Origin: Glycocaulis albus
Lineage (GTDB): Bacteria > Pseudomonadota > Alphaproteobacteria > Caulobacterales > Maricaulaceae
Direction of reading: 5' to 3'
NCBI RefSeq assembly: GCF_014639075.1
Contig: NZ_BMFS01000004.1
Location: forward strand, 62,001-126,000
DNA: 64,000 nucleotides
Made by a program: the position numbers and the translations under genes. The notes below the pieces were generated by a model. That model searched no databases and was not told the DNA's origin. It worked only from the letters and a program-made list of their open reading frames with translations. How positions within the stretch are numbered: the stretch's first letter is position 1; every line of letters begins with the position of its first letter. This document shows positions 1 to 64,000 of this stretch, in pieces.

Positions 1-1057
1 GCTGGATTTCGACGCCTTCCTTCGCCTCGATGGCCTGGTGCAGGCCGTCGGAGAGCCGCCGGCCGGTCATCATCCGGCCGGTGAACTCGTCAATGAGCAT
101 CACCTTGCCTTCGCGGACGATGTAATCCTTGTCCTTCTGGAACAGCTTGTGGGCCTTCAGGCCCTGATTGACGTGGTGAACGGTGGCGATGTTCTCGATA
201 TCGTAGAGATCGCCCTCGTCCAGCAGGCCATGCTCGCGCAAGAGCTCTTCGATATGCTCATTGCCTTCCTCGGTGAAGGTGACCGAGCGGTTCTTCTCGT
301 CGAGCGCAAAGTCCTCGTCGTTCAGGAAGGGGATCAGCTTGTCGATTGTCTTGTAGAAGTCAGAGCGGTCGTCGGTGCGCCCGGAAATGATGAGCGGGGT
401 ACGCGCCTCGTCGATCAGGATGGAGTCCACCTCGTCGACAATGGCGTAGGCGTGGCCGCGCTGCACCATCTCGCGAAGCGAGTATTTCATGTTGTCGCGC
501 AGATAGTCGAAGCCAAGCTCGTTATTCGTGCCATAGGTGATGTCGCACGCATAGGCGCGGCGGCGCTCTTCATCGAGCATCTGGTTGAGAATGACACCGG
601 TCTTCATGCCAAGGCGTTCAAATACCCGGCCCATCCATTCGGAGTCGCGCTGGGCGAGATAGTCATTGACCGTCACGATATGCACGCCCTTGCCGGGCAG
701 GGCGTTGAGATAGGCAGCCAGGGTGGAGACAAGCGTCTTGCCTTCACCGGTCTTCATTTCCGCGATGCCGCCCTCGTGGAGCACCATGCCGCCGAGCAGC
801 TGCACATCGTAATGGCGCTGGCCCAGCGAACGCTTGGCGGCTTCGCGCACGGCAGCGAAGGCCTCGACCAGAAGGGCGTCCAGTGCCTCGCCCTGTTCCA
901 GCCGTGCCCTGAATTCGCCGGTTTTACCCTGCAGGGCTGCATCATCGAGCAGTTCAAACTCCGGCTCCAGCGCGTTGATCTGATGCACTTTGGGCATCAT
1001 GCGCTTTACGGTGCGGTCATTTGAGGAGCCAAAGAGCTTGCGGGTAAAAGAAAGCAT
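1..1057 (-). CDS. secA: Protein translocase ATPase SecA, N-terminal part (runs off the window)
   Basis: Motor ATPase that drives unfolded preproteins through the SecYEG channel at the inner membrane. Only the first ~352 residues of a roughly 900-residue family protein are present; the 3' end lies before base 1. The start is the ATG at 1055-1057 ([15 protein letters not shown]). The Walker A motif (TGEGKT) is near residue 105 and the Walker B region [14 protein letters not shown] near residue 210, followed by the preprotein cross-linking domain. It is divergent from the PpiC-type isomerase, so the 145 bases between them must carry both promoters. Both partners act on exported proteins. Identification is firm. 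Confidence 0.97.
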
Positions 1058-1202
1058 GTTTTATCAGCCGTCGCGGGGCGAAATGGGTGATCAGGCACGC
1101 CGGGCCAGTGTACAAGGCAAATCCGTACATGGCCTGGGCGCCTGTGCGGCGCTGGCCCTGAAGCAGCGCGCTCGAGATCAGGGACTTAAGGAGGCAGGCA
1201 TA

Positions 1203-2246
1203 GTGTGTCAATCGAACCGGACCGCCAGACGCTGTAGTATGGCGCTCGCAGCCCTCGCCGGCCTGTCGCTGGCGGCGGCCTGCAGTGCCGAGCCCGAGGG
1301 CCCCGAAGCCCCGGCCCAGCCCGCCGTACAGGCCGAGGGCCGTGTGGACGTGCTGGCCCGTTTTCTCGCACTGGAGCCTGCCGGCCCTGACGATCAGGTG
1401 GTGGCCGAGGTCGGCACCACAGTCATTTACGCCTCCGACGTGCGCCGCGAGATCGCCGCGCGCAGCCTGCATGACAACCCGTCCAGCGTTGCGCCCTCCG
1501 ACCCTGTGTTCCAGCAGGTTCTCTCCGAGCTGACCGAGCAGCGCCTTCTGGCGCTCGAAGCGCTGCGGCGGGGCATGGACCGCGATGTCGAGGCGCGCCG
1601 GCGTCTCGCCGCTGCAGAGGAACGCATTCTGGGCAATATCCTGGTGGAGACGGTCGTGGCCAATGCCATCACCGATGAGGCCATTGCGCGCATCTACGAA
1701 GAACAGAACCGCCTCGCCCCGCGCGTGGAGGAAGTGCGCGCCAGCCATATCCTCGTCACCACGCGCGAGGAGGCCGAGGAAGTCGCCCGCCTGCTGGCCG
1801 AAGGCGAGGATTTCGCCCAGCTCGCCCGGCAGGTCAGTCAGGATCCCGGCACCCGCCTCGATGGCGGGGATCTGGGCTATTTCACGCGTGACGGCATGGT
1901 GCAGGCCTTCTCCCGTCAGGCGTTCGCCACGGAGGTCGGCGAGATTTCCGAGCCCTTCCAGACCGATTATGGCTGGCATGTGCTGCGCGTTGCCGACCGG
2001 CGCGTGCAGCCGCGGCCCGGTCTTGAATCGCTGCGCGGCAATATTGTGCGCTTCCTGACGCTGGAGGGCATCCAGACCCTGCTGGACACGGTGCGCCAGA
2101 CCTATCCGGTATCGCGCAGCGGTGTCCCGGCGCCGGCCCAGATACGCACGCCCGGCCCCGTGCAGCCCGGTGATCCCGAGGAAGCCGGCGAGGACGAACC
2201 CGGTGATACCGGCATGGACGAGGCCGGAGAGACGCCGGAGCGTTAG
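1203..2246 (+). CDS. Parvulin (PpiC/SurA-type) peptidyl-prolyl isomerase, exported lipoprotein-like
   Basis: Predicted periplasmic foldase that isomerises Xaa-Pro bonds in exported proteins. A GTG start at 1203 is chosen because AAGGAGG (1188-1194) sits 8 bases upstream; ATG 1239 is in frame but has no such site. The N-terminus has an Arg pair, a hydrophobic stretch (ALAALAGLSLAAAC) and a Cys that could be a weak lipobox. A rotamase domain spans about residues 178-266, with ASHILVTT, GGDLGYF and the closing GWHVLRV. The C-terminal tail is Pro/Glu/Gly-rich and low complexity. It is divergent from secA and 48 bases ahead of mutT. 347 aa. Whether it is lipidated or simply cleaved is uncertain. 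Confidence 0.9.
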   Translation: MCQSNRTARRCSMALAALAGLSLAAACSAEPEGPEAPAQPAVQAEGRVDVLARFLALEPAGPDDQVVAEVGTTVIYASDVRREIAARSLHDNPSSVAPSDPVFQQVLSELTEQRLLALEALRRGMDRDVEARRRLAAAEERILGNILVETVVANAITDEAIARIYEEQNRLAPRVEEVRASHILVTTREEAEEVARLLAEGEDFAQLARQVSQDPGTRLDGGDLGYFTRDGMVQAFSRQAFATEVGEISEPFQTDYGWHVLRVADRRVQPRPGLESLRGNIVRFLTLEGIQTLLDTVRQTYPVSRSGVPAPAQIRTPGPVQPGDPEEAGEDEPGDTGMDEAGETPER

Positions 2247-2294
2247 GCTGGCGCTAACCGTGTCCACACACCTCAATTTAACGAAGGAACAGGC

Positions 2295-2714
2295 ATGATG
2301 CCGGCTGAGAAAGCCCCCCTCTTGCTGGTGGCGGCGTGTGCGCTGATTGACCCCGATGGCCGGGTGCTCATCGCGCGGCGCCCTGAAGGCAAGGCCTTTG
2401 CCGGTGCCTGGGAGTTCCCCGGCGGCAAGGTGGAAGCGGGCGAGTACCCCGAAGCAGCCGTTGTACGCGAGCTGCGCGAGGAACTGGGAGTGGAGCCATG
2501 CGAGCGTTGCCTTCAGCCCTTCGCCTTTGCGTCCCATCCGATGGAGGACGGACGCCATCTCCTGATGCCGCTCTATGTCTGCCGCAAATGGGATGGCTTC
2601 CCGGACCCGAAAGAGGGCCAGGAGATCGCCTGGGTGAAACCGCACGATTTGAGCAGATATGCGCTTCTGCCCGCCGACATTCCGCTTGCCGCCGAGCTGC
2701 GCGACCGTCTCTGA
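2295..2714 (+). CDS. mutT: 8-oxo-dGTP diphosphatase MutT (NUDIX)
   Basis: Cytoplasmic sanitising enzyme that hydrolyses 8-oxo-dGTP to the monophosphate and so prevents A:T to C:G transversions. The NUDIX box is complete: G-x5-E-x7-REL-x-EE-x-G from GGKVEAGEYPEAAV through RELREELGVE at about residues 38-62. At 139 aa it has the usual size of MutT. GAAGGA lies just upstream of the ATG at 2295. The stop codon overlaps the region in which the Flp-like reading frame begins. In related alphaproteobacteria mutT often follows argJ near secA; no argJ is present here. Confidence 0.92.
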   Translation: MMPAEKAPLLLVAACALIDPDGRVLIARRPEGKAFAGAWEFPGGKVEAGEYPEAAVVRELREELGVEPCERCLQPFAFASHPMEDGRHLLMPLYVCRKWDGFPDPKEGQEIAWVKPHDLSRYALLPADIPLAAELRDRL

Positions 2715-2878
2715 GTGCCGATCAGCGCGGCGCGACAGCGATAGAATATGCGTTGTTGGCCAGCCTGATCGCGTTGGTCCTGATCGGCACGCTGACACTT
2801 CTGAGCGGGGGCAATGGCGGCATGTGGGCTCACGTCCAGACCGAAGTTGCCGGCGCCTTGCCGGGAGAGGGGGGTTAA
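2711..2878 (+). CDS. Orphan Flp/type IVb pilin-like reading frame (start uncertain)
   Basis: The frame reads RGATAIEYALLASLIALVLI then a short tail ending PGEGG. This is the diagnostic Flp pilin pattern: Gly before the prepilin-peptidase site, a Glu five residues into the mature chain (ATAIE) and one hydrophobic helix. Family knowledge says such pilins are exported by a Tad system and are 50-65 residues long. No ATG, GTG or TTG lies at a sensible place; CTG at 2711, overlapping the mutT stop, would give a 7-residue leader, shorter than usual. The only in-frame ATGs upstream lie deep inside mutT. It may be translated by coupling, or be a remnant. Its stop overlaps the convergent methyltransferase stop. 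Confidence 0.5.
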   Translation: MSADQRGATAIEYALLASLIALVLIGTLTLLSGGNGGMWAHVQTEVAGALPGEGG

Positions 2879-3798
2879 CCCGCCTTCTCGCCCGCGCCCA
2901 TCTCCTTCACGCCCAGAGCATCGGCAAGGCGGACCTTGGCCGAGCCGGGGCGCAAGGGCTTTGGCTGGCTCTCATGGGGAGCCCAGCCGGCGGCGTGCAG
3001 GATTTCAAACTTCGCCGGGATGCGCCCGTCGGCTTCGGCGAAGCGCTCTGAGTAGATCTGTGCCGTCTTCACGAAGAATTGCCGGTGGACGGGTGTGCGC
3101 GGACGGCTGGCGAGCACGCTCGTCTCGCCCATGCGGCGCAAATCGCGCATCAGCACAAAGGCATTGCCATAGCGCACGGTCACGCGGTCCACATCCGATA
3201 CCGGCATGGCAAAGCCTGCGCGCGCCAGCAATCCTGCAAGGTCTACCGTGTCGGCAAAGGGCGAGACGCGCGCCGACACCTGGCCGTAGATTTCGTCCTC
3301 TGCGGCCATGAGTGATTGGCGCAGCTCGGTCAGCGTCGCCCCGCCCAGCATGGCGCAGGCAAAGAAGCCATCGGGCTTCAAGGCCCGGTTGATCTGGATC
3401 AGCGCGCCGACAAGATCATTCGTCCAGTGCAGGGAGAGGCAGGAGAGGACGAGATCGACGCTTTCGTCGGCGATCGGCAGGCGCTCCTCATCCATCACCA
3501 GTGCCGCGCCTGATGCTTTGGCGGCCATGGCGGGAGAGATATCGGCCTCGATCAGCGTTCCGATTTTGGAGGCGAGTTCCGGGCGCGCGGCAATCGCCCG
3601 GCCCACCGCGCCCGCCCCGCCGATCACCAGCGCGCGCTCGAATGTGCGGTTCACCGCCATCAGACGGTCGGCCAGATCATCGGCGGCACGGCTCGCCAGA
3701 AAGGCAAATTCCTCATAGCCTCTTGCCGCACGGGTCCGCCGCTGACGCAGCAGCGCGCGGTCAAACAGTAGAGGCGGGGTGTCAGAGGATGATGCCAT
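2875..3798 (-). CDS. SAM-dependent methyltransferase, BioC/NDUFAF5-like
   Basis: Class I methyltransferase of 307 aa. The SAM-binding motif I appears as VIGGAGAVGRAI at about residue 58, an acidic motif II-like segment (LIEADIS) follows, and LVLSCLSLHWTNDL is the typical post-II segment of the BioC/NDUFAF5 group. Mitochondrial NDUFAF5 hydroxylates a complex I arginine and BioC methylates malonyl-ACP; nothing here lets me choose. No biotin genes are nearby. It is divergent from comF (about 47 bases between starts) and converges on the Flp-like frame with a 4-base overlap. Confidence 0.8.
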   Translation of the reverse strand: MASSSDTPPLLFDRALLRQRRTRAARGYEEFAFLASRAADDLADRLMAVNRTFERALVIGGAGAVGRAIAARPELASKIGTLIEADISPAMAAKASGAALVMDEERLPIADESVDLVLSCLSLHWTNDLVGALIQINRALKPDGFFACAMLGGATLTELRQSLMAAEDEIYGQVSARVSPFADTVDLAGLLARAGFAMPVSDVDRVTVRYGNAFVLMRDLRRMGETSVLASRPRTPVHRQFFVKTAQIYSERFAEADGRIPAKFEILHAAGWAPHESQPKPLRPGSAKVRLADALGVKEMGAGEKAG

Positions 3799-3845
3799 GG
3801 GGCGGATATGGACCGGCGCGCCTCGCGAGGGAAGCCTCGCGGGTG

Positions 3846-4571
3846 ATGAGGGGTTTTGCCGATCTTGTCTGGCCGCCGGTCTCGCTGCTCTCCTACGAGC
3901 CGGTTACCGCCCATGGTCAGCTGTCACCGGCCGACTGGTCGAAGATTGTTTTCCTTGATGATCCGCAATGCGCCGCGTGCGGGTTTCCCTTCGACTGGCC
4001 GCCGGGCGAGGGCGCCGTGTGCGGGCCGTGCGCCGCCAGAGCGCCTGCCTTCGATACCGCCCGCTCGGCTTTCGTCTACACGCCGGAAAGCCGCCGTCTG
4101 GTGCTGTCTCTGAAACATGGCGGGCGGGTGGACGGGCCCGCCGCCTTTGGCGGCTGGATGCGCCGGGCGGGCAGGGCGATGCTGGCAGAGGCCGATTATC
4201 TGGTGCCTGTACCGCTACACGCGCGCCGCCTGCGCCAGCGGCGCTTCAACCAGTCACTTCTGCTCGCACAGTCCGTAGCGAAACTGTCCGGCGTGGCCTG
4301 TGACCCGCATATTCTTATGCGCCGCCGAGCCACACCCAGCCAGGGCGGGCAGAGCGCCAGGGGCCGAAGGCGCAATGTGGCGGGTGCCTTCGCGGTGCGT
4401 GACGGGGCGAAGGCGCGCATCAGGGACGCCCGTCTCATCCTCATCGATGATGTCTACACCACCGGCGCCACGCTGGAGGCGTGTGCACGGGCGTTGAAAC
4501 GGGCAGGCGCGGCGCGCGTTGATGCCCTGACGCTTGCACGCGTTGTCAGAACCAGCGACGTGCTTACATAA
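3846..4571 (+). CDS. comF: ComF-family phosphoribosyltransferase-like protein
   Basis: ComF/GntX family protein, 241 aa, needed for DNA uptake in naturally competent bacteria. An N-terminal zinc-ribbon-like Cys set (CAACGFPF and CGPCAA) is followed by a type I PRTase domain ending in the PRPP-loop signature ILIDDVYTTGATLEAC. The ATG at 3846 (MRGFADLVWPP) fits family N-termini such as LLDLLFPP; ATG 3792 is in frame but lies within the divergent methyltransferase. Forms a likely unit with grxC 40 bases downstream. No other competence genes are in the window. Confidence 0.87.
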   Translation: MRGFADLVWPPVSLLSYEPVTAHGQLSPADWSKIVFLDDPQCAACGFPFDWPPGEGAVCGPCAARAPAFDTARSAFVYTPESRRLVLSLKHGGRVDGPAAFGGWMRRAGRAMLAEADYLVPVPLHARRLRQRRFNQSLLLAQSVAKLSGVACDPHILMRRRATPSQGGQSARGRRRNVAGAFAVRDGAKARIRDARLILIDDVYTTGATLEACARALKRAGAARVDALTLARVVRTSDVLT

Positions 4572-4611
4572 GCGCCAGACCTGATTTTGCTGATTCACGA
4601 AGGCCAAGCCT

Positions 4612-4878
4612 ATGACCATGCCCGCCATCACCATCTACACACGGCCGTTTTGCGCCTTCTGCTCGCGCGCTCTGTCGCTGCTGGCCGATAAGGGCGTGGA
4701 GGTGAAAGAGATCGAGGCAGGCTTCGACCCCGCCTTGCGCGCCGAAATGCAACAACGTTCGGGCCGCAATACCTTCCCGCAGATTTTCATCGGCGATACG
4801 CATGTCGGCGGCTGTGATGACCTCTTCGCGCTGGAGCGCGAAGGCCGGCTCGATCCCATGCTGAAAGCAGGCGCGTAA
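4612..4878 (+). CDS. grxC: Glutaredoxin 3
   Basis: Small glutathione-dependent disulfide oxidoreductase of 88 aa, cytoplasmic. The redox motif CAFC lies at residues 14-17 in TRPFCAFCSRA (class I glutaredoxins use CPYC), followed by the cis-Pro region NTFPQIFIG and the GG-x-DDLFAL glutathione-binding end. The ATG at 4612 has GAAGG 8 bases upstream. The stop overlaps the start of the nitrilase-family gene (TAATG), indicating translational coupling. Confidence 0.93.
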   Translation: MTMPAITIYTRPFCAFCSRALSLLADKGVEVKEIEAGFDPALRAEMQQRSGRNTFPQIFIGDTHVGGCDDLFALEREGRLDPMLKAGA

Positions 4879-5702
4879 TGGCGAAGACGAAGATCGCCCT
4901 TGTCCAGATGCGCTCGGGCACCGACGCGGCGCGCAATATAGATGCCGCCGAGGCTGCGATCCGTCAGGCGGCGGGCGAGGGCGCGAAGCTGGTGGCGACG
5001 CCGGAAGTCACCAATCTGGTGCAGAAGGACACAAAGGCGCTGTTTGAAACCTTGCGCGCACCGCAGGACGACATCGCCATAAAGCGCCTCTCTGCGCTCG
5101 CGGCGGAGTTGAAGATCGATGTGCTGGCCGGATCACTGGCGCTGAAAGGTGATGACGGCCGTGCGGTGAACCGCTCCATGCTGTTCGGTCCCGACGGTGC
5201 GGTGAAGGCCCATTACGACAAGATCCACATGTTCGATGTGGCCATCGGCAATGGCGAGATCTGGTCGGAGAGCACCAATTACGCGCCCGGCAGCCGCGCC
5301 GTGATCGCGGACGCCGCGGGCATGAAGCTCGGCCTGACCATCTGTTACGATGTGCGCTTTGCCTATCTCTACCGCGCGCTGGCGATGGCCGGAGCGGTGG
5401 CCATCACCGTGCCGGCCGCCTTCACCCGGCCTACCGGCAAGGCGCACTGGGAGGTGCTCCTGCGCGCGCGTGCCATCGAGACCGGCAGCTTCATCCTGGC
5501 GCCCGCGCAAGGCGGCATGCATGAGGATGGCCGCAAGACCTGGGGCCGCTCCATGGTGGTCGGCCCCTGGGGCGATGTGATCGGCGTTCTGGACCATGAC
5601 GAGCCGGGCATTCTCCACGCCGAAATCGATGCGGAAGACGCGTTGTCGGCGCGCCAGCGCATACCGGCGCTCAAAGGCGGGCGGGAGTTCACCGGCCCAT
5701 GA
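4878..5702 (+). CDS. Carbon-nitrogen hydrolase (nitrilase superfamily, Nit2-like)
   Basis: Predicted omega-amidase/deaminated-glutathione amidase type enzyme, 274 aa, cytoplasmic. The Glu-Lys-Cys catalytic triad is visible: Glu in ATPEVTN (about residue 43), Lys in YDKIHMFD (about 113) and Cys in TICYDVRF (about 156). The alphaproteobacterial context grxC-nitrilase-DUF1178 supports a role in repair of deaminated glutathione (Nit1 function), although substrate cannot be read from sequence. Starts within the grxC stop and overlaps the next gene by 4 bases. Confidence 0.9.
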   Translation: MAKTKIALVQMRSGTDAARNIDAAEAAIRQAAGEGAKLVATPEVTNLVQKDTKALFETLRAPQDDIAIKRLSALAAELKIDVLAGSLALKGDDGRAVNRSMLFGPDGAVKAHYDKIHMFDVAIGNGEIWSESTNYAPGSRAVIADAAGMKLGLTICYDVRFAYLYRALAMAGAVAITVPAAFTRPTGKAHWEVLLRARAIETGSFILAPAQGGMHEDGRKTWGRSMVVGPWGDVIGVLDHDEPGILHAEIDAEDALSARQRIPALKGGREFTGP

Positions 5703-6127
5703 TCCGCTATGCCCTGCAATGCGATGAGGGCCATGGCTTCGAGGGCTGGTTCTCCTCCAGCGATGATTACGAGAGCCAGGAGAAGCGCGGCCTGGTCGAA
5801 TGCCCGGAATGCGGCTCGGTGGCGGTCACGCGCGCCGTGATGGCGCCTGCTGTGCGCACGACCAAGGGCCGGGAAACCAGCACCAATGGCCAACCGGACA
5901 TGGAGGCAGTCGCCCGCAAGGTGCGCGCCCATATCCGTAAGAATTACGACTATGTCGGGCCGGACTTCGCATCAGAAGCCCGCGCCATCCATGAGGGCGA
6001 GAAACCCGAACGCCTGATCTACGGCGAGACGACGCCGGAGGAACGCGCAAAGCTTGCCGAGGACGGCGTGCCGTGCGCGCCCTTGCCGGAACCCTTTGCG
6101 CCCACCCCGCCCAAGAAGGCGAATTAG
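5699..6127 (+). CDS. DUF1178 family protein
   Basis: 142-residue protein of unknown function, common in alphaproteobacteria. It opens with MIRYALQC-x2-GH-FEGWF and a CPECGS pair, so Cys8, His12 and the CxxC may bind zinc. The middle is basic (VRAHIRKNYDYVG), and the end is Pro-rich. Start overlaps the nitrilase stop (ATGA), so the three genes grxC-nitrilase-DUF1178 probably form one transcript. Function unknown. Confidence 0.85.
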   Translation: MIRYALQCDEGHGFEGWFSSSDDYESQEKRGLVECPECGSVAVTRAVMAPAVRTTKGRETSTNGQPDMEAVARKVRAHIRKNYDYVGPDFASEARAIHEGEKPERLIYGETTPEERAKLAEDGVPCAPLPEPFAPTPPKKAN

Positions 6128-6525
6128 GGGTTTCTCCCTTCATTCTTCGTTCCCGCGTGAGGCGGGAATCCAGAGCCAGCTGGCACTGGGTTAGCCCTTC
6201 GATCTGTGGACCCCGGCTCAGAGGCCGGGGCCCCGGGATATTTTGCGGCTATGAACGTTCTGCCGGATTTAGCGCTGCCCTCTCCTCCGGGGTCCCGGTC
6301 CCCGAGCCGGGACCCATGACAGTCCGTGAGGCGTTCGCCCTACCATCTCTGGATCCCCGCCTGCGCGGGGATGACCAGTAAAGCTGACGCTTTCCGGCTT
6401 GCGCCGGTGAAACGCGACAGGCGATGGAGGAACGCCCCACCTTGCCGTCAGCCCCGGAGCGTGATCCTGTTGCGCACATCAGATCAGGGCAGGCCGTCAG
6501 AAAGCCGCCCCATCGGGGACAGGAC
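6128..6525. repeat. Intergenic cluster of four extragenic palindromes
   Basis: A 398-base gene-free stretch after DUF1178. It contains four separate perfect inverted repeats: 6150-6168 (7-base arms), 6211-6230 (CCCCGGC arms), 6290-6315 (GGGTCCCGG arms) and 6353-6372 (ATCCCCGC arms, loop CTGC). The last matches the widespread alphaproteobacterial element that reads roughly ctggatccccgc...gcggggatgac. These could terminate the upstream operon or protect mRNA ends. Bases 6380-6525 are probably the leader of the transporter gene; no clear promoter was identified. Confidence 0.75.
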
Positions 6526-8439
6526 ATGATCATCAATATCGTCGTTGCGCTGGGTATTCTCATAACGCTGGTGACGGCCATTCCCGTCTTCACCCAGATG
6601 GCAAAACACCCCAAGGGGCTGCACATTCTCTTTTTCGCCGAGATGTGGGAGCGCTTCTCCTATTACGGCATGCGGGCCCTGCTGATCTTCTACCTGACCC
6701 AGCACTTCCTCTTCGATGACGGCTTCGCGAGCACTCAGTACGGAGCCTATACCTCCCTCGTTTATCTCCTGCCGCTCGTCGGCGGGTTCGTGGCGGACCG
6801 ATATCTCGGCAATCGCAAGGCCATTGCCTATGGCGCCCTGCTGCTGGTTGCGGGCCATCTTGCCATGGGCATTGAGGGGCGTCCGTCCGAGGAGGCGCTG
6901 CAATATGAAGGATCGTCCTATTCGCTCGTGGCCGAAGGGCGGGGCGGGCTGCGCACCGTGCAGCTCGAGGTCGACGGTGCGCTCTATGACTTCTCGGCCA
7001 ATCGCGAAGGCGATCTGGTGATAGCCGGCCTGCCAGACGGTGCCAGCCTGCCCGCCACGCTGCCCGCAGGCAGCTTTGACACCGAGGTGACCTATCAGGA
7101 CCAGCGTGGCCTCGCCATTCTCTATCTCGCCCTGTCGTTGATCATCATGGGTGTCGGTTTCCTCAAAGCCAGCATCTCCTCCATCGTCGGCCAGCTCTAT
7201 GACGAGCATGATCCGCGCCGCGATGGCGGGTTCACGCTTTACTATTACGGCATCAATCTGGGTGCGTTCTGGGCAGCCATATTGTGCGGCCTCCTGGGCG
7301 AGACGGTCGGCTGGTGGGCCGGTTTCGGCCTTGCCGGCCTTGGCATGCTGCTGGGCTTCATCGTGTTCGTGCGCGGCAGGCTCGCCTTCTTCCTGCCGGG
7401 CAGGAATTTGCTCGCGAATGTGGGCAATCCGCCAGATCCGGCAGCCCTGAAAGCGCGCGTGCTCGGTCCACTTAACCGCGAGACAGTAATTTACCTTCTG
7501 GGCATTCTCGGCGTCGGCGTCGTCTACTGGCTGATACAGGCTCATCAGGTGCGCCTGCCGGTTCCAGGGCTGGGCGGGATTGACGCCATGCTGCTTTTGC
7601 TGATCGCGGGAGCGGCGGTGTTTCTGGGCTATATCAGCTGGTACATGAACGCCAAGTGCTCGCGCGAAGAGGGTCAGCGCCTCCTGCTGGCGCTTATCCT
7701 GATTGTCGTGTCGGTCGTGTTCTGGGCTCTATTTGAACAGGCCGGTTCCTCGATGAACCTGTTTGCCGCGCGCAACACCAATCTGGAGCTTGCGCCCCAG
7801 CGCCTGATCGAGCTGGGACCGATTACGCTGGATATGTCGCTGACGGCCTCGCAAACACAATCGTTCAATTCCGGCTTCATCCTGATCTTTGCGCCGCTGT
7901 TTGCGGGCCTGTGGGCGTTTCTGGCGCGGATGCAGCGCAATCCCAACACGCCGCTCAAATTCGGTCTCGCCCTTGTCCAGGTGGGCCTCGGCTTCCTGGT
8001 GCTCGTGTGGGGCGTGCAGTTTGCCGATGACAGCTACCGTGTGCCGCTCTTCTTCCTGGCGCTGGCCTATCTCCTTCACACCACGGGCGAGCTGTGCCTG
8101 TCGCCGGTCGGCCTGTCTGCGGTGACGAAACTCTCTCCGGCAGCGGTGGTCAGCTTCATGATGGCGGGCTGGTTCCTCTCCAGCGCGTTTGCCCAGTATG
8201 TCGGCGGGCTGATCGCGGCCCTGACCGCCACCGATACGGTGGCCGGGCAGGTGCTTGATCCGGAACGCGCGCTGGCAGGCTACGCGCAGGTATTCGGCGT
8301 CATCGGCATCATAGGCATCTTCCTCGGCGTGGTGATGGGGGCTGCGAGTTTCGGCCTCAAGGCGCTGGGCCACGGCCGGGCCGAGGACCAGTTGCCTGCC
8401 CCGTCAGAACCGGGACCGGAAGTCCCGATGCGCGAGTAG
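6526..8439 (+). CDS. Proton-dependent oligopeptide transporter (POT/PTR2 family)
   Basis: Inner-membrane symporter importing di/tripeptides with protons; 637 aa. The POT signature EMWERFSYYGMRALL (ExxERFxYY) is in TM1 and GGFVADRYLGNRK in the TM2-TM3 loop. The ATG at 6526 follows GGGGACAGGAC. About 80 residues between TM3 and TM4 (from EGRPSEEALQ to TYQDQRG) form an extra polar beta-rich segment that by topology faces the periplasm; E. coli POTs lack it. Followed by a strong hairpin terminator. Convergent with the TonB-dependent receptor, which may share a peptide-scavenging role (inference). Confidence 0.93.
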   Translation: MIINIVVALGILITLVTAIPVFTQMAKHPKGLHILFFAEMWERFSYYGMRALLIFYLTQHFLFDDGFASTQYGAYTSLVYLLPLVGGFVADRYLGNRKAIAYGALLLVAGHLAMGIEGRPSEEALQYEGSSYSLVAEGRGGLRTVQLEVDGALYDFSANREGDLVIAGLPDGASLPATLPAGSFDTEVTYQDQRGLAILYLALSLIIMGVGFLKASISSIVGQLYDEHDPRRDGGFTLYYYGINLGAFWAAILCGLLGETVGWWAGFGLAGLGMLLGFIVFVRGRLAFFLPGRNLLANVGNPPDPAALKARVLGPLNRETVIYLLGILGVGVVYWLIQAHQVRLPVPGLGGIDAMLLLLIAGAAVFLGYISWYMNAKCSREEGQRLLLALILIVVSVVFWALFEQAGSSMNLFAARNTNLELAPQRLIELGPITLDMSLTASQTQSFNSGFILIFAPLFAGLWAFLARMQRNPNTPLKFGLALVQVGLGFLVLVWGVQFADDSYRVPLFFLALAYLLHTTGELCLSPVGLSAVTKLSPAAVVSFMMAGWFLSSAFAQYVGGLIAALTATDTVAGQVLDPERALAGYAQVFGVIGIIGIFLGVVMGAASFGLKALGHGRAEDQLPAPSEPGPEVPMRE

Positions 8440-8447
8440 AAGCACGA

Positions 8448-8475
8448 CGGCCCGGAAGCGATCACTTCCGGGCCG
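8448..8475. terminator. Bidirectional hairpin terminator
   Basis: Perfect 11-base inverted repeat CGGCCCGGAAG / CTTCCGGGCCG with a 6-base loop, in the 49 bases between the convergent POT transporter and TonB-dependent receptor genes. No strong U-tract follows on either strand. Confidence 0.7.
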
Positions 8476-8488
8476 CATTGTCCGGCCT

Positions 8489-10495
8489 CTAGAAAGTCCG
8501 GCGCAGCCTTAGCTGGAGGAAGTCGCGCGGATCAATGCGCTGTTCCTCGCGGAAGGCCAGGGCCTGTGTGACGCGGTCTGAATAGACATCCCGGTCGATA
8601 CGGAAATCATCCCACAGCGTCACCGCCGCATAGGCCGCAAGGCCATTATCGAACGTATATTCGGCAAACAGGGTGATGTAGTTGCGCAGTTCGAACCAGC
8701 GCTTCTGGTCCGGGTTGAAGGTCGTTTCGCGGAAATACGGCGTGTAGTTCACGCCCCAGCGCAAATTCCAGTCCGGCACATCGTTTTCAAAATTGATGGA
8801 GCCCGTGAGCGGGCGCACGCGTGAGATCTGGCGGCTTTCCCCGGTCGTCGGATCGGTCACGCGGGTATGATCGTATTGCACATTCACGGTCACACGCCCG
8901 CGCTCCAGCCCCAGATCGCGCAGCGGCAGGCGCACATTGCCGGCGACACGCGTCAGGCTGCCATCGCCGATATTGCCGATAGCCGTCAGTCCGCCGTCCA
9001 GCGGAATGACGTCGATCACGTCCGAAATTGCGTCATGGCGCAAGGTCAGCGTGGCCACACCCTCGCCGTTGAAGCGCTGCTCGAAGACTGCTTCGGCAAT
9101 CCAGCGCTGCTGGGGCCTGAGGTCCAGATTGCCGCCCCGCACCTGGTCGTTCGACAGAGAGGTGGAGGCAGCAAAATCGCCGAAATTGAGCTGGCCCAGC
9201 TCGCGTTCGAAGCGCAGCCGCACCTGCCGGTTCTCCTGCGGGTCCCATGTCAGTGCCAGCCGCGGCTTGGGATAGAAGAAGCTGCGTTCGGACGACGCGT
9301 CGCCGCTCTGACGGATGGTGGAGTGCTCGAGGCGAAGGCCGGCCTCGAGACGCAAGGTATCGGAACGGCGCCAGCTGGCCTGGCCGAACACTTCGCCCCG
9401 GATTTCCTCCACCAGCGTGGAAGCGAGCGGCAGGGCAACCGGCACGCCGTTACTGGTAAAGCTCTGGCTTGTGTCCATGAAGTTATAGGCTAGCTCGCCG
9501 CCGCCTTCCCAGGTCAATGTCTCGCTGCGCTGCCAGCGCAGGACACCACGGGCGATCGTCTCGCCGGAATCGCGCTCCGCCTCGAATTGCTGGTCAAGGC
9601 CGGGACCGGAGGCGCCGTTGGTGAACCCGCCCCAGCGATAGTTCTGGATCAGGCGCGATTCCAGGTTCAGCGTGTCGGACAAAGCACGCTCATAACGAAC
9701 GCCCAGATCGGCCCGGCTGGCATCATCATCAAACGAGAAGAGCCGCTCAGGCGATCCTGGCACGCTGAACGACAGCTCATCATTGTATTCAAACCAGTTA
9801 TAGCCGCCGGTGATTTCTACCCGTCCCTCGCCAACCGGTCCGGACCAGTTGCCGCGCGTGCTCCATCCGCCGCCATCAAAACTGTTGCGCAGGCGCTCTT
9901 CGGAGATGATGGCGCCGCTGGCATCGCGCCGGATTGATGTGCCCCAGCCGGTGGAATCGCTCATTGCCAGCGTGCGCGCTATCTGAAAGCCCCATTGCGT
10001 GCCGTTATTGCTGGAGGAGAATTCGTAGCGGCCCGTCGGGCTTGTGGGGCCCCCTTCAAAGGCATGCAGCTGTGCCATTACCGTGTGCTGGCGGGATTGC
10101 TCGCTGCGCAGGATCACGTTCACGACAACGCTCTGGCCTTGCATGTCTATGCCGGGTGCGCCGCCGCGGATCAGCTCGATGCGTTCCACCCGGCTTGCGG
10201 GGGTCCGCGACAGGACGGACGAGCCGGTGTCATCCTTGGATGCCGGTCTGGATCCGTTGATGAGTACATTACCGCCGGCACCGGCAAAGCCGCGCACCGA
10301 CGCTCCATCACTCACCGAGAAGCCGGGAATGCGGCTGACCATGTCCAGCGCATTGGCAGGGCTGGAAGCGGCGAAGAAGGCCGGTTCATAGACGAGGATG
10401 TTTTCAGCTCCGCCGTTCGCCGGTTCCTGAGCGAACACAGCGGCCGGCGCGAAGGTGGCAAGCGCGATGGCCGCCGAACAAATGAGATGTTTCAC
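8489..10495 (-). CDS. TonB-dependent outer-membrane receptor
   Basis: 668-aa outer-membrane receptor. A signal peptide (MKHLICSAAIALATFAPAAVFA) is followed by a plug domain at about residues 45-135 with VRGFAGAGGNVLINGSRP and RVERIELIRGGAPG, then a beta-barrel of alternating aromatic strands ending in Phe (LQLRLRRTF), the usual BamA-recognised end. Substrate unknown; no siderophore, heme or cobalamin genes are adjacent. The convergent neighbour is a peptide transporter, which is only suggestive. Compact compared with sugar or siderophore receptors of 750-1000 residues. Confidence 0.92.
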   Translation of the reverse strand: MKHLICSAAIALATFAPAAVFAQEPANGGAENILVYEPAFFAASSPANALDMVSRIPGFSVSDGASVRGFAGAGGNVLINGSRPASKDDTGSSVLSRTPASRVERIELIRGGAPGIDMQGQSVVVNVILRSEQSRQHTVMAQLHAFEGGPTSPTGRYEFSSSNNGTQWGFQIARTLAMSDSTGWGTSIRRDASGAIISEERLRNSFDGGGWSTRGNWSGPVGEGRVEITGGYNWFEYNDELSFSVPGSPERLFSFDDDASRADLGVRYERALSDTLNLESRLIQNYRWGGFTNGASGPGLDQQFEAERDSGETIARGVLRWQRSETLTWEGGGELAYNFMDTSQSFTSNGVPVALPLASTLVEEIRGEVFGQASWRRSDTLRLEAGLRLEHSTIRQSGDASSERSFFYPKPRLALTWDPQENRQVRLRFERELGQLNFGDFAASTSLSNDQVRGGNLDLRPQQRWIAEAVFEQRFNGEGVATLTLRHDAISDVIDVIPLDGGLTAIGNIGDGSLTRVAGNVRLPLRDLGLERGRVTVNVQYDHTRVTDPTTGESRQISRVRPLTGSINFENDVPDWNLRWGVNYTPYFRETTFNPDQKRWFELRNYITLFAEYTFDNGLAAYAAVTLWDDFRIDRDVYSDRVTQALAFREEQRIDPRDFLQLRLRRTF

Positions 10496-10632
10496 GAGAT
10501 AGTCCCTCCCAAGACATGGAAGGGTGTGTGCGCCCGCCGTGCGTCAAAAAACAGTTACAAGGCAGAAATGTGCGTTACATTTCAGCAATTTGATTGCATT
10601 TCGGTAATGATGCAATGCAGCGGGGGCGGGGT

Positions 10633-12057
10633 CTAGCCCGCCCCGCCGACAGTGATGCCTGCAATTTTCAGGGTTGGCTGGCCGACGCCCACAGGCACGC
10701 CCTGGCCCGCCTTGCCGCACGTCCCTACGCCTGGGTCCATGGCGAAGTCATTGCCGATCATGGAGATGCGGGTCAGTGCGCTCGGCCCGTCCCCGATCAG
10801 GGTCGCGCCCTTGATCGGTTCGGCAATTTTCCCGCCGCGTACCCGGTAGGCCTCCGTGCAGCGGAAGACGAACTTGCCTGACGTGATGTCCACCTGGCCG
10901 CCGCCGAAATTGGCGGCATAGATGCCGTCATCCAGGCTTTCGAGGATTTCGGCCGGGTCGTGATCTCCGGCAGTCATGATCGTGTTGGTCATGCGCGGCA
11001 TGGGTGCGTGGGCATAGCTTTCGCGCCTGCCATTGCCGGTAGGCTCCACGCCCATCAGGCGCGCATTCATCCGGTCCTGCATGAAGCCGACCAGAATGCC
11101 ATCCTCGATCAGCGTGGTGCGGCCCGTCGGCGTGCCTTCATCATCAATGGTCAGTGATCCGCGCCGGTTCGGAATGGTGCCATCATCAATGACCGTAACG
11201 CCCGGCGCAGCGACGCGCTTGCCGACACGGCCTGCAAAGGCGCTGGTGCCCTTGCGGTTGAAATCGCCCTCAAGGCCGTGGCCGACGGCCTCGTGCAGCA
11301 GAATGGCCGGCCAGCCCGCGCCCAGCACCGCTTCCCATTCGCCGGCAGGCGCGTCGACCGCTTCCAGATTGACCTTCGCCACGCGCAGCGCTTCGTCGGC
11401 CAGGCCCTGCCAGCTTTCCGGTGACAGCCATTGGGAGAATTCGGCGCGCCCGCCTGCGCCGGCGCTGCCGCTTTCGCGGCGGCCACTGCGCTCCACCGTA
11501 ACGGAGACATTCAGGCGTACCAGCGGGCGCACATCATGGGCCATATAGCCATCAGCGCGCACAATGCCGATCACCCGGCGTGAAGCAGAGATGGAACAGC
11601 CAACCTGCACCACTTCGGGGTCACGCGCGCGCAGCCACGCATCAATCTCGCCCAGAAGGGCGGCCTTGGCCTCGAAACCCGGCTCGCCGATCACATCCAC
11701 GTCATCATAGAGCTTCACATTCGTGCCGTGGGGAGGCGGGGCCATCACCGCATCGCGGCCCTGACGCGCGGCCGCTGCCGTCTCGCCCGCGCGTTTGAGC
11801 GAGGCAAGGCTGACATCGTTGGAATGGGCAAAGCCGGTCGTTTCGCCAAACACGCCGCGCAGCCCAAAGCCCCGTCCGGCGTCAAAGCTCGCCGTTTTCA
11901 GCCGCCCGTCATCGAAGGCCAGCGTCTCGTTCGCTTCGGTTTCCAGAAAGAGCTCGCCATCGTCCGCGCCGGCCAGACTGTCGCGCAGTACGCTGATCGC
12001 GTCGTCGGCGTCGAAGGAAAATCCGTCAAACGGATTGGTGGAAGGCGTGCTGGCCAT
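10633..12057 (-). CDS. tldD: Metalloprotease TldD
   Basis: TldD subunit of the TldD/TldE heterodimeric metalloprotease that degrades unfolded peptides and matures microcins. 474 aa. The zinc motif HEAVGHGLEGD (HExxxH) is near residue 255, and the C-terminus has the family segment GTCGKAGQGVPVGVGQP. The start at 12057 is preferred because AGGAGA precedes it by 6 bases; an in-frame ATG 21 bases upstream has no such site. The partner TldE/PmbA is not in the window. It is next to the cytochrome oxidase cluster, an arrangement seen in other alphaproteobacteria. Confidence 0.95.
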   Translation of the reverse strand: MASTPSTNPFDGFSFDADDAISVLRDSLAGADDGELFLETEANETLAFDDGRLKTASFDAGRGFGLRGVFGETTGFAHSNDVSLASLKRAGETAAAARQGRDAVMAPPPHGTNVKLYDDVDVIGEPGFEAKAALLGEIDAWLRARDPEVVQVGCSISASRRVIGIVRADGYMAHDVRPLVRLNVSVTVERSGRRESGSAGAGGRAEFSQWLSPESWQGLADEALRVAKVNLEAVDAPAGEWEAVLGAGWPAILLHEAVGHGLEGDFNRKGTSAFAGRVGKRVAAPGVTVIDDGTIPNRRGSLTIDDEGTPTGRTTLIEDGILVGFMQDRMNARLMGVEPTGNGRRESYAHAPMPRMTNTIMTAGDHDPAEILESLDDGIYAANFGGGQVDITSGKFVFRCTEAYRVRGGKIAEPIKGATLIGDGPSALTRISMIGNDFAMDPGVGTCGKAGQGVPVGVGQPTLKIAGITVGGAG

Positions 12058-12142
12058 GGAAGTCTCCTGCTGGGGCATTCACACCCAACATAGGGGCGCG
12101 GGCCGGTCTAATCGACCCCGTGTCGGCAGGTGGTGGATATAC

Positions 12143-12262
12143 ACCCTTCGTGCTTCGAGACGCGCTCTTGCAGAGCGCTTCTCAGCATGAGGGGGCTTGG
12201 GATTTTCCCTCATCCTGAGGGCGAACGAAGCGAGCGTCTCGAAGGACGAGGGGAAAACCCTA
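12143..12262. repeat. Inverted pair of ~50-base dispersed repeats
   Basis: Bases 12143-12194 and 12217-12262 are imperfect reverse complements of each other, sharing gcgtctcgaag and ccctcat-ctgag blocks. The pair can fold into a long hairpin downstream of the TPR gene and upstream of tldD. Such elements with the phrase ctcatcctgag...gcgtctcgaagga are common as dispersed intergenic repeats in Caulobacterales-like genomes (recalled knowledge). It may end the TPR transcript. Confidence 0.65.
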
Positions 12263-12841
12263 AGGCTGATGCCTTGCAAAGCGGCGCGGCTGGGCTGCCA
12301 GCAGGGCATTGTCAGGGGCAAGGCGCGCCGCCTGCACATAGGCCTCGTAGGCCGCATCGTACTGGCCAAGCCGCTCCAGCGCGATGGCACGGTTGAAATG
12401 CGCCAGGTGTGAGGCCTCCAGCCCCAGTTCAAGAGCCCGGCGGGCGGAGGCCTGCGCGCCGTTGAAATCACCCACACGGATCTGGGCCGCCGACAATGTC
12501 AGGTGCAGTTCAGGCAACTCGCCGAGCAGGGCCTGTGCTGCCATCAGGTCGGTCATGGCCGAGCGGCCATCCCCGCGCGCTGCAGACAGCGCGCCGCGAT
12601 TGAGCTGCAGCCGCGCACGCTCCTCCTCGCCCAGTGACGAATCACGCAAGGCAAAATCGCATGCACCCAGCGCTCTTGGATCATCGGCTCCGCGCCGTGC
12701 GGCATCTTCGCATTCGGAAATCGCCGACCGGACCGCCGGAGAACGCTCCTGCGCATGGGCTGCAGGCGCGTGGGCAAGGCACGCGGCGAGGCCTGCAATC
12801 GCGCCGAAACGTATGAGCGTGTGCGGAATAAGGGTGTCCAT
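12260..12841 (-). CDS. Exported TPR-repeat protein
   Basis: 193-aa protein with a signal peptide ending AAHAQ. The body has at least three tetratricopeptide-like helical pairs: ARLQLNRGALSAARGDGRSA, HLTLSAAQIRVGDFNGAQAS and HFNRAIALERLGQYDAAYEA, the last with the canonical LGQYDAA pattern. TPRs mediate protein contacts; partner unknown. The ordered Cys in ISECEDA and LGACDFA could form a disulfide in the periplasm. It lies between tldD and the divergent cox operon. Confidence 0.8.
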   Translation of the reverse strand: MDTLIPHTLIRFGAIAGLAACLAHAPAAHAQERSPAVRSAISECEDAARRGADDPRALGACDFALRDSSLGEEERARLQLNRGALSAARGDGRSAMTDLMAAQALLGELPELHLTLSAAQIRVGDFNGAQASARRALELGLEASHLAHFNRAIALERLGQYDAAYEAYVQAARLAPDNALLAAQPRRFARHQP

Positions 12842-12968
12842 GACGCCTCCGGCGCTTGAGATTTTGTTCGTGTAAGGCTAGCAGACAGCGCAAGCCCGCA
12901 TCAAACCGAATGTCCGGGCGGCACTGAACATTGTGAGTGCCTTGCGACAAAAAGGCGCTCATATCGCA

Positions 12969-12997
12969 CTGACACCGGCGCTGGCTGGTTCTATATT
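12969..12997 (+). promoter_or_regulatory. Probable sigma-70 type promoter of the cox operon
   Basis: CTGACA (12969-12974) and TATATT (12992-12997) are separated by 17 bases and lie 60 bases upstream of the coxB start. Five of six bases match the -35 consensus and five of six match the -10. Identified by eye only. Confidence 0.45.
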
Positions 12998-13057
12998 CCG
13001 CCGCACGAAGCAGGCAAACGGGCCTGCAGGCTGCCAGATACGACTCTTGGGGGTTCC

Positions 13058-13924
13058 ATGCGTTTGAAGCTCATAGCCGGAGCTGTCCTTGCCGCCGCGA
13101 TGACCGGCGCGGCATCAGCAACGATTGTCGGCGCGCCGGTAGATGGCGGGCTTGGCCTGCAAGAGGCCGTGACGCCGGTGATGGAGAATATCGTCTCCTT
13201 CCATAACCTCTTGTTGTGGATCATCTCGGCGATCTGTCTTCTGGTGCTCGGCCTGATCCTGTGGATTGTCGTGCGCTATCGCGCCAAGACCAACCCGGAG
13301 CCGAAGAAGTTTAGCCACAACACGCTGATCGAGATCATCTGGACGGCAGTTCCCGTGCTGATCCTCATCGTGATTGCGGTGCCCTCCTTCCGCCTACTCT
13401 ATTTCCAGGACGTGATCCCGGAAGCCGATTTCACCATCAAGGTGACCGGCAACCAGTGGAACTGGACTTATGAGTATCCGGATCATGGCGGGTTCGAGTT
13501 CGTGTCCAACATGCTCGAGGATGACGCGCTGACCAGCGAGAACTGGGAGCAGCGCCGCCTTTTGAGCACGGATGTGCCGATCGTCGTGCCGTCAGGTGCC
13601 ACGGTGCGCGTGCAGGTGACGGCGTCAGACGTCATTCACTCCTGGGCCGTTCCGGCCTTCGGCGTGAAGATGGACGGGATTCCCGGCCGCCTGAATGAAA
13701 CCTGGTTCCTGGTGCCGGAAGGCCGCGAGGGCATCTATTTCGGCCAGTGCTCGGAGATCTGCGGCATCCGCCACGCCTTCATGCCCATCGAGGTGCATGT
13801 CGTGCCCGAAGACGTCTTCACCGCCTGGACCGAAGCGGCCAATGCCGACCCCTACACTGCGTCCAGCGTTCTTGCCTCCTATTATGCCAGCCAGCGCGCC
13901 ACCCGCGTCGCGGCGGCCCAGTAA
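13058..13924 (+). CDS. ctaC: Cytochrome c oxidase subunit II (CuA subunit)
   Basis: Subunit II of the aa3-type terminal oxidase, which takes electrons from cytochrome c through the binuclear CuA centre in the periplasm. 288 aa: a signal peptide, two TM helices (about 45-68 and 90-112), then a cupredoxin domain. CuA ligands are present: His in DVIHSW and the CSEICGIRHAFM loop. The aromatic electron-entry motif QWNWTYEYPDH is intact. First gene of the cox operon; coxA starts 18 bases downstream. Confidence 0.97.
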   Translation: MRLKLIAGAVLAAAMTGAASATIVGAPVDGGLGLQEAVTPVMENIVSFHNLLLWIISAICLLVLGLILWIVVRYRAKTNPEPKKFSHNTLIEIIWTAVPVLILIVIAVPSFRLLYFQDVIPEADFTIKVTGNQWNWTYEYPDHGGFEFVSNMLEDDALTSENWEQRRLLSTDVPIVVPSGATVRVQVTASDVIHSWAVPAFGVKMDGIPGRLNETWFLVPEGREGIYFGQCSEICGIRHAFMPIEVHVVPEDVFTAWTEAANADPYTASSVLASYYASQRATRVAAAQ

Positions 13925-15562
<1,638 letters not shown>

Positions 15563-15597
15563 GCAGGACGTTGGGCCAAAAAGGTCAGGCACGTAAC

Positions 15598-16578
15598 GTG
15601 ACTGAAAAATCGGCTGACACCATCACGGGCGGGGCTGCAAGCGCAGCCTCGCCCGCTGACTATATCGCGCTGATGAAGCCGCGCGTGATGACGCTTGTCG
15701 TCTTTACCGGCTTTGCCGGGCTGGTGGCAGCGCCCGCGTCCATGGACGTGTTCTCCGCGGCCATTGCCATGCTGGCACTGGCGCTGGGGGCAGGGGCCGC
15801 CGGCGCGTTCAACATGGCCTATGATGGCGATATTGACGCCGTGATGCGCCGTACCCGCCTGCGCCCGGTTGCCCGCGGCATCGTGCCAAGGGCCGAGGCC
15901 TATACGTTCGGCGGTGTCTTCACGCTGGCTTCGGTCACCCTCATGGCGCTGACGGCGAACTATGTCGCCGCTGGCCTGCTGGCCTTTTCCATCTTGTTCT
16001 ACGCGCTCATCTACACGGTATGGCTGAAGCGCTCGACACCGCAGAATATCGTCATAGGCGGGGCCGCGGGCGCGTTTCCGCCCATGATCGGCTGGGCCGC
16101 CGCCACAGGCGGTGTCAGCCTTGATTCGGTTATCCTGTTTGCCATCATCTTCCTGTGGACGCCGCCCCATTCCTGGGCGCTAGCGCTCTACAAGTCCGGT
16201 GACTATGCAGCCGCCAACATCCCGATGATGCCCGTGGCAAAGGGGGCTGCCTCCACGCGCCGCCAGATCATGGCCTACGCTGTCGCCTATGTAGCGACAA
16301 GCCTGGCGCCGCTGGCGACGGGGCTTGGCGGCGCCATCTATGCCGGCGCGGCGCTGCTGGGCGGTGCGCTCTTCCTCGTCCTGTCCTGGCGGGTGTTGAA
16401 CTCTCGTGCCGGCGAGGCTGGTACCGACGAGGACGGGCTTTACGAGGTGCGCGCCGGAGACCGCGCTGCGCGTGACCTGTTCGCGTTTTCGATCGCCCAT
16501 CTGGCGCTTCTGTTTGCAGCCCTCATTGCCGAACATGGCGCGGGCCTGCACATCGCGCTGACGGGCCTGTGGAGCTAG
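15598..16578 (+). CDS. ctaB: Protoheme IX farnesyltransferase (heme O synthase)
   Basis: UbiA-type membrane prenyltransferase that adds farnesyl to heme b, giving heme o, the precursor of heme a for subunit I. 326 aa, about nine TM helices. The first Asp-rich motif is NMAYDGDIDAVMRRTRLRP (N-x3-D-x3-D-x3-R-T), and KRSTPQNIVIGGAAGAFPP matches the family. The GTG at 15598 (MTEKSADT) is chosen; an in-frame TTG at 15571 has its purine-rich site only 2 bases away. Within the cox operon. Confidence 0.93.
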   Translation: MTEKSADTITGGAASAASPADYIALMKPRVMTLVVFTGFAGLVAAPASMDVFSAAIAMLALALGAGAAGAFNMAYDGDIDAVMRRTRLRPVARGIVPRAEAYTFGGVFTLASVTLMALTANYVAAGLLAFSILFYALIYTVWLKRSTPQNIVIGGAAGAFPPMIGWAAATGGVSLDSVILFAIIFLWTPPHSWALALYKSGDYAAANIPMMPVAKGAASTRRQIMAYAVAYVATSLAPLATGLGGAIYAGAALLGGALFLVLSWRVLNSRAGEAGTDEDGLYEVRAGDRAARDLFAFSIAHLALLFAALIAEHGAGLHIALTGLWS

Positions 16579-16584
16579 ACCGAG

Positions 16585-16749
16585 ATGAGTGACGAAACCC
16601 CTGAGACGCCCCGCAGGCTGACCCCGGAGGAAGAAAAGGCGCGCAAGCGTCGCAATGTCGCGATTTTCTGGAGCCTGATCGGGTTTATAGTGCTGATCTT
16701 TCTGGTCACACTGCAGCGTCTGACCAGCAATATCGCTGCCGGAGGTTAG
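16585..16749 (+). CDS. CoxF-like small single-pass membrane protein
   Basis: 54-residue protein (MSDETPETPRRLTPEEEKAR..., then a single TM helix IFWSLIGFIVLIFLVTL). It sits between ctaB and ctaG with 6- and 7-base gaps, where alphaproteobacteria commonly carry a short CoxF-like gene associated with oxidase assembly. The charged N-terminal half with RKRR before the helix predicts the N-terminus in the cytoplasm. Function is inferred from position and shape only. Confidence 0.8.
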   Translation: MSDETPETPRRLTPEEEKARKRRNVAIFWSLIGFIVLIFLVTLQRLTSNIAAGG

Positions 16750-16756
16750 ACCCGAC

Positions 16757-17341
16757 ATGAAACTGCCCGTCTTGTCAGGAAACGTGAAAGTCCTTGCCAT
16801 CTGCCTCGGCCTTGCGCTGGGCATGGTCGGCATGGGCTATGCGGCCGTGCCGCTTTACGACCTGTTCTGCCGGGTAACGGGCTATGGCGGGACCACCCAG
16901 ACCGCGCAGTATGATCCCGACCAGATCCTGGAGCGCACCGTGCGGGTGCGTTTTGACGCCAGCCGCTCGCGTGGTTTCCCCTGGGAGTTCGAGCCGCTGC
17001 AGCGTGACATGACGGTGCGTGTCGGCGAGACGGCACTGGCCTTCTACCGGGTGACCAACCCCACTGACGAGCCGGTGACGGGCATCGCGACCTACAATGT
17101 GACACCGTTCAAGATGGGGCCGTATTTCGCCAAGCTGGAATGCTTCTGCTTTACCGAGCAGACACTCGGCCCGGGCGAGAGCATGGAGATGCCGGTCGTG
17201 TTCTTCATCGATCCGCTGATGGATGAGGAACGGCGTATGGATGACGTGCAGACGGTAACCCTGTCATACACATTCTTCGAGGCCAGCGATTCGCGGGCCC
17301 GCAATCTTGCCGAACGCGCTCCGGCCAATACCGGACGCTAG
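16757..17341 (+). CDS. ctaG: Cytochrome c oxidase assembly protein CtaG/Cox11
   Basis: Copper chaperone that delivers CuB to subunit I. 194 aa: a single N-terminal TM helix then a periplasmic immunoglobulin-like domain. The copper-binding CFCF-type motif is present as LECFCFTEQ at about residues 130-138, and an upstream Cys lies in LYDLFCRVTGYGG. Both are the conserved positions of Cox11. Located between the CoxF-like gene and coxC. Confidence 0.95.
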   Translation: MKLPVLSGNVKVLAICLGLALGMVGMGYAAVPLYDLFCRVTGYGGTTQTAQYDPDQILERTVRVRFDASRSRGFPWEFEPLQRDMTVRVGETALAFYRVTNPTDEPVTGIATYNVTPFKMGPYFAKLECFCFTEQTLGPGESMEMPVVFFIDPLMDEERRMDDVQTVTLSYTFFEASDSRARNLAERAPANTGR

Positions 17342-17388
17342 GCTCGTAAACTTCGCCAAGGCGGGCTGAAAACCAGCGCGCCACCTTA

Positions 17389-17417
17389 TTGATCAGGGGG
17401 GTGGGGGCCGCTATAGC
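17389..17417 (+). promoter_or_regulatory. Possible internal promoter before coxC
   Basis: TTGATC (17389-17394) and TATAGC (17412-17417) are 17 bases apart in the 115-base gap between ctaG and coxC. This would allow subunit III, DUF983 and SURF1 to be expressed separately. By eye only. Confidence 0.4.
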
Positions 17418-17456
17418 TGCGGTTCAAATCGCCCGAATGAAGAGCAGGAGAGGCCG

Positions 17457-18335
17457 ATGGCTGGCGGCGCTGTCAAACATGACTACCACCTCGTTGATCC
17501 GAGCCCGTGGCCGTTCGTCGGCTCGCTGGCCGCGTTCATCCTGGCCTTAGGCCTCGTCATCTTCATGGCCGGGCTTTCGACCAATGAGGAAAGCTGGGCC
17601 TTCTTCCTCCTGCGCGAGGGCTCTCCCTGGGTGCTCGTTCTGGGCAGCCTTGGCATCATCTACACGATGATCGGCTGGTGGGGCGATGTGATCAAGGAAT
17701 CGCTGCGCGGCGATCATACGCCGGTTGTCGACCTTGGCCTGCGCTATGGCATGATCCTGTTCATCGTCTCTGAAGTGATGTTCTTTGCCGGCTGGTTCTG
17801 GATGTTCTTCGAGGCCGCGATCTTCCATGATGTCCGTGCTGGCGCCAGCTGGGACGGCACCCCGATCGGCGTTGAGTATGCGGGCTGGGAGACCTGGCCG
17901 CCGCCCGGTGTCGAGACATTTGATCCCTTCCACCTGCCGCTGATCAACACGCTCATCCTGCTGCTGTCGGGCACCACGGTGACGTGGGCTCACCACGCGC
18001 TGCAACACGGTGACCGCAAGGGTGCCAAGTGGGGGCTGATCTGCACGGTGGCGCTGGGCGCGCTGTTCACGCTGGTTCAGGCCTATGAGTACACGCACGC
18101 CTATTTCGAGTTTGGCGGCAATCTCTACGGTGCCACCTTCTTCATGGCGACGGGCTTCCACGGGGCGCACGTCATCATCGGGACGATCTTCCTGGCGGTG
18201 TGCCTGCTCCGCCTGCTGGCCGGGCACTTCACTCCGCAGAAGCATTTCGGCCTCGAGGCGGCGGCCTGGTACTGGCACTTCGTCGACGTGGTCTGGCTGT
18301 TCCTGTTTGCCTTCGTCTACGTGATCTTCCAGTAA
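17457..18335 (+). CDS. ctaE: Cytochrome c oxidase subunit III
   Basis: Structural core subunit of the aa3 oxidase, 292 aa, seven TM helices. Family segments visible: KHDYHLVDPSPWP at the N-terminus, FFAGWFWMFFEAAIFHD with the conserved Glu, GTTVTWAHHAL and the ending WYWHFVDVVWLFLFAFVYV. GCAGGAGAGGCCG precedes the ATG. Stabilises subunit I proton uptake by the D-channel (family knowledge). Confidence 0.97.
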   Translation: MAGGAVKHDYHLVDPSPWPFVGSLAAFILALGLVIFMAGLSTNEESWAFFLLREGSPWVLVLGSLGIIYTMIGWWGDVIKESLRGDHTPVVDLGLRYGMILFIVSEVMFFAGWFWMFFEAAIFHDVRAGASWDGTPIGVEYAGWETWPPPGVETFDPFHLPLINTLILLLSGTTVTWAHHALQHGDRKGAKWGLICTVALGALFTLVQAYEYTHAYFEFGGNLYGATFFMATGFHGAHVIIGTIFLAVCLLRLLAGHFTPQKHFGLEAAAWYWHFVDVVWLFLFAFVYVIFQ

Positions 18336-18344
18336 GCGCGTGCA

Positions 18345-18713
18345 ATGAATACTCCCCACCCCGTCATCGCAGGGATCAGCGGCCGCTGTCCCCGGTGCGG
18401 GGAGGGGAGACTGTTCTCCGGCTTCCTGAAGTTTGCCGAAACCTGCGAATCCTGCGGGCTGGATTATTCCGCCGAGGATGCCGGTGACGGTCCTGCGGTG
18501 TTCATCATCCTCATCGTCGGTTTCATCGTGGTGCCGCTTGCTCTCGCACTGGAGCTGAGCGTGGAGCCGCCGCTCTGGCTGCATGTTGTTCTCTGGCTGC
18601 CGCTGGCTCTGGGGCTGTGTGTTGCCTTGCTGCGCCCCTTCCGGGGCGCCATGTTCACACTGCAATGGCACCACTCGGCGCGCGAGGCGCGCCTCGACGA
18701 GGACGACAGCTAG
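18345..18713 (+). CDS. DUF983 family membrane protein
   Basis: 122-aa protein with an N-terminal zinc-ribbon-like CPRCGEGRLF and CESCG pair, then two TM helices (about residues 52-72 and 78-98). DUF983 genes sit next to coxC in many alphaproteobacteria. Function unknown; the Cys pairs could bind metal at the membrane surface. Nine bases after coxC and upstream of SURF1, so it is in the oxidase assembly operon. Confidence 0.87.
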   Translation: MNTPHPVIAGISGRCPRCGEGRLFSGFLKFAETCESCGLDYSAEDAGDGPAVFIILIVGFIVVPLALALELSVEPPLWLHVVLWLPLALGLCVALLRPFRGAMFTLQWHHSAREARLDEDDS

Positions 18714-18745
18714 CTGTCAAATGTCTCTGGAAGGACGCACCCATC

Positions 18746-19444
18746 ATGCACTTCCGCCCCATGCCGATCCTCACAGTGCTGACGCTGGCAGCACTCGCCT
18801 TCCTCCTGACGCTGGGCGTGTGGCAGAGCCAGCGCATGGCGTGGAAGGAAGCCGAGCTGGAGCGCTGGCAGGAAGCCAGTGCCAACCCGGCGCGCGATCT
18901 CGACGAGGCGCTGTGCGTCGATGCTCCGTTCGAGGGGCGCAGCGTTGGCTTCCTGCCCGAAGAGCGCACCGGCAATGTGCGCGTCTATGGCCGCTCGCTG
19001 GAGGATAACCGGGCGGGCTGGCGGATATTCGTGCCGGTTGATGCGCCCGCCTGCCTTGATGCGCCCTATGTGCTGGCCGAGGCGGCCTTCCAGCCACTCG
19101 TGGAAAACGCGGCGCCGGTCCGCATGGTCTCGCGCTGGCGTATCGAGACACCCTTGCAGCCGGGCGCCTTTACACCGGAGGCCGATCCGGCCGAACGCAC
19201 CTTCTACGCCTTTGACGCATCCGGCATGGCCGAAGCGCTGGGGCTGGAGGAGGGTGCGATTGCGCCCGGCTGGTGGCTGGCCGAGGATACGGGCGAGCCG
19301 CCCGCCTATCTGACGGCCACGCCGCCTGAGCGTCATTTCGCCTATGCCGTCACCTGGTTTGGCATGGCAGTGGCGCTGCTGGCCGTATATCTCGTGTTTC
19401 ACGCTGCCAGAGGGCGGCTTGCGTTCACCGGGCGGAAAGAGTGA
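18746..19444 (+). CDS. SURF1 family oxidase assembly protein
   Basis: SURF1 (Shy1) homologue, which helps insert heme a into subunit I. 232 aa with one TM helix near each end (about 6-24 and 206-224) and a large periplasmic domain, the normal SURF1 layout. GVWQSQRMAWKEAEL matches the family motif GxWQxxR-x-WK. The ATG at 18746 has GGAAGGA about 10 bases upstream. Last gene of the cox cluster. Confidence 0.88.
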   Translation: MHFRPMPILTVLTLAALAFLLTLGVWQSQRMAWKEAELERWQEASANPARDLDEALCVDAPFEGRSVGFLPEERTGNVRVYGRSLEDNRAGWRIFVPVDAPACLDAPYVLAEAAFQPLVENAAPVRMVSRWRIETPLQPGAFTPEADPAERTFYAFDASGMAEALGLEEGAIAPGWWLAEDTGEPPAYLTATPPERHFAYAVTWFGMAVALLAVYLVFHAARGRLAFTGRKE

Positions 19445-19485
19445 GTGTGGCAGTGTGTCCGGCCCTGTGATGTGGAGGCTCTTCC

Positions 19486-20064
19486 TTGGCGTTGTGGCGT
19501 GACGAAATCCCGGAGACAACGCTGGCAGGCGAGGGCATCCGCCTGCGTCATCCCGGCCCCGATGATTACGAGGCGTGGGCCAAGCTGAGAAGTGCCAGCC
19601 GTGGCCATACCGAGGCCTGGGAACCGGCCTGGAGCGCGGATGAGCTGACGCGCACCGCCTACAAGCGCCGCCTGCGCCGCTACCAGCAGGATGTAGAGAC
19701 GGGACAGGGCTATCCGTTCTTCATTTTCCGCGCTTCTGACGGGGTGCTGGTGGGCGCGTGCAATCTCAACAATGTCCGGCGCGGCGTCTTGCAGGCTGCC
19801 GATATCGGTTACTGGGTGGGCTCGCCTTACGTGCGCCGGGGCCATGCCCGCGCGGCCGTACGCCGTGTGGTGACGTTTGCCTTCGCCCAGCTAAACCTGA
19901 ACCGTATCGAGGCGGCGACGCGGCCTGAGAACGAGGCCTCACGCTCACTCTTGATGAGTGTCGGCTTCAGCCCGGAAGGCTATGCCCGCAAATACCTGAA
20001 AATAAATGGCGAATGGCGCGACCATCTCAAATTCGCCATCGTACGCGGAGATTTGCTGCGTTGA
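19486..20064 (+). CDS. RimJ/RimL-type GNAT N-acetyltransferase
   Basis: 192-aa acetyl-CoA-dependent N-acetyltransferase of the group that acetylates ribosomal protein N-termini. The acetyl-CoA loop is YVRRGHARAAVRRVV, followed by the RimJ hallmark LNRIEAATRPENEASRSLL and the GFSPEGYARKY end. A TTG start at 19486 is chosen because GGAGG (19474-19478) lies 7 bases upstream. Target unknown. The stop overlaps the TTG start of the EAL gene. Confidence 0.88.
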   Translation: MALWRDEIPETTLAGEGIRLRHPGPDDYEAWAKLRSASRGHTEAWEPAWSADELTRTAYKRRLRRYQQDVETGQGYPFFIFRASDGVLVGACNLNNVRRGVLQAADIGYWVGSPYVRRGHARAAVRRVVTFAFAQLNLNRIEAATRPENEASRSLLMSVGFSPEGYARKYLKINGEWRDHLKFAIVRGDLLR

Positions 20065-21218
20065 GTGCGGGCGGAGATGACCGGCTGGCAAAGGCCGCCG
20101 CGGCAGCCGGCGCATTGGCCATCGAGCTGGATCTGGCAAGCGGCAAGGCCCGCATTTCCGGCGCAGCACAGGCGTTTGGCCTGTCATGCGAGGGCGTGGG
20201 TGATTTTCTCGACTGTGTCGCGCCATCCGACCGCAAGACACTGGCCGGACAGGGCGAGGGGCCGGTCGATCTGCGCCTGCGTCTGGCGCCGCCGGGCGGA
20301 GAGGTGCGCTATGTGCGTCTGCTGGGCCAGCGTGCAGGTGAAAACGTCACGGCACTGCTCCTGCCTGCCGGTACCGGTCCGGGCACCACGCTCTCCACAC
20401 TGGATGCAGAGGCGGCTCTGACAGCCGGGCTGGAGGGCCACGAGATCGTTGCGCATTTCCAGCCTATCATTGCGCTGGAAGGCGAATATCTGGCCGGATT
20501 TGAGGCCCTGGCGCGCTGGCACAGGCCGGGCCTTGGCGTGATGGGGCCGGACGATTTTCTGTTCCTCGCCGACCGTCTGGGCCTGATGGGCGAGGTGGGT
20601 GATCAGGTACGTGGCAGCGCGGCAGAGAATCTGGCGCGCTGGTTCACCGGTGCGCCGGTCACGCCCGACATCTATGTGTCGGCCAATGCCAGCGTGGGTG
20701 AGCTTTTCTCCGAAGGGTTTCTGGAGACGTTCACATCTGCGCTGGAAAGCGCGAAGGTGCCGCGCGGGCGCTACCGGCTGGAGATCACCGAAACCGAGAT
20801 CATGCGCGATCCCGACAGGGCCGCAGAGATTCTTCATGCCGTAAAGGCGTCGGGCGTTAAGCTGGTGCTGGATGATTTCGGCACCGGGTATTCCTCGCTC
20901 TCCCGGCTCGACCGCTTTCCGTTCGATGTCATCAAGATCGACCAGTATTTCGTGCGCTCCATGATCGCGGATGCATCAGCCCGAGCGATCACGGCCTCTG
21001 TGGTCAAGCTGGCGCGCAATCTGGGCATGACCATTATTGCAGAAGGCGTGGAAACGGCTGAAATGGCCGATCTGGTGGCCGAGATGGGCTGCGATTACGC
21101 GCAAGGCTTCCACTATGCCGGTGCGCTGGACCCTGAGGCGGCGCGGCTGGCCGTGCAGCAGGGGCTGGCCGGGCGCTTTGCGCCCCCGCGCGCGCTGAAA
21201 CGCTCAGGCGTGACCTGA
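20061..21218 (+). CDS. EAL-domain cyclic-di-GMP phosphodiesterase
   Basis: 385-aa signalling enzyme expected to cleave c-di-GMP to pGpG. Residues 1 to about 115 look like a degenerate PAS domain; the EAL domain covers about 125-375. Catalytic and metal residues are kept: FEALARW, the Asn of SANASVGELF, Glu in LEITET, DDFGTGYSSL, Lys in IKIDQYF, EGVET and the Gln of YAQGF, so it is probably active. TTG start at 20061 overlaps the GNAT stop (TTGA). No GGDEF domain and no TM segment. The 3' end overlaps convergent yqgE by 15 bases. Confidence 0.92.
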   Translation: MSAGGDDRLAKAAAAAGALAIELDLASGKARISGAAQAFGLSCEGVGDFLDCVAPSDRKTLAGQGEGPVDLRLRLAPPGGEVRYVRLLGQRAGENVTALLLPAGTGPGTTLSTLDAEAALTAGLEGHEIVAHFQPIIALEGEYLAGFEALARWHRPGLGVMGPDDFLFLADRLGLMGEVGDQVRGSAAENLARWFTGAPVTPDIYVSANASVGELFSEGFLETFTSALESAKVPRGRYRLEITETEIMRDPDRAAEILHAVKASGVKLVLDDFGTGYSSLSRLDRFPFDVIKIDQYFVRSMIADASARAITASVVKLARNLGMTIIAEGVETAEMADLVAEMGCDYAQGFHYAGALDPEAARLAVQQGLAGRFAPPRALKRSGVT

Positions 21219-21797
21219 CGCGCCGGTCAGGTGCTCCGGGTTCACCCCGATCTTGCGCAGCGCCGCGGCCCATTTCTCTTCATGGCTTTCACCGAACACC
21301 AGGTCTTCATCGGCCTCGGTGATCAGCCACGCATTGGCCGCGATCTCGTCTTCCAGCTGTCCTGCTTCCCACCCGGCATAGCCCAGCGCCAGGGTTGAGC
21401 GCCGCGGCGGGCGGGGAGAGGCCATCGCTTCGAGCACATCATTGGTAGCTGTCAGGGCAAGGCCAGCGCTGATCTTCAGCGTCGCCGGCTCATGCTCGAA
21501 ATCGTCGGAATGCAGCACGAAGCCGCGATCACGGTCCACCGGCCCGCCGTCCAGAACAGCGCGGTCAGCGACCTCTATCTCGCTTTTGACCCCCAGCTGG
21601 TCAAAAAGGGTCGGCAGGCGCAGGCGCATCGGCTTGTTGACGATAATGCCCATGGCGTGATCGTCACCATGGGCGCACATGAACACGACCGAGCGGTCGA
21701 AGCGGGGGTCTCCGATCAGCGGGCTGGCGATCAGGATCTTCCCCTTCAGGTATGGGCCTTGAAAGGTTTTCGGTGTGTGTTCCATGCGCAGAAGCAT
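21204..21797 (-). CDS. YqgE/AlgH family protein (UPF0301, DUF179)
   Basis: 197-aa conserved protein, one in most proteobacterial genomes. Signature blocks are LIASPLIGDPRFDRSVVFMC, GIIVNKP, DGGPVDRDRGFVLHS and LGYAGWEAGQLEDEI. Biochemical role unknown; linked to alginate control in Pseudomonas. An in-frame ATG 12 bases downstream (MEHTPKTF) is an equal start candidate; neither has a clear ribosome site. Divergent from the peroxiredoxin. Confidence 0.9.
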   Translation of the reverse strand: MLLRMEHTPKTFQGPYLKGKILIASPLIGDPRFDRSVVFMCAHGDDHAMGIIVNKPMRLRLPTLFDQLGVKSEIEVADRAVLDGGPVDRDRGFVLHSDDFEHEPATLKISAGLALTATNDVLEAMASPRPPRRSTLALGYAGWEAGQLEDEIAANAWLITEADEDLVFGESHEEKWAAALRKIGVNPEHLTGASGHA

Positions 21798-21925
21798 CAG
21801 GCCAAAGCGGGGGGCTTGTCCAGATAAACCGGATCAGGCCCCGTGCGCGGCCTTGCAGGCAGTGGCGCAGCGCACTAGCTAGCGGACAGGCCATATTGCC
21901 CCACCAACTTTCAGGAGCGCTTTTC

Positions 21926-22408
21926 ATGACCATCAAGCCCGGCGACCGCCTCCCCGACGCGACCTTTATGACCATGGGCGCCGACGGCCCCATGCCGGTC
22001 ACCACACAGGATCTCTGCCAGGGCAAGACGGTGGCGCTGTTTGCCGTGCCGGGCGCCTATACGCCCACCTGTTCGGCCAAGCACCTGCCGGGCTTTGTCG
22101 AGAAATCGAGCGAGCTGAAAGCCAAGGGCGTCGACACGATCGCCTGCACGGCTGTCAACGACGTGTTCGTCATGAATGCCTGGGGGCAGGATCAGAATGC
22201 CGGTGAGGGCGTGCTCATGCTGGCAGACGGCAATGGCGATTTTGCCAAGGCCATCGGCCTGACCATGGACGGATCGAAGTTTGGCATGGGCACCCGTTCG
22301 CAGCGTTACGCCATGATCATCAAGGACGGTGTTGTATCTCACCTGTTCGTGGAGGAGCCCGGCGACTTCAAGGTTTCCAGCGCGGATTATCTTCTCGAAC
22401 AGCTGTAG
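21926..22408 (+). CDS. Peroxiredoxin, Prx5/PrxII type
   Basis: 160-aa thiol peroxidase that reduces hydrogen and alkyl peroxides using thioredoxin or glutaredoxin. The peroxidatic Cys is in VPGAYTPTCSAKHLPGF (about residue 49), with the Prx5-type PGA-x-T-P-T-C loop and the downstream Arg in GTRSQRYAMI. The ATG at 21926 has AGGAG 8 bases upstream. No obvious partner gene adjacent; divergent from yqgE. Confidence 0.93.
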   Translation: MTIKPGDRLPDATFMTMGADGPMPVTTQDLCQGKTVALFAVPGAYTPTCSAKHLPGFVEKSSELKAKGVDTIACTAVNDVFVMNAWGQDQNAGEGVLMLADGNGDFAKAIGLTMDGSKFGMGTRSQRYAMIIKDGVVSHLFVEEPGDFKVSSADYLLEQL

Positions 22409-22469
22409 CATCTACTCCTGGCAGCCGCGTAAGGCGGCGTCCGGGATATGAAGAAAATGCGCCGGGTGA

Positions 22470-23205
22470 TCAGGCCTGATCGGCCCGCACCCGCGCGCGT
22501 TCTTCGCAGATTTCCCGGAAACCCGCCGCCATGAAGCGCGCCATGCGCTCCTTGACCGAGGCGAAATCATCCGAGTTGCAGATGCCGCCCGACCGCAGGT
22601 CCACGCCGATAGCGGGCCTGCCGGATTTCTCTGCAGACCTGTTCGGGTCATCAGGGAGGGCGAATGTGCCGGCAGGCGACAGCTCGGTCATGCCCCAGCT
22701 CGTCTGGACAGTAACGGCCAGCCGCTCCCCGATACGCGCCATCAGGGCAGGCGTCAGCGGCGCGCCGCCGACCACGACACGCTTCAGGCTGGGTGTTTGC
22801 CCGCCCGTGGCTTCGAGATGTTCAACAAGGCCGAGCCAGACCGTCGCAACCCTGACCGCCACCGTCACCGCCTCGCTTTTTATAAGCCCTGCAAGGCTGG
22901 CCCCGTCGAGATGACGGCCGGGCAGGACCATTTTGCCTCCACGGCAGGCAGGGCAAAGGTGAGCCCCCAGGCATTGGCGTGAAACATCGGAACGGCCACC
23001 TGCACGCTGTCGGCCTTTGAAATGCCCACCGCATCGGCCCGCATCTGACACAGCGTATGCAGGAAGCTGGCGCGGTGCGTATAGGTGACGCCCTTGGGCG
23101 CACCGGTCGTGCCGGACGTAAAACAAAGCCCGCAAGGGGCCGTCTCCTCGAACCCGCCCCGGATTTCACGGTCGGCAGCCTCCTCCAGCAGGGCTTCCCG
23201 CCCTG
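22470..23205 (-). pseudogene. Acyl-CoA synthetase (AMP-binding) remnant, frameshifted and truncated
   Basis: Two adjacent minus-strand frames hold consecutive pieces of a medium/long-chain acyl-CoA ligase. The upstream piece (about 22935-23205) has CGLCFTSGTTGAPKGVTYTH, the AMP/ATP loop, and MFHANAWGL; the downstream piece (about 22500-22935) has MVLPGRHLDGASL, VRVATVWLGLVEHLE and SWGMTELSPAG. A frameshift lies near 22931-22941. The N-terminal ~170 and C-terminal ~180 residues of the family are missing; after GVDLR the frame continues into about 40 unrelated residues. It abuts an oppositely oriented esterase remnant, so it is a decayed gene. Confidence 0.85.
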
Positions 23206-23624
23206 CCGGACAGTGCGGAGACCTATGAGGAGGCCATTCGCTGCGGGTACGGCGATCTGCCCGACGATTTTCTCGCGCTCTACCCGTCCTCCGATATTGC
23301 CAGCTCGATGCTCGATACATTCCGTGACGCCATCTATGGCCGGCGCCGGACGGCAGCGATGAGCGCGCCCTGTCAGACCTCGTGCTCGATTACTGGGTGT
23401 CGTTCGCGGCAACGGGTGTGCCGGCGAGCGTCTCCGGCCCCGACTGGCCCGCCTTCTCACACGGCGAGGCCTATATGCATTTCTCCGGCGCCGCCCGTGC
23501 GGCCCTCGACCCTGCTGCCGGCATGTTCGAGATGCACAGCGAATTCATCCGCCGCCGCCGCGAGGCGGGTGAGCCATGGTTCCTCAATGTGGGCGTGAAC
23601 GCCCGGCATGATTGCGAACATTAG
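23205..23624 (+). pseudogene. Type B carboxylesterase remnant, C-terminal fragments
   Basis: Plus-strand pieces of a carboxylesterase. One frame (about 23208-23350) reads ETYEEAIRCGYGDLPDDF then LALYPSSD; another (about 23367-23624) reads ALSDLVLDYWVSFAATGVP, then GPDWPAF and FEMHSEFIRRR, the family's extreme C-terminus. Between them a frameshift plus a deletion of roughly 100 residues has removed the part that would hold the catalytic His, and the N-terminal Ser domain is absent. The stop overlaps the end of the convergent ferredoxin reductase. Confidence 0.8.
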
Positions 23625-24460
23625 CGGCTCGCCGGCCTCGACGTCTCGCTGAAGGCCTTCTCGACGACAAAGCTGCCGGGCCGGGCGTTTGAGCCTTCGG
23701 CAAAGCCCAGGCCCTCGAGAATCGCTTTCAGGTCTTCAAGCATGGCCAGCGACCCGCAGATCATCACCCGGTCATGTTCCGGATCGAAGCGTGGCTGCCC
23801 GATATGCCTGAAGAACAGGCCGGACTGGATGAGGTCGGTGATCCGCCCTGTCTGCGGGCCATCCTCGCGGGTGACGGACGCAAAATAGTGCAGCTTCTCT
23901 GATGCGGCTTCACCCACCAGAGGATCATCCTTCAGGCCCGCAGCCAGCTCGCGTGAATAGGCGAGCTCGGCTGATGTGCAGCAGGTATGGGTGAGGATCA
24001 CCTGCTCATGGCGCGCATAGACCTCCGGTTCGCGTACAATGCTGGCAAACGGCGCAACGCCGGTCCCGGTGGAGAGAAGGAAGAGCCGCCTGCCCGGCAG
24101 TAGCGCGTCAAGCACCAGCGTGCCGGTGGGCTTCTTGCCGACCAGAACCCGGTCTCCGGGGCGGATGTGTTGCAGGCGTGAGGTCAGCGCGCCGTCCTCC
24201 ACCTTGATGGAGTAGAATTCCAACGCATCGTCCCAGCTCGGTCCGGCCAGCGAATAGGCGCGCAAGACAGGCTTGCCGTCGCCCGCCAGCCCGATCATCA
24301 CGAATTCCCCGGCGCGGAACCGCAGGCTCTGTGGCCGTGCGGCACGGAAGGAAAACAGCGTGCCGGTATAGTGACGCACCTGCGTCACCTCGCAGTCAAA
24401 GAACGCGCCGGTATCGATGACCGGAGCGGAGCGTCCGGCCGTGGCTGGCAAGGCAGTCAT
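23621..24460 (-). CDS. fpr: Ferredoxin--NADP+ reductase
   Basis: 279-aa FAD enzyme that exchanges electrons between NADPH and ferredoxin/flavodoxin. FAD-binding RAYSLAGPS and GKKPTGTLVL, NADP-binding LLSTGTGVAPFASIVRE and MICGSLAM, and the bacterial-type C-terminus FVVEKAFSE are all present. It ends the minus-strand sulfate assimilation operon, 42 bases after cysH, so it may feed electrons to the CysI sulfite reductase (inference from position). Confidence 0.93.
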   Translation of the reverse strand: MTALPATAGRSAPVIDTGAFFDCEVTQVRHYTGTLFSFRAARPQSLRFRAGEFVMIGLAGDGKPVLRAYSLAGPSWDDALEFYSIKVEDGALTSRLQHIRPGDRVLVGKKPTGTLVLDALLPGRRLFLLSTGTGVAPFASIVREPEVYARHEQVILTHTCCTSAELAYSRELAAGLKDDPLVGEAASEKLHYFASVTREDGPQTGRITDLIQSGLFFRHIGQPRFDPEHDRVMICGSLAMLEDLKAILEGLGFAEGSNARPGSFVVEKAFSETSRPASR

Positions 24461-24502
24461 GGAATCTCCCTCAAATCTGGCAGATGGGTCCGGCGGCAGC
24501 GC

Positions 24503-25606
24503 CTAGCCGATCAGGCGAACCGTGCGTCTGCTGGCGGCTTCCGCGCGCGCCGTGCGCACCGGGTCGAAAATGCCGCATTCGCTGCGGTCAGAGCCGGGCC
24601 AGCGCCCGTCGCGTGGATGTGTCCCAGCCGAGGGCGCCGTGCAGGGCCAGCAGCCGACCGATGTATAGCCTTGCGCGCCGAGCGGATGGGCAGGCAGCTT
24701 CATGTCGCGGTAGAGGCTGGCGATCCGCGCCGGGTCCAGCCCGGCCACCGGATTGATCTTTACCCGCTCGCCGTCGAATTCGAAGGGACGCAAGGCTTCC
24801 CGCCCGCTGCCATGGGCGCGCTTGCGCCCGGTGATTACCGCGTCGAACCCGTCCAGCGCGGCATTGAGCGGGCGCACCTTGCGCAAATCGCAGCACGCCT
24901 CGCTGTCACGCTCGTACAGCCGGCCATCATGGTCCTGCGCCCGGGCTTCGGCCGGGTCCGGGGTGAGAGGGCGCACATCTTCAAGACGCAGATGGGCAAC
25001 CAGCTGATCGCGATAGCTCAGTGTCTGCGGGAAATGACGCTGGGTATCGAGAAAGAGGACGGGCACGGCGCGGTCCACCTGCGCCAGCAGGGCGAGCCCC
25101 AGCGCAGCCTCGATACCGAAGGAGGAGAGCATGGCGATGCGGCCGGCAAACACCTCCAGCGCCACGGCAATAATCGTCTCTGGCGGGGCGTCTCCATATT
25201 GCTGGTTCAGCGCCTGAACCTGTGCCTTGCGGGCTGCCAGCGCGCGGGCGCGGTAGGCGGGCAGCCGGTCATTGGCGCCTTTGGCAAGGCCGGGCTGATA
25301 GGCATGGGTAAAGCTTGCTCTTGCCCAGCGCGGCGAGCCTTCATCCGGCGCGATCACGTCAAACCCGCTGCGGGTGAGATAGTCCTTCTGGTCGGGCAGG
25401 ATATCGCCTGTCGCGCGCAACTCGCCGGCAAAACCGCTCTCGCGGATCAGGGCGGCGAGCGAATAGCCGCGCCCGTCCTTGAACGCCGGAAAACGGATAT
25501 CGATAGCGGCAGCGCGCCTGGCCGCGTCCAGCGCCGCCTGCGGCGCGGTGGCGGTGTCGATCTCGACCCGGCTGTGCGCGTGTTTCACTGATGCTTCACT
25601 GCCCAT
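24503..25606 (-). CDS. cysH: DUF934 domain fused to APS/PAPS reductase CysH
   Basis: 367-aa fusion. Residues about 20-105 match the DUF934 core (RFPAFKDGRGYSLAALIRES, GELRATGDILPDQ), usually a separate small gene beside cysI. Residues about 115-367 are CysH, reducing activated sulfate to sulfite with thioredoxin or glutathione. It has the CC...CxxC iron-sulfur ligands (ACCDLRK and GCWPCTAP) that mark the APS-reducing 4Fe-4S type, and SECGIF with the catalytic Cys near the C-terminus. The start at 25606 lies inside the cysI stop region (11-base overlap), giving coupling. No stop separates the domains. Confidence 0.9.
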   Translation of the reverse strand: MGSEASVKHAHSRVEIDTATAPQAALDAARRAAAIDIRFPAFKDGRGYSLAALIRESGFAGELRATGDILPDQKDYLTRSGFDVIAPDEGSPRWARASFTHAYQPGLAKGANDRLPAYRARALAARKAQVQALNQQYGDAPPETIIAVALEVFAGRIAMLSSFGIEAALGLALLAQVDRAVPVLFLDTQRHFPQTLSYRDQLVAHLRLEDVRPLTPDPAEARAQDHDGRLYERDSEACCDLRKVRPLNAALDGFDAVITGRKRAHGSGREALRPFEFDGERVKINPVAGLDPARIASLYRDMKLPAHPLGAQGYTSVGCWPCTAPSAGTHPRDGRWPGSDRSECGIFDPVRTARAEAASRRTVRLIG

Positions 25607-27227
25607 AGACCGCCTCCTTGAAGGGTTCAAACCCGATGCGGGCCAGCGTGTGCGTGAATGTCTCGCCATCTTTGCGCTTGCGCCGGAACACGCCGACACA
25701 GGCCGCAACAGCCTCTACAGCCTCGTCCGGCGTCAGGCCGGGACCGAGTATCTTCCCGATGGCCGCGCCGTTATCGGCGACGCCGCCAAGCGTGAGCTGG
25801 TAGACTTCCTCGCCCTTCTTATCGACGCCAAGCAAGCCGATATTGGCGATATGGTGATGGCCGCACGCGTTGATGCAGCCGGAAATCTTGATGGTGAGAT
25901 CCTGCGTGTCCTCATCGAGCCCCCGGTCGAAGAGGGCCGCCGACAGGGCCTGCGCCACCGGAATGGAGCGCGCATTGGCCAGATTGCAGTAATCCAGCCC
26001 CGGACAGGTGACGATATCACTGGCGAGTCCTGCATTGGCGGTGGCAAGCCCCGCTTCGCGCAAGCCTTCATGGATCGCGGGCAGATGCGCGGCGATAGCA
26101 TGGGGGATGACAAGGTTCTGTTCCTTGGTAACGCGGATTTCCCCGTCGCCATAGCGCTCGGCGAGGCTGGCCACCGCATCCATCTGGTCAGCGGTCGCAT
26201 CGCCCGGTGCACCGGCGCGCGGTTTGAGCGAAATCACCACAATGGCCCGGCCGGGCACTTTGTGCGGCTTCACATTGATGGCCCGCCAGCGCGCATAGCC
26301 CGGCGCATCGCTCACCCCTTCAGGCAGGGTTGACGGTGAAGGCTCCGGGAAGAAGGCGGCGAGGCGGGCAGCCTCTTCTGCCGGTACGGCAAGGTCACGC
26401 CCGCGTATCTGGCGATACATCGCCTCCACGTCCTGGGTGAAAGCCTCTGCGCCCATGGTTTCGACGAGGATCTTGATGCGGGCCTTGTATATATTGTCGC
26501 GCTGACCGGCGAGATTGTAGACGCGCATTATCGCCGTCAGATAGGCCAGCAGCTCGCCCTTGGGCAGGAAGTCGCGCAGCTTCACCGCCACGCGCGGCGT
26601 GCGTCCCTGACCTCCGCCGGCATGGACCTCGAATCCGGTCTCGCCCGCGTCATTTCTCACCAGCTTCAGCCCGATATCGTGCACGCCGATGGCAGCGCGG
26701 TCGGCGTCAGAACCGGTCACCGCGATCTTGAACTTGCGCGGCAGGAAGGTGAATTCCGGATGGAAGGTGGACCATTGCCGGATCAGCTCGCACCAGGGGC
26801 GCGGATCCTCCACCTCGTCCAGCGCAGCCCCGGCAAACGGATCGGTCGTGGTGTTGCGGATGCAATTGCCCGATGTCTGGATGGCATGCATCTCCACATC
26901 GGCAAGCTGTTCCAGAATTTCAGGAATATCGACCAGGGCCGGCCAGTTATACTGGATGTTCTGGCGCGTGGTGAAATGCCCATAGTCCTTGTCGTAATGG
27001 CGCGCGATATGGGCCAGAACCCGCATCTGGCGCGCATCCAGCGTGCCATAGGGTATGGCCACGCGCAGCATGTAGGCGTGCAGTTGCAGATAGACCCCGT
27101 TCATCAGCCGCAAGGGCTTGAACTGGTCCTCGGTGAGCGCACCAGAGAGACGCGCGCTTACCTGCTCGCGGAACTCCTCCACACGCTCTGAAACGATCGA
27201 CCGGTCAATTTCGTCATAGCGATACAT
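25596..27227 (-). CDS. cysI: Assimilatory sulfite (nitrite/sulfite) reductase hemoprotein
   Basis: 543-aa siroheme/4Fe-4S enzyme that reduces sulfite to sulfide in six electrons. The cluster/siroheme ligands are in TCPGLDYCNLA and KISGCINACGHHH (C-x5-C ... C-x3-C). The siroheme-contacting Arg motif HFTTRQNIQYNW is at about residue 85. It resembles the ferredoxin-type group; a dedicated CysJ flavoprotein is not present, so the downstream fpr may supply electrons. Sits between DUF2849 and the DUF934-CysH gene. Confidence 0.94.
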   Translation of the reverse strand: MYRYDEIDRSIVSERVEEFREQVSARLSGALTEDQFKPLRLMNGVYLQLHAYMLRVAIPYGTLDARQMRVLAHIARHYDKDYGHFTTRQNIQYNWPALVDIPEILEQLADVEMHAIQTSGNCIRNTTTDPFAGAALDEVEDPRPWCELIRQWSTFHPEFTFLPRKFKIAVTGSDADRAAIGVHDIGLKLVRNDAGETGFEVHAGGGQGRTPRVAVKLRDFLPKGELLAYLTAIMRVYNLAGQRDNIYKARIKILVETMGAEAFTQDVEAMYRQIRGRDLAVPAEEAARLAAFFPEPSPSTLPEGVSDAPGYARWRAINVKPHKVPGRAIVVISLKPRAGAPGDATADQMDAVASLAERYGDGEIRVTKEQNLVIPHAIAAHLPAIHEGLREAGLATANAGLASDIVTCPGLDYCNLANARSIPVAQALSAALFDRGLDEDTQDLTIKISGCINACGHHHIANIGLLGVDKKGEEVYQLTLGGVADNGAAIGKILGPGLTPDEAVEAVAACVGVFRRKRKDGETFTHTLARIGFEPFKEAVYGQ

Positions 27228-27231
27228 CGGC

Positions 27232-27513
27232 CTAACGCTCCTGGGCGTAAAGCAGGCTGGTGCCGGTGGTCGGGCCTTTCAGCCGGATCGCCTCGCGCAC
27301 ATGCTTGCGCCCGCCCGGCCGCTCGCCATCCAGCTCGATCAGATAGGGGCCAACCACTGTAAGAATGTCCCGCAGGGCCGCGTCCAGCGCCGGTTCGGCG
27401 GCCCTGTCATCGGCAAAGCGCTCCGCCTCGATCAGCGAGGGCTTCCAGATGCCGTCGGCGCGCCGGTAGACGACATGACCATCGGTCAGCCGGTTTGCGG
27501 TTATCGCTCTCAT
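27232..27513 (-). CDS. DUF2849 family protein
   Basis: 93-aa protein, typically found between cysG and cysI in alphaproteobacteria. The N-terminus MRAITANRLTDGHVVYRR and the WKPSLIEAERF block fit the family. Start overlaps the cysG stop (ATGA) and its end is 4 bases before cysI, so it is translated with them. No catalytic motif can be seen; role in sulfite reduction is inferred from context. Confidence 0.85.
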   Translation of the reverse strand: MRAITANRLTDGHVVYRRADGIWKPSLIEAERFADDRAAEPALDAALRDILTVVGPYLIELDGERPGGRKHVREAIRLKGPTTGTSLLYAQER

Positions 27514-28925
27514 GCCGCGTCCTCCAGAAGGGCGTGCCGGGCAAGGCCGGAGACCATTTCCGGCGCGCGCGCGACGACCTCGCCAATCACGATCACGGCC
27601 GGGCCCTTTATCTCGTGCGTGCCGATGAGGGCAGGAAGGTCTGCCAGCGTGCCCGATACGCTGCGTTCGCCAGGCAGGGAGCCGTTCTCGATGATGGCAA
27701 CCGGCGTGTCGCCGCTGCGCCCCGCCGTGATCAGTCTCGCGCTGAGCACCGGCGCGGTGGCGACACCCATATAGACGACCAGCGTATGCCGGGCGCTGGC
27801 GAGGCTCTGATAGTCCAGCTCAGGCCCGTCGGCCTTGGGCTGGCCGGTGACGAAGGTCACCGCCTGTGCTGCGTCGCGATGGGTGAGGGGGATTTGCGCC
27901 GAGGCTGCGCAGGCGAGCGCCGCTGAAATGCCCGGCACCACCTCAACCTCGATACCGGCGGCGCGCACCGCTTCGGTTTCCTCGCCGCCGCGCCCGAAGA
28001 TGAAGCTGTCCCCGCCTTTCAGACGTACGACGCGCAAGCCCTTGCGGGCTTCCTCGATGAGAATTTCGCCGATCCTTTCCTGTGGCACAGAGTGGTGGCC
28101 ACGCTTCTTGCCGACATCAATGCGCCGCGCATCGCGGCGCGCGCGCTGCAATATGGCTTCGGGCACCAGCCGGTCGTGCACGATCACATCGGCGTCGCGC
28201 AGCACGCGCACGGCTTTCAGCGTCAGAAGTTCGGGATCACCCGGTCCGGCTCCAACCAGAAACACCTTGCCGGGTTCTGCCCTGCCATCGCGAAATCGGG
28301 CGAGGGCGTGGCTCAGCGCGCGGGCCGTACCCGGACCATCGCCGGCATCGGCCCTGGCGGCCGCCTCGCCGCGAAGGGCGGCTTCCCAGAAGCGGCGCCG
28401 CGCATCCAGTGCCGGCAGGGTTTCGCGCACCGTATCGCGCAAGGCATTGGCGCTGCGGGCGAGCAGCCCCACCCCCGGCGCCACCAGCCCCTCCAGCGCC
28501 GAGCGGATATCGCGCACCAGTACAGGCGCGGCCCCGCCGGTGGAGAGCGCAATTGTAACAGAACCCCGGTCGACGATGGCGGGCGTGTAGAAATCGCAAA
28601 GTGGCAGATTGTCGACCACATTGACCAGAGCGCCCGCCCGGCGTGCGCGCGCGGCAAGGCGGGCCGCGCGGGCCTCGTCCTCCAGCGCAATGAACACGAA
28701 TTTCGCGCCGGAAAAAGCACCCGGCGGCACAAACCTGCCCTGCACGATGCGCGCTCCGGTCTCCGTATCCACACCTGGCAGGGCAGCGCTCTTCACGGCC
28801 GGGCGCCAGACCAGCTCGCAGGGGGCGCCTGCAAACAGGCGCAGCTTGGCGCGTGCGGCCTCGCCGTCACCAATGACGATGACGCGCGTGCCCTTTAGCG
28901 GGATGGCGGGGAGAAACTGGTCCAT
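27510..28925 (-). CDS. cysG: Siroheme synthase CysG (bifunctional)
   Basis: 471-aa enzyme that converts uroporphyrinogen III to siroheme, the CysI cofactor. Residues 1 to ~200 are the precorrin-2 dehydrogenase/ferrochelatase half (IPLKGTRVIVIGDGEAA, NVVDNLPLCDFYTPAIVDRG). Residues ~215-471 are uroporphyrinogen methyltransferase (LVGAGPGDPELLTLKAV, VIVHDRLV, RLKGGDSFIFGRGGEE). First gene of the sulfate-assimilation operon; the 173 bases upstream carry no riboswitch I recognise. Confidence 0.95.
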   Translation of the reverse strand: MDQFLPAIPLKGTRVIVIGDGEAARAKLRLFAGAPCELVWRPAVKSAALPGVDTETGARIVQGRFVPPGAFSGAKFVFIALEDEARAARLAARARRAGALVNVVDNLPLCDFYTPAIVDRGSVTIALSTGGAAPVLVRDIRSALEGLVAPGVGLLARSANALRDTVRETLPALDARRRFWEAALRGEAAARADAGDGPGTARALSHALARFRDGRAEPGKVFLVGAGPGDPELLTLKAVRVLRDADVIVHDRLVPEAILQRARRDARRIDVGKKRGHHSVPQERIGEILIEEARKGLRVVRLKGGDSFIFGRGGEETEAVRAAGIEVEVVPGISAALACAASAQIPLTHRDAAQAVTFVTGQPKADGPELDYQSLASARHTLVVYMGVATAPVLSARLITAGRSGDTPVAIIENGSLPGERSVSGTLADLPALIGTHEIKGPAVIVIGEVVARAPEMVSGLARHALLEDAA

Positions 28926-29098
28926 AAGGCTAGCCCTTCACATCTCGGCCGAAAGCCTAAGGGGCTATTGCCGGACGTCTCCAGCCAGCTCTGCTGCCTC
29001 CATCCGATAGATTTTCTGCTTGGGGCGCCTGACGCCAACCAGCGCGGTTGAATTTTGCACGGGCGTCAGTTCGCCGGCCGGGTATAGCCGCGGCGGCG

Positions 29099-29782
29099 TT
29101 ACATCAGCCCCAGCTGCTTGAAACTGGCCACCTTGTCGCGTCCGACGACGAGATGGTCATGCACCACGATGGAGAGCGGCTTGCCGATCTCTACGACCTG
29201 CCGGGTCATGTCGATATCGGCGTGAGAGGGCGTGGGGTCGCCGCTGGGATGGTTGTGGACCAGGATGATGGCGCTGGCATCCAGCGCTATGGCGCGCTTG
29301 ATGATCTCGCGTGGATAGACGGGGGCATGATCCACCGTGCCGCGTGCCTGGAATTCATCGGCCAGAAGCCGGTTCTTCTTGTCAAGGAACAGCACCCGGA
29401 ACTCTTCGGTCGAGGCGTTCTGAAGGGCCGTGCGCACATAATCGAGCAGCGCCGACCATGAGGAAATGACCGCCCGGCCGGACACCTGCTCGCGCGCAAT
29501 GCGTGTCGCCACCTCCTGAAACAGGTTCAGCTCCAGCGCCACTTTTTCCGAAATACCCTTGATCTCGGTGAGCTGATCGGGACGCGCGGCGCACACCCGG
29601 CCCAGATCGCCAAATCGCGCCAGCAGGTCTTTGGCCAGCGGCTTCACGTCACGCTGCGGGATGGCACGGAACAGTATCAGCTCGAGAATTTCATAATCGG
29701 CGAGCCCCTTGCCGCCGGCCTCTGAAAAGCGGGCGCGCAGCCGGTCGCGATGACCGTGATAATGGGGCTTGTCCGCCTCCAT
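29099..29782 (-). CDS. radC: RadC/JAB-domain protein (DUF2466)
   Basis: 227-aa member of the RadC family. The JAMM/MPN+ metal motif is complete: HNHPSGDPTPSHAD at about residues 176-189, with an upstream Glu in NASTEEFRVLFLD. A helix-hairpin-helix-like N-terminal part (LADYEILELILFRAIPQRD) precedes it. Once thought to be a repair protein, its function is unsettled. The stop lies 317 bases from the radC-cysG gap side; map starts just upstream with a 6-base separation, suggesting a map-radC unit. Confidence 0.92.
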   Translation of the reverse strand: MEADKPHYHGHRDRLRARFSEAGGKGLADYEILELILFRAIPQRDVKPLAKDLLARFGDLGRVCAARPDQLTEIKGISEKVALELNLFQEVATRIAREQVSGRAVISSWSALLDYVRTALQNASTEEFRVLFLDKKNRLLADEFQARGTVDHAPVYPREIIKRAIALDASAIILVHNHPSGDPTPSHADIDMTRQVVEIGKPLSIVVHDHLVVGRDKVASFKQLGLM

Positions 29783-29788
29783 CCGCCG

Positions 29789-30649
29789 CTATTTCCAGGG
29801 CGGGCAGTGATAGCCGGCCGGCGAGCTGGTGAATATCTCAACGCCGGTTTCGGTAACGCCTACGGAGTGTTCGAACTGGGCGGACAGGGATTTGTCACGG
29901 GTCACCGCAGTCCATCCGTCCGCCAGCACTTTCACCGCGGCGCGGCCATCATTGAGCATGGGCTCGATGGTGAAGATCATGCCGGGCTTGAGCACGGCGC
30001 CGCTGCCCCGGTCGCCAAAATGCAGCACGTTGGGCGCGTCGTGAAAGAGCTGGCCTATACCGTGCCCGCAGAAATCGCGCACCACGCTGCAGCGCTGGCT
30101 CTCGGCATATTCCTGTATCGCTGCGCCGATATCGCCGAACGTGTTGCCGGGCTTGACCTCGGCAATGCCGCGCATCAGCGCCTCATAGGTCACTTCAATC
30201 AGGCGCTCGGCCTTGCGGCGCACTTCGCCGACGGTGAACATCCGGCTGGTATCGCCGTGCCAGCCATCAACGATGCAGGTCACGTCGATATTGAGGATGT
30301 CGCCCTCTTTCAGCGGTTTGTCATTGGGAATGCCGTGGCAGACGACGTGATTGATCGAGGTGCAGGAGGACTTCGAATAGCCCTTGTAGAACAGGGTCGC
30401 TGGCACCGCTCCGTGCTGGATGAAATTGCGCCGCACGATGTCGTCGATGGCTTGTGTGGTGACACCGGGCTTCACGAAATCCACCAGCAGGTCGAGCGTG
30501 GCCGCTGCGAGCTGACCTGCCTTGCGCATGCCGGCAAACGCTTCCGGCCCGTGCTGGCGTATCTGGCCATCGCGGACCAGTTCGGTGTCATCAATCATGC
30601 TGGCGTCGGTCACGAATAGGTCCTGAATGCTGACTGTGTATAGCTCCAT
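29789..30649 (-). CDS. map: Methionine aminopeptidase, type I
   Basis: 286-aa metalloenzyme that removes the initiator Met from nascent proteins. Metal ligands are in the pita-bread fold: Asp in LNIDVTCIVDGWHGDTSRMF, His in HGIGQLFHDAPNVLHFG and Glu in IFTIEPML. The N-terminal ~30 residues before the fold are longer than in E. coli Map. Followed 6 bases later by radC. Confidence 0.95.
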   Translation of the reverse strand: MELYTVSIQDLFVTDASMIDDTELVRDGQIRQHGPEAFAGMRKAGQLAAATLDLLVDFVKPGVTTQAIDDIVRRNFIQHGAVPATLFYKGYSKSSCTSINHVVCHGIPNDKPLKEGDILNIDVTCIVDGWHGDTSRMFTVGEVRRKAERLIEVTYEALMRGIAEVKPGNTFGDIGAAIQEYAESQRCSVVRDFCGHGIGQLFHDAPNVLHFGDRGSGAVLKPGMIFTIEPMLNDGRAAVKVLADGWTAVTRDKSLSAQFEHSVGVTETGVEIFTSSPAGYHCPPWK

Positions 30650-30654
30650 ATAGC

Positions 30655-30688
30655 GCCGCCCGGAGCGTTAGGAAACGCCCCGGGCGGC
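30655..30688. terminator. Hairpin terminator between the repeat protein gene and map
   Basis: GCCGCCCGG / CCGGGCGGC outer arms plus GCGTT / AACGC inner arms with one mismatch and an AGGA loop, a 15-bp stem. It lies downstream of the minus-strand two-repeat protein gene and just before map. Confidence 0.65.
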
Positions 30689-30717
30689 CAAAGCTCAGGC
30701 AAAGCAGCCCTTAGGGC

Positions 30718-31632
30718 CTATTCGCTGTACAGCTCGGAGATGACCAGCACAGCCTCGCGCAGCGAGGTGCTGCCCCAGGTGCCGACCCAGATATCGTACT
30801 GACCGGCCATCGGGCTGTCCCAGCGGATAGACGGGTTGGTGCCCACCCCGCCATCATCATTGCAGTACCAGCCGCCGTCGGGGCCGTTGATGACAAGCGT
30901 GGTGTCCGCGCTGGACGCCACCGAGATGATCAGCGGCAGGCTGCCCGGCTGGAAGTTCAGGCGGACGTCTGGCGCCTCGGAGATATAGCCGACGCAATTG
31001 CCGCCAATGCTGTCATTGGCCCGGATCGGCCCGCCCGATTGCAGCCGCACCCGGTAGGGGTCCGGCGTGAAGCCGCCGCGCAGCGAGACGGTTTCGTAGG
31101 TTGGCCGCAAAGACCAGTCAGGTCCGGACGGAGTATTAGCGGCCTGGCTGACCGTATCTGCGGTGACCGAGCTCAGCTCGGACAGGAAGAGCAGGGCATC
31201 ATGGTTGGACGCGCTGCCATAGGTGCCAACCCAGATGTCATAGCGCCCGCTCATCGGCGAACCGAAATGCAAAAGCGGGTTCAGGCCCTCGCCGCCATCA
31301 TCATCGCAATACCAGTTGCCGTCGGGGCCGTTGACGACCAGCGTCGTATCGCGGCCAGACGAAACCCCGATGCGGAACGGCAGCACCGAGCCGGCGCTGT
31401 AGTTCACCGAGAAGTCCGGCGCGTTGGACACATAGCCCCGGCAGCTGCCGCCAAGCGTCTGGCTGACATTGATCGAGCCGCCCGATTGCAGCGGAACCAC
31501 AAACGGATCCGGGCTGAAGCCCGCGCTGAGCGAGGTGTCCCCGTAATTGGGCTGCAGGGTGTAGTCCTGCGCCATGGCTGCCGTGCCCGGCAGCGCCAGC
31601 GCCAGTGCTGAATATAGAATTGCCAGTCTCAT
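30718..31632 (-). CDS. Secreted protein with two tandem ~110-residue beta domains
   Basis: 304-aa exported protein with a signal peptide (MRLAILYSALALALPGTAAMA). The mature part is two copies of one domain, residues about 25-145 and 160-304. Shared blocks are GGF-x-PDP, LQSGG, GG-C-x-GY-S-APD, DTTLV-NGPDG-WYC-DDGG, NP and SPM-G-YDIWVGT. The Asp-rich WYC-DDGG loop might bind calcium and each repeat keeps a Cys pair that may form a disulfide. The domain resembles the beta-sandwich accessory domains of secreted peptidases; here it stands alone. GGGGAGA precedes the ATG at 31632. Upstream neighbour is an M28 peptidase. Confidence 0.75.
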   Translation of the reverse strand: MRLAILYSALALALPGTAAMAQDYTLQPNYGDTSLSAGFSPDPFVVPLQSGGSINVSQTLGGSCRGYVSNAPDFSVNYSAGSVLPFRIGVSSGRDTTLVVNGPDGNWYCDDDGGEGLNPLLHFGSPMSGRYDIWVGTYGSASNHDALLFLSELSSVTADTVSQAANTPSGPDWSLRPTYETVSLRGGFTPDPYRVRLQSGGPIRANDSIGGNCVGYISEAPDVRLNFQPGSLPLIISVASSADTTLVINGPDGGWYCNDDGGVGTNPSIRWDSPMAGQYDIWVGTWGSTSLREAVLVISELYSE

Positions 31633-31748
31633 ATTGGTGTCTCCCCACCTGTTCCGGTCAGAAGCCGTCTGTCCACAGACCCCCTGACACCCGAATACGC
31701 AAATCAAGACACAGGCAATCTGGACCGGGGATGAACGGATGCACAGAA

Positions 31749-31783
31749 AAAACCGCCCGGATGACACGATTTGTCACCCGGGC
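31749..31783 (-). terminator. Intrinsic terminator of the M28 peptidase gene
   Basis: On the minus strand a 12-bp stem with one mismatch (arms 31772-31783 and 31755-31766, 5-base loop) is followed after GG by six T residues, the classic Rho-independent layout, 27 bases after the peptidase stop. Confidence 0.8.
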
Positions 31784-31809
31784 CGCATGTCTCAGGTTGC
31801 TGAAAACGC

Positions 31810-33423
31810 TCAGTTCGCGAAGAAGCTGTCGTCGTTCCAACGCGGGGCCTGCTCTGTGTTGGCGACCGCCTGGATGATCTCGAAATTGATCCGCGCAAAC
31901 CGGGCGCCCTGGTCAAAACGCAGGCCTTGCGACAGATCATCGCCGGGCGCGTGGTAATTGCCGCCCAGAAAGCGCAGGAAGGCCGCGCCTTCATCATCTT
32001 CCGCGTCGGGCGAGGAGAAGCCCGTCATCAGAAACACGGACGGCACGCCCTGACGGACGAAATTATAGTGGTCGGAGCGTACGAACAGGGACTGGCCGGG
32101 GATCGGATCGGGCGACAGCGTCACCCCGGCGCGTGCCACCGCGTCTGATGCCACCGGGCCGAGCGTCGAATGTTCCGCCCCGAAGGCGATCACATCGTTG
32201 AATTCATAGAGCATGACCGGCATGTCGAGATTGATATTGGCCACCATCCGGCCCATCGCAGGCGTCGGGTTGGCCGCGACATGGGCCGATCCCAGCAGGC
32301 CCTTTTCCTCAGCCGTCAGCGCGATGAATACGACCGTGCGGGCCGGGCGCGGTCCCTGAACGAGGGCGCGCGCCGATTCCAGCATGGCTGCCGTGCCCGA
32401 CGCATTGTCCAGCGCGCCATTGCAGATCGGGTCTTCATCAAGCGGCTGGCAGATGCCGATATGATCCAGATGGGCCGTCACAATCACGGTTTCTGCAGAC
32501 AGGACAGGGTCGGAACCCGGCAGCACACCGATCACGTTGGCGCTGGCAACCGGTTCGCGGCTGGTGGCCTGTGCCATCTCCACACTGGCGTTCAGGGCAA
32601 AGCTCTCAAGCGGCTCACCGGCCTGGGCGGCGGCCACGATGGCGGCGAAATCCCGGCCTGAATTGGCGAACAGCCGCTCAGCGCCTGAGGTGCCTGTGAC
32701 GGCACTGGCCTCAATCACGGCCGGAGAGGCGGCTGCCGCGACGGTCATGGAGGGGCGCGGATTGGCCGCCATTGCTGCGAGGCGTGAGAACGGAAAGCGC
32801 GTCAGCCCGTCCGCCATGATGACGATGACGCCGCGGGCGCCGCGTGCCGCGGCAAACTCCGCCTTGGTGCGGTTATTGGACAGGTGCGCGGCAACATCGC
32901 TGGGCAGGCCGTCCGGCGCTCCGGCGAGAAGAATCACAATGCGGCCTTCCACATCGACACCCTCATAGCTGTCCATACCCAGCCCCGGCACCACAATGCC
33001 GTATCCGGCAAACACGGCCTCGGCGGTGACGGCGCTTTCATCGCGTGTCGCATGCGCGCCGATGATGAAATCGGTCCCGTGTTCGAGCACCTCGCCATTG
33101 ATAGCGAGCCGCGCCCGCGATGAATCAGACACCATGTTCTGCAAGGGCACCGGCTCATGGTAGCTGCCGTCGCTGGCGCCCGGCTCCAGACCGAGAAGGC
33201 GGAAATGGCTTTCCACATAACGTGCGGCGATGTCGTAGCCGCGCGTCCCCGTATCGCGCCCCTCCAGCAGATCGTCGGCCAGGAAGCGGATATGCGCCTC
33301 GATGGCGTGCGCGGTGATGATGTCCCCGGCGGCTTCAGCCTGCGGCGCAGGCGCAGGTGTCGTGGCGCATGCGCCGAGGATAAGCGCGGCGCTGGTGGCC
33401 GCGGCGAGATAGTGCCGGATCAT
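31810..33423 (-). CDS. M28-family metallopeptidase lipoprotein with PA domain
   Basis: 537-aa exported aminopeptidase-type enzyme. The start at 33423 gives a lipoprotein signal with lipobox LGAC (SAALILGACATTPAP). A protease-associated (PA) domain lies about residues 120-260. The M28 core follows, with co-catalytic zinc ligands in VTAHLDHIGICQ, the Asp of GALDNASGTAAMLE, catalytic Glu in ALTAEEKGLLGSA and the late His in RSDHYNFVRQGVPSVF. Likely anchored in a cell-envelope membrane and active in peptide scavenging. Ends in a strong intrinsic terminator. Confidence 0.92.
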   Translation of the reverse strand: MIRHYLAAATSAALILGACATTPAPAPQAEAAGDIITAHAIEAHIRFLADDLLEGRDTGTRGYDIAARYVESHFRLLGLEPGASDGSYHEPVPLQNMVSDSSRARLAINGEVLEHGTDFIIGAHATRDESAVTAEAVFAGYGIVVPGLGMDSYEGVDVEGRIVILLAGAPDGLPSDVAAHLSNNRTKAEFAAARGARGVIVIMADGLTRFPFSRLAAMAANPRPSMTVAAAASPAVIEASAVTGTSGAERLFANSGRDFAAIVAAAQAGEPLESFALNASVEMAQATSREPVASANVIGVLPGSDPVLSAETVIVTAHLDHIGICQPLDEDPICNGALDNASGTAAMLESARALVQGPRPARTVVFIALTAEEKGLLGSAHVAANPTPAMGRMVANINLDMPVMLYEFNDVIAFGAEHSTLGPVASDAVARAGVTLSPDPIPGQSLFVRSDHYNFVRQGVPSVFLMTGFSSPDAEDDEGAAFLRFLGGNYHAPGDDLSQGLRFDQGARFARINFEIIQAVANTEQAPRWNDDSFFAN

Positions 33424-33546
33424 GTTTTTTGTCCCCGATTGTGGCGCCGGGCGCCCGCTGCCCGAAGCCCTAGCGCCTGGGGCGGGCAGGCTCAATCATG
33501 CAGGCCAGAACATGGCCAAACTTTCATCTTTGAACGGATGGCTGCG

Positions 33547-34056
33547 CTACTCGTCCAGCGCCCAGAGTGCTGAACGCAGATGCGCGGCGCGTACAGCTTC
33601 GGACAGGTCTGCGTCAGGCACATGGTAGTGACGCGCGAAGTCACGCGTCATGCGGGCCGGCTTGCCGGTGGAGAGCTGGAAGGACACCAGCCAGGTGCGG
33701 GCGCGGAATACCGTCTCGCCGGTGTCGCGCTTGCGGAACTGGTACCAGCGTTCCGCCCGCAGCCGCCCGTCGCTCAGCGCGATCCAGACCGCGCAGGTCA
33801 GGATGTCGCCGGCCCGGCAATGGCCGGAATAATCGGCCAGCGTGCGGATCACCGCCATGCCCCGGTCTGCATCCCGGCAGCCCTGCCGGGTCAGCCCGTC
33901 AGCCTCCCAGTGTGCCCAGGCGGTTTCGTCGGCCCAGCGCAGATAGGCGGCATTGTTGGCGTGGCCGAAATCATCGATTTCGGCCTCGTCCACGCGCCGG
34001 TTGCGCACAAAGGGCAGGGGCAGATCCCATCCCTTGTCGGTGGGCGCTATCGGCAT
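33547..34056 (-). CDS. Hotdog-fold acyl-CoA thioesterase
   Basis: 169-aa member of the 4-hydroxybenzoyl-CoA/YbgC-like thioesterase group. The hotdog signature is DFGHANNAAYLRWADE (the family motif is D-x-x-G-H-V-N-N-A-x-Y), with His and Asn conserved and the first Asp present as DDF. Substrate not predictable. Divergent from the cinA-like gene. Confidence 0.82.
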   Translation of the reverse strand: MPIAPTDKGWDLPLPFVRNRRVDEAEIDDFGHANNAAYLRWADETAWAHWEADGLTRQGCRDADRGMAVIRTLADYSGHCRAGDILTCAVWIALSDGRLRAERWYQFRKRDTGETVFRARTWLVSFQLSTGKPARMTRDFARHYHVPDADLSEAVRAAHLRSALWALDE

Positions 34057-34165
34057 GGCGCTTTCCTCGTTGCGTGTTGAAACAGGCTGTCCGGCGCAGC
34101 GCGGCGGGTTATGTCATGAACCACGATGACGTCAACGCGCGGCACGGCCAAAAGGATGAACGCAA

Positions 34166-34918
34166 ATGGATGAACGACCCGTCAAGGCCGCCGTGCTGGT
34201 GATCGGTGATGAAATACTTTCCGGCCGTACGCAGGACGTGAATATCCGCCAGATCGCGGAGTTCCTTGGCCCGCTTGGCATAACGCTGGGCGAGGCGCGT
34301 GTGGTCAGTGATGTGCAGGCCGATATTGTGGCGGCGCTGAATGCGCTGCGGGCCCGCTGGGACTATGTGTTCACCACCGGCGGCATCGGTCCCACCCATG
34401 ACGATATCACCGCTGATGCCGTGGCCGCCGCCTTCGGGCGGTCAATCGATGTGCGCGAGGACGCTCTGGCCATTCTGCGCGAATGGTATGCGAAATCGGG
34501 CACTGAACTGACGCAAGCGCGCCTGCGCATGGCCCGCATTCCCGAGGGCGCGGTGCTGATCGACAATCCCGTCACCGGTGCGCCGGGCTTCCAGATCGAA
34601 AACGTGTTCGTGCTGGCCGGTGTGCCCAAGATCGCGCGCGGCATGCTCGAAGACATCGCGCACAGGCTGGAGGGCGGGGCGGTGACCCGGTCGCTCAGCA
34701 TCCGCCTTGAGGGTGTGCGTGAGGGCGATATCGCCGAAATTCTGGGCCAGGCCGCGAAAGACTTTCCGGCCGTCTCCACCGGCTCCTACCCCTGGTTTCA
34801 GGAGCGCGAGGGCGGCGAGCTGTCGCGCGGCGTGGCGGTTGTGCTGCGTTCTGCAGACGATGACGCGCTCGAGAAGGCGGGGCAGGTACTGAAAATGCAG
34901 CTGGCCGCACAGTCCTGA
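34166..34918 (+). CDS. CinA N-terminal (COG1058, molybdopterin-binding-like) protein
   Basis: 250-aa protein with only the MoaB/MogA-like half of CinA; the C-terminal nicotinamide-nucleotide amidase domain is absent, as is common for the stand-alone version. Signature blocks: VLVIGDEILSGRTQDVN, FTTGGIGPTHDDITADAVA and NPVTGAPGFQIENVFVLAGVP. In the full family this domain has ADP-ribose/NMN-related pyrophosphatase activity. Upstream of the ClpP paralogue by 87 bases. Confidence 0.9.
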   Translation: MDERPVKAAVLVIGDEILSGRTQDVNIRQIAEFLGPLGITLGEARVVSDVQADIVAALNALRARWDYVFTTGGIGPTHDDITADAVAAAFGRSIDVREDALAILREWYAKSGTELTQARLRMARIPEGAVLIDNPVTGAPGFQIENVFVLAGVPKIARGMLEDIAHRLEGGAVTRSLSIRLEGVREGDIAEILGQAAKDFPAVSTGSYPWFQEREGGELSRGVAVVLRSADDDALEKAGQVLKMQLAAQS

Positions 34919-35005
34919 CCGGCAATGCCCGCTTGCCCCGTCTGGCGGGCATGCCTAACTTGGCCTGCAACAGACAATGCACCTCGCGAGACAGGATATT
35001 TCCCC

Positions 35006-35632
35006 ATGATGGCTGACGGCTTCCGCGCGCAACCGATCCGCAATGATGATGAAGACGCCCCCGAAAAGGATGCCGCGCCCGCAGGCGAGGACTTTGTCGG
35101 CAAGGCGCTGTTTGAAAGCCGCACCATCCTCATCACTGGCGGTATCAACGACAAGGTGGCCCGCTCGGTCTGCGCGCAGCTTTTCGCGCTGGCGGCCAAG
35201 AGCGATGATCCCATCTTGGTGGTGGTCTCCTCGCCAGGCGGCCATGTCGAGTCCGGCGACATGATCCACGACACGATGAAATTCATCAAACCGCGCGTGA
35301 TTGCGCTGGGTTCGGGCTGGGTGGCGTCGGCCGGCGCGCTGATCTTTGTCGGCGCGGAAAAGGAAGACCGCTACTGCCTGCCCAATACCCGCTTCCTCAT
35401 TCACCAGCCGTCTGGCGGTGCGGGCGGCGCGGCCAGCGATATCGAGATCCAGGTGCGCGAGATGCGCATGATGCGCGACCGGCTGAACCGCATTTTTGCC
35501 GAAGCCACCGGCCAGCCCCTGGAGCGCATCGAGAAGGATACCGACCGCGATTTCTGGCTGACGGCCAAGGACGCGATCGAGTATGGCCTGTGCCACAAAA
35601 TCGTGACGCGTCAGGACGAGATAAAGCGCTAG
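35006..35632 (+). CDS. ClpP-family serine protease (paralogue, not next to clpX)
   Basis: 208-aa ClpP-fold protease. The catalytic Ser is in SGWVASAGALIF (typical ClpP has AASMGA), the His in RFLIHQPSGG and the Asp in DTDRDFWLTAKDAIEYGL, so the triad looks complete. The oxyanion segment SSPGGHVESGDMI is normal. An N-terminal extension of about 30 acidic residues (DDEDAPEKDAAPAGED) replaces the usual propeptide and axial loop. No clpX, tig or lon is nearby, which argues for an accessory paralogue rather than the main ClpP. AGGA precedes the ATG at 35006. tRNA-Leu follows 22 bases later. Confidence 0.85.
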   Translation: MMADGFRAQPIRNDDEDAPEKDAAPAGEDFVGKALFESRTILITGGINDKVARSVCAQLFALAAKSDDPILVVVSSPGGHVESGDMIHDTMKFIKPRVIALGSGWVASAGALIFVGAEKEDRYCLPNTRFLIHQPSGGAGGAASDIEIQVREMRMMRDRLNRIFAEATGQPLERIEKDTDRDFWLTAKDAIEYGLCHKIVTRQDEIKR

Positions 35633-35654
35633 GAGCTTGCCGGCGCGGCACAAA

Positions 35655-35743
35655 GCGGGCGTGGCGGAACTGGTAGACGCACCGGACTTAAAATCCGTTG
35701 GAGGGCAACCTCCGTGCCGGTTCGAGTCCGGCCGCCCGCACCA
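35655..35743 (+). tRNA. tRNA-Leu (anticodon UAA)
   Basis: Full cloverleaf: 7-bp acceptor stem GCGGGCG/CGCCCGC, D-arm containing GGAACTGGTAGACGC, anticodon loop CTTAAAA with anticodon TAA, a long class II variable arm (GGAGGGCAACCTCC), T-arm GCCGGTTCGAGTCCGGC, and an encoded CCA end. Confidence 0.97.
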
Positions 35744-36082
35744 CTCTCCTTGTCCTCCTTCACTCCGTTCAGTCAGTGCGGGCAAAAGTGCCCGGCGCGC
35801 GTTTGCGCTTTTCGGCGCTGCGCGCCAAGAGGCCGACGGCCGCCCGCGACTTTTCGCGGAACATCGCAACGCGGATGCGTTGCGGAGCTAGAAAACGCCG
35901 GGCGTCCGAGCCTATGCGAGGCGCGACGCACGGATGTGCGGAGCATCACGGAAACTCCGCGCGTTTGCGCTTTTCGGCGCTGCGCGCCGCAAGGGCAAAG
36001 CCCGTCCGCGCTCGTGCGCGGAACATCATCCAAATGGTCCGCATTGTACCCGGCCGCAAACAGCTCTGATCGATACACCATC
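35744..36082. repeat. Duplicated 30-base direct repeat in the 339-base spacer after tRNA-Leu
   Basis: Bases 35797-35826 and 35959-35988 are identical over 30 bases (beginning gcgcgtttgcgcttttcggc). After each copy the similarity continues loosely for about 45 bases, through gcggaacatc, so the unit is roughly 75-80 bases, present twice with a 162-base period. No gene was found. The segment lies right behind a tRNA but no tRNA 3'-end copy or integrase is visible, so it is not shown to be an attachment site. Confidence 0.75.
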
Positions 36083-36529
36083 ATGACCATAACCATTATC
36101 GAAGGCGATGCAGTCAGGGCGCTTGGCGGCGGGCTGGCAGAGTTGTGCGTGGCGGCGTTCGACACGTTCGATCCCGCCTATCTGACCGGCCGGCTGGCGC
36201 ATGTGAGTGACCCGTGCGCGGTGCTGGCCCGCAATGAGGAGGGCACGCTGACCGGCTTCAAGCTGGGCTATCGCCGGGGCGGGAGCCTGTTCTACAGCTG
36301 GCTGGGCGCTGTTCATCCCGATGCGCGCCGGCAAGGGCTCGCCTGCGCCATGATGGTGCGCCAGCATGACTGGGCGGCGAGGGCCGGATACCGCCAGGTG
36401 GAAACCCGTACGCGCGCCGCGAACACGGCCATGATCGTGCTGAACCTGAAATCCGGCTTTGTCATTACCGGCTTCGAGACCGACCGGCATGGCACCGGCG
36501 TGGTGACGCAGCGCAAGATGCTTGCCTGA
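36083..36529 (+). CDS. GNAT-family N-acetyltransferase
   Basis: 148-aa acetyltransferase. The acetyl-CoA pyrophosphate loop is HPDARRQGLACAMM (R/Q-x-x-G-x-A), preceded by FYSWLGAV and followed by ETRTRAANTAMIVLNLKSGF, a layout typical of GNATs. Substrate unknown. The ATG at 36083 is chosen, because coding further upstream would run through the intergenic repeats. Confidence 0.83.
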   Translation: MTITIIEGDAVRALGGGLAELCVAAFDTFDPAYLTGRLAHVSDPCAVLARNEEGTLTGFKLGYRRGGSLFYSWLGAVHPDARRQGLACAMMVRQHDWAARAGYRQVETRTRAANTAMIVLNLKSGFVITGFETDRHGTGVVTQRKMLA

Positions 36530-36677
36530 AAATCAAGCTTACGGCCCGTTCACCCTTGCCTTGGCGGCCCGCACGCATAACGCTGTGCGCCATGTTTGCG
36601 CGATCAGGTTTTCTTGTGCTTGCCCTGACTGGCTGTGAAAGCCGGTTAAGGCCGCAGTCCCAACAGGTTGGGTAGTC

Positions 36678-39600
36678 ATGACCACCGAGCTCGCGCACGA
36701 TATCTTTTTCCAGAATCATCCCGACCCGATGCTGGTCTACGAGCTGGCGACGCGGCGCATCCTTGTGGTCAACAAGGCATTCCGCATCCGCTATGGCTAT
36801 ACGCCAGACGACCTGGAAGCCCTGAATCTCCGTCTCGACGAGTTGCACACGCCCGAGGAGCTTGAGCGCCTGGTCTCCAATGTCGCGGCGGTCACAGAGG
36901 GGCTGGACCGGGCCGGCGTCTGGACCACGCTTTCAAAGGCCGGCGAGATTATCTACGCCGAGGTGACGTCCCACACGCTGACCTATGCAGGCAAGGCGTG
37001 CGAGCTGGCGGTACTGCGTGACGTGACGGCCAGTGTCGAGTTTGAACGCGAGCGCGCAGAGCAGTTCGAGCGTGAGGCGGAGCTGCGCAACCGGGCCGAG
37101 GCCGCCGCCTACCACTTCCAGTCCCTGTTTGAATCTGCTCCGGGAAAGCTGCTGGTTCTCGAGCCGGAAAACTACACCATTGTGGCGATCAGCGACGCCT
37201 ATCTGGAGGCCGTCATGCGCCGCCGCTCCGAGCTGATGGGGCGTCCGCTCTTTGACGTGTTCCCCGACAATCCCGATGATCCTGAAGCCGATGGTGTCGC
37301 GGTTATTACCGCGGTTCTGGACCGGGTAACGGAAACCGGACTTTCCGAAGCCGTTCCACTGGTACGCTATCCGGTCGAGCGGCCTCTCTCTGAGGGCGGC
37401 GGTTTCGAGGATCGCTGGTGGCTGTCTATCTTTTCGGTGGTGAAGGGCCCGGATGGCGGCGCGCAATACATTATCTGCCGTTCCGAGGATGTGACAGGCC
37501 TGATTGCCGGGCAGGGGCGCGTTGCGTCCGAGCTGGCCGACGAGCTGGCCACCCGTCCGCTGGACCTTGATCTGATGATGCATTCGCGTGAGCTGCGCGA
37601 GGCGACTTCACGCCTGAACGAGCGCGAGGCGAGCATCCGCACGGTGGAGCGCCTCCTTGCCATCGGCCAGTGGCAGCTCGACATGCAGACGCTGAGACTC
37701 ACCTGGTCGGACAGCACCTATCGCATGTACGGGCTGGAGCCGGATCCGGCCGGGCCTGATTATGATCTTTACATGAGCCTCGTGCACCCGGATGACCGGG
37801 ATCGCGCCAATGCCCGTTTCGCCGAATTCACGCAATCGGGCCGCAAGATTTTCGATTTCTGGCATCGCATCGTGCGGCCCGAGGACGGGCGCATCATCCA
37901 TGTGCGCGGTGTTGGCGAGCTGACCGGTCCGCCTGGCCAGCAGACCATGACTGGTGTGGTGCAGGACATCACAGGCCAGCTGGAAACCGATGCGCGCCTG
38001 AACGAAGCCGACCGGCTGCTTCGTCTCGCCGGCAAGTCTGCGCGCTTTGGCGCCTGGCGTGTGGACCTGCAGCGTCAGATGGTCGAGTGGTCGGAGGAGG
38101 TGGCCCTCATCCACGACCTGCCCGGAACGCGGGAGGTCCGCGTTGAAGAGGGTATAAATTTCTACGCCCCGGAAAGCATAGACCGGCTGCGCGAAGTCTA
38201 TGAACGCTGTGTAGAGACCGGTGAACCGTTCGACGAGGTGCTCGTCATCATTACCGCCAAAGGCCGGCGGGTCTGGTGCCGCTCGATAGGCGAGGCCGAG
38301 CGTAATGCCGCCGGCGAGGTGATCGCGGTGCGCGGCGCATTCCAGGACATATCGGAACTGGTATCGGCACGCCTTGAAAGCGCCGAACTGGCCGAGCGTC
38401 TGCAAAGCACGCTCAATACGATGAGCGACGGTTTCTACCTGCTGGATGAAGACCTGTGTTTTTCGTTCGTGAACGAAGAGGCCGAGCGCGCGTTGAGGAC
38501 GCCGCGCAGCCAGATGCTGGGCAAGTATGTGTGGGACGTTTTTCCGCAGAGCGTGCGCGACACTTTGGAGCCCCATTATCTGCAGGCGCGCCAGACCGGC
38601 CAGACCGTCACTACGGGCTTCCAGTACGAACCGTTCAATGCCTGGTTCCAGGTCCGTATTCATCCCGGCGCGGAAGGGCTGGCGGTCTATTTTCAGGATG
38701 TCACCGTGGAGCGCCAGGCACAGGAACAGCTCCAGCTTCTGCAGGCGGCAGTCAAGCATGCCAATGATGTGGTCATTATCACGGAAGGCGAGATCGCGCC
38801 GGAGGGGCCGCGCATCGTCTATGTCAACGACGCGTTCGAGCAGGTCTTCGGCTATACCGCGCAGGAGGTTCTGGGCGGTTCGACGCGCATGCTGCACGGG
38901 CCGGAAACGTCACAGGAAACCATCGCCCGCGTCCTGGCAGCGATTGACGCCCGGCAGCCGGTCCGAACCGAGATACAACACTACACACGCAGCGGCGAGG
39001 CGCGCTGGATGGATATCGATGTCGTGCCGATTGCCGATGCGTCAGGCCAGCTCACACACTGGCTGTCGGTTGAGCGCGATATTACCGGACGCAAGCAGGG
39101 CGAGGCCGAGCTTCTGGCCGCGCGTGACGAGGCTGAACGCGCCAACCGGCTGAAATCGGAATTCCTCGCCAATATGAGCCATGAAATCCGCACACCCCTG
39201 AACGGCGTGCTGGGGATGTCACAATTACTGGCGCGTACCGGGCTGGACGCCCGCCAGACCCGCATGATCGAGACCGTGCAGACCTCGGGCAAGGCTTTGC
39301 TGTCGATCATCAACGACATTCTGGACCTGTCAAAGATCGAAGCCGGACTGATGACGCTGGAGCCTGAGGCAGTTGAAATCGACGCGCTGTGCGAACAGGC
39401 ATTGTCTGCCGTGCGTGGAACCGCTCAGAACAAGGCGCTCGCGCTGGACCTCGCCATAGACGAGGCTGCGCCCGGCCACATCATCGTTGACCGGCGCCGC
39501 CTGGCGCAGGTGCTGATCAACCTTCTGGGCAATGCGGTGAAATTCACCGAGGCCGGTTCGGTATGGCTCAATGTCGACTGTCCCGACAGCCGGACCATAC

Positions 39601-40268
39601 GTTTTGAGGTGGCCGATACCGGCCCCGGCATCAGCCCCGGGCAGGCCGAACACATCTTTGACCGCTTCCGCCAGGTTGATGCCTCCTATGCCCGCCGCCA
39701 CGAGGGCGCCGGCCTGGGGTTGGCCCTGTGCAAGGAATTTGCAGGCCTGATGGGCGGGCATGTCACGGTCCATTCCCGGCCTGGCCAGGGCTCCAGGTTT
39801 GCCGTTCATCTGCCGCTGATCGTGACGGGTGCCGGGGACGCGCCGGCCGATCAAGGCGGCCGCCCGGTCAGCCTGCCGGCGAATCCGGGTCGCATCCTGA
39901 TCGCCGAGGACAATGCAACAAATCGCGACACGCTGGAGATGTTTCTCGGCGAGCTGGGCGTGGCGCGGCCGGTCTGCGTCACCAATGGGCGCGAGGCAGT
40001 GGACCGGGCACTGGCAGAAGACTTTGCTCTGGTCATCATGGACGTCTCCATGCCTGTCATGTCCGGCCTGGATGCGATCCGGGAAATCCGCGGCAGTGCC
40101 TCGCCGCGCCGCGGCGTGCCCATACTCGCCTTGACCGCGCACGCCGCTCCGCAGGACCGGGAGGAATGCCTGAGAGCCGGTGCTAACGATTATCTCGCCA
40201 AACCGGTTGATCTTGATGCGCTGGCAAGCGCATTGTCGGCACTGATGACGGTCAGTGCCGAGGCCTGA
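36678..40268 (+). CDS. Hybrid sensor histidine kinase with six PAS domains and a receiver
   Basis: 1196-aa soluble sensor kinase; no TM helix is seen. PAS-like domains lie at about residues 5-120, 150-275, 315-440, 450-565, 580-690 and 695-810. The HisKA H-box (FLANMSHEIRTPLNGVLG) has the phosphorylated His at 835; HATPase_c spans about 930-1055 with the N-box VLINLLGNAVKFT and DTGPGI; a receiver spans about 1073-1190 with phospho-Asp 1122 in VIMDVSMPVMSG. The sixth PAS resembles a LOV domain but has Thr736 in place of the photoactive Cys. A response regulator follows 32 bases later and is the likely partner. Confidence 0.95.
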   Translation: MTTELAHDIFFQNHPDPMLVYELATRRILVVNKAFRIRYGYTPDDLEALNLRLDELHTPEELERLVSNVAAVTEGLDRAGVWTTLSKAGEIIYAEVTSHTLTYAGKACELAVLRDVTASVEFERERAEQFEREAELRNRAEAAAYHFQSLFESAPGKLLVLEPENYTIVAISDAYLEAVMRRRSELMGRPLFDVFPDNPDDPEADGVAVITAVLDRVTETGLSEAVPLVRYPVERPLSEGGGFEDRWWLSIFSVVKGPDGGAQYIICRSEDVTGLIAGQGRVASELADELATRPLDLDLMMHSRELREATSRLNEREASIRTVERLLAIGQWQLDMQTLRLTWSDSTYRMYGLEPDPAGPDYDLYMSLVHPDDRDRANARFAEFTQSGRKIFDFWHRIVRPEDGRIIHVRGVGELTGPPGQQTMTGVVQDITGQLETDARLNEADRLLRLAGKSARFGAWRVDLQRQMVEWSEEVALIHDLPGTREVRVEEGINFYAPESIDRLREVYERCVETGEPFDEVLVIITAKGRRVWCRSIGEAERNAAGEVIAVRGAFQDISELVSARLESAELAERLQSTLNTMSDGFYLLDEDLCFSFVNEEAERALRTPRSQMLGKYVWDVFPQSVRDTLEPHYLQARQTGQTVTTGFQYEPFNAWFQVRIHPGAEGLAVYFQDVTVERQAQEQLQLLQAAVKHANDVVIITEGEIAPEGPRIVYVNDAFEQVFGYTAQEVLGGSTRMLHGPETSQETIARVLAAIDARQPVRTEIQHYTRSGEARWMDIDVVPIADASGQLTHWLSVERDITGRKQGEAELLAARDEAERANRLKSEFLANMSHEIRTPLNGVLGMSQLLARTGLDARQTRMIETVQTSGKALLSIINDILDLSKIEAGLMTLEPEAVEIDALCEQALSAVRGTAQNKALALDLAIDEAAPGHIIVDRRRLAQVLINLLGNAVKFTEAGSVWLNVDCPDSRTIRFEVADTGPGISPGQAEHIFDRFRQVDASYARRHEGAGLGLALCKEFAGLMGGHVTVHSRPGQGSRFAVHLPLIVTGAGDAPADQGGRPVSLPANPGRILIAEDNATNRDTLEMFLGELGVARPVCVTNGREAVDRALAEDFALVIMDVSMPVMSGLDAIREIRGSASPRRGVPILALTAHAAPQDREECLRAGANDYLAKPVDLDALASALSALMTVSAEA

Positions 40269-40300
40269 GCGAAGCTGGAAATAACGTAAAGGGGTATTGA

Positions 40301-40693
40301 ATGGGACAGGCATCGCGCGGGGCACTGTCCGTAGCCATTATTGATGATGATCCGGTGGAAACGGAAATCCTTTCCATTCTCATGGACGAGGTTTTCGACG
40401 CCGTTGAGGTTTCCAGCTTTGCTACGATCAGCGAGTTCGTGGACCGCAGCCGCAAACGGGATTTTGAACTCGTATTCCTTGACCGGCGCCTGCCCCCGTA
40501 TTCCAGCTTCGATGAAACCCTGCCGCTGGTAGTGCCCGCAGCGCCCCATGCCGCCATACTGCTCATAACGGCGCACACCTTCGAACGGGTGAACCTGTCG
40601 GCCTACCCCAATGTTGCCGGGCCGTTTGCCAAGCTGGACCTGATGACGCCGGAGGATTTGCGTGCGCTCATCGACAAGCATCTGCACCAGTGA
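40301..40693 (+). CDS. Stand-alone receiver-domain response regulator
   Basis: 130-aa single receiver domain without output domain. Acidic pair and phospho-Asp are present (AIIDDDPVE, VFLDRRLPP), with Thr in LLITAH and the conserved Lys in GPFAKLDL. It lacks the MP dipeptide and the usual GxDG loop after the phosphorylation site (SSFDETLP instead), so it is diverged. Position directly after the hybrid kinase suggests a phosphorelay intermediate or a regulator acting by protein contact. Its stop overlaps the GTG of the rhodanese gene. Confidence 0.87.
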   Translation: MGQASRGALSVAIIDDDPVETEILSILMDEVFDAVEVSSFATISEFVDRSRKRDFELVFLDRRLPPYSSFDETLPLVVPAAPHAAILLITAHTFERVNLSAYPNVAGPFAKLDLMTPEDLRALIDKHLHQ

Positions 40694-41523
40694 ACGGGCA
40701 ATTCATGCTGATCGCCCCTGAAGATGCGGTGACCCGTAGGGATGCGGTGTTCATCGATGCGAGCTGGTTCATGCCAGGCTCTGCAAGGAGCGGGCGCGAC
40801 GCCTATGATGCGCAGCGTATCGCCGGGGCGGTTTTCTTCGATATTGATGCGGTGGCCGACCTGACCAGCCCTCTGCCCCATATGGCACCGGGCAGCGCCA
40901 CGCTGTCACGCTGGTTTGCCGCCCACGCCATAGTGCCGGGGCGGCCGCTCATCATCTATGACCAGAACGGATATTTTGCTGCTCCACGTGTCTGGTGGAC
41001 GCTGCGCCGCTTCGGTCTCTCGCCGTTGATTCTCGATGGCGGATTTGCTGCCTGGCAGGCTGCCGGCGGGGCAGTGGAAACAGGCGCGCCTGGCGCGCCG
41101 CGTGCCGCCGCCGGGCCTGCGCTGCATCTCATCAATGATGATGCCGTGCGCTGGAACGACGTGCTGCACCATGTCGAGGCGGGGGACGCGCTGATCGTCG
41201 ATGCCCGCCCGCCGGGACGTTTCGCGGGAACCGACCCTGAACCGCGCGCAGGCCTGCAATCAGGCCACATGCCCGGCGCGGTGAACCTGCCCGCTGGCCG
41301 GCTCATTGCACCGGACGGGAAATTCCTGAAGGACGGTGCGCTGGACGCCGTGCTGCCAACACGAGACCGGCACCAGCGCATAATCTGTACCTGCGGCTCC
41401 GGCGTGACGGCGGCGATTCTGCATGCAGGTTTCACGGCCGCCGGCTTCACGGATGTCTGGCTCTATGACGGGTCGTGGACCGAATGGGCGGGCCGCGGCG
41501 ATCTGCCGGTCGTGACCGGCTGA
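40690..41523 (+). CDS. sseA: 3-mercaptopyruvate/thiosulfate sulfurtransferase (double rhodanese)
   Basis: 277-aa sulfurtransferase with two rhodanese domains (about 1-135 inactive, 150-277 catalytic). The active loop is CTCGSGVTA, whose CG-S-GVTA form is that of mercaptopyruvate sulfurtransferases; LILDGGFAAWQAAGG, ARPPGRFAG and GHMPGAVNLP are family blocks. A GTG start overlaps the receiver stop by 4 bases (GTGA), so it is co-translated with a signalling gene, an odd pairing. The cysteine/sulfur cluster is 12 kb away. Confidence 0.9.
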   Translation: MNGQFMLIAPEDAVTRRDAVFIDASWFMPGSARSGRDAYDAQRIAGAVFFDIDAVADLTSPLPHMAPGSATLSRWFAAHAIVPGRPLIIYDQNGYFAAPRVWWTLRRFGLSPLILDGGFAAWQAAGGAVETGAPGAPRAAAGPALHLINDDAVRWNDVLHHVEAGDALIVDARPPGRFAGTDPEPRAGLQSGHMPGAVNLPAGRLIAPDGKFLKDGALDAVLPTRDRHQRIICTCGSGVTAAILHAGFTAAGFTDVWLYDGSWTEWAGRGDLPVVTG

Positions 41524-41533
41524 ACAGTGTTCA
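41521..41533. promoter_or_regulatory. Palindrome TGAAC-N3-GTTCA upstream of the flavin oxidoreductase gene
   Basis: TGAACAGTGTTCA begins in the sseA stop codon, 73 bases before the next start. The same TGAAC-N3-GTTCA pattern occurs between the TetR and RND genes at 53190-53204. Operator role is inferred. Confidence 0.4.
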
Positions 41534-41576
41534 CTTCCTGTCTCGACACGGCTCCAAACCGCGCTAGCTTGCGGTG

Positions 41577-41591
41577 CAACAAACTTTGTTG
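41577..41591. promoter_or_regulatory. Perfect 7-base-arm palindrome in the leader of the flavin oxidoreductase gene
   Basis: CAACAAA-C-TTTGTTG lies 2 bases before the GGGGAGG ribosome site. A regulator bound here, or a hairpin in the mRNA, would be placed to control initiation. Confidence 0.35.
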
Positions 41592-41606
41592 AAGGGGAGG
41601 GCCAGC

Positions 41607-42566
41607 ATGGCCGGACTGGACATTCTTGAAGGGCGCCTCAGCGTGCCTGTTATCGGCGCGCCGCTTTTCATCATTTCCCATCCTGATCTGGTCATTGCCC
41701 AGTGCAAGGCCGGCGTGGTGGGTTCCTTCCCGGCGCTTAATGCCCGCCCGCAAAGCCAGCTTGATGAGTGGCTGGACCAGATCACGTCAGAACTCGACAG
41801 CTATAACCGCGCCAATCCGGACAAACCCGCAGCCCCCTTCGCCGTGAACCAGATCGTCCATCGCTCGAACGAGCGGCTCGAAGCCGATCTGGAGACCTGC
41901 GCGAAATACAAGGTGCCGCTGGTCATTACCTCGCTGGGTGCGCGGGAGGATCTCAACAACGCCGTCCACTCATGGGGCGGAAAGACGCTGCACGACATCA
42001 TCAATGTGCGTTTCGCGAACAAGGCGCTGGAGAAGGGCGCGGACGGCCTGATCGCGGTGTGTTCGGGCGCTGGCGGCCATGCCGGCACGCTCTCGCCCTT
42101 CGCGCTGATTGCCGAAATCCGCGAATTCTTTGACGGTCCGCTTCTGGTCTCCGGCGCGATCTCCACCGGCGCAGGCGTGCTGGCGGCGCAGGCCATGGGC
42201 GCGGACTATGCCTATATCGGTTCGGCCTTCATCGCGACGGCAGAAGCGCGCGCCACCGAGAGCTACAAGCAGGGCATTGTGGAAGGGCGCGCGGACGATA
42301 TCGTCTACACCAACCTCTTCACCGGCGTACACGGCAATTATCTCAAGAAATCGATCACAGATGCCGGTCTCGATCCGGACAATCTGCCCGAAAGCGACCC
42401 GTCCAAGATGAATTTTGGCTCGGGCGGCAATTCGGACGCCAAGGCCTGGAAGGATATCTGGGGTTCGGGCCAGGGCATTGGCTCTGTCGATGCGGTGCGT
42501 TCCACAGCCGACTATGTCGCCAAGCTGAAAGCCGAGTACGAGGCAGCGAAAAAGCGGGTGTGCTGA
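41607..42566 (+). CDS. Nitronate monooxygenase-like FMN oxidoreductase
   Basis: 319-aa TIM-barrel flavoprotein of the 2-nitropropane dioxygenase/YrpB family. Blocks seen: VPVIGAPLFIISHPDLVIAQ at the N-terminus, the phosphate-binding GAGGHAGTLSP near residue 155, and SGAISTGAGVLAAQAMGADY before IGSAFIAT. GGGGAGG at about 6 bases upstream supports the ATG at 41607. Physiological substrate unknown; the family detoxifies nitronates. Two palindromes sit upstream. Confidence 0.88.
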   Translation: MAGLDILEGRLSVPVIGAPLFIISHPDLVIAQCKAGVVGSFPALNARPQSQLDEWLDQITSELDSYNRANPDKPAAPFAVNQIVHRSNERLEADLETCAKYKVPLVITSLGAREDLNNAVHSWGGKTLHDIINVRFANKALEKGADGLIAVCSGAGGHAGTLSPFALIAEIREFFDGPLLVSGAISTGAGVLAAQAMGADYAYIGSAFIATAEARATESYKQGIVEGRADDIVYTNLFTGVHGNYLKKSITDAGLDPDNLPESDPSKMNFGSGGNSDAKAWKDIWGSGQGIGSVDAVRSTADYVAKLKAEYEAAKKRVC

Positions 42567-43012
42567 GCGGCCATTTATTTGGCGTTTCACCGGCGAACGC
42601 CGGTGCCCAGCCTTTCTGGATCCCGGCTTTTGCCGGGAAAACGCGGATGTGGCGACGGTAGAAAGCAATGCAACCGCGCGCCAGCCCACGCGCCAAAATC
42701 TCCGCCGGTTTTCACCGCGAGAGTTTGGAAGGGGTGCGGACGGCCTGTCGGGCCGGATAGGGCAGGCGGGGCAGTTCAGGCGTGGCCTTCAAAGGCCGTC
42801 CGCACGGGCGAAGCTTCAGTCTTCCCGTATCCCCATTAAGCCTCATCAGGGGCAGTGAAAGGCGCGCCATCTTCGAACCTGGCCGCCAGACACCTGGAGC
42901 GGGGGACATGAAATCCCCGCGCCGGCCTGTCATGTGAGCGTGCCGCGAACATGCCCTTCCACCAGACCGGCAAGACGCATCATACGGGCAGGCTAGGGGG
43001 AGGGGGATAAGA
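42567..43012. repeat. 446-base intergenic region rich in palindromes
   Basis: No convincing gene. Just after the oxidoreductase stop come a 19-base element (42569-42587) that recurs at 49204-49222, then CACCGGCG-AA-CGCCGGTG (42588-42605) and TCCCGGC/GCCGGGA (42621-42638), a REP-like pair that may terminate transcription. Further on a perfect 13-base inverted repeat, GTGCGGACGGCCT (42734-42746) and its complement (42793-42805), encloses 46 bases. Short open frames here have no recognisable homology. Confidence 0.65.
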
Positions 43013-44986
43013 TCAGTCCGCCATCGCGAGCTCCGCGCTGGGCATATGGTAGGCGAGGAAGGCTTCCAGAGTTGCCAGCAGGAGATGACGATTACCCGCC
43101 AGATCAATGGCATGGCTGTCGCCGCGAAGCTCGATAAAGACCGAGTGTTCGTCCTGCCTGCCCAATCGGCGGCGAAAGGTTTCGCTCTGCGAATAGGGCA
43201 CAACCGAGTCGTAGCTGGCGTGCGCAACGAGGATCGGGATACGGATATTGTTTGCCGCGTTCACCGGACTCATGGCCCGCAGATCCACCCCCTCCAGCTG
43301 TTCGCGGAAACGCTGTTCCAGCCCGAAGAAGCGTTGGCTGTGCTGCCTCATGCCGACCAGATCCGTCACGCCGTTTACGCTGATTGCAGCCCGGTACAGT
43401 CCATTATCGCGCCCGGCAGCCATAAGGGCAGCGTACCCTCCGTAGCTGGCGCCCATAACCGCGATCCTGTCTGGATCTGCGTACCCGTTGGCGGCCAGCC
43501 ATTGCGCGGCGTCATCGACATCGTCCTGCATGCCCGCACCCCATTCGCCATCGCCCGCCGATTCTAGCGCACGGCCCAGTCCGCGAGAGCCGCGGAAATT
43601 GAATTGCAAAACCCCATAGCCACGCGAGGCAAGGAACTGTGCCCAGGGGTCGAAACGAGCATAATCGCGCGCAGCAGGTCCGCCGTGCACCAGGATGACG
43701 AACGGGATGGGTCGGCCGGTTGTGGTGTCTGGCTGGCGGCCGTGGGGCAGGGTGACATAGCCTCTCAGCTCCAACCCGTCGCGGGCAGGAAACCGCACCG
43801 GAAACACACCGCCCATCGGTATGTCATCGAGCCAGGGCCTGAGGCGTCCGACCTCGGTGAGGGCGCCGCTCTCTGTATCGTAGAGATAAAGTCCGCCCGG
43901 ATCACTGGGCCCCTCTGCCGAGACCAGTGCGAGCCGGGCTTCCTGCGCAATGGACACAAAGCGTACATTGGTGCGGTCGAGCCGGGTTTGCAGGTCATTG
44001 CGAGCGGCCGCGTAGGCGCCGTCAAAATAGTGAAAGCCCGGTTCGTCAGCGATGTAGTACGCACCGACAACAGCTTCGCCACCTGCCGAATATATCAGGC
44101 CGCCCACGTCTACTTCCGGATGCCGGAAGAGCAATTCGTCGAACGCGCCGCGTGCCGGATCGAAAAGAAACAGGCCAATCGTATCGGCGTCATGGTTGGA
44201 GCCCACATACAGCCGGCCATCGCGATGGCGGCCAAAGGGGAGAAAATCATACTCTGCATTGATGAAGCGCGATAAATCGATCCATCCGTTCGCCCCATCG
44301 CCGACCACAAAGAACGGATCGCCTGTCTCGCGGCCCCGCTCCAGTCCGTACATGGCCACCACCGCGCCATTGCCATCTGTCAGGAAGCCCTGAGTGCCGG
44401 TGCGTCCCCGCATTATCATCGACAGTTCGCCTGTCTCGACATTGGTCCGGTAGAGATCGCGCGTCTCCCACTCACGCCAGTTCAACGCCTGGAGGATGTG
44501 CTGCGGGTCGTGGGGTAGCAGGTGCGTAATATCACCCGATAGCTGCGGGCGCGGCAGCCAGGAGCGGCGCCGGTCACCGGGATCCTCGTTCAGCGGTATG
44601 GAGGCAGAGAGGTCTACCGGCGCAGAGTACAGAAAAGTCCGGTTGTAGAAGGTGCTGGTGTCATCGCGTGAACGCGGGGTCGGGCGCCGGGTCTGGTAGA
44701 TCACGCGCTCACCTGACCAGCTGATCGCGCTGACAGTTTCCCACGGGTGAACCGAGCGTATCCGAATTTGGGCGCCTTCCTCCAGACGGCTTGGCGCAAC
44801 GGCAATCATGTCATTGTTCTCGCGCTGGAAAACAAACGCGATGTGGTCGCCATCCGGCGACAATGCCGCATAGCGCATCTGAGCGGGCAGCGCGAAGGCT
44901 TCGACAGGAGGCAAGCCGGCCGCGGAGGCTCCGGCCGTCAACGAGATTGCTGCCAGTGCAGCGGCACACAGTTTTACGACAATCAT
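43013..44986 (-). CDS. S9-family prolyl oligopeptidase, exported
   Basis: 657-aa serine peptidase of the acylaminoacyl-peptidase/DPP-like group. A signal peptide (AALAAISLTAGASA) is followed by a beta-propeller of about residues 25-400 and an alpha/beta-hydrolase domain of about 410-640. The nucleophile is in MGASYGGYAALMA, the Asp in AHASYDSVVPYSQSE and the His in RGDSHAIDLAG. The oxyanion segment is ILVHGGPAARDY. Cleaves oligopeptides in the periplasm. With the M28 enzyme and POT transporter it suggests peptide-based nutrition (inference). Confidence 0.93.
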   Translation of the reverse strand: MIVVKLCAAALAAISLTAGASAAGLPPVEAFALPAQMRYAALSPDGDHIAFVFQRENNDMIAVAPSRLEEGAQIRIRSVHPWETVSAISWSGERVIYQTRRPTPRSRDDTSTFYNRTFLYSAPVDLSASIPLNEDPGDRRRSWLPRPQLSGDITHLLPHDPQHILQALNWREWETRDLYRTNVETGELSMIMRGRTGTQGFLTDGNGAVVAMYGLERGRETGDPFFVVGDGANGWIDLSRFINAEYDFLPFGRHRDGRLYVGSNHDADTIGLFLFDPARGAFDELLFRHPEVDVGGLIYSAGGEAVVGAYYIADEPGFHYFDGAYAAARNDLQTRLDRTNVRFVSIAQEARLALVSAEGPSDPGGLYLYDTESGALTEVGRLRPWLDDIPMGGVFPVRFPARDGLELRGYVTLPHGRQPDTTTGRPIPFVILVHGGPAARDYARFDPWAQFLASRGYGVLQFNFRGSRGLGRALESAGDGEWGAGMQDDVDDAAQWLAANGYADPDRIAVMGASYGGYAALMAAGRDNGLYRAAISVNGVTDLVGMRQHSQRFFGLEQRFREQLEGVDLRAMSPVNAANNIRIPILVAHASYDSVVPYSQSETFRRRLGRQDEHSVFIELRGDSHAIDLAGNRHLLLATLEAFLAYHMPSAELAMAD

Positions 44987-45063
44987 ATGACACCCCAGGG
45001 TTGAGGTTTTAGCTTACGCAATTGCCGGGCTTCGCCAAATGTTTAGTTCACGTCTGAACATGA

Positions 45064-45091
45064 AAACCCCGGATCGCCAGATCCGGGGTTT
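45064..45091. terminator. Hairpin terminator of ald
   Basis: Perfect 12-base inverted repeat AAACCCCGGATC / GATCCGGGGTTT with a 4-base loop, 23 bases beyond the ald stop; read on the minus strand the stem ends in TTTT. Confidence 0.75.
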
Positions 45092-45113
45092 CGGCCGTAA
45101 ATGGGCAGGGACT

Positions 45114-46232
45114 CTAGATACTCTTCAGCCAGTCGGGCTTCACATATGTGTGGCCGAGATCGCGGGCGACCGGCTCGTAGGTGACATGGCCTTCGGCGAC
45201 GTTAAGGCCGCGGGCCAGATGTGGATCGTCATTCATCGCCTTTTTCGCGCCCTTGTTGGCGATAGCCAGCGTAAAGGGCAGGGTGGCGTTGGTGAGCGCG
45301 ATGGTCGAGGTGCGTGCCACGGCGCCCGGCATGTTGGCCACGCAGTAATGGACCACGCCGTCGACGATGAAGGTCGGGCTCTGGTGGGTGGTGGGCTTGG
45401 ACGTTTCAAAGCAGCCGCCCTGATCGATGGCGATATCGACCAGTACCGCGCCATCCTTCATCTTCTTCAGCATGTCGCGGGTGACGAGCTTGGGCGCCGC
45501 CGCACCCGGGATCAGCACCGCGCCGATTACCAGATCTGCGCCGATAATGGCTTCCTCAACGGCAGCCGCCGTGGAGAAGGCCGTTTTCGCTCGGCCCTGG
45601 AACTGCGTGTCGAGTTCCGCGAGGCGTTTGATGGAGCGGTCGAAGATCGTCACGTCCGCACGCATGCCGACGGCCATCTCGGCCGCATGCGTGCCCGAGA
45701 CGCCGCCGCCGAGTATGACCACCTTGGCTGGCTGCACGCCCGGCACGCCGCCCAGCAGCATGCCGCGCCCGCCATGGGATTTTTCCAGCGCCGTCGCGCC
45801 AACCTGGATCGACATGCGGCCGGCCACTTCCGACATCGGCTTCAGGAGCGGCAGGCGGCCCTCATTGTCCGTCACAGTCTCATAGGCGATGGCGATACAG
45901 CCTGAGTCCATCAGGCCCTTGGTCTGATCAGGGTCGGGCGCGAGATGAAGATAGGTGAAGAGGGTGTGCTCCGGCGTCAGGCGCGCATACTCGATCGGCT
46001 GCGGCTCCTTCACCTTCACGATCAGCTCGCCCGTCTTGAACACAGCCTCCGCGTCGGGAAGGATTTTGGCGCCCACAGCCTCGTAGGCGCTGTCGGCAAA
46101 GCCCACGCCATCACCGGCTTTGGTTTCCACAAACACCTCATGGCCCGCCTGCACCAGCTCGGCCGCACCCGCAGGCGTCAGGCCGACGCGGTATTCATGG
46201 ACCTTGATCTCTCTGGGTACGCCAACACGCAT
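45114..46232 (-). CDS. ald: Alanine dehydrogenase
   Basis: 372-aa NAD-dependent enzyme that deaminates L-alanine to pyruvate and ammonia. The N-terminal block [18 protein letters not shown], catalytic-site FTYLHLAPD, and the Rossmann motif [16 protein letters not shown] are typical. The start at 46232 is chosen because GGGAGAG lies 6 bases upstream; an in-frame ATG 30 bases earlier lacks this. Divergent from an Lrp-type regulator, the usual partner that induces ald on alanine. Confidence 0.95.
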
Positions 46233-46330
46233 GGGGTCTCTCCCTGACTGGTTTGCCGCCAATTCTGGCGGAGCATGCTTGCGGTGAAACTACATTATGC
46301 GGCGGGTGTCAGCAATTAGACCGCAAAAAA

Positions 46331-46345
46331 CGCAAGAATCTTGCG
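46331..46345. promoter_or_regulatory. Palindrome between ald and its Lrp-type regulator
   Basis: CGCAAGA-A-TCTTGCG, two perfect 7-base arms, lies in the 196-base divergent spacer 99 bases from ald and 84 from the regulator. A plausible Lrp/AsnC operator; AT-rich for this genome. Confidence 0.45.
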
Positions 46346-46428
46346 CAATATGCTCTCCTTCTATGCTATCCTGCTGATTGAAGGGCGGCGCTGCTGCCCG
46401 CCATGGCAAACTCTTCGAAGGAGTCCGC

Positions 46429-46935
46429 ATGCGCCTTGATGCGATGGATGTGAGCCTTCTGACCCTTTTGCAGCGCGAGGGAAGGCTGACCAATGCGGAG
46501 CTGGCCGAGCGGGCCGGCCTGTCAGCCTCGGCCTGTCACCGGCGCGTGCGCGCGCTGGAACAGGCCGGCGTGATCGACGGCTATGTGGCCCTGCTCAATG
46601 CCGAGGCGGTAGGCCGGGGTCTGACGGTGCTGGTGCTGGTGACGCTGGAGAATCAGCGCCGCGAGACCATGCAGGCCTTCGAGACCGCTGTTGAGCAGGT
46701 GGAGGAGGTGATGGACTGCTACCTCACGACCGGCGCGGAGGATTATCTCTTGCGCCTGATGGTGCGCGATGCCCGCGATTATGAGCGCGTCCACCGCGAG
46801 CGCCTGTCTGGCCTGCCGGGCGTTGCCCGGCTGGTTTCCAACATCGCGATGCGCAAGGTGTTCACCCGCACCGCCATGCCGTTGTCTGCCGGTCAGGCTG
46901 GCTCTGCCACGCGGAAGGCCGGATCGGGGGCGTAG
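46429..46935 (+). CDS. Lrp/AsnC-family transcriptional regulator
   Basis: 168-aa regulator. An N-terminal winged helix-turn-helix (LTNAELAERAGLSASACHRRV, residues ~20-40) is followed by an Lrp ligand-binding RAM domain (about 70-145) with the GAEDYLLRLMVRD segment. GAAGGAG 5 bases upstream fixes the ATG at 46429. Divergent from ald, so it probably activates alanine catabolism. The C-terminal ~18 residues are extra and overlap the 3' end of the convergent antiporter by 43 bases. Confidence 0.92.
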   Translation: MRLDAMDVSLLTLLQREGRLTNAELAERAGLSASACHRRVRALEQAGVIDGYVALLNAEAVGRGLTVLVLVTLENQRRETMQAFETAVEQVEEVMDCYLTTGAEDYLLRLMVRDARDYERVHRERLSGLPGVARLVSNIAMRKVFTRTAMPLSAGQAGSATRKAGSGA

Positions 46936-48596
46936 GCCTCGATCACGTCCTGCATCCATTCATGGATGTCGCTTTCGGGAATCTCCGCATAGCGCAGCAG
47001 CGCCAGCGCAAAGTCCAGTCCTTCCGGCTGGCTGCGATTGAGAATGGCATGCATGCCGAGCGCCTCATGGCGCCGGCGGTCAGCCTCGTCGGTCACGGCC
47101 ACGAAACGTTCCAGCTCGGGGAAGTTCTCGCGGATATAGGGCGTGATCTCGGCCGATATCTCGTAGCGCGGCGCGCAGATCGCCAGCGCCCGGGCCTCGG
47201 TCACGTCGATGGCGCGCAATAGCCGCGTATCGGACGGGTCACCGAATGTCACCGCAAAGCCGTCCGCTATCGCGGACAGGAACCGGTCCGGATCGCTTTC
47301 AATGGCGATGACGGGAATGTCGAAACGGGTCAGCGCGGAATAGGCCATGCGGCCCGAGGGCGTCATGGCGAAAATCAGCACCGGGCAATTCATTTCCTCT
47401 GGCGCGCTGACCGGCTTGCGGCTCGCCGTGGCGTCGGCGATGCGCCGCGCGATTCTGAGCCCCAGCGAGGCCCAGGCCGGTGTCAGCGCCAGCGACAGCG
47501 CGCTGGCCGCCACCAGAATGCCGGTCAGCTCCGCGCCCAGCGCTGCGGCTATACCGGGCAGGGCGAGGATGACGAGGCCGAACTCGGAGCCTTGCGCCAG
47601 CGCAAAGCCCAGCTGCGCGCCGCCCGCCAGGCTCCATCTGTTGATGATGGCCGCCGCCCAGGTGAGCGCTGTTTTCAGCACGAACAGAACGGCAAGGGCG
47701 GCAAGGATCCAGTGGGCCTGCTCCACCATCATCCGCCAGTCCAGCGCCATGCCGACCGTGATGAAGAAAAAACCCAGGAGAAGCGCGCCAAACGGCTTGG
47801 CCTCGGTGCGGATCACCGTCTTGAACGGCGTGTCCGCGATAATCATGCCGGCCAGAAACGCGCCCAGCGTGAGGGACAGCTCCAGCGCGCCGGTCGCCGC
47901 AGCGGTCGCCAGCACGAGGAACAGGGCGGCGGCGGTGAAAATCTCGTCATTCCGTGTCTTGGACAGCAGGCGGAAGAGCGGACCGATCACGAAGCGCCCC
48001 GCCAGCAGGGCGGCGCCAACCGCCAGCAGCGCTTTCAGCGCCGACATGCCCAGAATGGCGCCCAGATCCCCGCCGCCGCCCTCAGACAGCGCTACCGCGA
48101 TGACCAGAAGGAAGATGCCGGCAATGTCCTGAAACACCAGCACAGCCGTCGCAGACCGTCCCAGCGGGCAGGTGGCGATGCCGCGCTCGGCCAGTGTCTG
48201 CGTCACCACGGCCGTTGCCGAAATGCCTGCCGCCGCGCCGATCAGCAGGGCCAGCAGCCAGTCCATGCCGGCCAGCCATCCGGCAAGGCCGAACCCGGCC
48301 GTGCACAATATCATCTGGACGGGCGCAAGGCCGATCAGGTCGCGCTTGCTCTCGCGCACGGTTTTCAGCGAGAAGCCCAGCCCGATATCAAACAGCAGGA
48401 AGACGACGCCCAGCTGCGCGAGGAGACGCGTCGTGCCGTTTTCCTCGATCACGCCCAGTCCGAACGGGCCGATCAGCAATCCGGCCGCGATGAAGGTGAC
48501 GATGGGTGAGGTTTTCAGCAAGCGCGCCAGCATGATGGCGGCAATGCCGACGCCCAGCAGCTTAACAGCTGGCAGGATGGCTTCGACTTCACTCAT
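46893..48596 (-). CDS. KefB/CPA2-type cation:proton antiporter with RCK-like domain
   Basis: 567-aa inner-membrane transporter. Residues ~1-385 hold about 12 TM helices with the CPA2 core (GAAAGISATAVVTQTL, VFQDIAGIFLL, GAFLAGMIIADT). Residues ~410-540 resemble a TrkA-N/RCK domain, but the nucleotide-binding loop reads AMTPSGRMAYS, not GFGRVGQ, so two of three glycines are lost. The ATG at 48596 is preferred; longer forms would overlap queF. Family members exchange K+ or Na+ for protons and are gated by glutathione or NAD(H). Confidence 0.9.
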   Translation of the reverse strand: MSEVEAILPAVKLLGVGIAAIMLARLLKTSPIVTFIAAGLLIGPFGLGVIEENGTTRLLAQLGVVFLLFDIGLGFSLKTVRESKRDLIGLAPVQMILCTAGFGLAGWLAGMDWLLALLIGAAAGISATAVVTQTLAERGIATCPLGRSATAVLVFQDIAGIFLLVIAVALSEGGGGDLGAILGMSALKALLAVGAALLAGRFVIGPLFRLLSKTRNDEIFTAAALFLVLATAAATGALELSLTLGAFLAGMIIADTPFKTVIRTEAKPFGALLLGFFFITVGMALDWRMMVEQAHWILAALAVLFVLKTALTWAAAIINRWSLAGGAQLGFALAQGSEFGLVILALPGIAAALGAELTGILVAASALSLALTPAWASLGLRIARRIADATASRKPVSAPEEMNCPVLIFAMTPSGRMAYSALTRFDIPVIAIESDPDRFLSAIADGFAVTFGDPSDTRLLRAIDVTEARALAICAPRYEISAEITPYIRENFPELERFVAVTDEADRRRHEALGMHAILNRSQPEGLDFALALLRYAEIPESDIHEWMQDVIEAYAPDPAFRVAEPA

Positions 48597-48717
48597 GCTG
48601 TCCCGCCTTTGTCCCTGATGATGCCGCGCTGCACCACGATAGGCGTGAGAAGCCTCACTGCAAAGCCAAAGAGCTTTTCTCTCGCCCTTGCGCGGCGCGC
48701 GCGCTACATCCCCGGCC

Positions 48718-49182
48718 ATGACCGATGAACGCTATACAAAACTCGAGCAGCTCGGCGCCCAGACCGGCGCGCCGGAGAGCCCTGAAACTGCCCAGCTGGA
48801 GCGGGTGTCCAACCCTGCGCAAGGCAATGATTATCTGATCCGCTTCACCTGCCCGGAGTTTACCTCTATCTGCCCGGTAACCGGCCAGCCCGATTTCGCG
48901 CACCTGGTGATCGACTACGTGCCGGACGAATGGATCGTTGAATCAAAATCGCTGAAACTCTTCCTGACGAGTTTCCGCAATCATGGCGCTTTCCACGAGG
49001 CGTGCACGATGATGATCGGGCAGAGGCTGGTGGACGAGATTGCGCCCAAATGGCTGCGCATTGGCGGCTACTGGTATCCGCGCGGCGGCATCCCGATTGA
49101 TGTGTTTGGCCAGTGGGGCCAATGCCCGCAAGGCGTCTGGGTACCAGATCAGGGCGTGGCGCCTTACCGGGGCCGCGGCTAG
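48718..49182 (+). CDS. queF: NADPH-dependent 7-cyano-7-deazaguanine reductase QueF
   Basis: 154-aa unimodular QueF that reduces preQ0 to preQ1 in queuosine tRNA modification. The catalytic Cys is in [14 protein letters not shown] and the QueF motif is [15 protein letters not shown]; the C-terminal block is RGGIPIDVF. No preQ1 riboswitch fold was recognised in the 120-base divergent spacer. Directly upstream of the curlin-like locus but unrelated in function. Confidence 0.95.
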
Positions 49183-49203
49183 CGGTATTCATGTAGATAA
49201 ACC

Positions 49204-49222
49204 GGCCATTTATCTGGCGTTT
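49204..49222. repeat. 19-base dispersed element, second copy
   Basis: GGCCATTTATCTGGCGTTT differs by one base from 42569-42587; both lie 2-22 bases after a stop codon (oxidoreductase and queF). Confidence 0.6.
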
Positions 49223-49229
49223 ATGACGA

Positions 49230-49269
49230 TGAGCGGAGTTTGAACGCGCCGCTCGGACGGCGTTCAGCC
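49230..49269 (+). promoter_or_regulatory. 40-base leader element, copy 1, upstream of the first curlin gene
   Basis: Matches 50551-50590 at 38 of 40 bases. It contains the inverted repeat TGAACGC-N12-GCGTTCA and ends 69 bases before the curlin ATG. A four-codon mini frame (ATG AGC GGA GTT TGA) begins at 49229 in both copies. Conservation between the two otherwise different spacers points to a shared regulatory site or mRNA structure. Confidence 0.6.
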
Positions 49270-49338
49270 TGGCTTCTCTAAACCTCTCATCACTGACGGC
49301 GCACTGAAGCGCCCAGCGACGAGATTTGGAGAAAGCAG

Positions 49339-49851
49339 ATGAAACTTCGCAACGCACTCGCCCTCGGCCTCAGCATCGTTGTCCTGGCCGGCACGGCCAG
49401 CGCCGCAGAGGCCCAGCAGCGTAACCGGGTCAATGTCAGCCAGAGCGGCTACGGTAACGAGCTGGCCGCGCGCCAGAACGGTCATCGCAACGCCCTCGCC
49501 ATCCAGCAGCGCGGTGGCTACCACTATGTCCAGACCATTCAGGCCGGTTCGCGCAATGGCGTGACCGTGGGTCAGGGCGGGTATGCCAATGGCGCGCTGG
49601 TTGACCAGCTTGGCCGCAACAACACCGCCGTTGTCGGCCAGGAAGGTTCCTATAATGGTGCCACGGCCATCCAGACGGGACGCAACAACACGGTTGGCGT
49701 CGCCCAGATCGGTTCGGGCCATAGTGCGCGGACCAACCAATCCGGCTCGAATAACGCGCTTGGCGTGATCCAGGTCGGCAGTGGCCAGAGCGCCAATGTG
49801 CGCCAGTCAGGCAGCGGTAATGTCTCGCTGGTGATCCAGGGCAGCCATTAA
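49339..49851 (+). CDS. Curlin-repeat amyloid subunit (CsgA/CsgB-like), copy 1
   Basis: 170-aa predicted secreted amyloid fibre subunit. A signal peptide (to about ASAAEA, residue 25) is followed by about a dozen 11-residue half-repeats of the curlin form x5-Q-x-G-x-x-N, such as RVNVSQSGYGN, ELAARQNGHRN, TAVVGQEGSYN, GATAIQTGRNN and ANVRQSGSGN. Gln, Gly and Asn spacing is that of CsgA. Curlins nucleate and polymerise outside the cell after export by CsgG; no csgG, csgE or csgF is in this window. GGAGA precedes the ATG. Paired with a CsgH-like gene 77 bases downstream. Confidence 0.88.
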   Translation: MKLRNALALGLSIVVLAGTASAAEAQQRNRVNVSQSGYGNELAARQNGHRNALAIQQRGGYHYVQTIQAGSRNGVTVGQGGYANGALVDQLGRNNTAVVGQEGSYNGATAIQTGRNNTVGVAQIGSGHSARTNQSGSNNALGVIQVGSGQSANVRQSGSGNVSLVIQGSH

Positions 49852-49928
49852 TTGCCAGCAGGCCGGCGGCGCGCCCTGTCCGGTGCGCCGCCGCCAGTGC
49901 CTCAGATCCAGAGGTTCAGGAGGATATC

Positions 49929-50423
49929 ATGCCCTATTTAAACACCATGATTGCTGTCCCGGCGATAGCCGCGGCCGTCTGCTTTGCCGGCCTTCCGTCA
50001 GCCAGCGCGCAGCTGTCCAGCACGCGCTCCGCAGGCGATCTGTGCTGGATTGATCTGGCCCGTGGCCGGGGTCACAGCCTGCTTAATGTCTATACGGCGC
50101 CTGGTCTTTCAGGCAGTTACGAGATGACAGTGCGCCAGGCCGGTGCTGGCAATGATGCCATCATCGACCAGTCAGGCACGTTCCAGCCTGCCCGGGGTAC
50201 ACCTGCCAATATCAGCCGGGTGGTGCTGGCCAATCCCACGCGGGGACGAAGCGCGCCCGGTATCGTGGCCGTCGCCGGTGGATTTCAGCAGGGCACCACC
50301 TCACGCCAGTCCAGCTACGGGCCCGTATCGCTGCCTGCTACTGCCTACAGCTATAACGCCTATTTGCGGGTGTTCGACCAACGCGGGCGGCTCGTCTGCC
50401 AGGCCAGCAGCTCGTGGCTGTAA
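49929..50423 (+). CDS. CsgH-like curli chaperone, copy 1
   Basis: 164-aa exported protein; signal peptide to about ASAQ (residue 28). The body matches the CsgH type, a small periplasmic beta-sandwich that blocks premature curlin polymerisation: LCWIDLARG, then APGLSGSYEMTVRQ and DQSGTFQP, ending with LRVFDQRGRLVCQ. The Cys near each end (LCW and LVC) may form a disulfide. The stretch VRQAGAGNDAIIDQSG itself has curlin-like Q-x-G-x-x-N spacing. AGGAGG precedes the ATG. Confidence 0.78.
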   Translation: MPYLNTMIAVPAIAAAVCFAGLPSASAQLSSTRSAGDLCWIDLARGRGHSLLNVYTAPGLSGSYEMTVRQAGAGNDAIIDQSGTFQPARGTPANISRVVLANPTRGRSAPGIVAVAGGFQQGTTSRQSSYGPVSLPATAYSYNAYLRVFDQRGRLVCQASSSWL

Positions 50424-50550
50424 GGCCGCGTACCGGCGGGCCAGTTTGCTGAATGTCTTTCCCACGCGACAGCGCGCTGCTCTTGGCAGTGCGCTGTTTC
50501 TGCGTTTGCAGAACCAGCCCCGGCAGCTGTTCACCTTCAGTTTTGGCACA

Positions 50551-50590
50551 TGAGCGGAGTTTGAACGCGCCGCTCGGGGGGCGTTCAGCC
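50551..50590 (+). promoter_or_regulatory. 40-base leader element, copy 2, upstream of the second curlin gene
   Basis: 38/40 identical to 49230-49269, including TGAACGC-N12-GCGTTCA, and placed 78 bases before the second curlin ATG. The rest of this 245-base spacer (50424-50668) shows no gene. Confidence 0.6.
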
Positions 50591-50668
50591 AGCCCCCGCT
50601 AGAACAGATGCAATGGCTAGCGCCTTCGGGAGCTTCGCCAGCACCTGAAGATGTAAACGGAGACCGCC

Positions 50669-51190
50669 ATGACCCTTCGCAGCACACTAGCCACCGGCCT
50701 TGCAGCCGCCGTGCTTGCAGGAACCGCTGGTGCCGCAGAGGCCCAGCAGCGCAACCGGGTAGATATCCGTCAGGCCGGGCAGTCCCACGAGCTGTCTGCC
50801 CGCCAGCAGGGCTACCAGAACCGGCTGTCGATCAGCCAGCGGGGGCGTCACCAGTTCGTCCAGACCATCCAGGACGGGCTGCGCAACGGTGCCGAGGTGC
50901 GCCAGTCAGGCAGCGCCAACGGTGCTTTCGTGGACCAGCTCGGGCGCTTCAGCGAGGTGCTGATCCGCCAGCAGGGTTACAATAATTCCGCCAGCGCGGT
51001 GCAGACAGGAACCGGCAACACGGTTGGCGTCTACCAGTTCGGCAACAACCATTCGGCCGTCACTACCCAGACTGGCAACCACAACACGCTGGGCGTCATC
51101 CAGTTTGGCAATGGCGCCCACACGGCCGTTCAGCAGACGGGCGATAATCGCAACACGCTCGTTATCCAGGGAAGCTGGGTCATCAAGTGA
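50669..51190 (+). CDS. Curlin-repeat amyloid subunit, copy 2
   Basis: 173-aa paralogue of the first curlin: same signal peptide design and the same mature start QQRNRV, but clearly diverged. Repeats include ELSARQQGYQN, RLSISQRGRHQ, GAEVRQSGSAN, SASAVQTGTGN, TVGVYQFGNNH and TLGVIQFGNG. More aromatic residues follow the Gln (YQFG, IQFG) than in copy 1, so the two may have nucleator and major-subunit roles like CsgB and CsgA (inference). Followed 31 bases later by a CsgH-like gene. Confidence 0.88.
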   Translation: MTLRSTLATGLAAAVLAGTAGAAEAQQRNRVDIRQAGQSHELSARQQGYQNRLSISQRGRHQFVQTIQDGLRNGAEVRQSGSANGAFVDQLGRFSEVLIRQQGYNNSASAVQTGTGNTVGVYQFGNNHSAVTTQTGNHNTLGVIQFGNGAHTAVQQTGDNRNTLVIQGSWVIK

Positions 51191-51221
51191 ACTGGTGGCC
51201 CCAATTGAAAGGAGCAGGCAA

Positions 51222-51713
51222 ATGAAACGTTTGACCGGATTGATCGGCCTTCAGGCCGTACTGGCTGCCAGCGCGTGCGCGCAGCCGCCAGATGCCACGG
51301 GCGGGTATGACTACAATGGAGCCGGCGCAACGCTCGCCACATGCTGGGTCGAGTTCAGCGACGGTCCGGCGGGGCAGGTTCTGCTTGAGGCCTACGCCGC
51401 GCCCGGCCTTGCCGGCAGCTATGAGCTGGATATCCGCCAGGTGTCAGCGAGCGGCGATGCCAGCATCAGCCAGTCCGGCCCGTTCAGCGTCGGCGGAGAC
51501 ATGCCCGAGCGGATCCACCAGATCACGCTCGGCGGCAATGCGCCTCGCCGCGGCGCCTCGCTCGGCGAGATGATGGCCTCCATGCGCAGCGCAGAGCCGG
51601 GCACAACGGTGATCTCGTCCGGTGATGGCGGTGCCGGCGCATACGAGGTACGCCTGCGGCTCATGGACAGCACTGGCCGCCAGATATGCGCCATTGACCG
51701 CACCGGTCCGTGA
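51222..51713 (+). CDS. CsgH-like curli chaperone, copy 2
   Basis: 163-aa exported protein (MKRLTGLIGLQAVLAASACA, a signal peptide that might be lipidated at Cys19). It shares with copy 1 the order ATCWVEF, APGLAGSYELDIRQ, SQSGPF, a Gly-rich middle and a C-terminal RLMDSTGRQICAID, giving the same Cys pair. A second hypothesis is a generic periplasmic protein, but the pairing with curlin genes twice in a row favours a chaperone role. AAAGGAG lies about 8 bases before the ATG at 51222. Confidence 0.75.
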   Translation: MKRLTGLIGLQAVLAASACAQPPDATGGYDYNGAGATLATCWVEFSDGPAGQVLLEAYAAPGLAGSYELDIRQVSASGDASISQSGPFSVGGDMPERIHQITLGGNAPRRGASLGEMMASMRSAEPGTTVISSGDGGAGAYEVRLRLMDSTGRQICAIDRTGP

Positions 51714-51726
51714 GGCTGGCCGACGT

Positions 51727-51764
51727 CTGGACCGGCAGGGCGCTGTTACGCCCTGCCGGTCCAG
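51727..51764. terminator. Strong bidirectional terminator overlapping the nitroreductase 3' end
   Basis: Perfect 16-base inverted repeat CTGGACCGGCAGGGCG / CGCCCTGCCGGTCCAG with a 6-base loop. It lies between the convergent CsgH-like and nitroreductase genes; the nitroreductase stop codon (51746-51748) is in the loop and its last codons form one arm. Confidence 0.8.
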
Positions 51765-52378
51765 CGCGTCACGTCCGGTGTCTTGCGCGTGCGCTCAGTG
51801 GCCGGGACGGCCTGTGTGCCGACATAGATGAAACCGGCAACGCGCTCATTGGCGGCAAGGCCGATGGCGCGCTGCACGCGGGCGTCGAACGCATACCATT
51901 CGGTCAGCCATTGCGCGCCGAACCCCATCGCATCGGCGGCGAGCAGCAGGTTCTGACATACCGCGCCGGCAGACATTATCTGCTCCCATTCGGGGATTTT
52001 GTGCGGGACTGTCACGCGCGAAACGACGCCGATAATGACTGGTGCGCGCTCGAAACGGCGGCGCTCCAGCGCGAAGCGTTCCTCGCCGGCATCGGGCATG
52101 TCGGCGCGCGCGAACTTTTCCAGCATTTCTCCGAAGCGCGCGCGCGCCTCACCCTCGAACACGATGAAACGCCAAGGGAAGAGCTTGCCGTGATCGGGCA
52201 CGCGCGCGCCGATCTTCAGCAGCGCATCAAGCTGTTCTGCCGACGGTCCCGGCCCGCCCATGTCGATGGCGCGGGTCGAGCGTCTTTTCGCCATCCGGTT
52301 GAGCATGTCCTGTGAGGCCTTGGGCACGGTCAGGACATCGTTTTCACCGGGAAAGGCGGGCGCGGAAAAATGGGTCAT
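51746..52378 (-). CDS. Nitroreductase-family flavoprotein
   Basis: 210-aa FMN enzyme. The N-terminal MAKRRSTRAID and KIGARVPDHGKLFPWRF blocks bind FMN phosphate, GAVCQNLLLAADAMGFGAQWLT and the C-terminal VAGFIYVGT fit the YdjA-like small nitroreductases. It reduces nitroaromatics or quinones with NAD(P)H; natural substrate unknown. Divergent from the TetR gene, so it might share its regulation (inference). Confidence 0.9.
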   Translation of the reverse strand: MTHFSAPAFPGENDVLTVPKASQDMLNRMAKRRSTRAIDMGGPGPSAEQLDALLKIGARVPDHGKLFPWRFIVFEGEARARFGEMLEKFARADMPDAGEERFALERRRFERAPVIIGVVSRVTVPHKIPEWEQIMSAGAVCQNLLLAADAMGFGAQWLTEWYAFDARVQRAIGLAANERVAGFIYVGTQAVPATERTRKTPDVTRWTGRA

Positions 52379-52509
52379 TAAGGGGCAGGTCCGGTTGCTG
52401 GAGGTGCAGGCGGCTTTGACGGATTGGTAAAGCCGGACTTATATCATGGATGTAATGTGACAGATTCAAGCGGCGTTTGAGCTGTCCGATCACATGCAGG
52501 GAAGTGCGA

Positions 52510-53193
52510 ATGGCTGTCGATGCTGAGCTGGACGGCGATCTGAGCCCGGCCGAGCGCCGCAGGCGCAAGGTCCGCGACGCCATCGTCGAGGCGGCGGAGG
52601 CCATCTTCACCGAAGAGGGCGAAGCGGGCATTTCCATGCGCCGCATCGCCGAACGGATCGATTACTCTCCGGCGGCGCTCTACAAGTATTTCGATTCCAA
52701 GGAGGCCCTGTTCGACGAGATCCGCGAGCAGTTCTTCGAGCGTCTATACCGGCGCATGGTTGCCGTGGCGGAAACGGTCACCGATGGTCCCCAGGTGAAC
52801 GAGGAATGCCTGCGGGCCTATGTGGAGACCGGGCTTGAACAGCCCGCCCACTATCGCCTTGCCTTTTCAAGCTGGTTCGAAACCGATTTTGACGACCGGC
52901 AGGACTCCTTCGGCTATGCAGCCTCGGAGCGTCTGGAACTGATGATCCAGAAGGCGATCGCTGATGGCTGGTTCCGCGAATGTGACCCCACTGTTGCCGC
53001 GATGTCTGTCTGGGCCGGTGCGCACGGCCTGACCATGCTCGCGGTCACGATCCCGGACTTTCCCGGCGCCAAGGAAAAGTGTGCCCACCTGACCCTGGAC
53101 GATCTCATCGCCTTTCACGCCGAGGCGACAGGCAGAGGCTTCGCCACACCCAAGCTCAATGCGTGGCTGGACGCCAAAAAATCAAGAAAGTGA
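52510..53193 (+). CDS. TetR-family transcriptional regulator
   Basis: 227-aa regulator. An N-terminal helix-turn-helix (AEAIFTEEGEAGISMRRIAE, then YSPAALYKYFDSKEALFDEI) at about residues 25-70 is followed by a TetR C-terminal ligand domain of the WHG type. Immediately upstream of the RND pump genes and so likely their repressor. A TGAAC-N3-GTTCA palindrome overlaps its own stop codon and would sit in the pump promoter. Confidence 0.92.
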   Translation: MAVDAELDGDLSPAERRRRKVRDAIVEAAEAIFTEEGEAGISMRRIAERIDYSPAALYKYFDSKEALFDEIREQFFERLYRRMVAVAETVTDGPQVNEECLRAYVETGLEQPAHYRLAFSSWFETDFDDRQDSFGYAASERLELMIQKAIADGWFRECDPTVAAMSVWAGAHGLTMLAVTIPDFPGAKEKCAHLTLDDLIAFHAEATGRGFATPKLNAWLDAKKSRK

Positions 53194-53204
53194 ACGCTGT
53201 TCAC
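53190..53204. promoter_or_regulatory. Candidate TetR operator of the RND pump genes
   Basis: GTGAAC-GCT-GTTCAC, a perfect palindrome with 6-base arms, 60 bases upstream of the membrane fusion gene and overlapping the tetR stop. A related site is at 41521-41533. Confidence 0.5.
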
Positions 53205-53263
53205 TTTTCAAACGGCGTTGATTGGCTTATATGTGACCCTGCTCCAGCGCGAGGGATCGCATC

Positions 53264-54403
53264 ATGCCCGGTTCTCAGATAATCCGCCGGCACGCCTTTG
53301 CTACCAGCGTGGCGACACTCGCCATCGTCATTGCGGGTGTCGCCGTTCTGGTGAGCGCTCTGAGGGGCGGCCCGGCGCAGGCGGACCTTGCCCTTGGCGA
53401 CGCCGCGCCCGCGACGGTCGAGACGCTTGTCGTCAACTATGCGCAGGCGGCGCAGATCGAGGCACGCTTTCCGGGACTTGTCGCCGCGCGGCGCGAAAGC
53501 GCGCTGGCCTTCAGTACGGGCGGACGGCTGGACATCATTCATGTCAATGTCGGTGACCGCGTAGGCGAGGGCGATATCCTTGCAGCGCTGGATACGCGTA
53601 CCCTTGAAGCCCAGTGGGCAGCAGCGCGCGCCGATGCGGCAGCCGCCGAGGCACAGGCCGCGCTCGCCCGCACCACGCTCAGCCGTCAGCAGCAACTGGT
53701 CGAGCAGGGCCATGTCTCTGCGCAGCGCCTTGACGAGGCCGGGGCAACGGCCCGCGCAGCCGAGGCGCAGGCCAGTGCCGCCAATGCCGCCGCCCGCGCG
53801 CTGGAAGTCCAGCTGGAGCTCGCGCGTCTGGAAGCGCCCTTTGATGGTGTCATCACCCGCCGCAATGCCGATGAAGGCGCCGTCATGGCCGCTGGCGCGC
53901 CGCTCTTCCATCTGGTCGAGGACGGCGTGCTGGAATTCCGCGTCGGCGTACCGGTTGGCGACGCGGCCCGCCTGACACCTGGCAACGAGTATTCGCTGGA
54001 AGCGGGAACGCGGCGGGTAACGGCCCGCCTGCGCGCCCTGACGGGGGTTGTCGATACCAGTACGCGCTCTGTCGAGGCGGTGTTTGAGCTGGAAGGCGGG
54101 CAGGGCGTGGTGCCGGGCGAAGTCGCCCGCCTGGTCCTGCCAGGCAGCCTGCAGGAGCGCGGTTTCTGGGCGCCGCTCACCGCGCTGGCGGAAGGCCGGC
54201 GCGGCCTGTGGACGGTCTACCAGCTTGCCAATGGCGGTGAGGGCTATTCGCTGGAGCCGCGCAGCGTGGAGCTTCTGCACACCGAAGGCGGGCAGGTTTA
54301 CTTGCGCGGCGCAGTCGATGACGGCGCGATGATCCTCTCGGCGGGTGTGCAGCGCGTCACGCCCGGCCAGCGTGTCCTGCCGGCGCGGCGCAATCGGCCA
54401 TGA
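53264..54403 (+). CDS. RND efflux membrane fusion protein
   Basis: 379-aa periplasmic adaptor of the AcrA/HlyD type. An N-terminal TM anchor (SVATLAIVIAGVAVLVSAL), biotinyl-lipoyl half (LDIIHVNVGDRVGEGDILAALDTR), an Ala-rich alpha-hairpin of about residues 110-185, the second lipoyl half (LEAPFDGVITRRNADEG) and a beta-barrel follow in order. Overlaps the RND gene by 4 bases (ATGA). No outer-membrane channel gene adjoins, so it must share one encoded elsewhere. Confidence 0.93.
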   Translation: MPGSQIIRRHAFATSVATLAIVIAGVAVLVSALRGGPAQADLALGDAAPATVETLVVNYAQAAQIEARFPGLVAARRESALAFSTGGRLDIIHVNVGDRVGEGDILAALDTRTLEAQWAAARADAAAAEAQAALARTTLSRQQQLVEQGHVSAQRLDEAGATARAAEAQASAANAAARALEVQLELARLEAPFDGVITRRNADEGAVMAAGAPLFHLVEDGVLEFRVGVPVGDAARLTPGNEYSLEAGTRRVTARLRALTGVVDTSTRSVEAVFELEGGQGVVPGEVARLVLPGSLQERGFWAPLTALAEGRRGLWTVYQLANGGEGYSLEPRSVELLHTEGGQVYLRGAVDDGAMILSAGVQRVTPGQRVLPARRNRP

Positions 54404-57400
54404 GCACGCTCTTTTACCGCTTTCCACGCCTCGCGGGGCTGGCCCTGTTCCTGATGATTGTCGCGGGAATCGCGGCGCTGGCCACGATGGGCCGTCAGGA
54501 AGACCCGTATCTGACCGAACGTTTCGGGCGCGTTGTCACCCTCTATCCGGGCGCGGATGCAGAGCGGGTCGAGTCGCTCGTGTCCGAGCGTATCGAGCGC
54601 GCCTTGCTGGAACTTGCCGAGGTAGATGAGACCACATCTGTCTCGCGCGCCAACATCTCCTCGGTCAGCTTTGGCATCCGGGAAGATCTCAGCGCCACCG
54701 AGGTTGAGCAGGCATGGACGAAAATCCGCGAGCAGGTGGCCTCCGTGCAGGCGGGCCTGCCGGCAGAGGCGGCGTTGCCGCAAGTGGTACGCGAATATAT
54801 GGGCGCGGCGAGCGTGATCGTGGCCCTGTCCTGGCCCGAAGGCTCTGATGCCAGTATCGGCGCGCTGGGGCGCCTCTCGCGGGAGCTGGAGGACCGTCTG
54901 CGCGGCCTTGATGCGACCTACCGGACCGAGCTCTTCGGCGCACCGGAAGAGGAAATCCGCGTCGTTCTCGATCCCGAAGCCGCCGCAGCACTGGGCATTA
55001 CCGCAGGCGAGGTCGCTGCCCTGCTGGCACGCTCCGATGCGCGCGCACCGGCCGGCCGGCTGGCCGGTGAGGACTATGATTTCATCGTCGAAGTCGATGG
55101 CGCGTTCGACACGCTGGAACGGGTCCGCGCGGTGACGCTGAGCGGACGCGGCGGGCAGGGTTTTGTCCGTCTGGGCGATATTGCCACCGTGGAGCGCGCG
55201 CGCCGCGAGCCGGATGCCACGCAGGCCTGGTTCAATGGAACCCGCTCGGTGCTGGTAGCGGCATTCGTGCTGCCAGACCGCCGTGTCGACAATTGGGGCC
55301 GTCAGGCCGAGCGCGTCGTGGAGAGCTTCCGGCAGGCCACACAGGGCCTTGATGTCGATATCGTCTTTTCCCAGAGCGATTATGTCGAGAAGCGCCTGTA
55401 CGGGCTTGCCATCAATTTGGGCTATTCGGCGCTGATCGTGTTCGGCGTGCTGTTCCTGATGATGGGCTGGCGGTCCGCGCTGATTGTCGGCTCGGCGCTG
55501 CCGCTCACAGTTCTGCTCGTTCTGGTGCTTATCAATCTCTACGGGCAGCCTTTGCACCAGATGTCGGTGACGGGTCTCGTCGTGGCGCTGGGTCTTCTGA
55601 TCGATAACGCGATTGTGGTGGTTGATGACTACCGCCTGCTCCGGCGGCGTGGCCTTGAACGGCTGGCAGCCGTCGACAAGGCGGTGCGCACGCTTTTCGC
55701 CCCCCTTTTGGCGTCCACGGCCACGACCGTGTTCGCCTTTGCGCCCATCGCGCTGATGCCCGGCTCTGCTGGCGAGTTCATTTCCATGATCGGCGTGTCG
55801 GTGATCTTTGCCGTCACCGCCTCATTCCTTCTGGCCTTCACCATCATTCTCTCGCTGGCGGCCTGGTTTGATGACACAGGTGAAGCAGGCGAGGGGCCGC
55901 GCCCGTTCTGGCGCGATGGCTTGCGCTCGCGCCCGCTCGCCTGGGCTTATCGCAAGCTGCTCGATGCCGTGATCGCCCAGCCGGCCATTGGCATGCTGCT
56001 GGCGATCATTTTGCCAGTCACGGGCTTCCTTGCAGCCTCCACCCTGCCATCACAATTCTTCCCGCCGACCGAGCGCGACATGTTCGAGATTTCCGTGACG
56101 CTCCCCTCGGGTGTGTCGATGGAGGAAACGCGCCGCCGCACCGAGGCCGTGACGGCCATGCTACGCGAATACGAGGGTGTGGAGGACACCGGCTGGGTGC
56201 TCGGCGGCTCTGCGCCGCGCGTCTATTACAATATGCGCCGGGGACAGGCAGGGCGCCCGAACTATGCCGCAGGCTGGGTGCGCACGCGCTCGCCCGCCCA
56301 CACCCGCGCCGTAACACAGGATTTCCAGGCCCGCGCGCGCGAAGCCTTTCCCGACACCATGGTGCTGGCCACGCCCTTCGAGCAGGGGCCGCCAACGCCC
56401 GCCCCGATCGAGCTGAAGATTGTCGGCCCGGAACTCGCCGTGCTCGATGCGCTGGGGCAGGACATACGCCGCGTACTCGCCTCGACCCCCGGCGTCACCT
56501 ACACGCAGGCCCAGCTTCTGCTGGGTGAGCCGGTCGCGCGTCTTGCCGCCGATGAGGCCTCGGCCGCCCTTGCGGGCCTGCGCCTTGCCGATGTGGCGGG
56601 CCGCGTGCGCGCCGACATGGACGGCGTGCTGGGCGGCACGGTGGTGGAGGGCGTCGAGGTGTTGCCCGTGCGCGTCATCGGCCCGGCAGACCGGCGTGAA
56701 GCCGCGGGCAATATCGCCGCCACGCCTCTGCCCGGACAGGGACGCGGCGCGATGAGCACGGTCGGGGCGCTCGGCGATCTCACCCTGGTGCCGCAGACAG
56801 CCTCTATCGTCCGGCTGGACGGGGAGCGCGCGAACCCGGTCTATGGCTATCTCTCGCCCTTCGTGCTGCCCGCGCCGGTGCTGGAGAACTTCTTCAACCG
56901 GCTGGAGGCGTCCGGCATTGAAATGCCGCCCGGCTACCGGCTGGTCATCGGCGGAGAGGCGGAAAGCCAGGGCGAGGCTACGGCCGATCTCATGTCCACA
57001 GCCATTCCGCTCCTCATCCTGATGGTCGGGTCGGTGGTGCTGGCCTTCAACTCCTTCCGCTATGCAGGCGTGGTCTTCACCGTCGGCTTCCTGTCGGTCG
57101 GGCTTGCCCTGTTCGGTGTCTGGCTGTTCGGCACGCCCTTGGGCTTCAATGCCATAGTCGGATCGATGGGGCTGGTCGGCCTGTCGATCAACGGCACGAT
57201 CGTGGTGCTCTCGGCCTTGCGCAATTCGCCTGAAGCGCTGCTGGGCGATGTGTTGGCCATACGCGAGACGGTGATGGACGCCACACGGCACATTATCGCC
57301 ACCACGCTGACCACGATGGGCGGGTTCGCCCCGCTATTGCTCGACGGTGATCCCTTCTGGCTGCCCTTTGCCTCGGCGGTGGCGGGTGGCGTGGCAGGGT

Positions 57401-57504
57401 CGGCCATGCTGGCCCTGGTCTTTGCGCCTGCTGCCTTCGTCATGCTGGTACGTTTCAAGGGGGCTGGCAGGCAGGCCTTGCCCCAGACGGCTCCGGCATC
57501 GTAA
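54400..57504 (+). CDS. RND efflux transporter (AcrB/HAE-like)
   Basis: 1034-aa inner-membrane pump with the 12-TM RND topology: TM1 at residues ~10-30, a periplasmic loop, six TM at ~340-500, a second loop and the last five TM at ~860-1010. TM4 carries VALGLLIDNAIVVVDDY, with the proton-relay Asp followed by Asn where AcrB has Asp-Asp, as in many HAE variants. RQEDP after TM1 and FPPTERDMFEIS are typical. Driven by the proton gradient; drug or solvent substrates unknown. Likely repressed by the upstream TetR protein. Confidence 0.94.
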   Translation: MSTLFYRFPRLAGLALFLMIVAGIAALATMGRQEDPYLTERFGRVVTLYPGADAERVESLVSERIERALLELAEVDETTSVSRANISSVSFGIREDLSATEVEQAWTKIREQVASVQAGLPAEAALPQVVREYMGAASVIVALSWPEGSDASIGALGRLSRELEDRLRGLDATYRTELFGAPEEEIRVVLDPEAAAALGITAGEVAALLARSDARAPAGRLAGEDYDFIVEVDGAFDTLERVRAVTLSGRGGQGFVRLGDIATVERARREPDATQAWFNGTRSVLVAAFVLPDRRVDNWGRQAERVVESFRQATQGLDVDIVFSQSDYVEKRLYGLAINLGYSALIVFGVLFLMMGWRSALIVGSALPLTVLLVLVLINLYGQPLHQMSVTGLVVALGLLIDNAIVVVDDYRLLRRRGLERLAAVDKAVRTLFAPLLASTATTVFAFAPIALMPGSAGEFISMIGVSVIFAVTASFLLAFTIILSLAAWFDDTGEAGEGPRPFWRDGLRSRPLAWAYRKLLDAVIAQPAIGMLLAIILPVTGFLAASTLPSQFFPPTERDMFEISVTLPSGVSMEETRRRTEAVTAMLREYEGVEDTGWVLGGSAPRVYYNMRRGQAGRPNYAAGWVRTRSPAHTRAVTQDFQARAREAFPDTMVLATPFEQGPPTPAPIELKIVGPELAVLDALGQDIRRVLASTPGVTYTQAQLLLGEPVARLAADEASAALAGLRLADVAGRVRADMDGVLGGTVVEGVEVLPVRVIGPADRREAAGNIAATPLPGQGRGAMSTVGALGDLTLVPQTASIVRLDGERANPVYGYLSPFVLPAPVLENFFNRLEASGIEMPPGYRLVIGGEAESQGEATADLMSTAIPLLILMVGSVVLAFNSFRYAGVVFTVGFLSVGLALFGVWLFGTPLGFNAIVGSMGLVGLSINGTIVVLSALRNSPEALLGDVLAIRETVMDATRHIIATTLTTMGGFAPLLLDGDPFWLPFASAVAGGVAGSAMLALVFAPAAFVMLVRFKGAGRQALPQTAPAS

Positions 57505-57543
57505 GCGATGTAAGGTTTGCCGCCGCACGAAGGACAGTTCGCC

Positions 57544-58185
57544 ATGAGCCCACGCAAGCGCCGGCCCGGCATCGAACGCGGCCCGTGGACGGTTCACGGC
57601 GAAAAACTGGTTTATCAGAATCCGTGGATGAAGGTGCGCGAGTATGACGTGACGAGGCCGGACGGAAAGCCGGGCCTTTACGGCGTGATGGAACCGGAAA
57701 ACCTCGCTATCGGCATTCTGCCTGTCTTCCGTGACGGCTCGGTGATGCTGGTCGGCCAGTACCGTTTTGCGCTTGATTGCTGGAGCTGGGAGCTGCCGGA
57801 AGGCGGCGGCCCGCTGAACGAGGCGCCGCTGGAGAGCGCACGGCGTGAACTGGCCGAGGAAACCGGACTTGAGGCTGCCAACTGGCTGGAATTCATGCAG
57901 CTGGACATGTCCAACTCCATCACCAATGAGCGCGCGTTCGCCTTTATTGCCTGGGATCTGGAGATGGGCGAGGCAGAACCGGAAGGCACCGAGGATATTG
58001 AAACCCGCCGCCTGCCCTTCGCTGCGGCGCTGCGTGAGGCGATGGACGGGCGCATTCGTGACGCCTTCACACTGGCAATGCTGCTCAAGGCTGATTACAT
58101 GGCTCGTCATGGCGAGCTGCCCGAGGCGGTTACCAGAGCGATTTTGAACCCGGCCGGAAAGGATGACCCCCATGGCCCACGCTGA
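57544..58185 (+). CDS. NUDIX hydrolase, ADP-ribose pyrophosphatase-like
   Basis: 213-aa hydrolase. The NUDIX box is complete: GGGPLNEAPLESAR then RELAEETGLE (G-x5-E-x7-RE-x2-EE-x-G), preceded by LVGQYRFALDCWSWELPEGG, which is typical of the NudF/ADP-ribose type. Starting at ATG 57544; a slightly longer form is possible. Ends overlapping the cysE start by 14 bases. Confidence 0.9.
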   Translation: MSPRKRRPGIERGPWTVHGEKLVYQNPWMKVREYDVTRPDGKPGLYGVMEPENLAIGILPVFRDGSVMLVGQYRFALDCWSWELPEGGGPLNEAPLESARRELAEETGLEAANWLEFMQLDMSNSITNERAFAFIAWDLEMGEAEPEGTEDIETRRLPFAAALREAMDGRIRDAFTLAMLLKADYMARHGELPEAVTRAILNPAGKDDPHGPR

Positions 58186-58987
58186 CGCTGTGACCCCGCT
58201 CCGGCAGGACACCGACATTCGCGCCTTATGGAACCGGCTGCGCCTTGAGGCGGCCTCGGTTGCCGCAGAGGAGCCCATGCTGGCCGGCTTGGCCAATGCA
58301 GGCATTTTGCGCCACGCCAGCTTCGCCGAGGCACTGGCCCACCGCATTGCATTGAAACTGGCTGATGGCCAGCTTGATGCCATGCTGATCCATGACGTGG
58401 TTAGCGAAGCCATGAGCGCTGACGAGACCATCGTGAAGAGCGCCGCCGCCGATATGCTGGCCGTCGATGAGCGCGATCCGGCGTGCCGGTCCCTCCTGCA
58501 GCCCTTTTTCTATTTCAAGGGTTATCAGGCGCTTCAGGCCTACCGTATTGCCCACTGGTTGTGGACGCAGGGCCGCGAGACGCTGGCCTTCCACCTGCAG
58601 GGGCGCGTCAGCGAGCTTTTCGGTGTCGATGTCCACCCCGGCGCACGCATCGGCAAGGGCATCATGATCGACCATGCCAGCTCTGTCGTCATCGGCGAAA
58701 CGGCCGTGGTTGGCGATGATGTCTCCATCCTGCATGAGGTGACGCTGGGCGGCACGGGGGCAGAGGAAAGCGACCGCCATCCGAAGATCGGCAATGGCGT
58801 GCTAATCGGGGCAGGGGCCAAGGTTCTCGGCAATATCAAGGTCGGCGATCATGCCCGCATCGCCGCTGGCTCGGTGGTCCTGAGCGATGTGCCCGCCCGC
58901 TGCACAGTGGCCGGTGTGCCCGCCAAGCCCGTAGGCGGCTGCTGCGCAGAGCCGGCGCGCACCATGGATCACAGCCTTCCTGATTGA
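58172..58987 (+). CDS. cysE: Serine O-acetyltransferase
   Basis: 271-aa enzyme that acetylates L-serine with acetyl-CoA, the first step of cysteine synthesis. An N-terminal helical domain (about 1-150) precedes a left-handed beta-helix with hexapeptide repeats (DVHPGARIGKGIMIDHAS, VIGETAVVGDDVSILHEVTLGG). Catalytic His are in DIHP-like DVHPGA and MIDHAS. The C-terminal tail continues past GVPAKPVGG and does not end in the Ile that binds CysK in E. coli. ATG 58172 is preferred over 58163 for spacing from GGAAAGG. Confidence 0.93.
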   Translation: MAHADAVTPLRQDTDIRALWNRLRLEAASVAAEEPMLAGLANAGILRHASFAEALAHRIALKLADGQLDAMLIHDVVSEAMSADETIVKSAAADMLAVDERDPACRSLLQPFFYFKGYQALQAYRIAHWLWTQGRETLAFHLQGRVSELFGVDVHPGARIGKGIMIDHASSVVIGETAVVGDDVSILHEVTLGGTGAEESDRHPKIGNGVLIGAGAKVLGNIKVGDHARIAAGSVVLSDVPARCTVAGVPAKPVGGCCAEPARTMDHSLPD

Positions 58988-59098
58988 TCCTTTCCGGCAG
59001 ACCGCTAGTTTGCGGCTGAATGCGCATTCCCGCGCGAATCCCCGCATCTTCCAGACCGGTTCCGGTCCGTTCATCATCAAATGAGGCGAGACGCCCCC

Positions 59099-59326
59099 AT
59101 GTCCCAGACCGTTTTCAATCACACCGAAGCCAGCAAGGTTGAAGCCTTCCTGCGTCAGCGGCTCAATCCGGAGTTGAAAGTCCAGATGCGCCAGCGCCCG
59201 GACGAGTGCGCGGAAATCTACCTGGGATCAGAATGCCTGGGCGTAGTCTCCAAGAATGTCGATGAGGGCGAGACGTCCTATTCCTTCGAGATCACCATTC
59301 TCGATATCGATCTCGACGATCTCTAG
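59099..59326 (+). CDS. DUF3126 family protein
   Basis: 75-aa alphaproteobacterial protein of unknown function (ASKVEAFLRQRLNPELKVQ, DECAEIYLGSECLGVVSKN-DEGE and a very acidic end ILDIDLDDL). Commonly found next to cysE. No catalytic motif. Start at 59099, an in-frame ATG 18 bases earlier is less likely. Confidence 0.82.
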   Translation: MSQTVFNHTEASKVEAFLRQRLNPELKVQMRQRPDECAEIYLGSECLGVVSKNVDEGETSYSFEITILDIDLDDL

Positions 59327-59338
59327 GACGGTGATGGC

Positions 59339-60106
59339 TTGGTACTGGATGTCCAGGCACTGACCAAGGTCTTCCCCGGCGGCGCCAAGGCCGTCGATGC
59401 GGCCAGCTTTACAGTCGGCGAAGGTGCATTGCTGGCACTGGTGGGCGAATCCGGCTGCGGCAAGACGACCACGCTGAAAATGATCAACCGCCTGCTGGAG
59501 CCGACCGCCGGAACGGTCAGCTTCCGGGGCGAGGATGTGGCCGGGCTGGACCCGGTACATCTGCGCCGCCGTATGGGCTGGGTGATGCAGGGCGATGGCC
59601 TGTTCCCCCACTTCACCGTGGCCGAGAACATCGCGGTCACGCCGCGCCTTGCAGGGTGGGATGCCGAGCGGACACGCGAGCGCATCCGCGCTTTGCTCGA
59701 ACTGGTGCAGCTTGACCCGTCAGAGTTTGAAAACCGCTATCCGGCAGAGCTTTCAGGTGGTCAACGTCAGCGCGTGGGGCTGGCCCGTGCTCTGGCTGCC
59801 GAGCCGCCGCTTCTGCTGATGGACGAGCCGTTCGGCGCGCTCGACCCCATCACGCGCGACAGCTTGCGCGAAGACGTTCAGGCCCTGCGCGCCCGGCTGG
59901 GCTTTGCCGCAGTCATGGTCACCCATGACATGGCGGAGGCTCTGCTGCTGGCCGATCAGATTGCCGTTATGCGCGCAGGAAGGATCATCCAGCTGGGCAC
60001 ACCCTCCGAGCTTCTGTCTGATCCCGCCGACCCGTATGTGGAAACGCTGCTGGCCACGCCGCGCCGGGAGGCAGAGCGGGTGGCCGCCCTGTCGGCGCAA
60101 GCATGA
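59339..60106 (+). CDS. ABC importer ATPase, glycine betaine/choline/ergothioneine (OpuCA/EgtV) type
   Basis: 255-aa ATPase. Walker A VGESGCGKTTTL, the Q-loop GWVMQGDGLFPHFTV, signature ELSGGQRQRVGLARAL, Walker B LLLMDEPFGALDP and switch His VTHDM are intact. It lacks the CBS domains of OpuCA. A TTG start at 59339 is used (no ATG/GTG in frame nearby; AGGA is 10 bases upstream). Overlaps the fused permease gene by 4 bases. Confidence 0.9.
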   Translation: MVLDVQALTKVFPGGAKAVDAASFTVGEGALLALVGESGCGKTTTLKMINRLLEPTAGTVSFRGEDVAGLDPVHLRRRMGWVMQGDGLFPHFTVAENIAVTPRLAGWDAERTRERIRALLELVQLDPSEFENRYPAELSGGQRQRVGLARALAAEPPLLLMDEPFGALDPITRDSLREDVQALRARLGFAAVMVTHDMAEALLLADQIAVMRAGRIIQLGTPSELLSDPADPYVETLLATPRREAERVAALSAQA

Positions 60107-61665
60107 TGGAGGCGCTCGCCCAGCCTCTGGCCCTGCTGCCGGATTATCTCGGCGGGCATTTGCGCCTGTCGCTGGGCGCGATGGCGTGCGGCCTGCTGAT
60201 CGCCTTGCCGCTGGGCATAGCCGCGGCCCGCAACCGCATCATCGCCGGGCCGGCGCTGGGCATTGCAGGCGTGTTTCAGACCATTCCCGCCCTGGCGCTG
60301 CTGGCCCTGATGGTGCCCTTGCTTGGGGGGCGGATCGGTTTTCTGCCAGCGTTCGCCGCGCTGACGCTCTATGCCATCCTGCCCGTGCTGCGAAACACGA
60401 TAGTCGGGCTCCAGGGTGTCGATCCGGTCGTGCGTGAAGCGGCGCGCGGCGTCGGCATGACGCGCCTGCAAAGCCTGCTGCGCGTAGAGCTGCCGCTTGC
60501 CCTGCCTGCCATCATGGCGGGCATCCGCACCGCCTCGGTATGGGTCATCGGCGCAGCCACGCTGGCCACGCCTGTCGGAGCGGCGTCGCTGGGCAACTAC
60601 ATCTTCTCCGGCCTGCAGACGCGCAACTGGACGCTGGTGATATTCGGCTGCGTAGCGGCTGCTCTGTCGGCGCTCATCATCGATGGCCTTTTAAAACTGA
60701 TGGAAAGCGCGGCTGCGCGCCGCCGGGCGGGTAGGGCGCTGGTGTCAGCAGCGGGACTGGTGGTGATTGTTGCGATGGCGCTGACACCGGCAGGGGGCTT
60801 CTCAGGTCCGGGCAATGCCGGACCGGCGCGCAGCCTGCTTGCTGCCGATAGCGGGTTTGGCAATCAGCCTGTCACCATCGGGGCCAAGGCCTTCACCGAG
60901 CAATACATTCTGGCCGGGCTTTTCGAGGGTGTGCTGCGCGACGCAGGCGCAGACGTGCGCCGCCGGGACAATCTGGGTTCGACCGTCGCCTTTGACGCGC
61001 TCACCGCCGGTGAGCTGGATGTCTATGCCGATTATTCAGGCACGCTCTGGGCGACCATAATGCAGCGTGAGGACATGCCGGGCCGCCACGTCATGCTGGC
61101 AGAGATAACCAGCTGGATGTGGACGCAGCACGGCGTGCTGGTGCTGGGTGCCCTTGGCTTTGAGAACGCCTATGGCATAGCGGTTAGTGGAGAGGCGGCC
61201 GGGCGTCACGGCTTGTCCTCCATCGGCGACCTTGCCGCCATCGGGGGACTCTCCATCGGTGCCGATTCAGAATTCTTTGCGCGTGCCGAATGGACAGGCC
61301 TGCGCGACACCTATGGCCTCGGCTCCGCGCGCACCCGCGCGATGGATTCCACCTTCATGTACACCGCCGTGCGCGATGGCGAGGTGGATGCCATCACCGC
61401 CTACACCACGGACGGACGGATATTGGCGTTCGGCCTGATGATCCTCGATGACCCGGCGGGCGTGTTGCCGCCCTATGACGCCCTCGTCCTCATCGGTCCA
61501 TCGGCCACCGGCCGCCCGGCCGTCGCACAGGCACTGGCCCGGCTGATCAATGCCATCGATGCAGACGCGATGCGCGAGGCAAACGGCGTTGTCGATCTGG
61601 AACGCCGGCCAGTGGACGAGGCCGTTGCCCGTCTGCGCGCCCGCCTCGGTCACTCGCCGCGCTGA
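60103..61665 (+). CDS. Fused ABC permease and substrate-binding protein (OpuC/EgtU type)
   Basis: 520-aa fusion. Residues ~1-215 are a BPD-type permease with about six TM helices and the EAA loop VREAARGVGMTRLQSLLRVELPLA region. A further TM helix (~215-235) leads to a periplasmic OpuAC/OsmF-like binding domain, ~250-520, beginning PVTIGAKAFTEQYILA and containing LDVYADYSGT and YTAVRDGEVDAITAY. The family imports quaternary amines or, in EgtU, ergothioneine; substrate not assigned. With the upstream ATPase this forms a complete two-gene importer. Confidence 0.9.
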   Translation: MMEALAQPLALLPDYLGGHLRLSLGAMACGLLIALPLGIAAARNRIIAGPALGIAGVFQTIPALALLALMVPLLGGRIGFLPAFAALTLYAILPVLRNTIVGLQGVDPVVREAARGVGMTRLQSLLRVELPLALPAIMAGIRTASVWVIGAATLATPVGAASLGNYIFSGLQTRNWTLVIFGCVAAALSALIIDGLLKLMESAAARRRAGRALVSAAGLVVIVAMALTPAGGFSGPGNAGPARSLLAADSGFGNQPVTIGAKAFTEQYILAGLFEGVLRDAGADVRRRDNLGSTVAFDALTAGELDVYADYSGTLWATIMQREDMPGRHVMLAEITSWMWTQHGVLVLGALGFENAYGIAVSGEAAGRHGLSSIGDLAAIGGLSIGADSEFFARAEWTGLRDTYGLGSARTRAMDSTFMYTAVRDGEVDAITAYTTDGRILAFGLMILDDPAGVLPPYDALVLIGPSATGRPAVAQALARLINAIDADAMREANGVVDLERRPVDEAVARLRARLGHSPR

Positions 61666-61764
61666 CCCTGTTGCACTTTGGCGACACAGGTGTGACCGGG
61701 CACACATCGCCATGCATCGCGTTTCCCGCTCTTCGCGTTGGAAATACCGGATTGGGCATCAGTC

Positions 61765-61786
61765 GCGCCGCGTGTACGCGCGGCGC
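61765..61786 (+). promoter_or_regulatory. Leader hairpin before the outer-membrane protein gene
   Basis: GCGCCGCG / CGCGGCGC arms of 8 bases with a 6-base loop, 24 bases upstream of the ATG at 61810. Possible mRNA-stabilising or sRNA-exposed leader structure. Confidence 0.4.
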
Positions 61787-61809
61787 AAGCGACCAAGAAG
61801 GGCAAACTG

Positions 61810-62562
61810 ATGCAAAAACTGGCTTTACTTGCGGCTGTAGCCGCACTCCCCCTTGCCGTTCCCTCCGCCCTCGCGCAACAACCGGGCGAGTATAACTGGA
61901 ATGGCAGCTATATCGGTGTGAATCTGGGTCAGGGTGAGAATGCCGAGTTCGACCTCGATGCCGAGCTGGAAGTCGATGGCGGCACGGCCTTCTTCCCCGG
62001 CGCTCTGGCCGGCGGAACCTTCCCCACCACGCGTACTTTCGACGGCGACGGCCTCGTGGGCGGTGTCCAGGCCGGCCATAACTGGCAGTCCGGCATGATC
62101 GTCCTGGGCGGCGAGCTGGACGTCCAGCTGTCCGATATCAGTTCGGCCATTGCCATCGCTAACGCGCCCGGCGGCGCAGCCAATAACCCCGATGGCTTTA
62201 CCGACCTGAACTTCGAGGTGGATTATTTCGCGACGGCGCGTGCGCGCGCTGGTGTCGCGTTTGACCGGATACTGGTCTACGCGACCGGCGGTGTGGCCTA
62301 TGGCCGTGTCGATTTCGACCGCAATTACCGTGTCGGCGGTGCCGAAATCAGCGATAGCGCCAGCTCCAACCAGACCGGCTGGACCTATGGTGCGGGCATG
62401 GAGTGGGGCATGAACGAGTTCTGGACCTTGCGGGGTGAGTATTCGCGCGTCGATCTGGGCAGCGAGAGCTTCGACACCAGTTATTCTGACGGCACGATTG
62501 GCCGGGCGACCATCGACACGCAGTTCGATGTTATCCGTGCCGGTGTGAATTTCCGCTTCTAG
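61810..62562 (+). CDS. Outer-membrane beta-barrel protein (OmpA-like barrel / Omp25-31 type)
   Basis: 250-aa outer-membrane protein. A signal peptide (LALLAAVAALPLAVPSALAQ) is followed by an eight-stranded porin-like barrel: NWNGSYIGVNLGQ, LVGGVQAGHNWQSG, RARAGVAFDRILVYATGGVAYG and WTYGAGMEWGMNEFWTLRGEY. It ends in FRF, the usual outer-membrane C-terminus. Function structural or unknown. Ends before a strong terminator. Confidence 0.88.
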   Translation: MQKLALLAAVAALPLAVPSALAQQPGEYNWNGSYIGVNLGQGENAEFDLDAELEVDGGTAFFPGALAGGTFPTTRTFDGDGLVGGVQAGHNWQSGMIVLGGELDVQLSDISSAIAIANAPGGAANNPDGFTDLNFEVDYFATARARAGVAFDRILVYATGGVAYGRVDFDRNYRVGGAEISDSASSNQTGWTYGAGMEWGMNEFWTLRGEYSRVDLGSESFDTSYSDGTIGRATIDTQFDVIRAGVNFRF

Positions 62563-62582
62563 GAGCGCTCGGCCGCCAGCAA

Positions 62583-62614
62583 AAAGGCCCCGGCTTCCTC
62601 TGGCCGGGGCCTTT
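62583..62614. terminator. Bidirectional intrinsic terminator
   Basis: AAAGGCCCCGGC / GCCGGGGCCTTT, a perfect 12-bp stem with an 8-base loop, between the convergent outer-membrane protein gene and phoH. A-tracts and T-tracts flank it. Confidence 0.85.
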
Positions 62615-62638
62615 CTGGCGTCTCACATCTGCAGGCCC

Positions 62639-63391
62639 CTACAGCACGTCGAGCATAGAGGCGACGAGCGGGTGACGCACAATGTCTTTCGCTTCCAGCC
62701 GGACGACCGCCACGTCCTTCACGGCCTCAAGGCGCTCGCAAATATCCTTCAGGCCGGACATTTCCGGCAGAAGATCAGTCTGCGCAGGATCACCTGTGAC
62801 GACCATGGTCGAGTTCCAGCCCAGCCGGGTCAGCAGCATTTTGAGCTGTCCGTAGGTGCAGTTCTGGGCTTCGTCGACGACGATATAGGCGTTGTTGAGC
62901 GTGCGTCCGCGCATATAGGCAATCGGCGCAATCTCGATCAGCCCTTCCGCCATCAGCGCTTTGAGGCGCTTCGGGCTCAGCCGGTCAGCCAGCGCGTCGT
63001 AGAGCGGGCGTAGGTATGGCGCGAGCTTTTCCTCAAGTGCGCCGGGCAGGAAGCCGATATGCTCGCCCGCCTCCACAGCCGGGCGTGAGAGCACGATGCG
63101 GCCCACCTGGCCGTTTTCCAGCGCCTCGACCGCCTTGGAGACGGCCAGATAGGTCTTGCCCGTCCCGGCCGGTCCCATGGCCATGACGAGGTTATGGCCG
63201 TCTATCGCGTCCATCAGCCGCGCCTGCCCCTCAGAGCGCGGTTTGACATTCTTGATATAGCGCTGGTCCCGCATGGGCTCATTGTCATCAGGTGACCAGT
63301 TCGTGCCGGGGAAGAGGGCGCGGACCTTCTCTTCCTCATAATGCTCGGCATTGAACCCGCCCTGACGGCGTTTTGCGGTGCGCTTGCTCAT
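62639..63391 (-). CDS. phoH: PhoH-family ATPase
   Basis: 250-aa nucleotide-binding protein. Walker A is MAMGPAGTGKTYLA (about residue 75), Walker B YIVVDEAQNCTYGQ, then the sensor VTGDPAQTDL. This is the short stand-alone PhoH type rather than the PhoH-PIN form. Possible role in RNA metabolism. The start at 63391 is preferred since GGAGG lies 8 bases upstream; longer reading frames would cross the leader hairpin. Confidence 0.92.
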   Translation of the reverse strand: MSKRTAKRRQGGFNAEHYEEEKVRALFPGTNWSPDDNEPMRDQRYIKNVKPRSEGQARLMDAIDGHNLVMAMGPAGTGKTYLAVSKAVEALENGQVGRIVLSRPAVEAGEHIGFLPGALEEKLAPYLRPLYDALADRLSPKRLKALMAEGLIEIAPIAYMRGRTLNNAYIVVDEAQNCTYGQLKMLLTRLGWNSTMVVTGDPAQTDLLPEMSGLKDICERLEAVKDVAVVRLEAKDIVRHPLVASMLDVL

Positions 63392-63737
63392 GATGGCGTC
63401 CTCCGGACAAGAAAAAACCCCTCGCGCGGGTGCACAAGGGGCGGACAAAAGCGATGAAGGCTGGACAGGGCAGATGCGGAACGTGCGGACGATCCGAACG
63501 GGTCTGGCGTTGGGGGTGCATACGGCATTGCGCCGCGGGCCTCCTTGCAAGAAGCGTCTATCCCTCACGATCGATGCGAAGAAGCCACCTTGGCGGCTGT
63601 TCCCCTCTCGAATCGCATCTACAGTCTCATGCTAAGACAGTGAACGAATTATGAGTCAGCCCGTCGCTGAAACTTCACATCCAACCGATGCAGTTTCGCC
63701 ACGCCGTGCTGATGCAGCGAGCAGGAAGGAACACATT
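63392..63737. other. 346-base divergent spacer between phoH and the carbonic anhydrase gene
   Basis: Holds the phoH leader with the terminator-like hairpin (63412-63441) and, near the right end, the carbonic anhydrase ribosome site AAGGA (63726-63730). No gene was recognised; short open frames have no known motif. Confidence 0.6.
63412..63441 (-). terminator. Intrinsic-terminator-like hairpin in the phoH leader
   Basis: On the minus strand CCCCTTGTGC-ACCC-GCGCGAGGGG (two G-T pairs) forms a 10-bp stem, then TTTTTT, about 20 bases before the phoH start. It could be an attenuator or end a small RNA. Confidence 0.6.
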
Positions 63738-64000
63738 ATGGGCGTTTATGAACTGGACGGGGTCCGCCCGAGGATGGGCCAGGGCGTGTGGATCGCGCCG
63801 GGCGCCACCGTGCTGGGGCGCGTCACGCTGGGCCGCAATGTCTCGGTCTGGTTTGGCGCGGTGCTGCGCGGCGATGTGGAAGACATTGTCATCGGCGATG
63901 ACACCAATATCCAGGACGGCACGGTGATCCATGCCGATCCCGGCAAACCCACCATCCTTGGCAAGGGCATCACGGTCGGCCACCAGGCCATGCTGCACGG
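63738..64000 (+). CDS. Gamma carbonic anhydrase-family protein, N-terminal part (runs off the window)
   Basis: Left-handed beta-helix protein of the YrdA/CaiE group. It begins MGVYELDGVRPRMGQGVWIA and shows hexapeptide repeats GATVLGRVTLGRNVSVWFG, VLRGDVEDIVIGDDTNIQDG and TVIHADPG. Metal-binding His are in VIHAD and later VGHQAMLHG. Family proteins use zinc or iron, but many have no measured carbonic anhydrase activity. The ATG at 63738 has AAGGA 7 bases upstream. The 3' end lies beyond base 64000. Confidence 0.92.
   Translation, partial: MGVYELDGVRPRMGQGVWIAPGATVLGRVTLGRNVSVWFGAVLRGDVEDIVIGDDTNIQDGTVIHADPGKPTILGKGITVGHQAMLH

Follow-up and report, generated by a model that had tools for sequence, protein, structure and literature searches.

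A putative operator shared by tandem curlin-CsgH units and an unlinked third csgH in Glycocaulis albus, with HfaB as the sole CsgG-family candidate for curlin export

Alphaproteobacterial genomes encoding a curlin and CsgH without csgE, csgF or csgG have been known since 2012, when alternative proteins were inferred to take their place (PMC3521004), and how curlins are exported in these bacteria has been a standing question since then. A locus of Glycocaulis albus that narrows this question lies within a 64,000-nt stretch of NZ_BMFS01000004.1 (hereafter the window), part of a near-complete draft genome of 2.85 Mb in 27 contigs. The first-pass annotation of this locus had described two curlins, each followed by an exported CsgH-like protein, with no visible secretion genes, and had proposed a doubled set in which each subunit may have its own cognate chaperone and two fibre types are run from one locus. 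We analyzed the locus (Table 1) by comparison with a sample of 137 Maricaulaceae genomes (labelled G0xx below).

Table 1. Features of the curlin-CsgH locus, with positions given in the window.
Feature	Position	Strand	Description	Score
Box 1	49230..49269	+	37-bp dyad plus 3 bp, 109 bp upstream of the curlin 1 ATG	PSSM 40.4
Curlin 1	49339..49851	+	170 aa; signal peptide MKLRNALALGLSIVVLAGTASAAEA; mature part basic (~+7)	PF07012 71.5 bits
CsgH1	49929..50423	+	164 aa; exported; basic (~+5); Cys39...Cys157	NF041112 45.5 bits; PF21112 28.8 bits
Box 2	50551..50590	+	same putative operator, 118 bp upstream of the curlin 2 ATG	PSSM 39.5; pattern matches
Curlin 2	50669..51190	+	173 aa; basic (~+6)	PF07012 59.8 bits
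CsgH2	51222..51713	+	163 aa; exported; acidic (~-5 to -7); Cys41...Cys156	NF041112 47.8 bits

All four ORFs are intact and follow one another on the forward strand. As read from their sequences, both curlins are Sec-exported curlin-repeat subunits, each with a signal peptide and about 12 half-repeats, as first described, and each scoring well above the Pfam Curlin_rpt cut-off of 20.7 bits; they are 57% identical to one another. Pairwise comparisons with congeners yielded dN/dS values of 0.04 for curlin 1 (96% identical to its G009 orthologue), 0.09-0.17 for curlin 2 and 0.19-0.23 for CsgH2, which places all three under purifying selection; no orthologue of CsgH1 is close enough for such a comparison. 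Mature curlin length is near-constant across the family, with 143 residues in 38 of 43 curlins and 144-146 in the remainder. A literature search for curlin together with Maricaulis returned no match, and no experimental work on any of the proteins of this locus was found.

Profile and structural evidence places the two proteins encoded downstream of the curlins in the CsgH chaperone family, with a predicted anti-amyloid action. The products of the ORFs starting at 49929 and 51222 both exceed the cut-off of 35 bits for NCBIfam NF041112 (CsgH), and against the Pfam CsgH profile PF21112 (cut-off 27 bits) CsgH1 falls over the threshold and CsgH2 just under it (25.9 bits). The structural comparison with CsgH envisaged in the first-pass annotation, performed here on AlphaFold models, pointed the same way. 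Both models are beta-sandwiches with confident cores (mean pLDDT 76.1 for CsgH1 and 72.6 for CsgH2), and a Foldseek search against 350,542 PDB chains ranked R. palustris CsgH (2N59) first for each of them (E-values of 2.7e-3 and 1.1e-4, respectively), with E. coli CsgC (2XSK) at ranks 2 and 3 and TM-scores normalised by target of 0.65-0.66, as for a CsgC/CsgH-type beta-sandwich. They thus share the fold of R. palustris CsgH (Taylor et al. 2016, PMC4838910) and of CsgC, with the exception of an extra loop of ~35-40 residues preceding the last two strands. As with R. palustris CsgH, each is encoded beside a curlin gene, and each presents two cysteines that are near-invariant in our alignments (C39/C157 and C41/C156) and lie far apart, in agreement with the definition of CsgH by two cysteines distant in sequence instead of a CxC motif (PMC4838910). 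For CsgH2, the ATG at 51222 yields a 163-aa protein and a TTG further upstream would extend the ORF to 229 aa; its N-terminus can be read as a signal peptide or as a weak lipobox (AASAC).

The position at which the first-pass annotation begins, 49230, is also the first base of a 40-bp sequence common to both curlin units. In box 1, the elements TGA, TGAAC, CTC and GTTCA start at bases 1, 12, 23 and 33, defining half-sites at bases 1 and 12 (TGA) and at 24 and 35 (TCA), and the box is followed by a -10-like CTCTAAAC. The family box, derived from 80 distinct boxes, presents TGA at base 1, TGAA(C/T) at 12, (C)TC(A)G at 23 and TCA at 35, and is symmetric about base 19. This box precedes nearly all the curlin genes, and the stand-alone or unit-leading csgH genes, that we examined in the Maricaulaceae. 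When 93 upstream regions were scored with a position-specific scoring matrix, the results were bimodal, with values of at least 20.7 before curlins and unit-leading csgH genes and of at most 2.1 before csgH genes that follow a curlin. The G080 curlin scored low in this analysis owing to a predicted start located too far upstream, and a scan of the full locus recovered its box with a score of 33.0.

Since the model had been trained on the same 93-region loci, we performed three further checks. A pattern search of the G. albus genome returned the two boxes of the window and a single further site, with two mismatches, directly before a third csgH gene (csgH3). Among 20 loci held out of the training, the box was in place in 19, including six unlinked csgH genes, and the one exception is a contig-terminal csgH whose counterpart in relatives follows a curlin. 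Lastly, 44 of the 51 box matches in 28 genomes lie before a curlin or csgH gene, compared to one match in all for a reversed control pattern, a result that speaks to specificity rather than sensitivity, many of these loci having served in training. Given its family-wide placement and the outcome of these checks, the box is very likely a regulator-binding site. Furthermore, because the same putative operator precedes both curlin units, their co-expression is expected, and two fibre types are not indicated.

Two other identities for the box were considered. Its identical 25-bp core occurs, at up to three mismatches, only at the two curlin units in the 2.85-Mb genome, ruling out a genome-wide REP element, and as an RNA element it found no Rfam family near the gathering score. 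Outside the family, tandem curlins of Henriciella (L225, L227, L229 and L242) are each preceded by a variant box and have no adjacent CsgH.

The csgH3 gene lies on contig C1 (region 91500-95500; box at C1:93002-93038), unlinked to any curlin, and was found because the box pattern pointed to it. NF041112 missed it at E<=1, and it scores 109 bits with a family profile that included csgH3 itself. Two weaker CsgH matches, on C7 (17.8 bits) and at the end of C1 (13.1 bits), were discarded as false, since the family profile recovers neither of them, and inspection of the C7 locus revealed no exported CsgH-like ORF. Orthologues of csgH3 in G009 and G011 are likewise located behind a box, and the unlinked third CsgH proteins of G000, G009 and G011 define a separate clade together with the second CsgH of G088. 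With the profile built here, CsgH is present in 49 of the 51 curlin genomes, the exceptions (G053 and G058) having very long curlins.

The number of CsgH genes per curlin varies across these genomes, and this variation bears directly on the proposal of private pairing, in which each CsgH serves only the curlin whose gene precedes it and two fibre types are made from one locus. The order curlin 1-csgH1-curlin 2-csgH2 conforms to that proposal, as do the separate box of each pair and the divergence of CsgH1 and CsgH2, which are only ~32% identical and of opposite charge. However, the three congeners G008, G009 and G011 harbor orthologues of both curlins in the order curlin 1-curlin 2-CsgH2, with CsgH2 as the single linked chaperone. 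A 676-bp stretch encompassing CsgH1 (49851-50526), of ordinary G+C content, has no counterpart in any of the three, and homology to G009 ends at the end of curlin 1 and restarts just before box 2. In Maricaulis, one curlin is typically flanked by two different CsgH (long CsgH, curlin, short CsgH), G088 and G010 have the order curlin-CsgH-CsgH and G012 has curlin-CsgH; moreover, a third, unlinked CsgH stands under the same box. The curlin 2 orthologues of the three congeners form one clade with support of 100/100, and the curlin 2 and CsgH2 clades comprise the same four genomes. Nonetheless, no duplication in parallel with the curlins is resolved among the CsgH proteins: the grouping of CsgH1 with CsgH2 has support of 75/34, none of the alternatives is rejected (p-AU 0.21 and 0.45), and module duplication, retention and gain are not separated as origins of CsgH1. 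This variation in gene content indicates that one chaperone per subunit is not the rule, and we consider private pairing improbable.

The distribution of charge argues in the same direction. CsgH1 and CsgH2 differ in the sign of their net charge, yet the two curlins are basic to the same degree, which gives no charge-based division into partner pairs. The computed pI values are ~11.1 for the curlins, 10.0 for CsgH1, 4.5 for CsgH2 and 11.3 for CsgH3. This polarity differs from that of CsgC and CsgA: the E. coli and R. palustris chaperones are more basic than their curlins, with CsgH pI lying ~2 units above that of the curlin as an average trend and not a strict criterion (PMC4838910), and none of the three Glycocaulis CsgH lies that far above the curlins. 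Basic curlins are the norm in the family (40 of 43 have a net charge above +1, with a median of +5, all charges here being net values from approximate mature cores), and an acidic and a basic CsgH occur together in 18 of the 20 genomes with several CsgH, a count that includes many members of one Maricaulis clade and amounts to about five independent cases, set against two exceptions. Together, the gene-content variation and these acid/base pairs favor a chaperone pool over cognate pairs. The coexistence of basic curlins with CsgH of either charge also offers a natural setting for testing the electrostatic model of amyloid inhibition.

The first-pass report of no visible secretion genes holds for the neighbors of the locus in the window and very nearly for the genome. 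Searches of the Glycocaulis genome for CsgE and CsgF returned no match, and no curli-type CsgG channel was found, but one CsgG-family protein is present: HfaB, the middle gene product of an hfaA-hfaB-hfaD cluster on contig C8. This protein matches PF03783 with 76-77 bits and scores 414 bits with the HfaB profile (NF037935), compared to 23.5 bits with the CsgG equivalog, and its neighbors also exceed their NCBIfam equivalog cut-offs (HfaA NF037934, 76.4 bits; HfaD NF037936, 139.5 bits). In Caulobacter, HfaA and HfaD depend on HfaB, a CsgG homologue, for surface targeting, and HfaA resembles CsgA (PMC6707917). HfaB is proposed as the curlin channel in Glycocaulis because its Caulobacter counterpart is needed for the surface display of this curlin-like protein. 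The Glycocaulis cluster differs in being unlinked to the curlin units, and no curlin box was found there.

Across the 137 genomes, 51 encode curlins, only four encode CsgF together with a curli-type CsgG, and none encodes CsgE. Of the 49 genomes that combine a short curlin with CsgH, 45 also encode a CsgG/HfaB-type protein, but many relatives have HfaB and no curlins, which makes this co-occurrence weak evidence. The four genomes without a match comprise two incomplete MAGs (G067 and G079) and two genomes of 99% estimated completeness, Marinicauda salina (G080, 7 contigs) and a Maricaulis sp. (G069). In the latter two, box, curlin and CsgH are present, and neither Pfam nor a family-specific HfaB profile detected a CsgG-family or HfaB protein, suggesting that the curlin system probably does not strictly depend on HfaB for export.

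These two genomes lend weight to the alternative that curlins leave by an outer-membrane route lacking any CsgG-family channel, with HfaB serving the holdfast only. The alternative proteins inferred for Alphaproteobacteria by Dueholm et al. 2012 (PMC3521004) and the ~2% of CsgA-bearing genomes that lack CsgG (PMC10192328) are in line with such a route. Against it, 99% completeness is not 100%, secondary loss leaving a non-functional curlin remnant could account for both genomes, and no candidate channel was found, none of the examined box matches leading to one; we regard it as a sizeable minority possibility. A missing N22-like leader was discarded as a mark of CsgG-independent curlins, as it is equally missing from the canonical curlins of G010 and G049, and N22 has been called an outlier (PMC10192328); no export signal therefore singles out one channel.

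Alternatively, the curlins might stay in the periplasm or envelope, for instance as a solenoid scaffold, with CsgH limiting their polymerisation. The almost fixed mature length reported above would suit this arrangement, given that exported curlins vary in length (PMC10192328), as would the lack of a dedicated exporter in most genomes. However, HfaB is available in most of them. To our knowledge, moreover, all other curlin repeats described belong to fibres that are exported, and we deem retention highly improbable.

Taken together, these data suggest, with a probability that we put at roughly 0.6, that the Maricaulaceae harbor an 'orphan' curli locus, here composed of co-regulated box-curlin 1-csgH1 and box-curlin 2-csgH2 units and an unlinked box-csgH3, with a shared CsgH pool and export through HfaB. 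This reading draws, at the level of sequence, on export signals, family membership, the shared operator, gene-content variation and the absence of csgE, csgF and a curli-type csgG. Curlins and CsgH proteins, carrying Sec signal peptides, would be switched on together by one regulator acting on the box. In the periplasm, a CsgH set typically made up of one acidic and one basic paralogue may stop the basic curlins from nucleating amyloid, acting as a shared pool and not as private partners of single curlins. The curlins would most likely exit via HfaB, the sole CsgG-family channel here and the least certain step, in doubt because of the two HfaB-free genomes; given such export, curlin 1 and curlin 2 could assemble together into a single mixed fibre on the surface close to the holdfast pole. 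The Marinicauda salina and Maricaulis HXMU1422-2 genomes also suggest a CsgG-independent form of curli, in which a box-run curlin/CsgH regulon would reach the surface without a CsgG-family channel and an opposite-charge chaperone pool would replace CsgC and CsgE; we hold this only tentatively and consider it rather doubtful.

The Glycocaulis locus resembles the alphaproteobacterial loci of Dueholm et al. 2012 (PMC3521004) in having a curlin followed by csgH, with no csgC, csgE or csgF nearby and no apparent csgD, a regulator for which LuxR-type profiles are unspecific. It differs in that its operator recurs across the family, csgH paralogues occur unlinked, the units stand in tandem and the genomes concerned are HfaB-only or CsgG-free. 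No description of the operator, the tandem units, the third csgH, the CsgG-free genomes or the pairing of acidic with basic CsgH was found in the open-licence PMC papers searched, and they appear to be new here. The Glycocaulis locus also shares its curlin repeats, and in G049 a CsgH, with the canonical csgF-csgG-curlin(-csgH) operons of G010 (contig 345) and G049, which are distinguished by a CsgG of ~205-213 bits, the presence of CsgF, long curlins and the lack of a box. Both systems coexist in G010, with the boxless operon on contig 345 (L070) and a box-type curlin-csgH-csgH unit on contig 2 (L053).

The common operator offers a handle on the regulator and on the full regulon. A curlin-type box is located ~50-100 bp before genes encoding secreted beta/gamma-crystallins (PF00030) in G069 (L201 2445-2481), G076 (L202 2147-2183) and G. 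albus itself (C14:18185-18221), with four half-sites in the first two genomes and three in the last. Judging from these upstream sequences, the beta/gamma-crystallin genes are a possible further member of the regulon.
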